From contig NC_052349.1 of the NCBI RefSeq assembly GCF_009727055.1, positions 45,845,332 through 45,909,331 of the forward strand: a DNA stretch of 64,000 bases. Reading direction: 5' to 3'. This document shows positions 1 through 64,000 of this stretch, piece after piece (positions within the stretch are counted from its first letter, which is position 1; each line of letters opens with the position of its first letter). Origin of the DNA: Benincasa hispida (taxonomy: Eukaryota; Streptophyta; Magnoliopsida; Cucurbitales; Cucurbitaceae). A program made the position numbers and the translations under genes. The notes under the pieces were generated by a model that was given only the letters and a program-made list of their open reading frames with translations, ran no database searches and had not been told where the DNA came from.

Positions 1-257
1 AAAATTTTTCTTTCATAAAATAAAATAAAATATTTATGGTCTGCACAAAAAATTACTATATCAGTAAAAGTACAAGATATCCAACATGTAAAGAAGTCAA
101 GACTAGGAAACTTACATCGCACTCAACCCACAAACTCAGGGAAATCAATTCCTTGAAGAATTGCTTGGCAAGTGGTTTAAGGGAGTTCTCTCGAACCTAT
201 ATTACTCATCAAGAAATATAAAAATATAAACAAAGATTACTGATCAATAAATTACTC
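1..257 (-). other. Probable intron or 3' region of the DUF1985 pseudogene
   Basis: This AT-rich stretch follows the GTGAGT donor on the minus strand. No reading frame or recognisable domain is visible, so it is best taken as the next intron of the decayed gene, which then leaves the window. Confidence 0.3.
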
Positions 258-2276
258 ACCAGTGTAACTCCTTCTGTTGTCGTTACAATCCCAGAAGTGT
301 CGGCCTCTAGGATGTCAGACATGTCGACCTCTGTATATGGCATGGTGAGTAAGGTAGACATGTCGGGCTCTGTTTGTGGGATGTCGGCCTCTATAAGTTC
401 GACGTCAGTTCGTGATGTTGTGATGGTATCGGGCTCTAGAGGGGGGATGGGAGTAGGTGAAGTGGTAGTATTTTGAGGCTCTATAGGGCAATGGGAGTAT
501 CAGAGACAGTCACGTTATTGGTATCGGGATCCCGAGATGGGATGGGTGACCTTATCTCCTCATTCACCATGGAACCCTTCAATTAGTAAAGTAAAATGAT
601 GAGTTCACGAACACGTAAAGACATAAAATGATAGTAAATGCAAACCTTGCACATAGAGTGCAACAGTGACAGGATGGCCGACAATTGTCCTTTCATGTCT
701 GTCATGTTTTCCTCCATATTGGATACACGACTATCTAAACCCAATATACGACCATCCAACCTCGATAGTGAACTATAAATGGTCCGCAGATACGAATAAA
801 TAGAATCGTCGGGATTGGCTCCCTCTCTGCGGTGGGCATCACACTCCGGACACTTCTCATTCACAGATTACTCTCTATGAGAGTCCGCAAGATGGACATC
901 AGGTGGGTTCAACTCGTCCTCATCCGTGTAATCCTCCACCACGTCATGTGGACATATCATCACTAGATGTGTATGTCCCTCCTTCCCTCCTTCCACATTC
1001 AGCATCCTCGTGCTTAGAATGCTCGTGTTCATCCCTTCCCTCCACCCTAATAACTTTATCATTGTCATCTCCACGATGATTGTCACCGTTACTTTCACTT
1101 TCAGAACTACCCCCATCACTAGTCGACCTATTGCCACTTTCACCGCTATCATCATCCACACCTAGATCAAAAATAGGTCGTTTGTCCACTGGGGTATCCT
1201 GAAACTCCCTCTCAGCGTTTGTCATGACAGTACCCTCTTTAACCTTGATTTGCATTAACAACCCAGTAAACTAGTTAGTGTCAATTTAACAACCAGATAA
1301 ACATATTATACATAGAGTAAACATACATTGTTAGACTCGAATATCTCTCTTTCGAGTACTTTGAAGGACACTGAGTGTGAGCATGACTATCGTAATATAC
1401 GGGGCAAAGCCACCTTGCTCTTTCGCTCTGCAAAGTTCCTAGTTATTGATGCAGCCAGGATCTCGTACGTATGGACCTAAATAAAATCGAACATATATAA
1501 GAACAATAGTAATGTTAAATCAAACAACATGATTTTATGTTAAGCAAATTTATTTGGAACGCTTGTGGAAATCCCCGCAAAGAGTACTTCACAATGTAAT
1601 TTTTATTTCCTTTCACCTTCGTCTTGTATAGATTGCTCTTATCATTCAACACAGTCTTTAGGGCATCCAGTGTCCTCTCCCAAATAATGGTACCCCAATC
1701 ACGACTGTTGTAGTACTCTAAGTTTTGAATGTCCTTAAAACGTTTGAGGTCCACTGCATTTTTCTGTTTGTTTTTTTTTTTCCATCATTGCAACCTCAGT
1801 ATAGTAGACTACTGTGATCTTCATAGCATCCTTATCATTTTCAAACTCCAACTCCTTGTATTTTTCTTCAAGTAGACGGACATGTAAGGTGTCCTTTGTC
1901 ACTCGATTACCAAAATATTTGATTGCAAGTTCATACGAGGATTGCTCATTCTGATCAACTTGTGTTGGGGATCGCCACAAACCAGTCATCAACAAAAAAT
2001 CATCCTTCGAAAAAGTGACGACCTTTCCACAAACAGAGAATGACATTGAGTCAGTTCTCGTGCTTTCACTTCTCTCAGCAACATATGATGGATAATTAGG
2101 CTGGTAAACACCATGTCAACATCTACAAATCGCCTAAAAACTGTTCTCTTGAACATGTCAAACTGCCTTGGCATAAGCTTTTCCTTCACAATCTTGTTTG
2201 CATTAGCAATGTGGGCCATGCTTGTTACTTGACCGGGAAATCGGTCTGCTACGGGTATTCTGAAACGTGTTGCCAT
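258..2276 (-). pseudogene. DUF1985 (Ulp1-protease-type) gene of a Mutator-like element, decayed
   Basis: Read on the minus strand, 2276 to about 1540 encodes a DUF1985-like domain: MATRFRIP start, the segment FSVCGKVVTFSKDD then LMTGLWRSP, and later SLRGFPQAFQ. A further exon at 1476-1327 (acceptor TTTAG, donor GTATGT) gives HTYEILAAS and SHSVSFKVLERE, with a TAG where the family has Trp. Downstream are an acidic Ser/Asp-rich linker (about 1261-880), a short coiled-coil stretch (864-643) and an exon ending at a GTGAGT donor at 258. Frameshifts are visible near 2065, in the poly-T run near 1775, and near 490. In plants DUF1985 is usually fused to a Ulp1-like cysteine protease and often rides in Mutator-like elements. 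The protease part would lie left of the window or is lost. I call it a mobile-element pseudogene, not a host gene. Confidence 0.65.
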
Positions 2277-2364
2277 CTTAAATCACTCCTGGATGAAATA
2301 AAGATTCAATCAGTAAACTCCCTCAGAAAAAAAAATTGTAAAAAAGCATCCTGTTTAAATCTTG

Positions 2365-2515
2365 CTGGATTCGCTCTCATTGGCACCGCTCTTGCTGGAT
2401 TCGCTCTCGGTTGCATCGCTCTCTCCAGTATCGCTCTCTCTAGTGTCGCTCTCTCCGGTTATCGCTCTCTCTGATATCGCTCTCTCTGATGTCGCTCTCT
2501 CTAGTAACTCTCACT
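2365..2515. repeat. TCGCTCTCTCT-type tandem array
   Basis: About ten degenerate units of 12 to 18 bp built on TCGCTCTCTCTxGT follow one another just upstream of the DUF1985 gene start. The Ser/Leu-rich frames across it are translations of the repeat and not genes. Confidence 0.75.
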
Positions 2516-2800
2516 TATCTCGCTCACATTCTCTTCTTTTACTCGTCTTCAACCATAGAACACATCGAAAACCAGAAAAAAAAAACCATAGGTTCAAAGT
2601 ATTTTTAAACTCCAGAACGACCCACCCTTTCTGGTGTCGCTCGCTCTCTCTAGTATCGCTCTACTGATTTTACTCTCATTTATTTCGCTCACAAACTCTT
2701 TCTTATTCATCTTCAACCACAGAACACATCGAAAACCAAAAAAAAAAAAAAAAAAAACCATAGATTCACAATATTTCTAAACCCAGAACGACCCACAAAA
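2515..2800. repeat. Imperfect tandem duplication of about 145 bp
   Basis: The segment running from CTCGCTCACA through CTTCAACCA, GAACACATCGAAAACCA, a poly-A run and CCAGAACGACCC occurs at about 2519-2627 and again at about 2675-2795. The copies differ by a longer A-tract and scattered substitutions. Confidence 0.7.
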
Positions 2801-3019
2801 GCCCCATTACCGATCAGTTTAAGACATTTTCAAGCACAGATTGAAAGATTTACCGATCAGATTCGATTTTTCGGCGGCAGTGGAATCGTTTGCAAGTCGA
2901 AATGATGGATTCTAAAGAGTTTTTAGTTTATGAGCGATACGAAGCCGTTAGCCTTGGGAAATTTGAATGAAGAGTTTTTAGTTTTGGTTGGTTTTCAGTA
3001 AAAAGATAAGAAGACGAAG

Positions 3020-3185
3020 AGGTAAGGGCAATTTACATAATTTGGTATGGCGATGATTTCAGCAGAGGGTCAATTGACATTATTTTTAAAAAATGGGTCA
3101 TTTGACATTTTGGAGCAAAAAAATGGGTCATTCGTACAAAATTTCCCCCAATTTTTGGGTCATCCGTACAAATTTCCCCAATTTA
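3020..3185. repeat. GGGTCATxxGTACAAATTTCCCC repeated block, possible element end
   Basis: Three spaced copies of GGGTCATT or GGGTCATC, two of them followed by CGTACAAATTTCCCC-like sequence, lie upstream of the DUF1985 gene. The position would suit the terminal region of a Mutator-like element, but I cannot show the partner end. Confidence 0.35.
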
Positions 3186-3299
3186 AGGAGGATTATTAAA
3201 GAGTGTGATTGGCAAAGAGGAAAAACCTTTGAGTTGGAGAATCCCACATTGGAGAACATTGAAAAGGGTACCCAAATTTTGAAGGGAGGGAGTGAGTGA

Positions 3300-5160
3300 G
3301 TGAGGAGATAGGAAAAAATATTATAAATAGAAAAATCCTAAAATTATAGAATTTTTTTGTTATAAAGTATAAACATTTTTTTTAATATTTTTTTATATTT
3401 AAAAAGACTCCAAAAATTTTATTTTAACCAAATTCATTAAAAAAAATCCATCTTTTTAGCTTAGTCATTAAAATTTGCCACATCGATTGAGTCTAGTCAT
3501 TTAGATACTTCCACGTCATTATTTTTATCAGTCAACTAACTGTCAAAGGATGTCAGGGACTATTTAGAACATTTTTCTAAACCTTAGGGACTGAAAGTAT
3601 CACTTTTGAAATCTCATGGACTAAATAGACACTAACTCTAATCCTCAGGGACCAAAATTGTATTTTGCCCTAATATTTTTAGCCTTACAAAAAAAAAACA
3701 ATTTAAATAGATATCTCTCTCTCTCTTTTTTTTTAATCATATAGATACTCTCATTTTTCTTTCATTTGTCTAATTCTTACACAAAATTTCTCATGACAAA
3801 ATATAAACTAGAATTTGAAGTTAAAGCATAAAATCTCAAAAAATTAACAAAATTCTGAAATCAAAACTTTCCCTTAAAATTAAACATATTTAGTTATTAA
3901 CACACAATCAACTACTAACGTACAATAACAAATGTTGAATAGTTAACAAAAATGAGAGTAAGAATGGAGAAAAGAACAAAAAAAAATAGTGAAGCATTAG
4001 GTCATAGATTGAAGTAGAAGAGAAAGATGGGAAACTATAAGAGCATTTTTTTTAAAGGCAAGGATATTAATAGAACTTTTAAAAGTTTAGAGGTATTTTT
4101 ACAATGAGATATTCATATATTAACCGTAAGAATATTTTTTAACTTTTCTTTAAATTTAAAGGTATTTTTGAAATTTCATTTTTGAAACAAAAGGTTTTTA
4201 TCCAAAACTAAATGTAAGAGTATATTTTTTTAAAATTTTAAGTTAAAGGTATATGCTTTTACAATATTGTACAAAACCTCCGCTTTTTCCCACAAAAAAC
4301 GTGTTGCCTATTCTTGACGTTTTTCCCTTCTCTCCTTTCAATTTGACTATAGAAATGTATCATAGTAACTCAATTTTGTTATAGTGTACTTTTTAAACTT
4401 TTGAAATACAAAGTTTATGAGCATTTTTTAAAAATATAATTTAGACTTTCATTTATAAAGCAGTAATTAAGACAACTTTGAACAATAAATTATCAAGAGG
4501 GTTCGACACAATACCAAAAGTTAATTGATATCTTTGATATCTTTTATAAATACCTATATAAATCATAAAATTATCATCTGTAAATTCCAATTTGAAGGTA
4601 TATAATAATAAAAGCTATAATATAATTGTTAATTTAAATACATTTTTTTAAAAAGCTATATAGAAATATCCATCAATATCCATGAAACAAAAATGTTGAT
4701 ATTGGTATCACATCAATATTTCTAAATTTTAAATTTTAGAATGTGTTTATACCTGCCAAAGACTTCTTTTTTCTTAGCATCTAATATACTTTTGCAAATG
4801 TTTTAGTTTGTAAAACAAGTTTAGTAAAACAAGTTTTTTTATTTCTAACCAAAAATATGCAAAAAAAAAAACTTCAGTCAATTGGTTAAAGATTGTTTTA
4901 ACGAAGAGGTCATTAGTCCGAATATCCATATTATGAGTCAATGACGTTTATTTACTGCCATCTCCAAAACGTCAGTAATATTAAAACATTTTCCAAATTT
5001 ATCCCACAAATTATAAGTCTGACTCAAAATACATTCAAGAAATGCAATAAAATAGGAAGGAAAACAAAATATTTTGCACAAAGGGGGCGGAGGGGAGAGA
5101 AAGTTGAAGAGAAAATATCTGTTGTCCTGTCTGCTGCTAGCCATGGGCCCAACCAATTAT
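3300..5160. other. AT-rich intergenic region without a gene
   Basis: No coding frame holds up on either strand. At 3540-3670 there is a decayed block of spaced phrases (GGGACTATTTAGAAC, GGGACTGAAAGTATC, CTCAGGGACCAAAATTGTA), a pattern common at old retroelement or LINE remnants in plants. The rest is AT-rich sequence with homopolymer runs. Confidence 0.5.
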
Positions 5161-5171
5161 GAAAGTAGAAA

Positions 5172-7040
5172 ATGGCCACAAATGAAAAGAACTTATCTCT
5201 GAATTTCAGTCCTCGAGTCCCCCAATCCCAAAGCCTGGTTAGTTCAAACACATGCTTGATGCTAGCCATTGATATAAGCACCCAGCCATGGCTTCTTCCC
5301 AATCTCTGTTCATGTTCAGGCAAAGCAAAGCTGCTCCGGAGACGAGCTTCAAAAACCATTGTCAATCTGAAAGAAAATGGCCAAACAAACCAAGAATGCA
5401 CAACAGCCGCAGGCAATATCAGACGCCAGGTTCTTACCCCACAAGAAAGAATTAAGCTTAATGCTTACCCGGATCGAGAATTCTATGCTTTTCCACGCTT
5501 CGTTACTCATGTTGATGATGGCTTCATCTCAACATTAACCAATTTGTATCGGGAAAGGCTGCAACCGGGTAGTGAAGTCCTTGACTTGATGAGCTCTTGG
5601 GTTAGCCATCTCCCAAAAGAAGTTAAGTATAAAAGAGTGGTTGGACATGGCCTAAATGCTCAGGAACTTGCCAGAAACTCCCAACTTGATTACTTCTTTG
5701 TCAAGGATCTTAATGAAGATCAGAAGCTAGAGTTGGAGAGTTGCAGTATTGATGCAGTTGTGTGCACTGTCAGTGTGCAGTACCTTCAACAGCCTGAGAA
5801 GGTTGTCAAGTCCTTTCCATTCTATGTTACTGCATATTATTTCCATATTTTTAGACTAACCGAACAAGAATGAAGCAGATTTAGGACATGTTTAAATCGA
5901 CTAGAGAAAAAAATATTTTTCAAAAAAATCATTATTATTTAAATTCTTAAGATAAAAACCGTTTAAAATACACTTTGAAAGGTGTTTCAAAAACTATTTT
6001 GAGTGGTTGCCAAACACTTCAATTTTTTTTCAAAATGACTTATTTTATAGAAACACTTGAAAAGTTAAACCAAACACACACTTAGTCAATCCCCATATAT
6101 TATTGGCATTTATGGTTCACCTGATACATATTATTTTATAGATCAGAAGTACTAATTTAGCATTCTCTCATTCTTCTAGGTAAGCATTTAAATTTTAAAT
6201 TTTCTCCAATTTTGAACACTTAAAAAAAACAATCTCCTCTACCAACATTTTGCTCAGGAGGAACATACGAATTTTTAGGGGGTTGAAAAGTAAGTTTTAA
6301 ATAGGGGTTCCAATTCGTCTCTGAACCTAAGCCTTCAGCTGGGAGATTATTAAAATCTCTTATTCTCAGTAATTGGAGCACCTTTTTGTGACTTCCTGTT
6401 CTTTTAGTTAGTCTCCCATGTGCACTCTTTCTGGTTTCTCGTAGAAGTAGAAAATAGAAGCAAAACATGAGCCTAACTCAGCAATTGAAGCATCTACTCC
6501 TTGAGGTTGGAGGCTCAAAGTCCCACTCCCACCCCCACATTTTTCATAAAAAGTAGAAAATAGAAAACCATGGGGGCAATCCAGAATAATTATAACATTC
6601 ACGGTCACTATTAGCAGGCAATCCAGGATAATTATAACATTCTAACAATCATAAGCAAAGTTAACTTTATAAAAATGGAAGACCTAACCAGTAAATATTC
6701 ATTGTAGGTGTTTGCTGAGGTGTTCAGGGTGCTGAAGCCAGGAGGAGTGTTCATCATCAGCTTTAGCAACAGAATGTTCTATGAGAAAGCTGTGAGTGCA
6801 TGGAGAGATGGGTCTGCATACAGTAGACTACAATTAGTAGTCCAATATTTCCAATGCATTGAAGGATTTACACAACCAGAAATTATTAGAAAGATACCTG
6901 CTTCAACTGGCACTGCAGAAGATAACTCACCATTCAGTTGGATTTTGAGGCTGCTGGGCTTGCTGTCAGGCTCAGACCCTTTCTATGCAGTGTTAGCTCA
7001 CAAAAATTTCAAGCCTGTATATACAACTGAAAATATTTGA
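5172..7040 (+). CDS. SAM-dependent methyltransferase-like protein, probably plastid-targeted
   Basis: Two exons, 5172-5801 and 6708-7040, join in phase 0 to give 320 residues. The donor is AAG/GTTGTC and the acceptor TTGTAG/GTG, so QQPEK runs into VFAEVFRVLKPGG without a break. The N-terminal 75 or so residues are Ser-, Arg- and Lys-rich with few acids, as in a chloroplast transit peptide. The fold of class I methyltransferases is recognisable: VLDLMSSWVSHLP in the motif I position (without the usual GxGxG glycines), then SIDAVVCTVSVQYL, then VLKPGG. The substrate cannot be told; the lack of the glycine loop leaves activity open. The first ATG fits because it precedes the basic leader directly. 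The gene converges on the NET gene, whose stop lies 822 bp away. Confidence 0.8.
5802..6707 (+). other. Intron of the methyltransferase gene, with a MITE-like insertion
   Basis: The 906-bp intron has GT and AG ends. At about 5880-6083 it contains a segment that starts TTTAGGACATGTTTAAATC and ends CCAAACACACACTTAG, imperfectly inverted ends typical of short hAT-type elements. A 25-bp phrase, GCAATCCAG(A/G)ATAATTATAA with CATTC following, occurs twice at about 6576 and 6618. Confidence 0.55.
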
Positions 7041-7861
7041 TCCTTCCCTTGGGAAAATACATAAACCACCGCATCACTGTATTTGTGCAAACATCAGAAT
7101 AATTTTTTTTAAGACTATAATTACAAAATAAATCTCTGTGATGTTCACTCCACCAAGAAGGCAATTCTGTATACCATACAAAAAATAATTCTCTGTAAAA
7201 ATCTTAAAAAATTCAAACGTTTCTCTCCTTCCAATAACTTAAAACCCTTATTGGATCTTGAAGTTCGTTTTGGGGTGAGCTAAGCCTTCTTAAGCCTCCT
7301 TGAGAGTAGACAGGGTTGAGCATGAATATAATGCAAAAATTAGGCCTCCCAAGCAGGGACAAAAAAGAGAGAGAGGAAAAAAAAAAGAAAAAGAAAAAGA
7401 AAAAAGAAGGTACTGTGTTGCTGATTTGAAAACAAATAAGACAATCTTCTGAAGCATAACTTCTGGAATTATAACTGCCACAGTTCGTATTCAAGTTCTT
7501 AAAAGTTGTAAAGAGTACAAAGCTAAATTCTGAATGATTTACAAATTTCAATTGAATTCTGGAGAATGTGGAATCCAATTGAGGGTAAAGGGAGGATTCA
7601 TCATCTGTCGAAAATGTTGGAACTGCAATCGTTTGAACAAAAAATGTGCTTTTAGCCTCAAAATCAACCAGATTTCAAGCGAAGAGATCACCAACCACCT
7701 CCAAAGCGTGGAAACAAAGAGGGATTTATGAACATTTTAACAAGGACTTTGAGAGCCTTCAAAACTTCTTAAAAGGAGAGCAAGAAGGCATTGTCTTCCT
7801 TCAAAAAGATTCTTGGACCCACAAAATCAAAAGATGAAGTTAGGTGGTAGTTGCTCAACAG
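7041..7861. other. Convergent intergenic region with two 3' UTRs
   Basis: The region lies between two stop codons that face each other. It holds an AAAAAG-rich run at 7378-7408 and no credible coding frame. The Phe-rich frames on the minus strand are readings of this A/G tract. Confidence 0.5.
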
Positions 7862-10800
7862 TTATCCTGATGCCAGCTTCTTTGCTTTCTCAACTGCTTT
7901 AACATAGTAATACAATCTCCAGAGAGTGGTGTTATTCTGCAAAATAAATAAACACATATACCCATTAAGATTCAGTCTATGGTTGCTATTCCATGCATTA
8001 ATTTGCTCTGTTTCACTTACCTCTTTATCCAAATCAATATGGATTCCATCAGACAAATCTGTTTCATCGGTACTATGTTGGATGACTATTTCTGCAACAC
8101 GGCCAAGATTTTCTGATGGAAGCTCTTGAACCAATTTCTGAAGCTGTTCCCTTTCCTTCAAAGTCATAGGCCTGAAATGAAAGCTGACAGTTAACTAGGC
8201 AGATAAAAAATAAAGAAAAATTAATGACTCAGTTTGGCAATTCATAGGTAGGCCGACGGATAAACAGTTGGTTCCTGGTTTCCATTTAAATATATATATA
8301 TATTTTTTTTTTAAAAAAAAATCTGTCCAAGTTGATACTTTTACAAAATTTCTGAACAGAAAAAAAATTTAACAGATCCACCACCAAAGTTTGTACATAA
8401 AAAAATGAACGAGAAAGGCGGCACAGTGATTGACTCCATTATTCGAGCACAATACATTCTCACAAGAGGAATAAAGGTAGGCTGGCTTCAAAGTTATGAG
8501 TAACATACTGGGTCAAGGCATGCTATGCCTAAATCTTCTGTTTTTTCCTCCTTCCCTCTCTCTCTATCTCTCTCTCTATAACTTAATGCCATACCTGCAA
8601 TTTGATAGTACAGAATCAAGAATTTCCTCAAGCTGTTGCTCCATGTGCCCTAGCTGACAACCCATTATTTGATGTTAATTAGCAGTTGAAGTCTAAAAAC
8701 GGCAGTGTAATAATAGTACTAAAACTGAATACATATTAGTTACATGATCCAATGGCATTCCGTATTACTGAAAGTAATTGGATGGGCATGCAACATAAGT
8801 CAAAGAAAAAAGGGACAATGGAAAATAGAATGTTACTGCTCCAGATAGATCATTTGAAAGTTCTGTCACTATGTCTTCGATCTGCTCGCCGTTGTTCTCT
8901 AGAAAAAACTGCAATTCATCATCTATCTGACATGAACGAAAGAAGGATAAGCAAAAATAACATAAAAATTGACGTCTGGACAAAACTAGACCATTTCCAT
9001 GCACTGATGCACTAACGAAATACACTTTAATTACCTAAAGAAAATTGAACAATTACATCAACTTACAACAAATTTTCTTCTTTCTTGGCACACAAGACAC
9101 GAAGTTTTGTCAAATTTGCTAAAAGCCAGAGATCTTTTCCATTGGCAACTAATTAAGTCCGGTTGAGGGGAGGAAGAAAACCATTTTCTTTCGTCCGATT
9201 AGTGGAAGATCATAATATGGAATCATGGGGTGCAGCGGCAGCCTGATTAACAAGATATTGAACAGCATGCAAAGGGGTTTCCAAAAATTTAACTAGAATG
9301 TTAGAACTTAGAAGCATGCAACCTCCCATCCCCGAAATGTCAGTCTTGAATTAAGGTGCTAACGATTCAAAATGAACGAAAGGAACTAAGAAATTGGCAT
9401 TTGAGAAAAAATCAACTTGCACATTTATAGATTGCATACCAAATGACCAAACCATAATTTCATATTAAAAACCTACTAGCTTTCTTTGCTTTTGAACACA
9501 CTATCCTAAACATTTAATATTATTAATTTAATGAAAAAAAGTCCTGAATATTTATTTAAATAACCAAGACAATACCCATGTTTTGGCTTCTCCCAAACAA
9601 ACTGCTCAATTCTCGTCATTAAAAATATTTGCACTTCAAACCTCACAATAACGTGACCAATCTATGACTCTAACTCAAACAAATAGTATGAATTTCAGCA
9701 TGAATCTAGATTTCACTTATTGAGTGAAAGGATATTTAGGGTCATCCAGAAAGATTCCATTCACCCAAGGTACCATAAGAAGATGGGGGAGCACATCAGT
9801 TCATGTTCACCATACTGTTAATTACTACCGTAAATCAAAATGCATATATAGATATTGAGCTTTACCACCAAAGTACACCCAAGATTAGAACAACCCTCAT
9901 GTGCAGGTAGACTGGTTGAAGAGGATAAGGATTTGAGTTTCTTACAAGAAGCTTGCTCCACATCATTCATAGCTATTTTTTCCACATTTTCCAAATTCTT
10001 TTTGGATCTCAAATATGACTTCAAGCACTGGGTAGATAGAGCAGGATCGAGCATCTGCAGCAGCGCAATAGTAACAATTGTAATTGGAAATCCATTCATT
10101 CAATTAAGTAACATTGTCATTTTGAGCTTTCATTGATTTTGAGAAATGAAAGAAAGAAAGAAAGAAAGAAAGAAAGAAATAGACGAAATCAACTAGAAAA
10201 ATATTTATATCTTTGGCAATTCTCCTTTCTTTACTCTCTTTTTTTTCCCCTTTCCTTTCTTTTTATGAGAAACATAGAATTCTTTCGTGATATGATGAAA
10301 TTACAAATTCGGGCAAACTCTGTGCCAAAGGAATTGCAAAAAACATTTCCATTGGGCAATAAGAGAAGTAAGACTATAAGAGCTAAAGAGGGGCTAAAAT
10401 TTACACCAAGAAAGTGCTATATAAGTTATGTGATTAAAGAACTTGTCAAAACCCATGGCCTTGTCACCAAAGATACAGCGAGTATGTTCCAGCCATATAT
10501 GGCCAAAAAAAGGGTCTGACGAAGCAAATTCAAATAATATCATTTTCTTTACCAAAAGGATGACCGTTGAAAACAACTTCAAGAATACTGATCATATCTA
10601 TCAGGATAGCAAGGTGCCAATTAAATTCTGAGAGAATAAATTTCCAGAATAATTTTGTAGTTCTGCTTTCATGTATAATGCTTTACCAACAAGTTTCTAT
10701 TTGTTTAACAACAGCTAAATTAAGTTCAAAACATAACCAAAAAGCTGAAGTTTACTCCACAATTCATAAAATTGTTATCAAATTATCAAGCAAATTACAA

Positions 10801-11116
10801 GCTTGGTGCAGGTTATACTCGAAAAACTGAAATTTTGTAACCCAATTATCTTTGCACATACCTCATTTACTTCTTTCGAAAGAATAGCCACACTCTGCCT
10901 GAGCAATGTCTTCAGCTTTTCTTTTTTAAAGTGAGACAAATTAGGTCCTATGGAATCACCAAATGGAGGTGAAGCTCCAGATATCTGTGAATCATGGGGA
11001 GGAGAAGGTAGATTATCCTCTTGAGATAACAAATCTATAACTTCCCGTTTGAAGTAACTGAAGGTATCAGGTCCGAGTTTATCTTGGTCAGCTGTATCAG
11101 ATTGATGCTTTGACAT
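7862..11116 (-). CDS. NET-domain protein without bromodomain (BET-related)
   Basis: Six exons on the minus strand: 11116-10862, 10054-9866, 8926-8837, 8653-8595, 8171-8021 and 7936-7862. Each has GT and AG ends, and phases agree, giving 272 residues. The C-terminal third is a NET (extra-terminal) domain: MTLKEREQLQKLVQELPSEN, then VAEIVIQHS, IHIDLDKE and TTLWRLYYYV. In BET proteins NET binds short basic peptides of chromatin partners. No bromodomain is seen in the upstream exons, which instead carry TFSYFKREVIDLL and LSHFKKEKLKTLLRQ, so this belongs to the plant NET-only group and a nuclear regulatory role is inferred. The start at MSKHQ is the first ATG giving a hydrophilic N-terminus; in-frame sequence above it runs into an intron acceptor at about 11150. 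The exon 2 end could be three bases shorter (9869). Confidence 0.8.
10147..10179. repeat. (AAAG)n microsatellite
   Basis: About eight AAAG units sit in the first coding intron of the NET gene. Confidence 0.9.
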
Positions 11117-12300
11117 AACAATGCAACACCAGAGTACCGCACAAGCACACTGCATTAAATTAGCTAATAGAGTTAAAATTCGAGAACTGAACTGCCCTTT
11201 CTTCAAGAAAGGAATCCACGAATTTCAAAGAAGGATAAGTAAAGATATCTTGGAAACCCAACAGCATCGCATGAAAATAACTTACATCACTTCTTGAAGT
11301 GACTACAAGAAAACAAACACAGATGGATTCCTTGGCTTTGATAACCACAAAGGGAATAGAAGCAGTAAATGCACTTTCAATCCACATTTCCACCAAGAAC
11401 AAGAAAGAAAGAAAAAATCGTCAAAATCAAACTCCTTATGAACTCACAATCGTGATTATCTTATTGACAAAATTCGGTAGAGCAAAAAAGCTAGATGTCC
11501 TTCTCTTCCTCGATCTGATGCCCTTAGGTCGATTCTCATCATTCATTCTAAACCCTTCTCCGCTTAAGGCACTCTGGGAAAGATCTTACTTGCCAACAGT
11601 TACTCTCACTCAAGTGAATGGGTTTCAAGAGCATTCCACCAGTTTTTGGACGGTTATCATCATACTATCATGCAAATAAATCCCCCTAAGTAGCAAGGGA
11701 GAGGGATATGGAGAGGATGAATCGAAGTCATAACTTATACCGTTCGAAAGGCGCTCCAGCCTTTATGGTTATGGATAAGGATAAACTAATGAAGTGTTCA
11801 ATTAAAGGCAACAAATCCCCGTAGCTCTAAGTGAGCAGAAGTGCACCATCGCCATCTCCGGGCATCAATATGTAAAAATCCAAACATCTCAGAAACGAAA
11901 AGTAATACTCATTCAACAAAAACAATTCAGTAAAATAATCTATCAAGCACTTAATCTTCGATGATTTCTTCAGTAAGTTAACCAGAAACAGAGAGCTATT
12001 GAATAGTAACAAAAACTCCTCAAATCCACAAAGGAACAGAAGCAAATCTCTCCCACCGGCCACCATATCTTCGCAGAAAGAGGACAAGACTGACGAACTT
12101 AAACCCATAAACGAAGAGGAAATTTTCCATTTCAGCAACAAAACAGATCAAAGTACGAGTAAGTTTCGATCAACCAGTTCAAAAATCATTTAAAAGTCCA
12201 AAAAGGAAATAGAGAGAGAGAAGAGAAGATTACGCTAGAGAGAAATGCGGGACGTTCGGACAGATTGAAACTTCAGATTCAGTGGAAATGGTAACGATTG
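11117..12300 (-). other. 5' UTR intron and promoter-side region of the NET gene
   Basis: On the minus strand an acceptor, TTAATGCAG, near 11151 opens the exon with the start codon. A likely donor, CTAGC/GTAATC, lies at 12233, so a non-coding first exon probably runs from about 12234 up to near 12300. I see no coding frame between. The exact transcription start is not visible. Confidence 0.45.
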
Positions 12301-12636
12301 CGCGAGTGGTCATGCTTATAAATTTCTAATTTCCAGCGCTTCGCGATTTTTGAACGATGAATTTATTCTTTTTATGTTTATTTTTCTTTTTGGCCCTTTT
12401 GAGAAAATTAGGGAAAATAGTACAAAATGACCAAAAAGCAACCACTTTTGACTTACCTCTTTCTAAAAATTTGTTTGTTAGTTATCCTTTTGATAGCCAA
12501 AAGGCAATTTTTATTTTCAATATTAAATGCTCTTTTCTCTTCATTATCTAACTCTCTTTTGCTCTTCTCTTTCAACACCAATAAATCGAAATCAAAGTCA
12601 TTTAAAATTAAAGATGTTTTAACATTTTGCTTACTT

Positions 12637-12908
12637 TATAAGTATGATTGAAAAGAACGTGAAAAATCATATCAAAATGAGTGATCATTAAGTTAAAACA
12701 AAATTGTATCGACAAAGATATAACAGTAACAAGATTATTGTTTGCATATAAAAAATGGGTGATCGCTGACATCAGCTTTCACGATCACTCAATTTTCATT
12801 TGGTTATTTTGTTTTGATCAATCTCTTTATCGATACAACTCCATTTTTGCTAAATGAACACTCGTTTTCATACTTTTTTTTCATGTTATTTCCAACCATA
12901 TATGTGAA
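12637..12908. mobile_element. MITE-like imperfect inverted repeat, about 270 bp
   Basis: The left arm (from TATAAGTATGATTG, then AACGTGAAAAATC, AATGAGTGATCATT, TTGTATCGACAAAG) matches the reverse complement of the right arm (ATATATGGTTGG, AACATGAAAAAA, AACGAGTGTTCATT, TTGTATCGATAAAG) across almost the whole length. A central palindrome, GTGATCG...CGATCAC, lies at about 12761-12787. There is no coding capacity. Family and target duplication are unclear. Confidence 0.65.
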
Positions 12909-13924
12909 ATTTAGGAAGTCCCTCCCTTGTCTTAGGTTAAAAATCGTTTTTTTTTAATGTTTTTATCCCCCTTTCTCTTAAGTTAAAGATCATTTTTTTT
13001 AATGTTTTTATGGGTCATTTTAGCAATTTAGGAAGTTTTTTTCCTTCTCTCCTTTAGGTTATAAATCTTTTTTTAGTGTTTTTCCATAAGTTGATTTAAC
13101 CTACGGGGTCAAAGTTGTGAGGGGACCCATCCTGAGTGGGATAGGAAATCTCCAAATACACAGAGAATGGTAGAGGAAGTGGAAATTGTTTTCAGGGACA
13201 GGGATTATATTCCTCATCCTCAGCCCTGCTCCTATATAATATATATTAAAATTAATGATATTTACACACATATATAACAGAATCCTAAAATAAGCCACAC
13301 CTCATTTCACTCCATAGTCGCTCTTCTCACTCTCTTTGTCTCTCCTCATTATGGACATACTGTCTCTCGCTCTCTTCACTCATTTTGTCTCTCTTCACTT
13401 TGGACTTATTATTATCAAACCAACACCTGTTTGGTTAGAAGGTAACTCAAAATTAACTAATTAAAATTACTTTCCAAATATGAATACCAGTGAATATGGA
13501 TACCACCATTTTTTTTAAATACCTGCAACTAATTAAAATTACTCCAAAAAAAAAAAAACAAGGACATAATTACTAATTTGCGCATTAGTTTGGAGGATTA
13601 AAAAATATATGATTGAAATCAAATAAAAAAATTGTTTAATAAAAACCAATACTGGGAATTTTTTCCAATGGAGAATTTGATCCGTTCTTTATGAAGAAAC
13701 TCGCGAGGACGAAAAAGGCTTCCCTGTCTCCTCCCTCCCTCTCATGGATATCTCTAGTTCTTTTGGCAATTTAGGAAGCTTTTTTTTTCCTCATAGGTTA
13801 AAATTCCTTTTTGACTTAACTTTTATGAAAGCAACATTTTAGTCTTGGAAGATGAATTGTAATGATTTTAGTCTCTGTATTTTTCTTATTTTATAATAAT
13901 TTAGTTATTTTTGTTAGATAAAAG
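12909..13924. other. Intergenic region without a gene
   Basis: Three decayed copies of a phrase of about 55 bp (TTAGGTTAAAAATC, a T-run, AATGTTTTTAT) lie at 12933-13080, with a fourth trace near 13790. Nothing else is recognised; frames are short and AT-biased. Confidence 0.45.
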
Positions 13925-15975
13925 AGCCAAAGAGCAACCCAACCGACTACTCACTCACCTCCTTATCACGGATGGGAAGGAGAATACAAGTAGGAAAGAT
14001 ATCTTTCCAAACAAAAAAAACAATCTTGAGAGAATGCCAAAATTGTAATAGCATGAGGAATTTTGTTCTCCTCTCTAGGAATGTGACCAAAATGAGAGAT
14101 ATTAATAGAGTTTGCAACAAAAATAATGTCCTTAATAAGGATCCCTAGTATTATCTAAAGAACTCTCCTTTTTGTTTAATAGATTACTTCCAAAGCATCA
14201 AATTCCACCTCAAGCAGTGGGTTGTTCTTGTACCACTTGAGCTCGATCGTAGAAAGACCCTCCAAAAAGCTTTGACCTCCAACATACTAATACTCCAACC
14301 CTTTCTGATACCCTCCTAGCTCCCCATGATCGGTCACCCATCATGATCGCGAACAATCCCCTTGAGCTCGCCTGAACCTTTCTCCTTAAACTAGGCACCA
14401 TCAACATTTAACTTCTAGCTACCCACCTTCGATGGAAACCAACAAGGACAAACGTTGTAGGAAAAGGAGAGGGCTGACATAGAGGAAACAAAAACACCCC
14501 CAACCCTCTACCCCTCACCCATAAGATCTTGAAATATGGGCTTCGATTAAGCTCTTCAGAACAAACAAGATCAAACACCCACTTCCTAAAGCATATATCA
14601 TTCTGCAGTTTTCACACTCTTGGAAGGATGATTCAAGAAAATTTAAGTTTTTGTGCAAACACACAGATCTGAAGTAGCCCCAATAGTATGAAGGAGACCA
14701 AAAGTTCCTAACAACAGCAAACATACCATCATTAGCAGGGAAGAAATAATTCCAATTTTTCTTAGTAAACTTACACTACCACATTATGTGACGAGTAGGT
14801 TCCATCTGCTTCCTACATAGAAGACACAAAGGGTTGGCATTAATCCCTTTAGCGAGAATGTTACAAGAGGTGATAAGATAACTAAAATTTTCCAACAAGA
14901 AATTTTAACTTTAGCCTTGATCCCAGCCTCCACGAGTCAATCCAAAAATTAGAAGACTTCCCAAGACTAAAAGACGAAGCGGACAGGCACCACAATATTT
15001 CCATCCTCAAATGGTAGGCAATTTTAATTGAAAATTGACCCGTTTTCTATTTTTTTGTTGAAATTCCAAAAGAACTCATCAGTTGAACTCCTTCGATCAA
15101 CAGGAATGTTAAGAACATCATAGGTGTCATGGGGAAGAAACAATCTCCGATTAAAGCTTCATTCCAAGAGCCTTTAGTCTCAAGAAGAAACAAAAAAACT
15201 TCATTTTTTATTATGTCATGCACCCACTTATGCTTGAAATTTCTAGCATTTAAAATCCAATGGTCATTTGCAATTAAGATGCAACTTCTATCTCCCACTC
15301 TCCACCTATCCCCCTTAGCAAACAAGTCTCTCCCCTACAAGATACTCCTCCAAGTATAGGAGGGGTTGTGACCCAACTTAACTTGCTAAATTTCCATTAT
15401 GGAAATACTTTTCCTTTAGAATTCTTGCTGGAAGACTCCAGGTTTTTCAATACATATCAACTATGTTTAGCTATATGACTTGATTAACAATTTTGAAATC
15501 TCAAAAGCCTAACCCCCTTCTTTTTACTTATATATAACTTCTCCCAACTTCTCCAATGGATCTTGTTTTTGTCCTCTAAGGAAGCCTACCAAAACCAGGT
15601 GCACATCCATTTCATATCTTTACAAATCCCATCAGGGAGTTTAAAACAACACATGGTATAGCATGAAATAGCTTGAGCAACCGCCTTAAGAAGGACTTTC
15701 TTCCCCCCAATCGAGAATCACTTTTTCTTTCCAACTTTGAATTGATTTCCAAACCCACTCTTTGACATTCCTAAAAACAAGTCCTTTGTCCTATCCATTC
15801 TAAGAAGGTAGCTCCATGTACAAATTGAAGGATCTGACAACGTGCACATCCAACCAAACCTCAACTGCCTTATGCTTTCAAGGAGAAACCTTTTAGGTGG
15901 AAAGAAACATGGACTTGCTCCTATGAATAGCGCAACGAAACTTTCTCTAAAAACTTTCGTATTATTTGGCACTCT
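13925..15975 (-). pseudogene. LINE non-LTR retrotransposon, 3' half (RT tail, zf-RVT, RNase H)
   Basis: Read on the minus strand, 15972-15050 gives the region after the reverse-transcriptase core, including RWRVGDRSCILIANDHWIL, which fits the WRIGDG and WxDxWL signature of plant LINE ORF2. Near 14880-14770 follows a zinc-finger motif CLLCRKQMEPTRH (zf-RVT). From about 14430 an RNase H-like domain begins with KLNVDGA and ends near 13990. Stops and frameshifts occur throughout. The reverse-transcriptase core is missing because a copia LTR begins at 16008. The element is dead. Confidence 0.7.
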
Positions 15976-16007
15976 TTGTTGGAAACCTTGAAGAAAAATA
16001 AGTTGTC

Positions 16008-16817
16008 TGTTGGGGTTGGTGCCCTAAATCTTGTGATTCTCGTAGTTTGTAAACTGTTACAAATTATTATTAATAAAATAAAGAGTTATTTTATTTGTGC
16101 ATTAACTCAATCCAATAAATTAAGATATGAGGTTATCTTATGTAACTTAAACATGTATGTGGTTGATATACAAGTGGATCATGTTTAGGTAATAATCTAA
16201 ATGGTTTGTAGTATATAGATAAGGTTGGGTGTCTTATCCTAGTGATACTACGGATACAACCCACTTTGTAATTGTTACAAGAGTTGTAAAATGTTACAAA
16301 GGATACGATTCTAATCGTTCATGTAAAGACATGTGAGTGAGGGTATCCTATACAAAGAGTTTGTATAAGATCAAACCAGGAAATGATTACTCTCTCTTTA
16401 TAACGTCATTACTTAAAAGAGATTAACATTTCAATAGGATGACCATAGGTGACTCGTTAAAATGGTAATTTTGACCCTACTATAGTTACGGGCGGTTCGT
16501 AAAAGGTCGACTTACTGTTGATTGGTTATATCAATGGACACAGAAATATATCTAAGTGCGAAGAGTGCAATTGTGAGTCTTTAGTGGAGTGAACTACAGT
16601 TAATGAATCTTGATTAATTTAATTAAAGAGTTTAATTAATTAATATAAAACAAGGAATAAATGGTTTTAGAATATTTTGAATTGTTCAAATTATATAAGG
16701 GAAATAAATGTATACTTTATATTAGTGATCAATATAAAGTATAATGTATATTGATACATTATAATATATAGTTAATTATACGTATGAATTATAATTAATA
16801 CTATAAGAGAGATAAAT
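16008..16817 (+). mobile_element. Ty1/copia LTR, 5' part (element 1)
   Basis: The segment starts TGTTGGGGTTGGTGCCCTAAAT. It shares with the other LTRs in this window the series AAACATGTATGTGG, AAGTGGATCATG, AAGGTTGGGTGTC, CATGTAAAGACATGTGAG and GATGACCATAGGTGAC. It breaks off near 16817, where a Mutator-type end begins, so U5 and primer site are absent. Confidence 0.75.
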
Positions 16818-17235
16818 ATTTGGAAAATTGTCAAAAATAGAAAAAAAATACAAAGTATTTGCATACTATGGCAAAAAATCATATCAACGGATATTTTTAA
16901 AAAATTCCAAAACTAAACTCGATTTCTTACGATGATTTTCTTTCTTCTTCTTCTTCTGAGCTTCATTTTCATTCAATTCCAAAACAATTTTGTTCAATTC
17001 TATTCATCGACAATTTCAATTCATTTTCTTCTTCAATTTCAATTCAATTCATCATTTCATTATCACCATATAGCTCGTAGATTTTATTCTTCTTTGTCGA
17101 TTTGATTGATCATACAGGTACCTCTTCTTCTCCTTGTTTCGTTGCCTTGCCATGTCTCACATTGCGTTGCCGAGTGAAGAACATTTCTTCTTCTTTGAAT
17201 TTCACAGTATTCTCTTCATTCTAATGCTTTATTCT

Positions 17236-17237
17236 AC

Positions 17238-17270
<33 letters not shown>
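17236..17270. repeat. (AAT)n microsatellite
   Basis: About eleven ATA/AAT units, one interrupted by a C, sit in the leader of the Mutator fragment. Confidence 0.9.
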
Positions 17271-17272
<2 letters not shown>

Positions 17273-17434
17273 TAAAACTCAGAGGACAACAACTGTTCTT
17301 AAACCAATTCGTAAACCAAGTTATTGAACTTTTGCTCCAAATTCCAACAAGCTATTGCATACAACATTGCGAAGCTATTTTGGAAGCCAGTTAGTCAAAA
17401 ATTCCAAATTAGTACAAGATTGGATTGGAAGAAG

Positions 17435-17985
17435 TAGATCTCAAATAGACAGATATAGACGCCTATTTTTGTCTATTAAGGGTAGACAAATATAGAAATC
17501 TATCTTTGTCTATCACAGATAGATCAAGATAGACATTTATCTTTGTCTATCGGGGATAGACAAAGATAGAACTCAATCTTTGATTGATCTTTCCTCTATT
17601 TGTAATAGCTTATATGGTTGGAACATCGGATTCTTGATCAACATCTTATTCGACTGAAAGTGCATAGATGATTGATGATGTATTATATTATTACTTGTCT
17701 ATCTTAGATAGACAGAGATAGTGCTCTACCTCTGTCTATCTCAGATAGACAGATATGGATGCCTATCTTTGTTTATCAGGGACAGAGAGAGATAGAACTC
17801 TATCTTTGATTGATCTTCACATAATTTATGATAGTTTATATGGTTGGAATATCGGATAGACAGTGATAGACATAGATAGTGTATATCACTATGCATATCT
17901 ATAGTGATAGACAGAGATAGAACTCTATCAATGTCTATTATCACTTATAGACAAAGATATAACTCTATTTCTATCTATCACTATT
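17435..17985. repeat. Array of GATAGACAAAGATAG words in both orientations
   Basis: Roughly twenty degenerate copies of GATAGACA(A/G)AGATAG and its reverse complement CTATCTTTGTCTATC alternate over 550 bp. Many adjacent pairs form hairpins. The array sits just upstream of the MuDR-type exon, where a leader would be. Confidence 0.8.
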
Positions 17986-18078
17986 GGATATTTTAATTAT
18001 GAGTTTCTTATAAAATCTTAGTGATAGAGTTTCATTATGAGTTTCTCATATAATCTTTTTTTCATTTTGCAAAATACC

Positions 18079-18372
18079 ATGATTATTCCTATAGTTGTTT
18101 TTTATGGAGGACAGTGGAATGATTATCACTGCTATGAGAATTATGAGGTTGGTAGAATTTTGGTAGATAACTATATAGACTTTAATGGTTTAGTTGGTTT
18201 AATATATGAAGAGGTTCAATTGAATGGGTTGGTAGATTTGTCAATTTTATTGGATTTTGGTAAAAATAGTATTCAAACTGTGGTCCCAATAAAAAATGAC
18301 AAAGATGTTTTTTGGTATCTAACTTTGGCTAAAGATGCATTCGTTTTTATGCCACCTACGTTGGTTGTTTTA
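18079..18372 (+). pseudogene. MuDR-type transposase, N-terminal (PB1-like) exon
   Basis: From the ATG at 18079 the frame reads MIIPIVVFYGGQWND, then YENYEVGRILVD, EEVQLNGLVDL and PIKNDKDVFWYLTLAKD. This is the N-terminal domain that precedes the MULE transposase in cucurbit Mutator elements. It is about 95 residues long and is cut where copia leader sequence resumes, so no DDE domain or zinc knuckle follows. It is a fragment without expected function. Confidence 0.65.
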
Positions 18373-18786
18373 CGACGGGTATCTCCTCGGAGGGTTGTAA
18401 CATGGGTTTCAGAACAACTCAAACTCTAGAAATGGATATAATTTCTTAGGTCCATTCCTAACCTTGACTCTCCAATTCGGTAGCATCATTGGAGCCGACC
18501 TCTGAAGTCTGAAAATGGAAGGTTACACTTACAAGAGTTACTAAGTGTTAGTTGATCGAAAACAATAACTAAATGACATAGGAATAAGAGTTATTCGAGA
18601 TAATATTTAGTCAAAATTGTCTTGCTTCAATGAAATAGTATTGATTGTCCCGCGGTAGCATCTATTCTGACTCACTAAAGTATAGTTACAAATAAATAAT
18701 GAAATTTGGGTACATTATTACTTTTGCTAAAATTAAAATTGGATTTAAAAGTAATTTACTAATTAGAATTTGTTTATAATTTCAGC

Positions 18787-20253
18787 ATGTCGACTTCTTC
18801 AAAATCACTCACTTCCGATAAAAATAACCGTTTTAATCATTCAACATCAGATATAAACATAATAATAGAAAATGATGATTTAAAATTTGTTTTAACAAAG
18901 AAATATCCTCTATCTCTCAACTCATGTGCAAATCAAAAGGTTTTGAATGTCACAGATGAGGAAACAAAAAAAGCACAACAAAGTAAATATGATTTTCTTG
19001 TCATTGGGATATGTTTAGTGGAAAACGATAAATTAACCTGGATATTAGATTCAGGTGCCACTAACCATATCTATACTTTCGCTCAAGAAACTAATTCCTA
19101 GGGACAGCTTATAGAAGGCGAAACAACTTTTAAGGTTGGGACCGAGGTGGTTGTTTCAGCTAAAGCAGTGGAAGATATAAAGTTATTTATTGGTGATAGA
19201 TTCATTTTACTTGAAAATCTTTATTACATTCCTTCTATGAAGAGGAATTTAATATCTGTCTCATATTTGTTAGAACAAAATTATAAAGTATCTTTTGAAA
19301 ATAATGAAGTGTTCATTATTTCGAAAGGTATCAAAATGTGTTTTGCAAAACTGGAAAATAACTTATACATGTTAAAACCAACTAAGGTAAAAGTTGTTTT
19401 AAATATAGAGATGTTTAAAACAATTGAAACTCAAAACAAGAAACGTAGAATTTCTCCAAATGCCTATCTTTGGCACTTAAGACTAGATCACATAAATCTC
19501 AATAAGAGTGGGTGATTGGTTAAGAGTGGACTTCTAAATCAGTTAAATGATAACTCTCTACCACCATGTGAGTCTTGTCTTGAGGGTAAAATGACCAAAA
19601 GTTATTTTACAAAAAAAAGTCTTAGAGCCAAAGAACCCTTAGAGCTAGTACATTTAGACCTCTATAGTCCGATCAATGTTAAAGCACGAGGAGGGTATGA
19701 ATATTTCATTAGTTTTATAGATGATTATTATAGATATGACTATATTTACCTAATGGGTCATAAGTTCGAAAGACTTGAAAAATTCAAGGAATATAAGGCA
19801 GAGGTTGAGAACTAATTAGATAAAAAGGTTAAAAACACTTCGATCAAATCAAGGTGGTGAGTATATGGACTTGAAATTCCAAAACTATTTGATGAACACA
19901 GAATTTAGTCTTTCACAACACTTGGTACATCTCAACAGAATGGTGTAGCAGAAAGAAGAAATATAACCCTATTAGACATGGTTCGTTCAATGATGAGTTA
20001 TGCTCATTTGCCTAGTTCTTTTTTAGGTTATGCAGTATAGACTACAATGTATATTTTGAACATGGTTCCCTTGAAAAGTGTTTCAGAAACACCATACGAG
20101 TTATGGAGAGGACGTAAAGGTAGTTTACATCACTTCAGGATTTGGGGATGCTTAACACATGTGTTGGTGCAGAACCTAAAGAAATTGGAACGTTGTTTGA
20201 AAATATGCCTATTTGTAGGCGATTAAAGAGACAAAAGGTGGTTATTTCTACAG
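18787..20253 (+). pseudogene. Copia element 1: gag start joined to protease, then integrase
   Basis: The frame starts MSTSSKSLTSDK, passes NDDLKFVLTKKYP (gag N-terminus) and reaches KYDFLV and WILDSGATNH, the aspartic-protease motif near 19045, within 90 codons. Most of gag is therefore deleted. After a TAG at 19099 come the pre-integrase region, the zinc pair HLRLDH with CESC, and the integrase core (LVHLDLYSP, GYEYFISFIDDYYR). Further stops near 19513 and 19815 and a frameshift near 19830 follow. The NGVAERRN and ELWRGRKGS segments remain readable to about 20250. Reverse transcriptase is absent. Confidence 0.8.
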
Positions 20254-20767
20254 GAAGATGGATTTTGCTGCCAGTTCCCAAATTTGACACTTGTCTGCTG
20301 ATGTTCCAAATTTTGTCAACTGTCGCACGTCTAGCACTTATCTGCCATTCGATGAACACCGTCACAAGCCTTAGTAGTTTGATGAAAGTGTTAGATCAAA
20401 CCCCCTCTCTCGCGCAATCTCACTCCTTGTCATTTGCAGGTGCTTAGAGCCTCTCCGTCAATTGCTAGTCGTGCCTTAATAGTGCTCGACCCTCGTCTGC
20501 TAACCAAATCAAATAAAAAAATTCAGAGCCAATACTGCAAACCAGATCCATCCATATGACTAGATCGTCCATACAGATCCGTTCAATATACCGTTAGTAC
20601 ATATATTTTCTCACCACTTCAAGATAATTACAAGAATTGAAAAAAACAGCAGATTTCAACGATTTTCATCCAAACTTGCAACCAATAAGCTCAGACAAAC
20701 TCATGCAAGATTTTTATTGAAAGACTCATCCAACAATGATAATGTCTGGCATAATGACTACTACATG
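20254..20767. other. Unrecognised stretch next to a solo LTR
   Basis: Copia homology stops at about 20253. The next 514 bp hold no domain I can name and continue, after the solo LTR, at 25787-25931. A possible splice donor after a frame ending SLSFAGA (near 20446) is not enough to call a gene. Confidence 0.35.
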
Positions 20768-22349
20768 TGAAGGAAATCAGACATGAGGATTTCTATGAGC
20801 AGCGAAATGATCATTCCAAATTCCATTTAAAATTGAACACTAACAATTATAGTCAAGAAACGGAAACTTACAGGTCATGCACAATACGAAATTACATCAT
20901 GCTTTACAATGAGATCAAGGGATAAAGTATACATACCATTTGAAGACTCATTATTCAATCTCCTTTGATCACGAACGCTCGTTCAGTCTCCGAGACAGTA
21001 ATACACGAATGTTCGAACACAACGACTGCAACACAACACGATCAACAACAACCACCACACGAACAACACGAACACACAACGAACGACCTTTAAAACCTCA
21101 AACTCAGTTGAGTTGAGTAAGGACACCACCACAACGGTTACCTTGGTATTCTCGGTGTGAGAATCTAGAAGTGTGGGCTCTGTATGTATTTGGTTAGAGA
21201 AATAGACCGGAGGAACAACAATCGTGTAGACAATTGAGCAAGTTGGAGATGACTCATTCTATCGTATAGACGAATGCTCAATCGTGTAGAAGGAGGCAAC
21301 CTATCGTATAAACAATGCCTTGCGATCGTTTAGCTACGACCAGCTGAGTGACTATCGTATAGTAACGCTCCACGATTGTTTAGTCTCTCTAGCAGCTATT
21401 GTTTAGTGAAGACCATTTCACTTGACAGCATCTCCGTGAGTACTTTCCGAATTAAGCAACTCTTTTAAATTTAGGAAAATATTTTTCCTTTTATCTCACG
21501 GTTACCATAAAACCACCAATAACTTCCCACTCAATTGGTTATTAGAGAAAAAGAGATAATTATTTAATAATTAATATTATTATAAATATATATGATAACC
21601 AACTTACCATATTATATTTATAACCTATAGTTTTAATATTTCATCTCATGAAACACATAAACCATAGTTCTTTTTCTATTTTATGGTACTTAATGTAAAT
21701 CACATTTACATTAATCCTCCACTTGATGTATCTCATACATCACACCGATTATATCATATATAATCGAATTTTCTCTTGCCAATTTGAACATTTCAAATCA
21801 ATACCAAGAACTGAGTCTCAACTTGAATCCATTGAGCTACCAAGTGGACCTTATGGACCTGTAGCTTGAAGCTTTAACGATACATGAATAACTGACTAAA
21901 CTTTTTAGTCACGAGATCCACCATCCGTTAACTGTCGGGCACTTCACTAAAGACCGACAGCTGCACTCTTCTTACTACAGATATATTTTGTGTCCATATC
22001 AACCAATCAACAGTGCGATAACCCTTCACAGATTGCTCGTAAGTACAGTTGGGCCAATTTACCGTTTTGCCCCTATAGTAACATCTAACTCCTTAAGTAC
22101 CACTGATCCCTCTAATGAACATAAGTCATAGTTCTACTATGACTGAGTCCTCTCTTCCAAAAAGAAGTTGTGGCCACTATGTTCAAGACCCAGAATCAAC
22201 CTTTAAGGGAGCAATCTATCTACTTACCCTGCTTTGAGGAATGCGTGAATTTCATCTTGTGTAACTGAGTTTCTAGCTCCCAAATCAGAGAAATCCCCAA
22301 AAAGGTAGACTTGTTGAGTTGGCAATTTGGCAACTCTCACCCATACTAA

Positions 22350-25275
22350 TGATGACAAGGCCTGTTATTTAGAATTATGAGGGCTGTTAAGCATAATGTA
22401 TGGCAATTATGTTAGAAATTCATGAGAAAATGAGTTTGAGTCATTCAACATTAAGAATCTTGGCTAACCCACTATTATGCATTATTATGCGTTCAATTGT
22501 CTATCTTTGTAGCTAATGCAGGAAGCGGATGTAGACGTAAGAGCCGGGATATCGCGTAGACGACCGCATGCGGAGAAATTCTCCATTGCAAGGGCAAACA
22601 CATACGTTCAACGCATGGGTGATGTGGTAATCAACTGCATGCGTCCATCGCATAGAAGTTGTGATCGTCAAGCGATTGCAGTCATCGTGTAGAAGTTGCG
22701 GTAATCAAGCGAATGCGATCATTTCAAGATTGCGGCTACACGATGATAACCATAATAGAGGGATGAACGCAAGGTTGGTAGAATGGAAGCATCAATGCAT
22801 CTCTCGGGAAAATTAAAAGATGATGTTGACATTTCACCTACCATGCCGTTAGCAGCAGAGATTCAGATAAGGACTAACGCACCGCGAATGTCAGAATCAG
22901 AGCAGGTCCATGCTGTCGACGATTCATCTCTATAAATAGAAGCCGTTGAGCAGAATTGAAAATCCCAAGTTTCAGCCTTCGGGCGGATCCTTGTCATCCA
23001 GACGAATGCGTTAGAGGAAAGCTTGAGAGTTCTTCATCTCCTTCATCCATTCTGAATGACGTGAGCCTTCGACGGAGTTAGATCTCGAGAAAGTCAGCTC
23101 CACCGCCCTTCCATGGCACCACCGACAGCCTTGACACACATTTGCTAGAAGCAAAACATTGCTTCCAGCTGGTCCTTTCATTTTCTCTTCTTTTCTTATA
23201 TTGTATTGTATTACATTTTGGATTAATAAATTAATACATTGTGTGTTCAATGCTTTTCTATGTTTCCTTCGATTCCATCTCCATCTTTTTTTACTTAGCA
23301 TCCTTAACTTTCATTGCATCACTTAGTGAGACTGTTAGAATATTGCATACTTAGTCATGCGGATTAGAGATATGAAGCATGTAGCAAACCACCAAGAGGT
23401 GTGCATTGCGTGAGTGTGTGAGAAAACCTTATTTGCTTAGTGTGAAGCTGTAGCAACGCCTGTCTATAGGCGGATGCAACGCTTGTCTATGAATAAAGTC
23501 AGTAACAACTAACTGCCTGGGAGGGTAAGTGGTTGGTCGTATTAAGCAATGTAAGCAAGTATTCACTAGAGATAGGAATAATCTTACGTCAGCCAAGTTT
23601 ATGCGGTTACCTTGCCTTATGAGTGCATCATTCATCATTTAGGCATACTTGGGAAAGTAGTCTAAAACCCAAATCTAAGTCTCGGGAGAGCGGATTGGAT
23701 CGCATAAACAAGAATGGGAAACTTAGGAATAAGCTCTGTTTCCTATTACACAGCGTATGCACCCTATGGAGAGGATATTGTATATGTCCAAGAAGTAGGA
23801 TACGGTGGTATGCGGCCATCTTGTTTATGTGTGAGAACACATGAGCAGGAATAGAGACTTAGGAATAAGGCCTCTCAACATTTCGCATATACATCGCATA
23901 CGTCCTAGATTTAGGCATAAGTGTGTGTAGCATGATCGCATAGCTTGCGTTGGCTGAGGTTTCCCTTGCGGTCACTCTTAAGAGTTGCGATGAAGACATC
24001 CTCATATTTTATCTATTTTTCCATGCATTTATTATGCGTCAACAGTTGCCGTGTCTCTACCTCTCATTCATACTTCCAATGCTTTGTCTGTTAGATAGGA
24101 GTAGGAGTAGTTTGTAGCTTAATACCCTCCATCATTCTTTTATTCAACCGCCACAAACACATTACCGCATAGCATTTAGTTACAAGTCCTTGAGTTCGAC
24201 CTCGGATCACCTGAGAAACTTCCATTTGCGTTATACTTGGCGTGAGCGCAAGAAAACTTGTGACGGGAACGCATGGTCATCGCATACATTCGTTAACACA
24301 TAGTTTCATTCCAACGCATGACCACCGACGCATGAGAATCAACACATAACTTAAGACATGCATCGCATATTGCGTCCCTCTAAATATTTTGACGCAATGG
24401 GGAAGCCCACGTTGATAAGAGTTAAGTTGTGAAAGGCACTTACTCGTAGGTTATGCGTCAAAATATTTAGAGGGACGTAATATGCGATGCATGTCTTAGC
24501 GATGGAGCTGACTCTCTCGAGATCTAACTCCGTCGAAGGCTCCGGTCGTCACTCGGAATGGATAAAGAAGATGAAGAACTCTCAAGCTTTCCTCTAATGC
24601 GTTTGTCTGGATCACAAGGATCCGCCCGAAGGCCGAAACTTGGATGATTTGCAATTCTGCTCAACGGCTTCTATTTATAGAGCTGGATCGCTGACAACAT
24701 TAATCGACTTGCTCTAATTTTGACATTTGCGGCGCGTTGGTCTTTTTTTGAATCTCTGCTGCTAACGGTGTGGTAGGTGAAATGTCAACATCATCTTTTG
24801 ATTTTCCCGAGAGATGCATTGATGCTTCCATTCCACCAACCTTGCGTTCATCCCTCTATTATGGTTATCATCATGTAGCTGCAATCTTGAAATGACCATA
24901 TTCGTTTGATTACCGCAACTTCTACACGATGACTGCAATCACTTGACGATCATAACTCCTATGCAATGGATGCATGTGGTTGATTACTGCATCACCCATA
25001 CGTTGAATGTATGCATTCGCCTTTGCAATGGAGAATTTCTCTGCATGCGGTTGTCTATGCGATATCCCGGCTCCTGCATCTGCGTCTGCTTCCTGCGTTA
25101 GCTACAAAGATAGACAATTGAACGCATAATAATGGGTTAGCCGAGATTCTTAATGCTGAACGACGCAAACTCATTTTCTCATGAATTCCTAACATAATTG
25201 CCGCATATTATGCTTAACAACCCTCATAATTTTAAATAAAAGACCTAAGATGATGTGCATTTCTGCATATCATCA
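22350..25275. mobile_element. Gypsy-type LTR structure with two U3 ends, TSD ACTAA
   Basis: It interrupts the type B LTR and is flanked by ACTAA at 22345-22349 and 25276-25280. The left part (22350 to about 24400, plus strand) resembles most of the LTR at 58531-60912 read from its 5' end. The right part (25275 to about 24506, minus strand) is a second U3 arm in opposite orientation. The arms form an inverted repeat of about 750 bp. Both outer ends read TGATGA inward, so both are LTR 5' ends. No coding region is seen. Confidence 0.7.
24345..24510. repeat. Palindrome at the centre of the head-to-head LTR structure
   Basis: AGACATGCATCGCATATTGC and the following GTCCCTCTAAATATTTTGACGC recur in reverse complement after a loop of about 60 bp. 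The arms are about 43 bp with one or two mismatches. The palindrome sits where U5-side sequence of the left LTR meets the inverted U3 arm. Confidence 0.8.
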
Positions 25276-25936
25276 ACTAATCAAAGGATTGTCCTTAAAA
25301 GCAGGAGTTCCCAAAACACTCAGGATTAAGGTCATGTCACCTATGGTCATTTAGGTGAGATGTAAGTCTCAAGTATCAACGATGGTATATAAAGAGACTA
25401 TTCATCTCGTGGTCCGGTCTTATACAAATTCTTTGTATAAGACACCCCTGCTCGCATGTCTCCCCATGAATGGTCAGGATCTACCATCTATAGTAGTTCA
25501 CAACACTTGTAAACCTCTACAAAGCGAGTCGTATCCATAGTGTCATCAGGATCAGGTACCCCTCCTTAATCCTTATACTACAAACCTTTTTAGATTATCA
25601 CTTAAGACATGATCCACTTGTATATCTCATATACATGTTTAAGTTTTCATACAATAACCATAGAGCTTTGTTTATTGGATATGAGTAAATGCAAAATAAA
25701 ATAACTCTTATTTTATTCATAATAATGTGCACAGTTTACAAACTACGAGACTCTGGGAGAATTAAGACACCAATCCCAACAACATGTGGATAAAACCTAT
25801 CACGATCGACAAATTCTTCTTGAGACTCAATTTATAGATGCAAAAGCCAGAAAGATTCATTTCCCCCTTTATACTTATTATTATATTAATAAGTGTTTAG
25901 GAATGGGATATATGATGAGGGTTCTAAATGTGTATC

Positions 25937-28288
25937 TGTTGCAGTTGATGCCCTAAATCTCATAGATCCTGTAGTTTGTAATTGTATTTTATAAACAGTT
26001 TATTTATTTAATAAAATCTAATATATTTTATTTGACATTTAGTAGCATTGACCCAAAAAACCAATAAACAAACATCCAAGGTTATCTTCCGTAGCTTAAA
26101 CATGTATGTGGAGACATACAGGTGGATCGTGTTTAAGTGATAACCTGAACGGTCTGTGGTAGATGGATAAGGTTGGGTAACTTATCCTGGTGACACTAGG
26201 AATACGACCCGCTTTGTAGATGTTACAATTATTGTAAAGTTCTACAAAGGATCTAATCCTGATCATTCATGTAGAGACATGTGAGCGGGGGCATTCTATA
26301 TAAAAAGGTTTGTATAAGACCAGAACACGAAATGAGTAGTCTTACTATATAACACCGTTAATAGTAAAGACATACATTTCACCAGGATGACCATAGGTGT
26401 CATGGCCTGAATCCTGGGTGAGTTATGAACTCCTTCCTCGTAAGGCAGTCCTTTGATCTACATGGGTGAGACTGGTCAGTTCGTCGATTTAATGTGCCTA
26501 CAATTTTGAGGATTCGTCTGATTGGGGAGTTGGGAACACAACTACACAAGATGGAATTCACTCCTTCCCTAATGCCGGGGTAAGTAGATAAATTGCTCTC
26601 TTAAGGGCTGACTTCAAGTCTTAAATAACGTGACGTCACACCCTTTCTGAAGGGAAACTAGTGACAATTTATGCGCGGAAGCGGGGATCAATCCCATTTT
26701 TAATTTTCAAAGAATTCAGAAATTACAGAATAACAAGAAGAAGATTATGCATTAATAAATCTAAATTTACAGCATGCATTCGTATAAGAAAAAGGGAAGA
26801 AATCGCTTACCCTTGAAGCCAATTTTCACTATATTTACAACATGCATTTGCATAAGAGAATTTGAAATGTTCAAATTCGATTTAGAAATTGGAATAATTA
26901 TATACGATATAATTAGATATTTAATTAGCGTATTAAACGTGTCAGAGAGTTGGAAAATATTTAAATACGACTTCAATATTATACACATGAATAAGGATTC
27001 ATGTTTTGAATTGGTTTTTTAAATAATTTAATATGTGATATCAAATTATTTTTAATTAATTAAATTATTTAAAAAATTAATAATTTATATTAATTTATTA
27101 AAATTTGAATTTAAGAATTCAAATTTAAATTTAGTTATTTTCCTATTAGTTTAAATTATGTGATAAATTGAATTAAAGAGGAAATTAAAGGGAAAGTGAG
27201 ATTTTCCCACATTTCCCACTCAATTCAATTATTTAGTGCTTTACTAAGTGTTGAATTATCATGCAATTCAATTTCATGTAGATCTTCTATAAAATAGAAG
27301 ATTATTCAGCTGAAAGGGACTGAGAAAATTCTAAATTTTCGTGGAGAATAATCTCTCTTACAATTTTGACACCAAAAGTTAAAACTTTCTCATTTTCTTC
27401 CTCAAATTCTCATCAACTTTGGATCCCACAATCCAATCTAAGGCTTGAGAATAGTAGAGAAGGCTCTTGTGGTAGTCTACTTCAAAGATTGAAGAAGAAA
27501 TTCATGGAGACTTGGAGCAATCAAGTGAATTCACCAAATGTTGTATTCTTGAAACCCTATTTATGATATTATCATGAACATGCAAGTTAATCCACTAAAA
27601 TTGATGTAGTTAGAGTGCTTAGGATCTTAATAGCCTCCATGTATTGAATGTCAATTTTATCAATATATTTATTATATTAGGTATAATATATAGTATAATA
27701 CATATTATATGATAAGTTGGTTATCATAAAAATGTATTATATTAAATAACTTTTTTTAAAAAAAATTAAATTTAATTAAGGGAGGGAGTTACATAACTCC
27801 CTCCACTCAATTCTCTCTTAATGGATACGTGGGAGATAGGGAGGTATGGACGATTTATCATCTTCCCAAAAAGTTTACAGAGAGTCTGTAATCTCAAGCG
27901 CTCCCAAGAACGACCTGTAAAAAAAAAAAAAAAAATCCTCCTCTCTTAGAAAACTCTCCCTCTCCCAAAATCATTACAGAGCCCACAACTCTTGTGGATT
28001 CTTAATGCCAAAAAAGAATACCTTGGTTCTTTATGGTGGTGTCCACATTGATTTGTTGGTTTTTTGTTCGTGATCCAAGATGAGATCGTGACTTTGAAGA
28101 GAATTTGTGAAGATATTGTCTTCAAGAGATTAGTACGACTAAAAACCCTAATCCCTCTTCACTGTATTTGTTATAGCATGCTGTAATTTTATGTTAAAAT
28201 GCATAATGACTGATTGTATTTTTAATATTCTGTGAAATTAAAAATTGGGATCGATCCCTGCTTTCGCATCGGACCTTACAGTTCTTCA
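25937..28288 (+). repeat. 5' LTR of copia element 2
   Basis: It runs from TGTTGCAG to AGTTCTTCA. The end sequence (ATTGGGATCGATCCCTGCTT, TCGCATCGGACCTTACA) matches the end of the 3' LTR near 49130-49180. The stretch 26662 to about 27680 does not fit the order of the sister LTRs. It opens with what looks like an inverted LTR end (GCGGAAGCGGGGATCAATCCC), so another rearrangement or insertion lies inside. Confidence 0.8.
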
Positions 28289-28290
28289 AT

Positions 28291-28305
28291 TGGTATCAAA
28301 GAGGC
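28291..28305 (+). other. Copia primer binding site (initiator Met-tRNA)
   Basis: TGGTATCAAAGAGGC lies two bases after the LTR end. It matches the usual plant copia primer site TGGTATCAGAGC with one change in the core. Confidence 0.75.
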
Positions 28306-31300
28306 ATTCTAAGTCCTAATTTTCTGTGTTTCCGAAATTAGTTTACAGTTTTATGGTGGGTACTACTCATAATATGCATTTATGTTGATGAATGTATGAC
28401 TTTTGCGATTTATGGATATTTTCGGGATTGATCTGTAGTTTTTATTGCTACTTTACAAATTAGTCTATAAGGGTCTGATGTTTTGGGCATAATATGCAAT
28501 AGATTTTATAATTTGTAAGTTCGGTGTCGGTCGTGAGTTTTTCTAGAGAAAATGAAGCCTAAATCAGAGAAAATGGAGTAGATAGCTTCTGTACAGTGGG
28601 CGACTGTACAGCAGGTCGCAACACTATGACGCGAGACACACGAAAAAATTTTCGTAGCATCACAACACTAGGGCACAATGTTGCGACGCTTTGAGATGGA
28701 AATGTGACACGCATTTTGGCCGGTTCACATGCGGTTCGTGGGGTTTGGGCGGTCTGGTTCACTTGGTTCAAGCGGTTCGTGGTTTGGTTTGTGGATGGGT
28801 TCGGTTCAGCCTATTTTAAAGCTTTTTTTATGTATTTTAATTAATTCTTTAGGAGTCCAACTCCAATCCATTTATTGTTATTTAAATTATGCATTTGATA
28901 AATGATTTATTTTTTTACATATGTCATAATGTATGCCATATAGAAAATTCCATCATAGGTTATGCATTTTTTCATGTGTCATACGTATTATAAATATTAT
29001 AATATAGTTGCATGATTTAATTTTATAGCATGCTCATACATCATGTAATATAAATGCTATAATATATGTTTGCATGCACAATAACATTGTCATGCATCAT
29101 TTATATTATAAGAGTTATAATATATAGTTCGATGTATGTATGAATGTTATATTTTTATTTTCATTACTTTAGTATATAGTGGTTATGTATGTTTAAGTAA
29201 TGAAAAGTAAAATTGAGATTGAATGAAGCATGACACTATTTTAGGTAATTTTATATGTTATAATTTTACTTAGTTTTTCAATAGTTGCAATCTTGGATTT
29301 TAATTTATTTCATTTCTTTATAATTTTTATAATTAAATAAAATTAGAAATTAAAATCAACATAAAGAGTTGCATACTAACTTGGGTTAAAATAATTTTTT
29401 TAAATAGTTTTAAAATATGATTCACGTAGGCCTAAGTTCACAATGTTTCTAATAAGATTAGAAATAAGTTTAATCTTTTTAATTAGTTTAATAGGATTAA
29501 ATTGGTTTTCAACAAAAGATTAAAGTTGTAGCAAATGTATGTATAAGGGATCTTTGTCTAAGGACAGTTCTGTCTAGGTTGGGGCATTTAAGCTGACGGA
29601 AATGGAATATCCTGATGAACGAAATCTTTTTGGTGTCTCTCCCGAAAGACTGCCAATCAAATAATATTTATAAATCACCGCATGAACTACTCATACTAAC
29701 TGGTAGTACAATCGACAGGTCCGAGGTCGAACCTCAGGGAAGCACGGAAGATCGTTGAACCATAACATATAACTTAAACTCCTTGCTTATGCCTAGCCCA
29801 ATTAAGTTAGAATCCTAACCGATGATCCTAATTATTTAATTAGTTAAACATGCTCAAATGAATCCATAATAAACATGATTAACCAACCGTATTAAGCTCT
29901 AGGGATGAAACGAAGATGAGTGTTTAACTTCCTCCTTCTAATTAAACATGGTTTCTCTCGATTGATAGGACAAACTACTATTCATTATAGACAATGAATT
30001 ACAAGCCTAACTAACCTATTGCTTCCTTTGAGATTAACCTATAATTATATGTCACATAGTACAAGTTATCTCTAAGCAATAAAATCACACAAGGAATCAT
30101 TGGTCGTTAATCAATAATAGAATCATGCCATTCATGAAGGCAAATCTCATATTGAAACTCATAAACAAGATCATATACATCATAAAGTTAGATTCTCCCA
30201 AAATAACATTGAGTCCTCCAAATCCCTAAGCTACAAGCCGACATCTACTTGATTAATTACAAAATGAACACCCAAAGAAGAAAGTGGAAGAGAGAAGAGA
30301 GAAGAGAGGGAAAAAGGGTTGGGAGCCTGAATGGGAGTGATTTTTTTTTTTTTTTTTAATGATTTTTGCCTTAAAACAAAGAAGAAATATTATATAGCAA
30401 GTGTCACAGCGTTGCAACCCTGCGACAGACAATGTGCGTGAGGCCTTCATCACAATTCAGAGCATTGCAACATTGCTTTGTCTTCGCGAGAGTACAAGGC
30501 TATTGCCTTGTAGCGTTGCGTAACGCTCCATCTAGGGGCATTTTGCCTTTCACATCATTTTGAAGTTTGGTTGCTCAAATTAGCTCATAATTGCTCCAAA
30601 TTAACCCCGAACAGCTCGTAACAACTGAATCCACCTCAAAGATGTTCAATACCTATAAAATCATTAAATTAACACATTAAACATCGTAACGACCTAGAAT
30701 TAAGAAGAGAAAAATAACACATTTTTTGTGCTATCACACTTTTACTTGGGAACTGACCTGGAAGATAAATTAGATAGATTTGCTACAAGCATGCAATTGT
30801 TGATTAAAAAGGTTACTAAAATGTAATGAACATTAATCAAAGTAGTTTAACTATCCAAAGTAAATGTTACTATTGGGAAAACTTAAACAATCATTTAGTA
30901 AAAATAAGTAGTCATATTTTTCCTAACTTAAATTAATCCTAGGTAAATCGTTCGGTGGGAGAAAAATGGAGTATATGATACTTCATTGTTTCTATCATGT
31001 TTCTCCCTCATTATTCACATCGTGAGACCTACACTCGGCCTCGAGGCATCTTTGCTTGTGTCCCCCTACGGGTGGTGTTTGTATAAGTCAATACCACGGT
31101 GAATAGAGAGAGTATTTATAGTAAGTGGGAGTGAGACGTGTATCAACACATCCCACGGTCTTTCTCATTAGTTTGTGGTAAATTTTCATGCTCGGCCTTG
31201 AGGCACCTTTGCTTGTGTCCCCTTACGGATGACATTTGCATGACTTTTTACTCAAACTTCAAAAATGGATAGGATTGCTTTAGTTTTTTCCCTAATCGCT

Positions 31301-31648
31301 TTTTCCCTATGGTTAGCTCATTGAGGCAAAGCTCTAGAATCTAAAATGAGGGATTACACTTACAGGAAAATTTTAAGCTAGTAAACAATTTTTAGATCGA
31401 ACAATGGTGACTAATAATTATAGAAACAAATAGTTGTTTTGTTTATTGGTTAAGATGGCCTCATTTCAGCAAAGAGGTACCTGATCACTCTAAGGTGGCT
31501 TTTACCTTGCCTCATTGATATATCATTGCAAAATAGATGTCACATAGAGTGCATTAAATTTTTTTGCTAAATTTGATTGATTTTTCCATATGGGTAATGC
31601 ATGGATTACTAATATAAATAAATTGTATGTTTTAGCGAATTTATCAAA
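28306..31648 (+). other. Long untranslated leader of copia element 2 (interrupted)
   Basis: No coding frame is present. Leader sequence shared with element 3 (GTTGCATGCTAAC-like phrases, GCTGACGGAAATGGAATA, CTAGAATCTAAAATG) shows this is copia leader. At 28600-28720 there is a cluster of GCGAC and GCAACACT words. A solo LTR of another family interrupts it at 29613-30736. Confidence 0.6.
29613..30736. mobile_element. Probable gypsy-type solo LTR in the copia leader
   Basis: The block starts TGATGAACGAAATC and ends TGTGCTATCA. It separates leader sequences that are contiguous in element 3 (near 56620). It contains GTCCGAGGTCGAACCTCAGG, similar to a phrase in the gypsy LTR at 58750. I could not find a clean 5-bp duplication (TATCC on the left, CACTT on the right), so the boundaries may be off by a few bases. 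Confidence 0.5.
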
Positions 31649-32560
31649 ATGATTTCCATGACACTTAACATGCTTTCTGCCGATAAATTAACTGGCGATA
31701 ATTACATAACCTAGAAAAATACAATCAATACAGTTCTGACCATCGATGATTTGAGATTTGTCCTCGTTGAGGTCCTCAAGTCCTTGCTCCAAATTCCACT
31801 CGAAATGTTCGGGAGGCATACGAATGCTGGGTACGGGCAAATGAAAAGGCCTAAGTATACATCTTGGCAAGCCTTTCTGAGGTCTTGACCAAGAAATATG
31901 AGCCTATGCTCACTGCCTGTGAGATCATGGAGTCCCTGTAGGGAATATTTGGACAACTGTCCACTCAACTCAGGCATGATGCACTCAAATTCATCTTTAA
32001 TGGCTGCATACCAAAAGAGGTCTTTGTTTGAGAACACGTTCTGAACATGATGGTCCACTTTAATGTGACTGAGATGAACGGGTCTATCGTTGATAAGGCC
32101 AATCAGGTTAGATTCATCCTGAAAACTTTACCTGAAAGTTTCCTATAGTTCCATATCAATGCTGTTATGAAAAGGATTGGCTACAACCTGACCACCTTGC
32201 TTAACGAGCTACAAACTTACCAATTCTTGATGAAAGTCAAGGAACAGAAGGATGAGACAAATGTTGCTTCATCCTTAAAGAAGTTTATAGAGGTTTGACC
32301 TCTGGAACTAAGTATATACCTTCCTCTTCCGGCTCCAAAAAGTAGAAGGAGAAGAAAGGTGGAAAGGGGAAGGTTAACCTACCAGTCACTGACCAAAAGG
32401 GCAAGAAGGCCAAGGCTACAAAGGGAATATGTTTCCATTGCAGCCAGAAGAGACATTAGAGAAGGAATTGTCCCAACGCTTGGCAGAAAATAAGAAGGCC
32501 AAGCAAGGTAAATACGATTTACTTGTATTGAAAACTTACTTAATGGAGAATGATGGTTCG
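31649..32560 (+). pseudogene. Copia element 2 gag, decayed
   Basis: From ATG 31649 the frame reads MISMTLNMLSADKLTGDNYIT and then meets TAG in place of Trp. In shifting frames, gag-like segments follow (ILKTLPESF, LNELQTYQFL, NVASSLKKF). A zinc knuckle lies at about 32430-32471 with the order C-F-H-C...H...C (CFHCSQKRH), again broken by a TAG from Trp. At least four frameshifts or stops are seen. This nucleocapsid protein would package element RNA; it cannot be made here. Confidence 0.7.
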
Positions 32561-34205
32561 ACCTGGATAATTGATTTGGGAGCCACTAATCATGCTTGTT
32601 CTTCATTTCAGGGAATTAGCTCCTGGCAGCAACTGGAGGCTAGTGAGATGGTGGAACTGGACACGTCGTCTTAGCTATGATAGTGGGAGGACTTCGGCTC
32701 TACTTATAGAAATGATATATTTTATTAGATAATGTATATGTGGTTCCAGGCTTGAAAAGGAACCTGTAAAATGTTTGGTTGAACAAAATTACTCTTTAAA
32801 TGTTAATATAAATAAAGTTTTTTTTTTTTTTTTTAACAAGAATGGAGTACATATTTGTTTTGCAGATCTCGAAGATAATTTTTGTGTGCTAAGACCGTTA
32901 ATAGCAAAAACTCTCATAAATACTGAACTATATAAGATCGCGGTAACTCAGAATAAAAGACAAAAAAATTTTCCTAAAGAAAATGCCCATCTTTGGCACC
33001 TAAGAATTAAGACACATAAATCTCAATAGGATTGAGAGACTGGTTAAGAAGGGACTTTTAAGCGAGTTAGAAGAAAATTCTTTACCTGTATGTAAGTCAT
33101 GCCTTGAAGGCAAAATGACTAAAAGATATTTGGTTGGAAAAGGTCACACAACCAAAGAACCCTTAGAGCTTGTACATTTAGACCTCTACGATGAATGTTA
33201 AGGCAAGAGGAGGGTTTGAATATTTCATCACTTTTACTGATGATTATTCTAGATATAGGTATGTTTATTTAATACAACATAAGTCTAAAGTCCTTGAAAA
33301 GTTCAGGGAGTACAAGGTTGAAGTTGAAAATGTATTAAATAAAACAATTAAAACATTTCGATCTGATTGAGGTAGAGAGTACATGGATATGAAATTCCAG
33401 AACATTTGATAGAACATAAAATTGTATCCCAACTCTTAGCAATTAGTACACCTTAGCAGAATGGTGTATCAGAAAAGAGAAATAGAACCCTGTTAGACAT
33501 GGTTCAATATATGATATGTTATGCTTTCTTACCTAACTTGTTTTGAGGTTATGCAGTACAGACTGCAACCTACATTTGAACTTTGTTCCATCCAAAAGTG
33601 TTACTGGAACTCCTTTGGAGTTATGGAATGATCGTAAAGGTAGTTTACACCATTTCAGGATCTGAGGTTGCCCAGCGCATGTGCTTGGGAAAATCCTAAG
33701 AATTTGGAACCTCATTCAAAATTGTGCCTATTTGTAGGTTACCCCAAAGGAACAAGAGGTGATTACTTCTACGATCCTAAAGATAATAAAGTATTTATAT
33801 CGACAAACGCTACTTTTTTAGAAGAGAACCAATAAAGGAGCATAAGCCCTGCAGTAAGATAGTGTTAAGTTAACTTTCCAATGAAACTACTGAACCTTCA
33901 ATAAGAATTATTGAAGAGCTCAATACCTCAACAAGAGTTATTGAAGTTGGTTTATCTAGTAGGTCACATCCACCTCAAACATTGAGGGAGCCTCAACGTA
34001 GTGGGAGGGTTGCAAACCCACCTATACGTTATATGGGTTTAAAACAAACCCTAGCTATCATAGCCGATGGCGATGTTGAGAATCCATTGTCTTATAAGAA
34101 GGCAATGGAGGATGTTGACAAAGATGAATGGACAAAAGGCATGGATCTTAAAATGGAGTCTATGTGCTTTAATTCAGTTTGAGATCTTATAGATCAACCT
34201 AATGG
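32561..34205 (+). pseudogene. Copia element 2 protease and integrase, decayed; reverse transcriptase deleted
   Basis: At about 32561 the protease motif reads WIIDLGATNH, where the family has DSGA, so the residue after the catalytic Asp is changed. Next come pre-integrase (32775-33029), the integrase zinc pair, LVHLDL near 33175 and the TDDYSRY segment near 33235. Stops at former Arg, Gln and Trp codons occur near 33368, 33455 and 33540. Frame 33982-34182 holds the linker RSGRVANPPIRYMGL and KKAMEDVDKDEWTKGM that leads into reverse transcriptase. The sequence then jumps at about 34207 to 3' non-coding sequence, so reverse transcriptase and RNase H are missing. Confidence 0.75.
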
Positions 34206-34362
34206 GGTAATTCCAGGACTATTTAAGGGTCACCGGCAAAGTATGGGTCTACGAGACATGCCACATCTAGTCTAGGGCAAGTGGGAGATTTTGTACTAGG
34301 CACATATTATGCCCTAGTTTCTTGTTTTGTGTACTTTTATGATGTACACCACTAGTTTTAGG

Positions 34363-34375
34363 AAAAGTGGGAGAT
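34363..34375 (+). other. Polypurine tract of copia element 2
   Basis: GGAAAAGTGGGAGAT lies directly before the 3' LTR start. The same tract occurs, reversed, before the LTR of the minus-strand copia fragment near 45925. Confidence 0.65.
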
Positions 34376-34843
34376 CGTTGGGGTTAATGTCCTAAATCTC
34401 GTGGGTTCTATAGTTTGTAATTGTATTGTACAAATAGTTTACTTATTTAATAAAATCTAAGGTATTTTATTTGACATTTAGTAGCATTAACCCACAAAAT
34501 CAATAAAAAAAACTTCTAAGGTTATCTTCTGTAGCTTAAATGTGTATGTGGAGACATACATTTGGATCATGTTTAAGTGATAACCTGAACAGTCTGTAGT
34601 AGATAGATAAGATTAGGTACCATATCTTGGTGACGCTATGAATACGACTTGCTTTGTAGATGTTACAATTTTTTTAAAGTTCTAAAAATGATATAATCCT
34701 GATCATTTATGTAGAGACATGTGAGCAAGGGTGTTCTATACAAAAAGGTTTGTATAAGATCGGACCACGAAGTGAATAGTCTTACTATATAACACTGTTA
34801 ATAGTAGAAACTTACATTTCACTAGGATGACCATAGATGATAT
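34376..34843 (+). repeat. 3' LTR of copia element 2, first part
   Basis: It begins CGTTGGGGTTAATGTCC (first T changed to C) and follows the 5' LTR up to GATGACCATAGATGA, where the minus-strand LTR begins. It continues at 43770 with CATGACCTGAATCCTGAGTG. Confidence 0.8.
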
Positions 34844-36747
34844 TGAAGGAGTATATCAGCATGCAGTAGAAGCAACAAGGATCGATAAACATTCTATTTC
34901 ATTAATTTTGGTTATAAATAAAGCATGCTCATACAATAATAAGAGGGTTTTAAGACATACTTTTGTAGAACCTCTTGAAACTCGAATTCAGCTACAAATC
35001 TTCTCCAAATCTTATTGTGAACAACCTCAAGGCCTTCCCTACTATTCTCTTGGAGCCTTAAATTGAGTTGTGGGACTCAAAATAAGCTTGAATGAAGGGA
35101 ATTTGGAGAAGAAACTCACTGATGCAACTTGAAGAACACATTCTTCAACCTCACAAGTTTTCAACAAAACTTCAGTAAGTTCAAACAGTTTGCATGCTCG
35201 ATTCTCAGCTCAATCTTTCCTATTTATTGCAAGACCATCATGCAAAGAAGAAGGTTGCATGAAGAACACCTCATGCTTGGAAGATTCAATCAAGAATCAA
35301 GTGGGAATTGAGTGAGCTCCTTCAAGGTGATAGTGGAGTTCTCCCACTTTTTCCATTTTGTGTTTTCAAATTTTGATTTTCAAAATGATTTCTAAAATCA
35401 ATTTTGTTTTTCAAAATTAAAACTTTATTAATTTTACAAAATCAATTTCATAAATTAATTTTCTAATAAAATTAATAATAAATAATTAATTAAACAATCT
35501 AATTAATTCTAACTAATTTAATATAAATATTAAATTAGTTTTACACAAATTCCACCATCATGTATCCCCACATCATGAATTTAATATTTAAATCATATTT
35601 AAATACTAATTGATTCTCCAATTCCGTTTAATTCCAAAATTAAACACGTAATTATATCACATATAATTACTAATTTCCTTAATTCTAATTTGAATGTTTC
35701 AAATTAATTTATCATGCTAATCTAAGGCTAATCCATTTACGAGCTAGTAGGGGGACCTTTGGACCTACAGATCATGGGCTCCAACGATCCGAGATTAATT
35801 GTCTAAACTTTGTACACCAAATTAACCTCCATTCGTTAACTAATGGGTCACTCCACTAAAGCCCATAGTTGCATTCCCTTCACTGTAGATATATTATGTC
35901 CACTTGTTGTAACCATCATTAGTAAGTTAACCCTTCACAGGTTGTTCGTAATAACGACTGGGTCAAAAGTCTGTTTTACCCCCGAGATTATCTCTTGTTT
36001 CTTAAGTTCCACTGATCCTCTAATGAACAATTGGTTTGTGATCCGATCAATAAATCGAGTCCTCTCAGGCCAATGAGAGGGTGGGGCCCCTTGCTCAAGA
36101 CCCGAAGTCAGCACTTAAGGGAACAACCTCTCTACTATCTCTGAAAGCGGGTAGGATTGAATTCCATCTTGCACCCTATGTCCCCAGCTATCTACCCATT
36201 CTTACCCTTGAAATGGAGGTTTATTGAGCCGATGCTGTTGAGCCAACCCTCACCTATGCAAATCTAAGGATAATCTTAAATAAATCGGAGTTCATAGTTA
36301 GCTCAGGATTAAGGTCAAGTTACCTAGGTCATCGCTTTGAAATAGTCAGCCTTAAACAGTAAACAACGTTATAAAGTAAGAGTGACTGATTTCGTGGTCC
36401 GATCTTGTAGAAACCCATTGCATAGGATACCCCTACTCCTCATGTCATAACGTGTACGAATTAGGATCACTTCGTCTGTAGCACTTTACAACTCTTTGTA
36501 ACAACTATAGAGTGGGCCACATCCAATAGTGTTACCAGAATAAGGCACCCAACCTTATTTATATACTATAGATCATTTTGACTATTTACTCGAATCTGAT
36601 CCACTTTTATGTCTCTTATAAAGACTAAGTACTGTAATAGTCATGGATATTTTAGTTTATTGGATAAATTTCTAAAATGAAAGAAGCAATTCATATATTC
36701 AATAACAACTTATTGGATTTTCAGACACTAGAAGAAATTTGGGCTTT

Positions 36748-37095
36748 AATGTCGGTTGCCAACCGACATTAAAGATAGTGTTATTAAAGCCCTTTAATGT
36801 CTGTTGCCTTTAAGTTTTAAATCGACATTAAAGGGCCTCAATAACACTAATAACACAGCCTTCAATGTCAGTTGCAACTGACATTGAAGGTCTTTAATGT
36901 CGGTTGCAATCGACATTGAAGGTCTTTAATATCAGTTCAATGTCGGTTGCAACCGACATTAAAGGTCATGATATTGAAGGTCTTTAATGTTGGTTGCAAT
37001 CGACATTAAAGGTCTTTAGTGATTAAAGGTCTTTAATGTTGATTGCAATCGACATTAAAGCCTGTTTTATTTTAATTCTTAACCGACATTGAAGC
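36748..37095. repeat. Left subterminal repeats of the CACTA element
   Basis: About eight palindromic units of the type AATGTCGGTTGCAACCGACA with AAAGGTCTTT spacers follow one another. Such repeats bind the transposase in En/Spm elements. Confidence 0.85.
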
Positions 37096-37244
37096 CCGAA
37101 TTTGTCCTTTTTTTTAAATTCCATTGCCGAATCCATTTTTTTGGTTAAATAAGTTAAAAACGACATTATATGTCTCGTGTTGGGTCAGGAAATGTCTGTG
37201 CTTTATATTAAAAAGTATAAAAAAATTTGCTTGGCGAGCCTATC

Positions 37245-37640
37245 AATATTTGTCTTCCACCTATGAATTTATCCATAAACAAGAATCAATATTTCCAATC
37301 CATTACATATACTCATCAATATTTTTCTTCCACCTATGAATTTATCCACCAAAATTTGCAAAATAATACCAAAACTAGATTTTCATATAATACAACTTAC
37401 ACCAAAGCCATCATTTCTCTCATTCACAAATATCAATTAGTACTAATTCCATGAATAAACAAGAATCACAATACCACGAATACAGCTTCCAATAATAAAC
37501 AGATCATGTCTTCCACCTATGAATTTATCCATAAACAAGAATCACAATACCAGAACCAGACTTTCATAGAATACTTACACCAAGCCATCATTTCTCTCAT
37601 TCACAAATATCATATTAGTACTAATTCCATTCACAAAGAT
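37245..37640. repeat. Direct repeats inside the CACTA element
   Basis: CTTCCACCTATGAATTTATCC occurs three times (about 37253, 37327, 37506). A longer unit with GCCATCATTTCTCTCATTCAC occurs twice (about 37398, 37578). No coding frame is involved. Confidence 0.75.
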
Positions 37641-38398
37641 CATGGTTAGATAAATTTACATTCATTCTAAGCTAGCATTTTCATTCTATTGAGACAAAAA
37701 ACAAGAATTACATCTTTACACAAATCGGCCAATAAAACTTGTCCATTGGGTCCAAATTACGTCGATCTTTCATTGCGTACATGCATCTTTTGTATTGAAC
37801 TACAAAAAGGAAAAAAAAAAAGATAAATTCAACATAAGTTTACGTCCATTTATTAAATTAAAGCTAGTACTATGTAAAAAATAAATAATTTACGTACGAG
37901 ACTAGCATATTCAACTAAAAAGTTTTACATTATCCATATAACTAAAAAATAAAAAGCCCCCTAAAGCAACACCAAAACTTCAAGCATCTAAAAAGCATAC
38001 CAATGGATACAAGACTTCAATCAAATGAAACCACAAAAAACATCTCCAACTAAAAGATGCTATCGAGGGTCAATCTTAGATTATCTAAACAAGATTCCAA
38101 AGACGAATTAGATTCAAATTGTATGTAACTAAAAGCAAATACAACACAGAAATACATCACTGAACTTCTGCCATCTATCTGTCACAATTGCATTTTACCT
38201 TCCTAAATCGAAACTAAATGTTAATCAATGTATGAGCATAGACAAATGTTAGTGACGCCCCAAGCTGCAAGATGTTTTGTTCGTTTTAATGCAGATGACT
38301 TTGGTGACTTTTTACATCTAAAGGGTTAACCATAACTTAGGATGTTAATCAATCATGATAACTTCTAAACTCAGCAACAATAACATAAAAAGAAGTAC
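37641..38398. other. Non-coding part of the CACTA element downstream of the HISN3 piece
   Basis: This stretch lies 3' of the last HISN3 exon on the minus strand. It may hold intron sequence of that gene; I see no further HISN3 exon and no transposase. Confidence 0.4.
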
Positions 38399-38788
38399 TT
38401 TTTTTCTACAACTAAGATACAACGCAAGCCTCTGTCTCCCAACAATGCGAACAAGATCTTTAAGCCTTGTAAGATCCATTTGTCCATTGTTGAACACATA
38501 CTGCGACAGAACCAAGAAACATACAACATTTAAAGCCATTGTGGGCGGTTCGAAAATAGTTTACTTAAGACAAATGAAATCTTTATTATCTTCTATATTC
38601 AAGTACTACAATAGCTCAACAAGGTTCAGTGTTCCAGAATTTCAGAACCACATTACACTAACTCCATTTCAGGCAATAAATTAAGCAATATCATCGTAAA
38701 TAGATAAAAGAAAAGAACTTATTGAAGTAACAATGGCATGGCTAGCTCCTTCTTCAATATAACTAGAAGCATTTTCTGAATTTATCCC
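38399..38788 (-). pseudogene. HISN3: Captured fragment of HISN3 (histidine biosynthesis isomerase, HisA type)
   Basis: Two exons on the minus strand. Exon A, 38788-38723, encodes GINSENASSYIEEGASHAIV and TS. Exon B, 38500-38399, begins [20 protein letters not shown] and ends [10 protein letters not shown], with AG and GT at its ends. This is the plant HisA-type ProFAR isomerase, the enzyme of the fourth step of histidine synthesis in plastids; the match covers 56 internal residues of about 300. The donor of exon A is ATAAGT instead of GTAAGT, and LDLSCRKK of the family reads LYLSCRKK. Exon A is fused, without an intron, to the last QCR7 exon. It cannot make an enzyme. Confidence 0.82.
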
Positions 38789-39072
38789 AATGCCTCACGT
38801 TCTGCTCTCTCCTTCTTTACCTGCAAAACATACCTAAAGCGGGAAAAGAATTACCTTTAGCTTCATTCATTCAGCTTTCTTCGGTTTAATAAAGATAAAT
38901 ATCAACAAAGATCAATACAAATGAGATTGTTTAATTACCAAACGAAGTCATTTACCCTAAAGTTTAAAGGGAAAATGCTAAAGAAGCTATGTACCAACAG
39001 TCTAGCAAGACATCGAATGAAATTTGGTGGAATAAGATAGGTCAACATCAAGTAGAAAGCAATGGTAGGATG

Positions 39073-41430
39073 TGTAACGACCTAACCCCCTAGGACTTAG
39101 GTTAGATCGTTACTAAAATAAATGCATGTATAAAATTTAAAACGACGCTCAGTTATGTTGAAATAAATGTTAATTAAACAAGAGAAGTTCAAAAGACATT
39201 TATTAAATGCAATTATTAAAACAATAATAGGGTACCCATAATTCGTAAAGACTATTAAAAGTATATAAAAGAAATAATCCTTAATAATAAGTTTAAGACA
39301 GTAAAACTAAACATTAAGAAAAAAAAAAATAAGGACTCTAAATGTCATGATGTGGAAGCTTAAAAACTAGTCCCAGTGGCACGATCACGAATTCCACTGC
39401 ACCATCGCCGGTGCATCTTTACCCTTACCTGAAACGTCAACATAAGAAAGAATGAGCATGAAATACTCAGTAAGTAACCCCACCACTGGGGTCAGGCTAG
39501 ACATCTATGTCCTTTAGATACCCACCTATGGCATATAAGCACATGAAACAAACAAGAGATTGAGTCCTATCCTATTGTAGTTAAGTATGCCCACAAAACT
39601 AGTGAATCCCGAAGGAAACACAAAACTGGTGAATCCCGAAGGAAACAAAAAACTGGTGAATCCCGAAAGAAACACAAACTGGTGAATCCCGAAGGAAACA
39701 CAAACTGGTGAATCCCGAAGGAAACACAAAACTAGTGAATCCCAAAGGAAACACAAACTGGTGAATCCCGAAGGAACACAAATTGGTGAATCCCGAAGGA
39801 AACACAAATTGGTGAATCCCGAAGGAAACACAAAACTGGTTGAGCATCCTAACTAATCAATAAGGATAATTCCATATAGTCTCACGTTTCTAAAAGAATC
39901 ACATCGTTAAAATTCCAAAACATACATGAAATCCTTGGTACCATGGCTCCATCACATACAACATAATCCTCAACAAACATATTATACAACATTCCATGTA
40001 AACCTTAACAATCATAATTTTCTACAACATACAAGTATGCCTCAACCCAAGCAGATCAGACGTCGCACATATGAAAACACAATACCATCACATAACTAAC
40101 GATTGTGTATTTAAATAAATTCAGAACTCGTGCCAAAACATACATTTGATTCAGGTCAATACTATCAATCAATATGCTAACAATTTACCATAACATACAC
40201 TCACCATGCTAGCAATACAACTAAAGCCTGGCTTTGTGGGCAGTTCTAGTGGTTAGATTACTTACCTTAATCGAAATTCCACAGATAAATCTCCGACAAC
40301 CAAACGATGACCGCGATTTGAAATAACGACCCTACCATACGAATACAACCAATAAAATTTCAGTCCAATAAATAATTGCGACACCATCAGATTCAAAACC
40401 AAACCCCAAAAGCTTGCCGAAGGAACTTGATTAACAACTACTCCAAATCTCCTTCCAACAGATTTAACTCCCAATGGACGACAGCTTGGAACCTTAAAGA
40501 TACAAGGGTTAAGTCAACTTAATTCAGTAATCAAAGCGTGCTCAACAACCAATAATAAGGACCATAACTCTCAACCAAAACTCTTGACGAATGGTCTTGA
40601 ATCCGCTGGACAGGTCGCTGCTGTGATTTCAAGCTCAAATCTAAAATCAAAATAATGTGACTAATTTAATCCTTAATCCAACTTGAGTGGCCATGCCAAA
40701 ATTTTTCAAGAAACCCAACCACCAAAATAGATACTTACCAAAAATCTAAGAAGTCAAGCTGTTGGAAGACGGTGCAACACGCGGCGGTCAGAAGGTTTGA
40801 TCGACGGTGGCGGGCGGTTGGTCAGGGGGCTGGAGTCGGGCGACGACGTTCGTGGGCTAGGAGCGGCGGCAACTCAGTCGCTCTCCGGCTGGGCGAGCGG
40901 TGCACCCGACGGCGACTCTCCAGCCGGGCGAGCGTGCGACGTCGGGTTTCGGTAGTGAGGAGGTCGGCAGTAAGAGAGGTCGTGACCGACAGTGAGGGAG
41001 ACGGCAACAAGATGGGTTTGGCTTGTGCGGCGAAGGGGGGTCCGTGACCGGCAGGAGGAAAATTTTGGGGGAGAGGGTTTTTCATGTGGTGAGGGAGAAG
41101 GGATGGGTTTTATTTTTATTTTATAATAATAATAATAATAATAACTAAAAAGGAAATAATATAATTACATTTAAATCATTTTCTTAATCTACTTTATACT
41201 ATTTATTTCCTTTTCTTTTCAAAAGAAAATTAATTCCTGCCATTAGTTTTCAAATTGAATTTCAAAAATTGAATAATTTTCACGTCAACACTTAAATTCT
41301 CGCACTTATACTTCAAATCTAAAATTCCAAACATGCCCTCCAACTAAGGGCAATTACTGAATTTTCAACTAATAAAGTTACTGAAAATTACATTATTATT
41401 AAATAAAATAAAAAAATGTGGGATGTTATA
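39073..41430. mobile_element. Solo LTR in the captured QCR7 intron, TSD GGATG
   Basis: It starts TGTAACGACCTAACCCC and ends GTGGGATGTTATA. GGATG flanks it at 39068-39072 and 41431-41435. The 2,358 bp contain a minisatellite, a GC-rich block (40780-41060) quite unlike the surroundings, and no gene. Superfamily is probably gypsy, but that is an inference, as is the orientation. It is the youngest layer of this nest. Confidence 0.8.
39598..39840. repeat. Minisatellite, nine units of about 26 bp
   Basis: The unit is ACTGGTGAATCCCGAAGGAA followed by ACACAA. Units differ by single bases and by one-base length changes. Frames such as FPSGFTSF on the minus strand are only translations of the repeat. 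Confidence 0.9.
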
Positions 41431-43275
41431 GGATGTGCCACACACAATCCCCACAACTATTCAATAAGTAGTATTCCAAGAAATCAAAGGAGTTGTAGAA
41501 CGCATATGCAGCATCATGCGACCCTACTTTCTGCTATTATGCAGTTTAAATTAACACAAATTTTATTCATCTAAGCTGAGACATTAATACTAAACAATTT
41601 GACACAACGAGTAGAACAATTGAGTAGGTTATTTTGCACTGATCATCAAATCATCAACCTTGCTCTATCTTATTTTTATCCAGCCTTCCTTCCATACTCG
41701 CCAGTAAATAAAAATCAAAGAATCCAGATTAATCAAATAAAAAAAAAATTACTGCCACACATTTTACTTTATTTGCATGTGATAAAGCAATTTCGCTCGT
41801 ATAATGTTTTTGAAAATAATATAAGAATTAGGATTAACAGCGAAGATTTGGTGGTAGTGCATGAAAATCACTCGTATAAACTCGTATAATGTTACAATCA
41901 GAACAAATCAAGAATTCAACCACAAACAAAGGCCTAACAAGTAATTTATTTACTTTAAAAGAAAACATATCCAGGATTCATACATATATTACCCAAAAGC
42001 TGATATCTATCTAGATCATGAAACCTGAAATCATGAAAAAGACAATAGAGGACAGAACGAGAAATCTTGAAGGGGAATTCAATAAAATTAGAACTACACT
42101 AGATAAACAATTCAACTGTAATGCAAGTACATAGCAAGATACCATCTAGGCTAACAGATGGTAAATAATATCAAAATCAATAACTCCCAAATACAGGTCA
42201 TAAGATACAAAACTCTAAGAACCATGACTGACACTACGATATAGAGTAGCTGCCTCATTTCCATGAACACGACCAGACATTTTTCACTCTTTTTTTACCA
42301 CAAATTTTTTTCACTTTAAATAATAAAGCGAGAGATATGAAATAATGGAAAGATTTATAAGTGCCAGCATATCCTGGAGATAGCTTCTGAATGGTGTTTG
42401 CATGGCCTGCCAAAAGAATGAAATAATTCAAACTAATAATCATCTAACTACTATTTAGAATTCAACATCCTATGCTTAGTTGGGGAAAAACAACAAAACC
42501 CAATACAATCAAGAGTTAGTTCCCAGTGACCATGAAAAATTATAGAAATTTAACCATAAAAAAAATACTAGATTTCGAGAATATTGCACACTCAACAATT
42601 ATATTAAGAGCATGTTGAATACAGAAATAAAACTGAAGATTATTCGGTTATGATAAACATATAACACATTTCTGTTTTTTCGGTGAGGCTCGAATCGATC
42701 TAAGGAAGAGATAAACATCTATAGTAGGAAAAAACTTGAAGATCATCAGGAAGGTACTGATGCTTCATGGAAAGGTCCATGGCCCACTTCAAATGCTGAT
42801 TGCCCGCATCAACAACCTCCCTGGGGAGTCGATTCAAAGCCTCATTCACATCAATATCATAATATGGATCATACAGATCGAATCGAAGACCTAACATAGT
42901 GACACAACCCAAAATCAATCTCCACGGAACAAAATTCGAAATCAACGCCCTAGAAAAAAAAAACGATTAGGGTTTCAATTACCATAATTACGGAGGCGTT
43001 AGGTCGATCTGGCGATGAATCCCCAATTTTCTTCTTTAAATCGATGAAGGACTGCAAAAAGGACGCCATTTCGTTCTCTCTCCTTTATTCCTCCGAAAAA
43101 ATTTACTCTCTGATTTTTCCGTTAGAACAAGATTGGTTAATGAACATGAACTAAGTTGCACAATGGCTAGATCTGGCGTATGACTTGCAGATTGGTGAGA
43201 GTGAGAGAGAGAGAAAGAAAGATCAGAACTTCAGGCGGTGGATCTACTTTTTCGTGGGTTAGAGAGAGAGTTCGA

Positions 43276-43278
<3 letters not shown>

Positions 43279-43314
<36 letters not shown>
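43279..43314. repeat. (GA)n microsatellite
   Basis: Eighteen GA units lie upstream of the captured QCR7 start on the minus strand, where a plant 5' UTR CT-repeat would be. Confidence 0.9.
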
Positions 43315-43317
<3 letters not shown>

Positions 43318-43564
43318 CTCACTAGCGATGCTAGGCGATGGACGGTGAGGCGATCGAAGAAAGGGTCTTGGCCAGGGAATGTGTAGTTGAGGAAGGCAAC
43401 GTGGGAAAGGTTTGGACAGAGAAGAAGAAGAAGATTGGGGATTTAATTTGAGGGTCAATTTTTTTTCTTTTACACAATATATATATTAGTTTTTCTTAAT
43501 TTTTTTATTGATAATTGGGGAAGGCGGGAAATGAAAATGGGAGAGAGGGAAACAAAAAAAATTG

Positions 43565-43716
43565 ACCTACAATGTCGTTTTTAAACAGACATTATAGGTA
43601 CACCTACAATGTCGGTTTAAAACTGACATTAAAGATCCATTTTTTTTAAGAAACCGACACTGTACATCCATTTTAATTTTTCCCAACCGACATCAAAGCC
43701 CAGATTTCTTGTAGTG
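43565..43716. repeat. Right subterminal repeats and terminus of the CACTA element
   Basis: Three units of ACCTACAATGTCGGTTTAAA type and AACCGACA motifs lead to the terminal GTAGTG. They mirror the left side but are fewer. Confidence 0.8.
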
Positions 43717-43769
43717 AGAATAAGTTTTATTGTTTATGAACCACGAGTTTTAAGACATAAAACCCAACA

Positions 43770-44150
43770 GGCATGACCTGAATCCTGAGTGAGTTGTGAA
43801 CTCTTGCCTATAAAGGCAGTCCTTTGATCTGCATGGTTGAGAGTGGCCAATTTTTCGACTCAATATGTCTACCATTTTGGGGATTCGTCTGATTGGTGAG
43901 CTTGGAACACAACTACATAAGACAGAATTCACTCATTTCCTAATGTTGGGGTAAGTAGATAAATTGCTCCTTTAAGGGCTGATTTCGGGTCTTGAACAAT
44001 GTGGCACCACATGTTCTCTTGGCTCGAGAAGGGTTTGGGCATAGTTGGACTATGACTTATTGTTCATTAGAAGGATCGGTGTTACTTAAGGAGTTAGATG
44101 TAACTATAGGGGCAAAACAATAATTTTGGGAAGGGATCAAGTCTTGAGTG
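43770..44150 (+). repeat. 3' LTR of copia element 2, second part
   Basis: The sequence continues the LTR exactly where 34843 left off (CATGACCTGAATCCTGAGTG, TTAAGGGCTGATTTCGGGTC, GTAACTATAGGGGCAAAAC). It stops near 44150 at a minus-strand copia fragment. Confidence 0.75.
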
Positions 44151-47100
44151 GAAGTGTGTGAATGCCTTGCATCTCGTTCTTTTAGTTTAAATGAAAAAAA
44201 ATCAACCAAAAAAAAAAGAGAACAAAACAGAGGACAAACTTATAGATCAACATGCTTAGAAAATAAGAGAAAATGAAAAGAAAATTATCACATACCTTTG
44301 TTCCCGAACTCTTCACGATTTCCTTGTCGTCTTCTCCAAAACGATTCTCCAACGAACAATAGACACCACCATAAGTGAGACCTCGTTATTCTCTAGGAAC
44401 CAAGGAGAGAAGAGTGGTCTCTTACACCTTGGTTGAGTAAGAAGAATAGAGAATATGGAAAATTAGAGGCTAGGGTTTCATTTCACTAAATGAATTCCCT
44501 TGCCTTAATTTTGGCAAAATGATGAATTTATATGGAGACTTTCTCCATAGCTTTCCACAATTACCCTTAGGGCTAATTTAACTAAATAACCATTATTTAA
44601 TTAATTAGCCCATTAATTAAATAATCATATTAAGTCCAATTTAATATTTATTTTATTAATTAATAAACATCATATGTTTATTTGTCCCCATCTCTCAAAA
44701 TTAATTAATTAATTCTTTACGAATCAAATTTATAAGAATTTAAAAATTGAATCCTATTCAAATATTTCTCTCTTAATTATAGATCAGATTTATAATTTAC
44801 CATATTATATTAATCTCATTAATATGTTCTTCCATCAATTGATTTGAACAATTCAAATCATTCCTCTTTTCCTTTAGTAAGTTAGCAAAGGGACCTTATA
44901 GATTTGCAGATTATAAGCTCCAATGATATGAGATTAATTAATTAAACTCTTTAATAAAACTAATCAATATTCATTAACTACCAGGCACTTCACTAAAGAT
45001 TGATAGCTTCACTCTTCACACTGTAGATATATTTTTGTATCCACGGATATAACCAATTAATAATGAGTCAACCCTTCACAAATCACTCATAACTACAATT
45101 GGTCAAATTACAGTTTTACCCCTATAGTTACATCTAACTCCTTAAGTACAACTGATCCCTCTAATGAACAAACAATTTATAGTCCAACTATAAACTAACA
45201 CCTCTCGAGCCAGTGAGAGGTTGAGGCCTCAATTTTCAAGACCCAAAATTAGTTATTAAGGGAGAAATTTATCTACTTCCCCTAAAGACAAGAAGGAGTG
45301 AATTCCATCTTGTGTAGCTGCGTTTCAAACTCTCCACATGGAAAAATCCCCAAAATGGTAAGCTTATTGAGTCGGCTAATCTAGCCACTCTCACCCATAC
45401 AAATCAAAAGATTGCCCTCATAAATAAAAGTTCACAACTCACCCAGGATTAAGGTCAAGTCACCTGTGGTCATTCTAGTGAAATGTAAATTTCTTCTATC
45501 AACAGTGTTATATAGAGAATCTATTCATTTCGTGGTCTAGTCTTATACAAACTCTTTGTATAGAATACCTTCACTCGCATGTCTCCACATGAACGATCAG
45601 GATCAGATCATTTGTAGCACTTCACACCAATTGTAACATCTACAAAGCGGGTTGGATTTATAGTGTCACCAGACCAGGATAAGGTACCCAACCTTATCCA
45701 TATACTACAGACTATTTAGGTTATCACTTAAACATGATCCACTTGCGTGTCTTCATATACATGTTTAAGTTTAATCAGATAACCTTGAATCTTAGTTTAT
45801 TAGAGTGAATTAATGCAATCTAAATATCAATAAATACCTCTTATTTTATTAGATATGTAATTTTTCTTTACAAACCACAAGATACATGAGATTTAGGACA
45901 TAAACTCCAAAAATCTCCCACTTTTCCTAAAACGAGTGGGTTGTACAGTATCAAATACATTACAATGAAATGGAGTATAAATAGTATCAAATACCATGAG
46001 CGGTATGTACAATATCAAATACAATACAATAAACTAAGGCATACAGTATACCCAACAAAATCTCCCACTTTCCCTAGATTAGGTGACTCATATCTCGTAG
46101 ACCCAAACTTTCTAGGTGACCTTCAAACACTTTAGCCGTGAAAGCCTTTGTAAATGGATCAGCGATGTTGTGCTATAAGGTAATATATGTGACAGTCACA
46201 TCTCCCCGTTGAACAATCTCCCTAATGAGATGATACTTGCGTTCAATATGTTTTCCTCATTTATAGGTACAAGACTTCTTGGAGTTGGTCACAACACCAC
46301 TGTTATCACAATAAAGGGTGATATGTAGACTAATATTTGGAGCGACTTCCAAATCTGTTAGATAATTGCTGAGCTAGATGACTTCTTTAGTAGCTTCACA
46401 AACAGTTACATATTCTGCATCCATAGTGGAATCCGCAATGCAACCTTATTTAATGCTATGCCATAATATAGCCCATCAATGTAACCTTATCAGTATGAAA
46501 TCAGAGTTAGTGTATTCTGTAAGAATCAAATCCTTAGCCCTATACACGAGCATATAGCCCCTCATTCTCCGTAGATACTTGAGGATCATTTTGACCGCTG
46601 TCAGATGATCTAATCCTGGATTGGATTGATATCTACTGGCAATCCCTACTGCATAATAAATGTCAAGTCTGGTACATAACATTGCATACAAAAGGCTGCC
46701 AACAGTCGATGCATTGGGATATCGTCTCATTTCCTCAATCTCTTGAGGAATCTTAGGACATTGTTCCTTAGAAAAAACAATTCCATGTCTGAAAGGTAAT
46801 AAACCCTTCTTGGAATTGTGCATCGAATATTTGACACGCATCTTGTCATTATACGATGCTTGAGACAAGGTCAATGTTTTGTTCTTATGATCCTTAATGA
46901 TCTAGATCCCTAGAACAAACTTCGCCTCACCCAATTCTTTCATCTAGAACTTGGCGGCTAACCATTCCTTTACATCTGTTAGTAAGCCTACACCATTCTC
47001 AATGAGTAAGATATCCACATAAAACACAAGGAAAGCTACACAGCTATTGATGATTCTCTTATAGACACAAGGCTCATCAAATTCTGATTAAAGCCATAAG

Positions 47101-47915
47101 ATTTGATCGCAGTATCAAATCTTGTATTTTGAGATCGAGATGCTTGTTTCAGTCTATAAATGGACCGATTAAGCTTGCAAACCTTTTGCTCTCGATCTTG
47201 TTCAATGAATCCCTATGGTAGAGTCATGTAGATGGTCTCTTTAAGATTACCATTCAAAAAAGCATTCTTGAAGTATATTTATCATATCTCATAGTCATAA
47301 TGTGTGGCTATGGACAAGAGAATTCGAATAGACTTTAACATGACAACAGGCGAGAAAGTTTCTTCATAGTCCACTCCTTCTACCTGGGTATAACCGTTTG
47401 CCACTAGTCTAGCTTTAAAGGTCTGCACCTTTCATTATACACCCTTTTCCCTCTCGTAGATCCACTTACAACTACCCATTATGTTGATCTATAAGCTCTC
47501 AGATAGAATTGGAGTACATAGATTCCATTTCTTGATTCATGGTCTTAATCAATTCATCATTGTCAACATCTTTCATTGTTTTCTTGTAAGACAATGGATA
47601 CACAATACCATCATCAGATATGATGTTTTGGGCTTCTGTTAAACCCACGTAGCAAACAGGTGGGTTCACAGCACTCCCACTACGTCGAGGCAATCTCAAC
47701 TCTTGAGATGGATTAGCTTGACAGGATGAACCGACATCAACAACTTTTGTTGAAGTCTCAGTATTATCATCAGAAATCGTTTTTAAAATTATTTTTCTTC
47801 GTGGTTTGTGGTTTGTGGTCCCTTATGTCCCTTATGTGGTCTTAAAACTATTTTGCTTTGTGGTTTCTTGTATTTCTCTAGTTCCTTCTTAGATGAGTCA
47901 ATTAATTATATGTGA
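44150..47915 (-). mobile_element. Minus-strand copia fragment: LTR plus 3' half of pol
   Basis: On the minus strand an LTR runs from about 45912 (GGAGTTTATGTCCTAAATCTC) down to about 44150. Above it lie the polypurine tract (reverse of CTCCCACTTTTCC) and pol sequence up to about 47800, where a non-matching stretch ends at 47915 and the outer LTR resumes. The 5' LTR, gag and integrase are missing, and no target duplication was found. The lower boundary is approximate. Confidence 0.65.
46476..47790 (-). pseudogene. Copia reverse transcriptase and RNase H region, decayed (minus strand)
   Basis: Reading downward: linker RLPRRSGSAVNPPVCYVGL and YKKTMKDVDNDELIKTMNQE (47699-47499), the region before the reverse transcriptase core in broken frames (47460-46890), and then 46874-46476 with YPNASTVGSLLYAMLCTRLD, VGIASRYQSNPG and ILKYLRRM, the RNase H-side block of copia pol. 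Stops and frameshifts are frequent. Confidence 0.75.
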
Positions 47916-49180
47916 TATAATTAATTTAATTTAATTATATATGATATAATTAATATAATGTATTTGATACATTATAATATAAAGTTTATTTAAGAGGAAA
48001 TAAATATTTGAATATGATTAAAATATTAATTATATGAATTGGATTCATATAATTAATTTTAATATAAATGAGATTTATATTAAATACCATGTATTAATGA
48101 GAGCATTGAAAACTATTGGTTATAATAACTATAGGTTGTGTGTTACATGCGATATAATATATGTTTTAATATATTATATTATTATATGATAAATTTGTTA
48201 TTATATAAATATATATATATTTTATTATATTTATTTAATATTAAATTTTAAATTTAAATTTAATTATGGGAAGAAGTTGTAACTCCCTCCCCCTATTTTC
48301 TCTCTTTTTCATACGTGATATGGAGGTTAGTACAGAGTGGTTTTGCTTCATCTTCTTTGCAGAAGAATTAAAAAAATAATTAGGCTTCTCTATGATTTTC
48401 TCCCAGTTTCCTTTCCCTCTCAAATCTCAGTCTTCCTCTCTCCCAAAATTTCAATAGCTCATACAACTCCTTTGATTCTCATCCTAGAGAATACAGAGGA
48501 AATTTTCATGGTGGTGGCCATTTGGAGATCGATCGTGTTTTGTTCGTGACAATCCGGAGAAGGGAATTTACGTGAAAAAAAAATTCTTCAAAAGTAAGGG
48601 TTTCTCAAACTCTTCTCTTCTTTTTCCTTTATTATTAATGCATGTTGTAATTTTTATGTTTATTGCATAATCATGTTTCTGTAATTTGTCTTCTATGAAC
48701 AACCAAAAATTAGGAGGATCCACGTTTTCGCTCAGTGCCTTCACAAGTTTCTTCATTATCATCTTCCCAAAAATTTTGCAGAGAGTCTGTAATCTAAAGT
48801 GCTCCCAAGAACAATTTGTAAAAATTCCTCCTCTTTTAGAAAACTCTCCCTCTCCCAAAATCATTATAGAGCCCACAACTCCTGTGGATTCTTAATCCCA
48901 AAAGAGAATACTCTGGTTTCTTTATGGTAGTGTCCACATTGTTTGTTGGTTTTTTGTTCGTGATCCAAGGTGAGATCGTGACTTTGAAGAGGATTTGTGA
49001 AGACCTTGTCTTCAAGGGGTTAGTACAACTAAAGACCCTAATCCCTCTTCATTGTATTTGTTATAGCACGCTGTAACTTTATGTTAAAATGCATAATGTT
49101 GATCTCTTTATTGTTAGTATTTTGTGAAATTAAAAATTGGGACCGATCCCTACTTTTACATCGGACCTCACATTCCTTCA
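47916..49180 (+). repeat. 3' LTR of copia element 2, last part
   Basis: It resumes with ATTAATTATATGTGATATAA and runs to CCTCACATTCCTTCA. From 48700 it follows the 5' LTR end (27850-28288) closely, including GAGAGTCTGTAATCT and GACCGATCCCTACTTT. The GTATC duplication follows. Confidence 0.75.
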
Positions 49181-49185
49181 GTATC

Positions 49186-49385
49186 AACTTAGTTGAGATA
49201 CACTAGAGCACCTACTAACCCACACCATAAGAAAAAGGAGCAAATAGTTCATCTTCACTTTGTGCTTATGTTATATTAATGAGTTATTAGGAGTGGAATA
49301 TGATGAGGGTGCGAAGTGTATGTTAACCTAGTTGAGATATATTGGTGCACCTGTTGACCCACACCATATATATATATAAAAAAGA
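49186..49385. repeat. Local tandem unit at the copia target site
   Basis: A unit of about 145 bp (TTATATTAATGAGTTATTAGG, GATGAGGGTGC, TTAACCTAGTTGAGATA, ACCCACACCATA) is present once across the insertion (25860-25931 joined to 49186-49230) and once at 49258-49370. Confidence 0.7.
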
Positions 49386-51100
49386 GGGAGGGGGAAGGGG
49401 GCAAAGAGTATTAGAAAGATGAGGTTTTTTAACTCCTACACCTGTTAATTTCTACCCCAAATGGTTAACATAGGATAATATGGATCGAGAGATTTATCAT
49501 GACAACATGAACGTCAGCAAAATCATTTTTGGCTGTGAGGTTCTGTATTTATTGACTAAGATAATGCAACTTGGAGATTACCATAAACTTGTCATAGAGG
49601 AAAAAGAAATTGAAAGAGAAAATCAGTGCCTTCGAACTCTATCTTGATAAAAATTGAAGCCATAACAAGTAAGACACAAGAATTAAACGCAAGAGAGAGT
49701 GAAAACTCATTTAGAGTTCTTGACTATAATTAAAATCGAAGACAATTGGAATGCAAAGAATTTGGAGTCTAAATGAAGTACCAACCAACTACAATGTGAA
49801 GACAAAGTTTGCTATCAAGTGAAGGAAGCTGTATTCAATTAGAGAAAATTTGAAATCTCAAACCTATAAAAATGTAGAACACAAGATAAATTTTACATTG
49901 ATGCCACTTTGCATGTATCTCAAGTTATTGTTTCACTAAAGCGCATGAAGAACCTACAAAGGAATATTTGTTTTGAAGAATTTGGAAAGTAATACAACTA
50001 TACAATAATGATTTGAATGCATGATTTTATGAAACCAACTAACAACCCTCAAAAGAAGACCTAATTACACATGAAAGAAAAAATTATCATAAGAAACCAT
50101 TTTAGGACTCAAACAATTTTCTAAGTAAAGATATTTGGTGGAAAACTGGGGGCTAACCAGCCCACAGTCAATTAACCAAATTCAAAGTCCAAAATTTGGG
50201 ACAATCTCAGGTCGAACTAAAGGTATGAGCTGAAGTCCGTAAAAAAAATAGGCAAGTTAACCTCACTTAAATGTAGTAAGAAAGAAGCCACGAATCTGAT
50301 AATCAAAAGCTATAAGTCTGATAATTGAGCCACTAGATTACTGAAGATAAGCAAAGAAGCTATGAGATAGATGATCAAGCTACAAGATTGTTAAAGATAA
50401 GTAAAAGCGACGATCCATCAAGAAAAATGATGAGTGAAAATAACCATAACTATGCCCCCAAGGCGAGGAAGGATACTAGGAAACTAGTTGAGCTGTAATA
50501 GGCTTGGTCAAATAATATTCCAGGTTCACTCATGACTTGGGGCCCACCTTGGGTAAGGAGAGCAATTACCAGTTGTCGAGCATTCCTTAGGGTGGGCTTA
50601 ACACGACTTGGTGCATAAGTTTTCGAAAAGGCAGAAAAACTCGTTGAAAAATTGGTTGGACCTCAAAAGTGTTTGACTTGATAGGCTCAACACCCCTAAA
50701 GTCCGAGATAAGTCTCGCAATGAGGAGCATGGCGATAAAAGGGGAGATTGTACTCCCAAGTTGGTTTCTCAAATAACTAGCCCATAAAAACACAGTTAGC
50801 CATGAACCCCAACTTGAGAGTGAGGGCTAATGTTGTGGGTGAATTTTGGCCAGGCAGAATAAAACCCAATACCAAGATAAGATAAAGTAGAATCAAGATT
50901 AAGATAAAATCAAGATAAAATGAGATAAGATAAGATTTAATTTAGCTAGTTTAGGCCAAATTCTAATCTTATGAGGGTTAAATGTCATATCTTAATCATA
51001 ATAGGATTAAGATAAACCCTAGATCAAGCCCCATATAAATAAACCATTATGACTCCATATGAAGTATCTAAATAGACCATTATAATATCATTGGTGTCTA
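49386..51100. other. Unrecognised region, perhaps an old LTR-element remnant
   Basis: No coding frame is convincing. At 50831 TGTTGTGGGTGAATTTTGG follows a purine-rich run and could be an LTR start, with GATAAGATAAAG-rich sequence after it. No partner LTR or target duplication was found. Confidence 0.3.
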
Positions 51101-52636
51101 TCTCGTTGACTGAGGAGTTTTAAAGGTTAGCGAGATTGAAGGAGGCTTCCCTTCGTCAGAAATCTCGTGTTTCGTGGTTGAAGTTGGGAGATCAAAACAC
51201 GTTGTTCTTTCATCAGTCTGTTCGAGCGCGCTTGGTTAGGAATAGTTTTTTCTTGGTGATTGATTCTGATGGCACTTGTCGGTCGACTTATATTAGGGTA
51301 GTAGATGTGGCTGTTAATTACTTTAGTGGGATTTGGGGTCAGAAAAGGTGGGGTATAGAGACCTTACGACCCAGATAAATGATGTTGTGCAGTTTCAATG
51401 GCTTGATGAGTCTATTAAAGACATTTACAGGCTTGTTACTAGGGAGGAGGTGCGTAATTCTGTTCTATATAAATCGATTAAAGCTCTTGGCTCAGATGGT
51501 TTTCCTATGGAGTTTTATAAATCTGCTTGGAGTGTGGTGAGGGAGGATTTTTGCTCTGATGTTTATCACTTCTTTGATACATGTTATCTTCCCTATGGGG
51601 TAAATGCCACGACTCTTACCTTGATTCCTAAAAGACCTAGCGCTGATCGTATGGAGGATTTTTACCCTATTTCTTGTTCTAATGTGGTGTATAAGTGTAT
51701 CTCTAAGGTGATTGTGGACAGACTCCATGTGTGTTTGCCTCGGTTTATCAGTGGGAATCAGTCGACATTTGTGTGGGGGCGGTGAATCGCTAATAACATT
51801 TTATTGTGTCAAGAGCTTGTTGGGGGTTATCAGCGTAATAAGGGTAAACCTTGTTGTTTGCTGAAGGTGGATCTTCAGAAGGCTTATGACTCAGTTAATT
51901 AGGATTTTTTGTTTGGTGTTCTTTTGGCCATTGGAACCCCTCTAAAGTTTGTGAGTTGGATTTGTGCCTGTGTTACTTCCCCTTTTTCTCTGTGATGATC
52001 AATGGCTCTCTTGAGGGTTACTTTCCAGGTAGAAAAGGGCCAAGGTAGGGGGATCCTTTGTTCCCTTTTATGTTTATGATGGTCATGGAGGTCTTGTCTC
52101 GGTTGTTGAATAGGCCTCATCCTTCCTTTGTGTTCCATCATAGGTGTGAAAAGGTGAGGTTGACTCACCTGCTATTTGCTGATGACCTCATGATTTTTTA
52201 TGCGATTGATCGTGGTTCGTTGAGTTTTGTGACGCAGGTGTTACGTCATTTTGCGTAGCTATATAGGCTGGTGGCAAATGTGGGTAAAAGTTCTATGTTT
52301 GTTGCTGGTGTTTTTTGTGGTATCGCAAGGGATCTAGCTACTAGTATAGGGTTTGCTCTGGGTCTTTGCCTGTTCGTTATCTTGAGCTTCCTTTGCTATT
52401 GGGTAGGATAAAGGCTATAGATTGTGCCCCTTTTATTCAGAAGATTATAACACGGGTTTAAAGTTGGGTTGCGAGATCCCTCTCTTTTGCAGGGCCCTTG
52501 CAATTAATCAGGTCGGTGCAGTAGAGTTTTTCAGGTGTTTTGGTCTAATGTGTTTGTGCTGTTATCTTCTGTTGGCCATGAGGTTGATTGTATTTTATGG
52601 GCTTTCTTGTGGCAGAGGTGGGCTGATGGCGGGGGG

Positions 52637-54875
52637 TGTTGAGATTAGTGTCTTAATTCTCCTGGAGTCTTGTTGTTTTGTAAAGATACACATTGTTTGA
52701 TGAATAAAATAAGTGTTATTTAATTTTGGCATTTACTCATATCCAATAAACATAGCTCCTTGGTTATCTTATGTGAACTTAAGCATGTATATGTGATATA
52801 TAAGTGGATCATGCCTTAAGTGATAACCTAAATAGGTCTGTAGTATAAGGATTAAGGTGGGATACTTGATCCTGGTGACACTACAAATGGCCCGTTTTGT
52901 AGAGGTTTGCAAGTGTTGTAAACTACTACAGATGATTGATCCTAACCATTCATGTGGAGACGTGGAATGGAGGTGTCCTATACAAAGAGTTTGTATAAGA
53001 CTTGGACCACGAGATGACTAGACTCTGTATATAACGCCGTTGATACTAGAGACTTACATCTCACCTAAATGACCATAGGTGACACGACCTCAATCCTGAG
53101 TGTTTTGGTAACTCCTGCCTTTGAAGGCGGTCCTTTGATTAGTATGGGTGAGAGTGACCAGATTGCCAACTCAACATGCCTTCCTTTTTGGGGACTTGTC
53201 TGATCTGGGAGCTGAGAACTCAATCCACAAGATGGCATTCACTTCTTTCCCGAAGTAGGGATAAGTAGAGAGATTGCTCCCTTAAGGGCTGATTCCGGGG
53301 CTTGAACATAGTGGCCACAACTTCTCTTTGGAAAAGAAGACTCAGTCATAGTAGGACTATGACTTATGTTCATTAAAGGAATCAATGGTACTTAAGGAGA
53401 CAGATGTAACTATAGGGGTATAACGATTATTGGCCCAGCTGTACTTACGAGCGATCTGTGAAGGTTTGTCGTACTACTGATTGGTTCAGATGAACACGTA
53501 ATATATATGTGGTAAGAAGAGTTCACCTGTCGGTCTTTAGTGGAGTGCCTGACAGTTAAGGGATGATGGATCCCGTGACTAAAGAGTTTAGTCAGTTATT
53601 CACGTACCGTTGGAGCTTCGAGCTACAGGTCCATGAGGCCCCCTTGGTATCTCAATGGATTCAGTTGAGGATCAGTTCTTGGTGTTGATTTGAAATGTTC
53701 AAATTGACAAAATGTATTTTGATTATATATGATATAATCGGTATGATGTATGAGATACATCTAGTGGAGGATTGATGTAAATGAGATTTACATTAAGTAC
53801 CATGGAATAGAAAAAGAACTATGGTTTATATGTTTCNATAGAAAAAGAACTATGGTTTATATGTTTCATGAGATGAAATATTAAAACTATATGTTATAAA
53901 TAGTATGATAAGTTGGTTATCATTTATGTTTATAATAATATTAATTATTGGATAATTAATTCTTTTTCTTTTAAATAACCAAAGTAGTAGGTGGTTATTG
54001 AATCATGGTAACTGTGAGTTTAAAAGGAAAGTGGTTTCCTATTCTCAAAAAGAAGTTTTTACAAATATTTGAAAAGTGTTTTGAGTTTTCTCTTCGCGCA
54101 AAAGAAACTCATGTTGTCATCAAGTATATTCAGATTTACAAAACGACGGTTGGGTGAGCTAAACGATCATGCAAAGTAGAGTTAAACAATCGTGCAATAT
54201 TTACTAAACGATCACATAATTTTGCAGACGATCGCTGGCCCAAGGTAAACGATCGTGTAGTGTCTGTAGGCAAAAAACCAAGCTAAACGACCGCATAACT
54301 TTTTCTATACGATCGCTTAGCTTTAGCTAAACGATTGGACATCGACCTATACAATACGTCTCCGCTATCTCCCACTTGTCCAGTCGTGTACGCGATCGGT
54401 ATTTCGGCCTCTATCTGCCTTATACCAAGTCCGAACAGAGCCCACCCTCTAGATTCTCACACAAAGAATACAAAGGTTGCCTTGTTGGTGGTGTCAGACT
54501 CAACTCGACACCGTTGAGGTTTTCTGGAGGCCGTTCATGGTGCTATGGAGGTCGTTCGTGTTGCAGAAGAGATTGTGACCGAGGAGATCGTTGAGGACGA
54601 GCGCAAAGTGTTCGTGCAGTGTTGTGGTCATGTAGATCGGGCGTTCGAGGCTGCTATTGTTCGAGCGTTCATGCGCAACGGAGCGTGGAGACGCTTCTAC
54701 CATTGTGCGTAGAGTTTGATCTCTTTATACATTTGTTGTTCATGCTCTAATTTCTGCATTTGAATTGGATAACTGTTTGTTTGAAGTCGACTGTAAATGT
54801 ATTGTTCATTCATGATTGTAATTTGGAATAATCTTGTTCCGCTGCTCATGGAATTCTCGCTTCTGATTTCCTTCA
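52637..54875 (+). mobile_element. Copia solo LTR (type B), TSD GGGGG, inside the LINE
   Basis: It starts TGTTGAGATTAGTGTCTTAA and ends CTGATTTCCTTCA. GGGGG flanks it at 52632-52636 and 54876-54880, and joining the flanks restores the LINE reading frame. It is 2,239 bp, sister to the minus copy at 20768-25781. The part at 54150-54335 carries repeated AAACGATCGTGTAG-like words. Confidence 0.88.
53807..53867. other. Single N between two identical 30-bp copies: contig join
   Basis: ATAGAAAAAGAACTATGGTT plus TATATGTTTC stands at 53807-53836 and again at 53838-53867, separated by one N at 53837. The sister LTR (near 21660) has it once. This looks like unmerged overlapping contig ends. Confidence 0.8.
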
Positions 54876-55204
54876 GGGGGTGTGCGTGTTGCCTGGGATG
54901 AGGTTTGTTTTCCGTTATCTGAAGGGGGTTTGTGTATCCATCACACTTCTTCATGGAATATGGCAACTATCTTGAAATTGTTATGGTTATTGTTGGTTCG
55001 GTCTGGTTTCTTATAGGTGTTGGGTTTTATGTCCTAATACTCGTGGTTTGTTAACAATAAAACTTATTCTGAAAATTCAATAAGTTTTTATTGAATATAT
55101 GAATTGCTTATTTCGTTTTAGAAATAAATCCAATAAACTAAAAGATCTATGACTATTACATGAGTACTTGAACTTTATGTGGAGCATAAAAGTGGATCAA
55201 GTTG

Positions 55205-55795
55205 GATCGTGTAGCCTCAGGTAAATGATCGTAGGGATTTTACTAAGCAATGGTTTAGTAGTTCTTTTTCTAGACGATCGTGTAGTATTTTCTAATCGAT
55301 CATTTAGCTAATGCTAAGCGATGGGGTAAATCGTTTACCATGTCACGTAGTGTTGTTTGTGCGATCGCGTAGGCGCTGGAGGTAGGCGATCGTAGTGAGA
55401 GCATGCGATGCTCGTCGTTTAGTAGAAGGCACGCGCTAGACGATCGTGTAGTTAGCAAGCTTCATCACTTAGTTACTACCTATGCGATCGTGCATATGCG
55501 ATATGGAGGTGCTAGCTAAGCGATCGTTTAGGCGATGGTGCTTCGTGGCATCGTAGTCGCTTAGACGATCGTGGAAGGTGGGCGCTGTGCGGAGTGCGCT
55601 AAGCGGTCGTATACTTCAGGCTTCATCGCTTAGTAAAGGTACACGAACGTGTAGTAATAACTAAACGATCGTTTGGATTTTTCTAGATGATCGTATAGTA
55701 AATTCTAAACAATCGTTTAACTCTGGAGCGCTAGTACGCGATAGAACGAAGTGTTTGTTTTATCGTGTAGACGATCGCGGGGTGCTTAGTACACA
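55205..55795. repeat. Array of degenerate CGATCGTxTAG words
   Basis: Over about 590 bp, more than twenty copies of words such as ACGATCGTGTAG, GCGATCGTTTAG, AACGATCGTTTGG and their variants occur at 15 to 40 bp spacing. The sequence between them is not conserved and there is no open frame. Confidence 0.75.
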
Positions 55796-58506
55796 ATGGA
55801 TGGTTGGAGAAGTGATGCTTTGCTGAGCGATTCAAGACCCGGTTCGCCTGTTTGAACTGAAGACTCCTTGTCTTTGTATTAGTTAGCTTTCCTTTTGTAT
55901 TTTTAAGGCAATTTTACTCGGTTCATCAACTTTTATTGTTTATACTTGTTATGTATGGTACTTATATGTCAAAGTGTTTGTCATATAGTTAAAACCCACC
56001 TTAGGTTGTGCAATTATTCATGCATCATGTATTATAAATGTTATAATCGAGCATGAAGAAATTACATGAAAGCATGCGCATGCATCATGAAATATAAGAG
56101 TTATATTTTGCATGCAGTGAGCATTATCATGCATCATCCTTTTATTATAAATGTTATAGTCTAAGGGTGAATGGAAGCATGTTTTGCTTGTTTCATTGCT
56201 GTTTTGTATAAGTGTTATATAAAAGAAGTAGCAATGAATGGACAATGCATTGAGCATGACACTTAGGCCGTTTATAAGCGTTATGAACACCTTGCATGTG
56301 TTAGCTTCGCATTGTGGTGGTTGTTTCCGTTTATAAGTGTTATAAAGGAAATTAGACCTAAAATCAATAATTCAGAGTTGCATGCGGACTTAGGGTGAAC
56401 TCATTTTTTTAAAAGGGTTTTAAAATTGGATTGAGATAGACCTAAGTTCAAATGGTTCTAAAGAGTTTAGTAACCTAGATTAATCTTTTAAAATCGGTTT
56501 AATAGGATTAAATTGGTTGAATAAAATATTAAACTTGTTGTTAACCTATTTATAAGGGACCTTTTGTCGAAGGAGGGTTCTGGCTAGGCTGGGGTTCTTA
56601 AGTTGACGGAAACGTAATACCCTTACCTGAGAACCTACCTGGAAAGGTGAATTAGATAGATTTTTAACAAGCATGCGACGTTTTGGTCAAAGATTCCATT
56701 AAAAAGTTTAATGGATGATGATAATAAGTTGTTCAACTATCCAAGATAAATGTTACTCTTAGGAAAACCTAAAAGTCACTTAGTTAAAATCCTTGGCCAT
56801 GTTTTTTCTAAGTAAGCTAAACCCTAGGTTATAAAATACTCAGTGGGAGGAAGAGGCGTATCAGATATGTCGATGATTCCACTCACGTTTCTCCCTATAT
56901 GTTCACACTGTGAGATTCATGCTTGTCCTCGAGATGCCCAGGATGCATCTCTCTTCAGATAGTGTTTGCATGAATTAATATCAAGGTGAACGAAGAGAGT
57001 GTTTATAGTAAGTGGGTGAAGGGTGTGTGTCACCCCAAAACTTAAAATCATGCTTGTCTTCAAGCATGCGTTATACTCAAGAAATTCTAATTCACCTTCG
57101 TGCTTTCCTTTGCGATGACCAGCTTCTCAGAATATAATTTACTCACACCTTTGACCATCATCGCAATGCTCTCCTCCACTTGGCTGCTTCCTCAAAAAGA
57201 TCTTGTCTAAGTTAAATCCAGCAAGCCTTCGCTAAAAAATTTTTATTCATTCACCGCAATTTTGTGTTTAGCTTTTTGAGATTGCGTTCATTCAAAAATA
57301 CTTCAAAACTTTGCGATGACTTATTCGAATGTGGCGTTGAACCTGGTTACACCCTTCATTTTGGCTTACCCCCATGTGTGTCATGCTGGCATCCAACTTC
57401 AGTTGCATTCCATATTCAACTCAACTCTTGTCTTGTTTGTTTTGGCTTGTGCCGGACAGAGTAGTTGCGCTTATGCGCTGATCCTGGCTACTTACCTTCG
57501 TTTTGGCTTACCCCCATGTGTGTCATGCAGACATCCAACTTCGAGTAAGTGCCTTTCACAGCTTAACTCTTATCAACATGGGTTTCCCCATTGCGTTGAC
57601 GGCGGAGTTATTATTCTCAAAAGCTCACTTCAACTTTTTTTTTTCAAATTATCGAAATATAATGAACGCAATTCCCCGAGACCGCTACCACCCCCAAACT
57701 TAGAGGTTGGCAGCGTTCTCACCGCAAAGCTAAAGACAAAATTACAAGAATGCGTTAATAAATGTTTGAACACAGGTTTGCGCAAGATAAACTTAAGAAT
57801 TTCAAAATTTGAAGAAGCTAATAAAAGTAAAGAATGTCTTGCATTGATTCGTTAGAAAATGCGGTGAACTATACGTACCATCATAGAAACATCCCAAAAC
57901 AACGTAATCGGGAAAAAGATAATTTCAAAAGGATAAGGCATACAAGATAACAAGAAAAGACCTTAGGTGGAACAACATATGCGCTCATGTGTTGGAATCC
58001 ACACGATTGAAGCCATGCGTTGAAAGGTGAAAGGAATTCTTCCGTTGAACTACGAACCGAGGAGACTTATTGTTGCACCTACAAGAGAAAACGTACCACA
58101 ACCAAGGAAGCAGCCATATATCCAAAATAACAATGAAAATAAAATTACTTATACTAAGAAAGCAATTTAAAGATAGAGTAGAAGACATCCCTGGAAAAAA
58201 AAAAATAAGAGTGTTGTCACCGCAAGAAGTCTTCCATGCAGGAGATGGCTCTCAACTGCTTGGGTCAAGTTGCCCTGACCATTGGAACTTCCGGCAATTG
58301 TTGGGCGCATGCGGCCGTCATGTGCTTAGAATTACCTTAAGCTCTTTTGCGACTGATTGCCCTTCTACCTTGGGGTCAATATTGGCTTTCAGGACATCGC
58401 CTACACTTCAATATTGTTTGCAACTTGGTCGCACAAGCTGCAATACACCCAAGATAAAAAGTTTGCTCGCAGAGACACAAAATTTAACAAACATTTAGTT
58501 GCCAAG

Positions 58507-58524
58507 TCCCCGGAAATGGTGCCA
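58507..58524 (-). other. Gypsy primer binding site (tRNA-Asp)
   Basis: On the minus strand TGGCACCATTTCCGGGGA follows the LTR end by a few bases. It matches the complement of the plant tRNA-Asp 3' end (TGGCGCCGTTGCCGGGGA) at 15 of 18 positions. Confidence 0.75.
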
Positions 58525-58530
58525 AAAACT

Positions 58531-60912
58531 TGATGACGGGAAATTGGAAGTCAATTTTACTCGACAACAAAAATCCCGTGGATGCGGTATGCGATGCATG
58601 TTCCTAAGATATGCGTTGATAATCATGCGTCGATGGTCATGCGTTGGAATGAATATGCATTAATAAATGTATGCGATGACCATGCATCCTGCCACAAGTT
58701 TTCTTGCGTTCACGCCAAGTATAACATGGACGCAAGTTTCTCAGGTAATCCAAGGTCGAACACGGGGACTGTAGCTATATGTTTGCGGTGATATGCATAC
58801 AGTAGTATAAATAAAAGAATGGAGGGGATATTGCTAAGTTAATCCTACTCCTACTCCTATCTAACAGACAACGCAATGAGAATATGCATGAAAGGTAGAG
58901 ATGCGACAAACCTTGACATGAAATAAATGTATGGGAAAATAGATAAAATGCGGAGATGTTTTCATTGCAATACTTAAGAGTGACCGCAAGGGCAACCCTA
59001 GTAAATGCAAACTAATGCGGTCATGCAACACTCATATAATAGTAAACCTCCTCTCGGTGCAAATGCTACGGCTTCTAATGCTAGAACGCATGCGATGTAT
59101 GTGCAGAGGTGTCTATAGGGCCTACACATAAGCCTCTAATTCTTGCCTATGCGATGATACACAAACAAGGCGACCACATATCATCATTCCTATTCCTAGG
59201 GTGCATGCGATGTAGTGTTGATAAACAGAGCTTATCTCTAAGTCTCTATCTCTTGCTTATGCCAATCTAATCTTGCTCTCTCGAGTCTAGATTCTAACCT
59301 AGCTCTCTCGAGTCATTAGGTTCTTTCTTTAGACTCTCTCTCGAGTAGCTCTAAAGGGGTGCTGGGTACAACATAAAACAAGACAAACGCATGAACTTGG
59401 TTGATGCAAGGTTGTTACTATCCTTAGTGAACAATGCATACCTTACTTAATGCATCCAACCACTTACCCTCCCAGGCAGTTGATTGTTGCTGACTTTACT
59501 CGGGGTTCTCTTGGTTATTGGCTTCGGGCTAGAAAGCGAAGATTGGGTAAAATGTGAATCCGACTGGTTGGTTTAAAATAATTCAGGAAGCAGATTCTTA
59601 TAGTCCCAAAATTCAATTAAATTAGACGTGAAATCTAGAAATATTTCTTTTGTGTTTGTAGTTTTATTTTAGTTTGAATCTTTTTTTTTTATTTTAAGGA
59701 ATTGGTTAGTCGTCCGGTAACAAGTAACAGTAGTACATAGGATTCGATGAACGAAAGAGATCAATGCGTTAGCCTATAGATAGGCATTGCAACAGCTTCA
59801 CACTGAGTAAATAAGATTACTCACACACTCGCGCAATGAACACCTCTCGGTGGTTTGCTATATGCTTCATATACCTAATCCATATGACTAAGTATGCAAT
59901 ACCCAAGCAATCCCGCTAAGTGTTGCAATGAAAGTAAAGATGCTAAGCAAAGAAGATGGTGATGGAGTTGAAAGAACAAAAAAATGCATTGAAAACAGAT
60001 CGTATTAATTCCTTCATTCCAAAATGTCATACAATACAATATAGGAAAAGAAAGGAAAAAGAAATGACCAGCTGGAAGCAAAGCTTTGGTTCCAGCGGAT
60101 GTGCGTCAAAGCTGCCGGTGGTGCCATGGATGGGCAGAGAAGCTGACTCTCTCGAGATCTAGCTCCGATCGTCACTCGGAATGGATGAAGGAGGTGAAGA
60201 GCTCTCAGCGTCTTCTCACGCATTTTGTCTGGATCGCAAGGATCCGCCCTAGGTGAACCTCGGGTGAAAACCCTGGATAAAATGAATTTCAGCTCATCGC
60301 CTTCTATTTATAGAGCTTAGATCGCTGACAGCATTAATTGGACTGCTCTGAATCTGACGTTCGGCGCGTTGGTCCTTTCTGAACTCTGCCACTAACGGCG
60401 TGGTAGGTGAAATTTCAACATTAGCTTTGGATTTTCTCGAGGTAGATGTGTTGATGCGTTCATTCCACCTACCTTGCGTTGATTCCATTAGTTTGCATTT
60501 TCGGGCAGCAACAATCATTCAATGACTGCATTCGCTTAATACCACAACTCTACACGATGACCGCATTCACTTGACAAGCGCAACTCTCATGCAATGGACG
60601 CATACGGCTGATTACCGCAACACCCATGCATTAATCGATGCGTTTGCCTTTGCGATGGAGTATTTCTCCCCATGCGGTCATCTATGCGGTGGTTCAGTTC
60701 CCACATTTGTGTTCATTTCTTGCATTAGCTACAAAGATAGAACATTGAACGCATAATTAATGCAAAATAATGGGTTAGCTGAGATTCGACATGCTAATTG
60801 CGCAAACTCATATTCTCGTGAATTCCTATCACAATCGACGCATATTCTGCCTAACAACCTTAATAATTCTAAGTAAAAGGCCTAAGATGACATGCATTTC
60901 TGCATGTCATCA
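58531..60912 (-). repeat. Gypsy LTR, 2.38 kb
   Basis: It begins TGATGACATGCAGAAATGC (a small palindrome) on the minus strand and ends CCCGTCATCA. Its U3 contains CTATAAATAGAAGGCGATG (probable TATA box near 60310). It is the reference copy for the two-headed structure at 22350-25275. Confidence 0.75.
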
Positions 60913-61559
60913 TCAACACATCCTATGGTCTCTGTCATTGGTTCACACCGTGAGATCATTCTGTATGCCCTCATGTCGCCTTCGGAGTGTCCCCCTTTGG
61001 ATGGGTTTTGTGCAGTTGGTCAATATCAAGGTGAACTCCAGAAATGGATAAGGTCACTTTAGGTTTTGCCCCAGTCAGATTTTTTCCCTTCGGATTGGCC
61101 TTTTGGACGGGCCTCTAGGGTTTAAAATGGCGGGTCACACTTACGGGATATTATTAAGTAAGTTAATGATCTCTTGGCCAAATCAATGATGGCTAGTCGT
61201 TATAGGAGCAAGAGTTGTTCTGGTATTAATGACTGGTTGAGATCTTCTCAATTCAGATGAGGGATAACTGACCTTCCTTCGGTGGCTTTTGTCCTAAACT
61301 TTTGAAGTGTCATTGCGAAACTAGATGTCACACGGGGATCTTGTTAGTTTTGCTAAAACCTTATTGGTTGTTGTTTTGTTTTACAATGGGTATTTGCTTA
61401 AAACCTAACGTAGGTCAATGTGTTTTTCTTTTTAGCACCTCGTTAGTATTTCCGTTTAAAGCTTTTAAAAATGACCGATTACTTACAGTGGAAAGAAAGA
61501 ATCGTGTGAAACAAATTTCGTGGCAAACGACCTCCATTCTACTACTCTCCAAAAGAGGA

Positions 61560-62740
61560 GACAAGACAGTAAATATGATTTATTGGTCTTGGAGACATGT
61601 CTGGTAGAGAATGATGATTCTTCCTGGATCCTTGATTCAGGTGCTACCAATCATGTCAGTTCCTCTTATCAAGGATTTAGTTCCTGACAAACATTGCCAC
61701 AGGGAGAGATAACTCTTCGAGTCGGTACTGGTGAGGTTGTTTCAGCTGTTGCTGTAGGCAGGTTGAAGTTATTTGTTGACAAGAAACATTATATGTTACT
61801 GAATAATGTTTTTGTAGTTCCTTATATTAAGAGGAACTTAATCTCGGTTTCTTGTCTCATTGAACAAGGCTACACCGTCTTCTTTTCTGAGAATAAAGTG
61901 TTTATTTTCAAGAATGGAATGGAGATTGGTTATGGTTTAATGGAAAATAACTTATATGTACTAAGACTGTTAGTCATAAAAGCCTTGTTTAACACTGAAA
62001 TGTTCAGTACGACGGCAACAGCTAAAAGACCAAAGGTTTCTCCAAAGGAAAACGCCCATCTTTGGCATTTTAGGTTAGGTCACATCAACCTATGTGTGAA
62101 AAGTGGACTTCTAAAGAGTTTAGAAGAAAACTCCTTACCGATATGTGAATCATGCCTCGAAGGCAAGATGACCGAATGACCTTTTACTGGAAAAGGTTAC
62201 AGAGCCAAGGAAGCCTTGGAGCTTGTACATTCAGACCTCTGTGGTCCGATGAATGTTAGAGCTCGAGGTGGGTATGAATATTTCATCTCTTTCATTGATG
62301 ATTATTCAAGGTTTGGGCATCTCTTCCTAATGCAACGTAAGTCTGAAGCCCTTTACAAGTTCAAGGAGTATAAGGCTGAAGTTGAAAACTTGTTAGGTAA
62401 GAAGATAAAAACACTACGATTTGATCGTGTTGGAGAGTATATGGACCTCCAATTCCAGAACTTATGATAAAACATGGGATTACGTCCCAACTCTCGGCCC
62501 CTAGTACACCTTAGCAAAATGGTGTATCAGAAAGGAGAAACAGAACCTTGTTGGACATGGTTCGGTCTATGATGAATTATGCTCATCTTCCAGACTCATT
62601 TTGGAGTTATCCAGTGCAGACTGCATGTTATATCTTAAACAATGTTCCCTCGAAAAGTGTTTCTAAAACACCTTTTAAGTTATGGAGAGGTCGTAAAGGT
62701 AGTTTACGCCACTTCAGGATTTAAGGTTGTCTGGCACATG
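61560..62740 (+). pseudogene. Copia element 3 protease and integrase, decayed
   Basis: The protease motif SWILDSGATNH stands near 61623-61655. After a stop at 61687, frame 61694-62179 gives pre-integrase with the zinc pair HLWHFRLGHINL and CESCLEGKMT. After a TGA at 62177 the core follows in 62216-62467 (LVHSDLCGPM, FIDDYSRFGH), and then a stop at 62465. The third acidic residue region (NGVSERRN) is readable near 62520 in another frame. Most of gag is missing upstream: only TDYLQWKERI-like sequence near 61475 remains. Confidence 0.8.
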
Positions 62741-63990
62741 TGCTAGCGACTAACCCAAAGAAGTTGGAACCACGTTCGAAGGTTTGCCTTTTTGTGGGCT
62801 ACCGCAAGGAAATGAGAGGAGGATACTTCTATGATCCGAGTGAGAACAAAGTATTTGTTTCCTCTAATGCAATCTTCTTAGAAGAAGATCACATGAGGGA
62901 TCATAAGCCACGAAGTAAGCTCGTTTTACGTGAGTTCTCAAGTGAGACTGAGACTACTGAGGGTTCAACAAGAGTTGAACAGACCGACAGATCAACAAGA
63001 GTTGTTGAGGTTGGAACATCTAGTCAACCAACTCAAGAGTTGAGACTGCCTCAATGTAGTGGGAGGGTTATGAACCCATCGGATCGCTAAATGGGTTTGA
63101 TTGAAGCCCTAAATGTCATTACGAATGATGGGGTCGAGGATCCGTTGTTTTTTAAGAAAGCAATGAAGGATGTTGACAAAGATGAATGGGTTAAGGCCAT
63201 GAACCAGAAAATGGAGTCTATGTACTTCAATAACGTTTGGAAGCTTGTTGATCCACCTGATGGGGTACGACCTATTGGGTGTAAGTGGATCTATAAGCGA
63301 AAAAGAGGTGTAGATGGAAAGGTGCAAACTTTTAAGGCTAGGCTTGTGGCAAAGGGTTATACCCAGGTTGAGGGAGTTGACTATCTCACATATTGTCATG
63401 CTAAAGTCTATCAAGATTCTCCTGTCCATATCCACATTTTATGATTATGGAATATGGCAAATGGACGTCAAGACTGCCTTTCTTAATGGTAATCTTGAGG
63501 AGACCATCTATATGACTCAACCAGAGGGGTTCATAGTTCCAGATCAAGAGCAAAGAGTTTGCAAGCTTAATAGGTCCATTTATAGGCTGAAACAAGCATC
63601 TAGATCTTGGAACATCAGATTTGACAGTGCTATCAAATCGTTTGGCTTTGACCAGAACATTAATGAGCCTTGTGTATACAAGAAGATCATCAACATCTCA
63701 GTAGCTTTCCTGGTACTGTATGTGGATGATATTCTACTCATTGGGAATGATGTAGGGTATCTGACTAACATTAAGAGTTGGCTAGCTGCCCAGTTCCAAA
63801 TGAAAGATTTGGGTGAGGCACAGTATGTTCTCGGGATCCAGATTATTCGGGATCACAAGAACAAATGATTAACCCTATCTCAGGCATCGTACATTTATCA
63901 AATGTTGATCAGGTACAGGATGCAGGATTCCAAGAGGGGTTTGTTACCCTTCAGGCATGGAATCGTTCTGTCTAAGGATCAATGTCCTAA
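62740..63990 (+). pseudogene. Copia element 3 reverse transcriptase, open to the window end
   Basis: Frame 62740-63090 (VCLFVGYRKEMRGGYFYDPS) ends in TAA; 63091 on reads EWVKAMNQKMESM, WKLVDPPDGVRPIGCKWIYK and [17 protein letters not shown] deletion and frameshift near 63385 remove the EETFSP block. The next frame (63400-63866) has YGIWQMDVKTAFLNG, YRLKQASRSWN and the catalytic YVDDILLIG near 63718, then stops at 63866 before LSQASY. It is the best preserved polymerase in the window, but it carries at least two breaks. Confidence 0.82.
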
Positions 63991-64000
63991 GACACCTCAA

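Follow-up and report, generated by a model that had tools for sequence, protein, structure and literature searches.

Within the 64,000-nucleotide stretch of Benincasa hispida DNA analysed here (the window), positions 36726-43716 hold a non-autonomous CACTA element of 6,991 bp that carries fused pieces of two unrelated host genes, QCR7, which encodes a mitochondrial complex III subunit, and HISN3, a gene of the histidine pathway. The region is very probably a copy of a Pack-CACTA-like family, whose founder took up host DNA in two or more separate steps and was then spread by transposase acting in trans. The reading in the initial annotation was supported in part: capture, joining and mobilisation of the two gene pieces by a single CACTA element is supported, the two genes were not found side by side at a host locus, and copies elsewhere share the ends. 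The features of the element and its site, in window coordinates, are:

36723..36725, no strand, left copy of the TSD AGA; the empty site 55018-55247 has AGA once
36726..43716, minus (cargo orientation), non-autonomous CACTA element, from TIR, TSD, empty sites and the absence of a transposase domain
36726..36758, plus, TIR at the element's 3′ end relative to the cargo, 33 nt, 91%
36726..37905, no strand, CACTA 3′ backbone and subterminal repeats, also in relatives without QCR7/HISN3 cargo
37903..38789, minus, captured HISN3 piece, 887 bp (exon end, intron, next exon and part of the following intron)
38399..38500, minus, next HISN3 exon (YVFNNGQ...SCRKK), from exon mapping
38723..38788, minus, partial HISN3 exon (GINSENASSYIEEGASHAIVTS), splice donor ATAAGT
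38785..38789, minus, QCR7/HISN3 join, 5-nt overlap TGGGA present in both donors, from alignment to the donors
38785..38820, minus, QCR7 exon 4, cut off at the join, from host comparison
38785..43119, minus, captured QCR7 piece, starting ∼50 nt ahead of the start codon and ending in exon 4, introns kept, 92% to the host gene
39073..41430, no strand, nested 2,358-bp insert with LTR-like ends and GGATG flanks, within QCR7 intron 3
42359..42406, minus, QCR7 exon 3, splice donor ATAAAT (GT there in the host and other copies)
42736..42890, minus, QCR7 exon 2, from comparison with the host gene
42983..43069, minus, QCR7 exon 1, 87 nt vs 94 expected, internal patch replaced and frame lost
43120..43553, minus, leader between the CACTA 5′ end and QCR7, common to the window element and the relative L027
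43554..43716, no strand, CACTA 5′ end common to other members, from comparison with fetched relatives
43684..43716, minus, TIR at the element's 5′ end relative to the cargo, 33 nt, 91%
43717..43719, no strand, right copy of the TSD AGA (equal flanks)
55018..55247, minus, related empty site, a homologous LTR-like copy without the element, from joined-flank alignment

The reading of CACTA termini and an AGA duplication around QCR7 and HISN3 exons on one strand, made earlier from the letters of the sequence, was confirmed by the TIR, the TSD, the empty sites and the exon mapping. The two TIRs matched at 30 of 33 positions, and as a control for chance all CACTA...TAGTG pairs lying 0.2-20 kb apart in the window (n = 743) were scored; only 10 had equal 3-bp flanks, and among these the element's own pair matched at 27 of 30 terminal bases, the runner-up at 14, and the best equal-flank pair in 50 dinucleotide shuffles at 21, so a chance pairing of ends was rejected. 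Two other pairs, scoring 27 and 26 of 30, were set aside as they lack a 3-bp duplication; both sit in mutually matching inverted copies. The joined flanks of the element aligned at five places in the window, the best of which, 55018-55247 on the minus strand, runs through the insertion point with one AGA, and the insertion site is itself an LTR-like repeat. A subterminal repeat unit had 30 matches in the window (≤3 mismatches), 22 of them inside the element and all of these near its ends.

The element itself contained no transposase domain in a six-frame scan, and the window had no Rfam family at gathering score; a 29-amino-acid minus-strand reading near 37700 was discarded, with no Pfam match and no homologue. 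Homology of the 3′ backbone to two relatives, L014 and L016, is 84-86% and ends at 37905. L014, which shares both ends and has differing 3-bp flanks, matched Transposase_21 (1.1e-35), Transpos_assoc and DUF4218, and no transposase domain was found on the scanned minus strand of L016. CACTA TIRs, a 3-bp TSD, clustered subterminal repeats and a tnp2-type transposase within the family thus place the element in the CACTA (En/Spm) superfamily, and its non-autonomy, the host gene DNA between its ends and the several copies sharing both ends and cargo are features of Pack-CACTA (Pack-TYPE) elements.

The larger piece of cargo was identified as QCR7 by Pfam UCR_14kD (E = 1.4e-15) and by chain 7jrg_F, QCR7 (E = 3.1e-40), and the host gene that it matches at 92% identity lies at C9:63490769-63491587. 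Homology begins at 43119; the leader beyond this point did not match the 450 nt compared from upstream of host QCR7, and members without QCR7/HISN3 cargo share only 43554-43716 or less, or 43549-43716. The insert in intron 3 was present only in the window copy among six copies read end to end, the other five crossing 39074-41429 without it. This nested insert, the exon 1 frameshift with its replaced patch and the two mutated splice donors had been overlooked in the initial annotation.

The second piece was recognised as HISN3 by chain 9fcf_A, the isomerase (E = 2.4e-24); the 55-amino-acid piece alone had no Pfam match. Two HISN3 loci were located, an intact gene at C6:0.68 Mb (L043) and a pseudogene at C8:0.54 Mb (L044). 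The 887-bp piece is 89% identical to the pseudogene, and the stretch 38789-38148 is 87% identical to the gene. Three changes at conserved sites are common to the captured HISN3 and the pseudogene and absent from the gene: among 18 rows of captured HISN3, the pseudogene-like state was found in 14 for the splice donor (GT to AT; 4 gapped), in 14 for a V to A change (4 gapped) and in all 18 for a D to Y change, and the V and D at these positions are kept in 120 of 120 homologues among the matches listed. Because the captured piece shares these changes, the pseudogene is the likelier donor on sequence grounds. The site pattern, which favours the pseudogene at 29 sites, the gene at 21 and neither at 5, leans less clearly to one side than these three changes do and counts against this reading, and the HISN3 tree, built without rows L033 and L045-L048, does not separate gene from pseudogene as donor. 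The earlier claim that pieces of two host genes were captured therefore stands as regards two unrelated pieces, and is modified in that the HISN3 source, given the shared changes, was more likely a pseudogene than a working gene.

The two pieces are fused inside exons at 38785-38789 on the minus strand, and the junction position given in the initial annotation (38786-38790) was borne out by alignment of the chimera (GCATTGGGATAAATTCAG) to host QCR7 (GCATTGGGAGCATTG) and the HISN3 gene (GGGTGGGATAAATTCAG). At its other side, the HISN3 piece meets the CACTA 3′ end with a 3-nt overlap. That both genes lie on one strand here might suggest an ordinary host locus with QCR7 and HISN3 as neighbours, or an accidental pair of CACTA-like ends; however, QCR7 is at C9:63.49 Mb and HISN3 on C6 (gene) and C8 (pseudogene), that is, on different chromosomes of the same genome, so adjacency, which had been named beforehand as the finding that would weaken the capture model, was looked for and rejected. 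The join is internal to exons, and the TIR/TSD control, the empty sites and the many copies further oppose such an origin, leaving it virtually no credence. Likewise, no fused host protein matched both queries among the best 120 of 466 QCR7 matches and the best 120 of 138 HISN3 matches.

Genome-wide, the element's 3′ end had 172 matches (40 of 1,692 candidates scored), and 20 relatives were fetched. QCR7-HISN3 cargo lay between both ends in five of these (L009, L010, L011, L012, and L028), which were the five further chimeras read end to end besides the window copy. Matching 3-bp flanks (AGA, CTT, ATA, GTT) were present in four, L011 having a damaged right end and no matching flanks; L010 lacks 42849-43244, hence exon 1, and an end base is mutated in some relatives (CAGTA in L009; TAATG in L010 and L012). 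A query spanning the join gave 31 candidates, all of which were scored; counting the window, 22 loci aligned through the join. Fourteen of these, again with the window, match all or nearly all of the query, and eight adjoin a deletion of ∼196 nt; each of the 13 other full loci has a QCR7 match within 3 kb on the same strand. The 18-nt join word is exact in nine of the 14 full loci and a near variant in four; L039 matches none of the join-word patterns, yet aligns at 94%. Other CACTA copies with the same ends and the same join were thus found, as the capture model had anticipated, and the separate TSDs of the copies suggest that the cargo-bearing element has moved. Of the 21 join loci outside the window, five were read from end to end, which tempers this picture.

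The relative L027 carries QCR7 without HISN3, and its exon 1 is host-like. Its QCR7 5′ breakpoint is the same as that of the chimeras within 2 nt, and it keeps 36 nt of backbone past the point at which the chimeras switch to HISN3, which they have lost. On account of the shared breakpoint, host-like exon 1, missing HISN3 and additional backbone, QCR7 appears to have been captured before HISN3, and the previously proposed joining of two separate captures gains support from this QCR7-only relative. An unrooted QCR7 tree of eight rows split the six chimeras from the host and L027 with a support of 100/100. L027 also has ∼187 nt in the leader region that are absent from the window, which counts against the overall account. 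L027 is the one QCR7-only element read, and its backbone could in principle have been regained through recombination with another CACTA copy. Further QCR7-only elements may be present at C1:73.03 Mb and C12:53.41 Mb, where QCR7 and a CACTA end were both matched with no HISN3 near, and at C8:20.41 Mb and C4:13.02 Mb, judging from a QCR7 match alone.

A sequence of three steps would account for the family. QCR7 DNA from just before the start codon inward, with introns, would have entered an element first, as the breakpoint shared with L027 indicates. In one lineage, the 887-bp piece, most likely of the HISN3 pseudogene, was joined inside QCR7 exon 4 through the 5-nt overlap and, on its other side, to the CACTA 3′ end through the 3-nt overlap; the sequence shows both joins, and L027 suggests that this step came second. 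The chimera then spread, as the loci bearing the join show (no fewer than 14 nearly full and 8 with a deletion), with transposase probably supplied in trans. The preferred and somewhat probable mechanism of acquisition is gap repair that was interrupted and switched template, as suggested by the short overlaps, the replaced exon 1 patch and the templated filler in L027. Alternatively, CACTA copies might have inserted on both sides of QCR7, and later near the HISN3 pseudogene, with the outer ends mobilised together and the inner ends mended by microhomology repair. Such tandem insertion and joint excision is a model put forward for Pack-TYPE elements, Pack-CACTA among them, according to the portion of PMC8903248 available, and would fit the large, contiguous, intron-bearing cargo and the abundance of the family, which makes neighbouring insertions plausible; however, donors on different chromosomes would demand two rounds, QCR7 and HISN3 join directly with no CACTA-end remnant between them, and the exon 1 patch and L027 filler resemble template switching, so this route is possible but rather unlikely. 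Whether CACTA elements capture gene pieces by gap repair or by tandem insertion is disputed; here a single genome holds both donors, relatives without the QCR7/HISN3 cargo, a form with QCR7 alone and the double chimera, which allows a comparison of breakpoints at single-base level.

In all likelihood, the cargo is a decaying pseudogene rather than a working gene. The QCR7 frame is lost in all six chimeras read, five sharing a 7-nt shift in exon 1 and L010 lacking that exon; the window cargo, spliced in silico, reaches a stop after 43 codons. The initial annotation had suggested a chimeric transcription unit that could yield small RNA against both parents, and this part of its reading stays hypothetical. 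A cargo that works, or once worked, as a chimeric gene or that gives rise to small RNA acting on QCR7 and HISN3 would accord with its single orientation and introns, with exact 21-mers kept between the window copy and the host (58 to QCR7 exon stretches, and 33 and 32 to the two HISN3 exons), which make small-RNA action possible, and with the chimeric spliced transcripts of captured fragments given by soybean Tgm-Express1 (PMC1947982, as available in part). The loss of the exon 1 frame or of exon 1 itself, the two mutated splice donors of the window copy (QCR7 exon 3 and the HISN3 partial exon), the changes at residues invariant in the listed homologues and the probable pseudogene lineage of HISN3 all oppose this, and it is quite improbable. 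Scarcely to be expected is that the 22 or more dispersed chimeric loci, transcribed in places, yield small RNAs matching QCR7 and HISN3; if true, one transposon burst would have tied the regulation of respiration to histidine synthesis in B. hispida. The family also suggests that a transposon can take cargo from a dead gene copy, and cautions that captured fragments need not point at, or regulate, functional parents.

No QCR7/HISN3 CACTA element was reported in the titles and abstract openings of the papers listed among the literature matches. Pack-MULEs belong to the Mutator superfamily, and their ends and target duplications differ from those of CACTA elements. The window element resembles chimeric rice Pack-MULEs in having more than one parent gene, as do about 5-10% of rice MULE-derived putative genes with two or more parents (PMC4858842, in its available part). 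Chenopodium CACTA elements also carry gene fragments between complete ends, through a mechanism credited there to Rubin and Levy, and the term abortive gap repair appears once in that paper; in the accessible text, each element has fragments of one gene, and an exon-to-exon fusion of two genes is not described (PMC8978399). Pack-CACTA and other Pack-TYPE elements of Arabidopsis, rice and maize, as far as the consulted portion of PMC8903248 extends, are similarly non-autonomous, with conserved ends, captured coding DNA and clusters of copies in one- or two-gene groups, whereas here the second donor was probably itself a pseudogene, the join has a clear overlap and a relative carries templated filler at a different junction. 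Closest among described elements is Tgm-Express1 of the soybean wp allele, a CACTA element with exon and intron pieces of unrelated host genes, which, from the part of PMC1947982 at hand, holds five gene pieces and lies within an F3H intron, whereas the present element holds two identified genes and lies in an LTR-like repeat. Unlike Tgm-Express1, the family described here has copies dispersed at many places, together with a relative carrying QCR7 alone; it is a further, well-documented case of the Pack-CACTA process already known in plants, and includes an intermediate that orders the two captures.

The element has CACTA termini within inverted repeats of 33 nt, 30 of which match between the two ends, and AGA flanks the element on either side, as the initial annotation had described; subterminal repeats cluster at both ends. 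Among the 743 CACTA/TAGTG pairs in the window, only this pair combined strong end similarity with a duplication, and none of 50 shuffles equalled it in these two respects. When the flanks were fused with one AGA and aligned to the rest of the window, five other places in the window aligned across them, the best of which (55018-55247, minus strand) is continuous and lacks the element, showing that the insertion occurred in repeated, LTR-like sequence. Window 16000-64000 is a retrotransposon nest into which the CACTA element inserted; many LTR-like stretches there resemble one another in direct and inverted orientation (e.g., 22358-23106 and 25246-24499, at 88%), and 63314-63868 matches a copia-type reverse transcriptase (RVT_2, 8.1e-44). 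A plus-strand open frame of 233 aa at 5172-5873 had no Pfam match. The element and its parts, in minus-strand order, are as follows:

36726-43716, cargo on minus strand: whole CACTA element, with termini, duplication and subterminal repeats
43716-43554: CACTA 5′ end
43553-43120: leader, separating the CACTA 5′ end from QCR7
43119-38785, minus strand: QCR7 piece, from ~50 nt upstream of the start codon as far as exon 4
38789-37903, minus strand: HISN3 piece
37905-36726: CACTA 3′ end

Both host gene pieces lie on the same strand, as in the initial annotation, namely the minus strand; they contain introns and were thus captured as DNA. All four splice acceptors are kept in the window copy, but two donors are mutated: ATAAAT at QCR7 exon 3, confined to this copy among those aligned, and ATAAGT at the HISN3 partial exon, found in every chimera having a base there. 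A nested insert of 2,358 bp, with LTR-like ends and flanked by GGATG, breaks QCR7 intron 3 in the window copy and is absent from all five of the further copies that were read over their full length; within the insert lies a tandem array (39592-39840) with a 26-27-bp unit like ACTGGTGAATCCCGAAGGAAACACAA. At the place of window 41968/41969, L009, L010, L011 and L028 carry ~137-156 nt that the window copy and L012 lack, and the QCR7 intron of L027, a CACTA relative with QCR7 only, begins there. The leader contains an (AG)16 run, is common to the window element and L027, and may represent a third capture. A translation of the window cargo that begins at the QCR7 start codon and follows the exons ends in a stop after 43 codons, and both pieces are altered at residues invariant in 120 of 120 homologues among the matches listed. 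The window copy still has exact 21-mers in common with host exon stretches (58 for QCR7; 33 and 32 for the two HISN3 exons), so that a small-RNA effect would be conceivable.

The QCR7 donor gene lies on contig C9 of the same genome (63.49 Mb) and differs from the window copy by 7.9% over 810 positions. The HISN3 gene on C6 looks intact, and its relative on C8 is damaged and contains a stop. The join reads GCATTGGGATAAATTCAG in the chimera, GCATTGGGAGCATTG in QCR7 and TGGGATAAATTCAG in both HISN3 loci, so that TGGGA is common to both donors; at the other side of HISN3, CTA is common to HISN3 and the CACTA backbone. The C8 pseudogene and captured HISN3, but not the C6 gene, share a splice-donor GT>AT change and a valine-to-alanine change (14 of 18 copies for each, with gaps in the remaining four), as well as an aspartate-to-tyrosine change (18 of 18). 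The affected valine and aspartate are invariant in 120 of 120 homologues among the matches listed, which gives the direction of these changes. Of the comparable sites, 29 favoured the pseudogene, 21 the gene and five neither at an 80% threshold (30, 23 and five at 50%), and the HISN3 tree did not resolve gene versus pseudogene as donor; the C8 pseudogene lineage is the likely, though not proven, donor.

The proposal that two separate captures were joined was supported by donors on C9 versus C6/C8 and by L027, which has QCR7 without HISN3. QCR7 homology begins within two bases of one host position (455-457) in L027, the window copy, L009, L011, L012 and L028, and L027 and the chimeras have changes relative to host QCR7 in common; the simplest reading is that QCR7 was captured once. 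Compared with the window copy, L027 has ~187 nt extra in its leader. Its exon 1 is host-like, whereas that of the chimeras bears a replaced patch; a 19-nt stretch spanning the start of the patch is an inverted copy of leader sequence ~400 bp away. L027 also retains 36 nt more CACTA backbone, past the point where the chimeras switch to HISN3, and then continues into filler, 15 nt of which copy backbone sequence close by. The host-like exon 1 and the additional backbone argue that L027 is not a simple deletion of a chimera and that HISN3 was most likely joined after QCR7.

The 3′ end of the element has at least 172 genome matches, a lower bound from scoring 40 of 1,692 candidates. Twenty relatives were fetched and compared with the window element: five have the chimeric cargo enclosed by both ends (L009, L011, L012, L028 and L010, the last without 42849-43244 and hence exon 1), L027 carries QCR7 alone, and 14 match only in CACTA end sequence, four of these with just the 3′ end in the fetched stretch. 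Four of the five chimeras have their own matching flanks, those of L011 being unmatched and its right end damaged; L009, L010 and L012 each have one base mutated in a terminal five-base motif. Other copies with the same join, which the initial annotation had proposed seeking, were found: among all 31 candidates scored with a join query, 14 loci including the window align over all or nearly all of the query, eight more keep the join beside a deletion, and the remaining candidates are donors or incomplete copies. The exact 18-nt join word occurs in nine of the 14 and a near variant in four, and one (L039) matched none of the join-word patterns searched. Divergence among six aligned chimeras is 5.8-9.1% over the QCR7 stretch and 5.9-7.3% overall. 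In the HISN3 tree, from which five shorter rows were left out, 13 copies radiate as an unresolved star whose terminal branches measure 0.017-0.04, as expected of a burst. At a plant substitution rate near 7e-9 per site per year, this would correspond to an age of a few million years. The eight deleted loci (C4:12858263, C8:21984503, C9:30437512, C10:4830817, C12:3002233, C5:35782445, C4:43880167 and C11:59821309) are missing ~196 nt from the HISN3 intron (window 38501-38697), which suggests that this form was amplified in a second round.

Beyond the ends, duplications, donors, joins and spread observed here, the founder was probably assembled when repair of an excision gap was interrupted and switched templates, since the joins overlap briefly and both the exon-1 patch and the L027 filler have their templates close by; capture by tandem insertion (PMC8903248) is a possible alternative model. 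Mobilization probably relied on transposase supplied by coding relatives: the CACTA relative L014, without this cargo, has Transposase_21, Transpos_assoc and DUF4218 matches, and no transposase domain match was found on either strand of the window copy or on the one strand scanned of a second such relative, L016.

The wax-gourd element belongs to a known gene-capturing kind of CACTA element, a process whose models are among the subjects of PMC13317346, PMC8903248 and PMC8978399. In carrying pieces of more than one host gene it resembles a soybean CACTA element with several such pieces, for which chimeric spliced transcripts are also described (PMC1947982). To such cases it adds a capture intermediate, the presence of both donors in a single genome, and the probable use of a pseudogene as donor.
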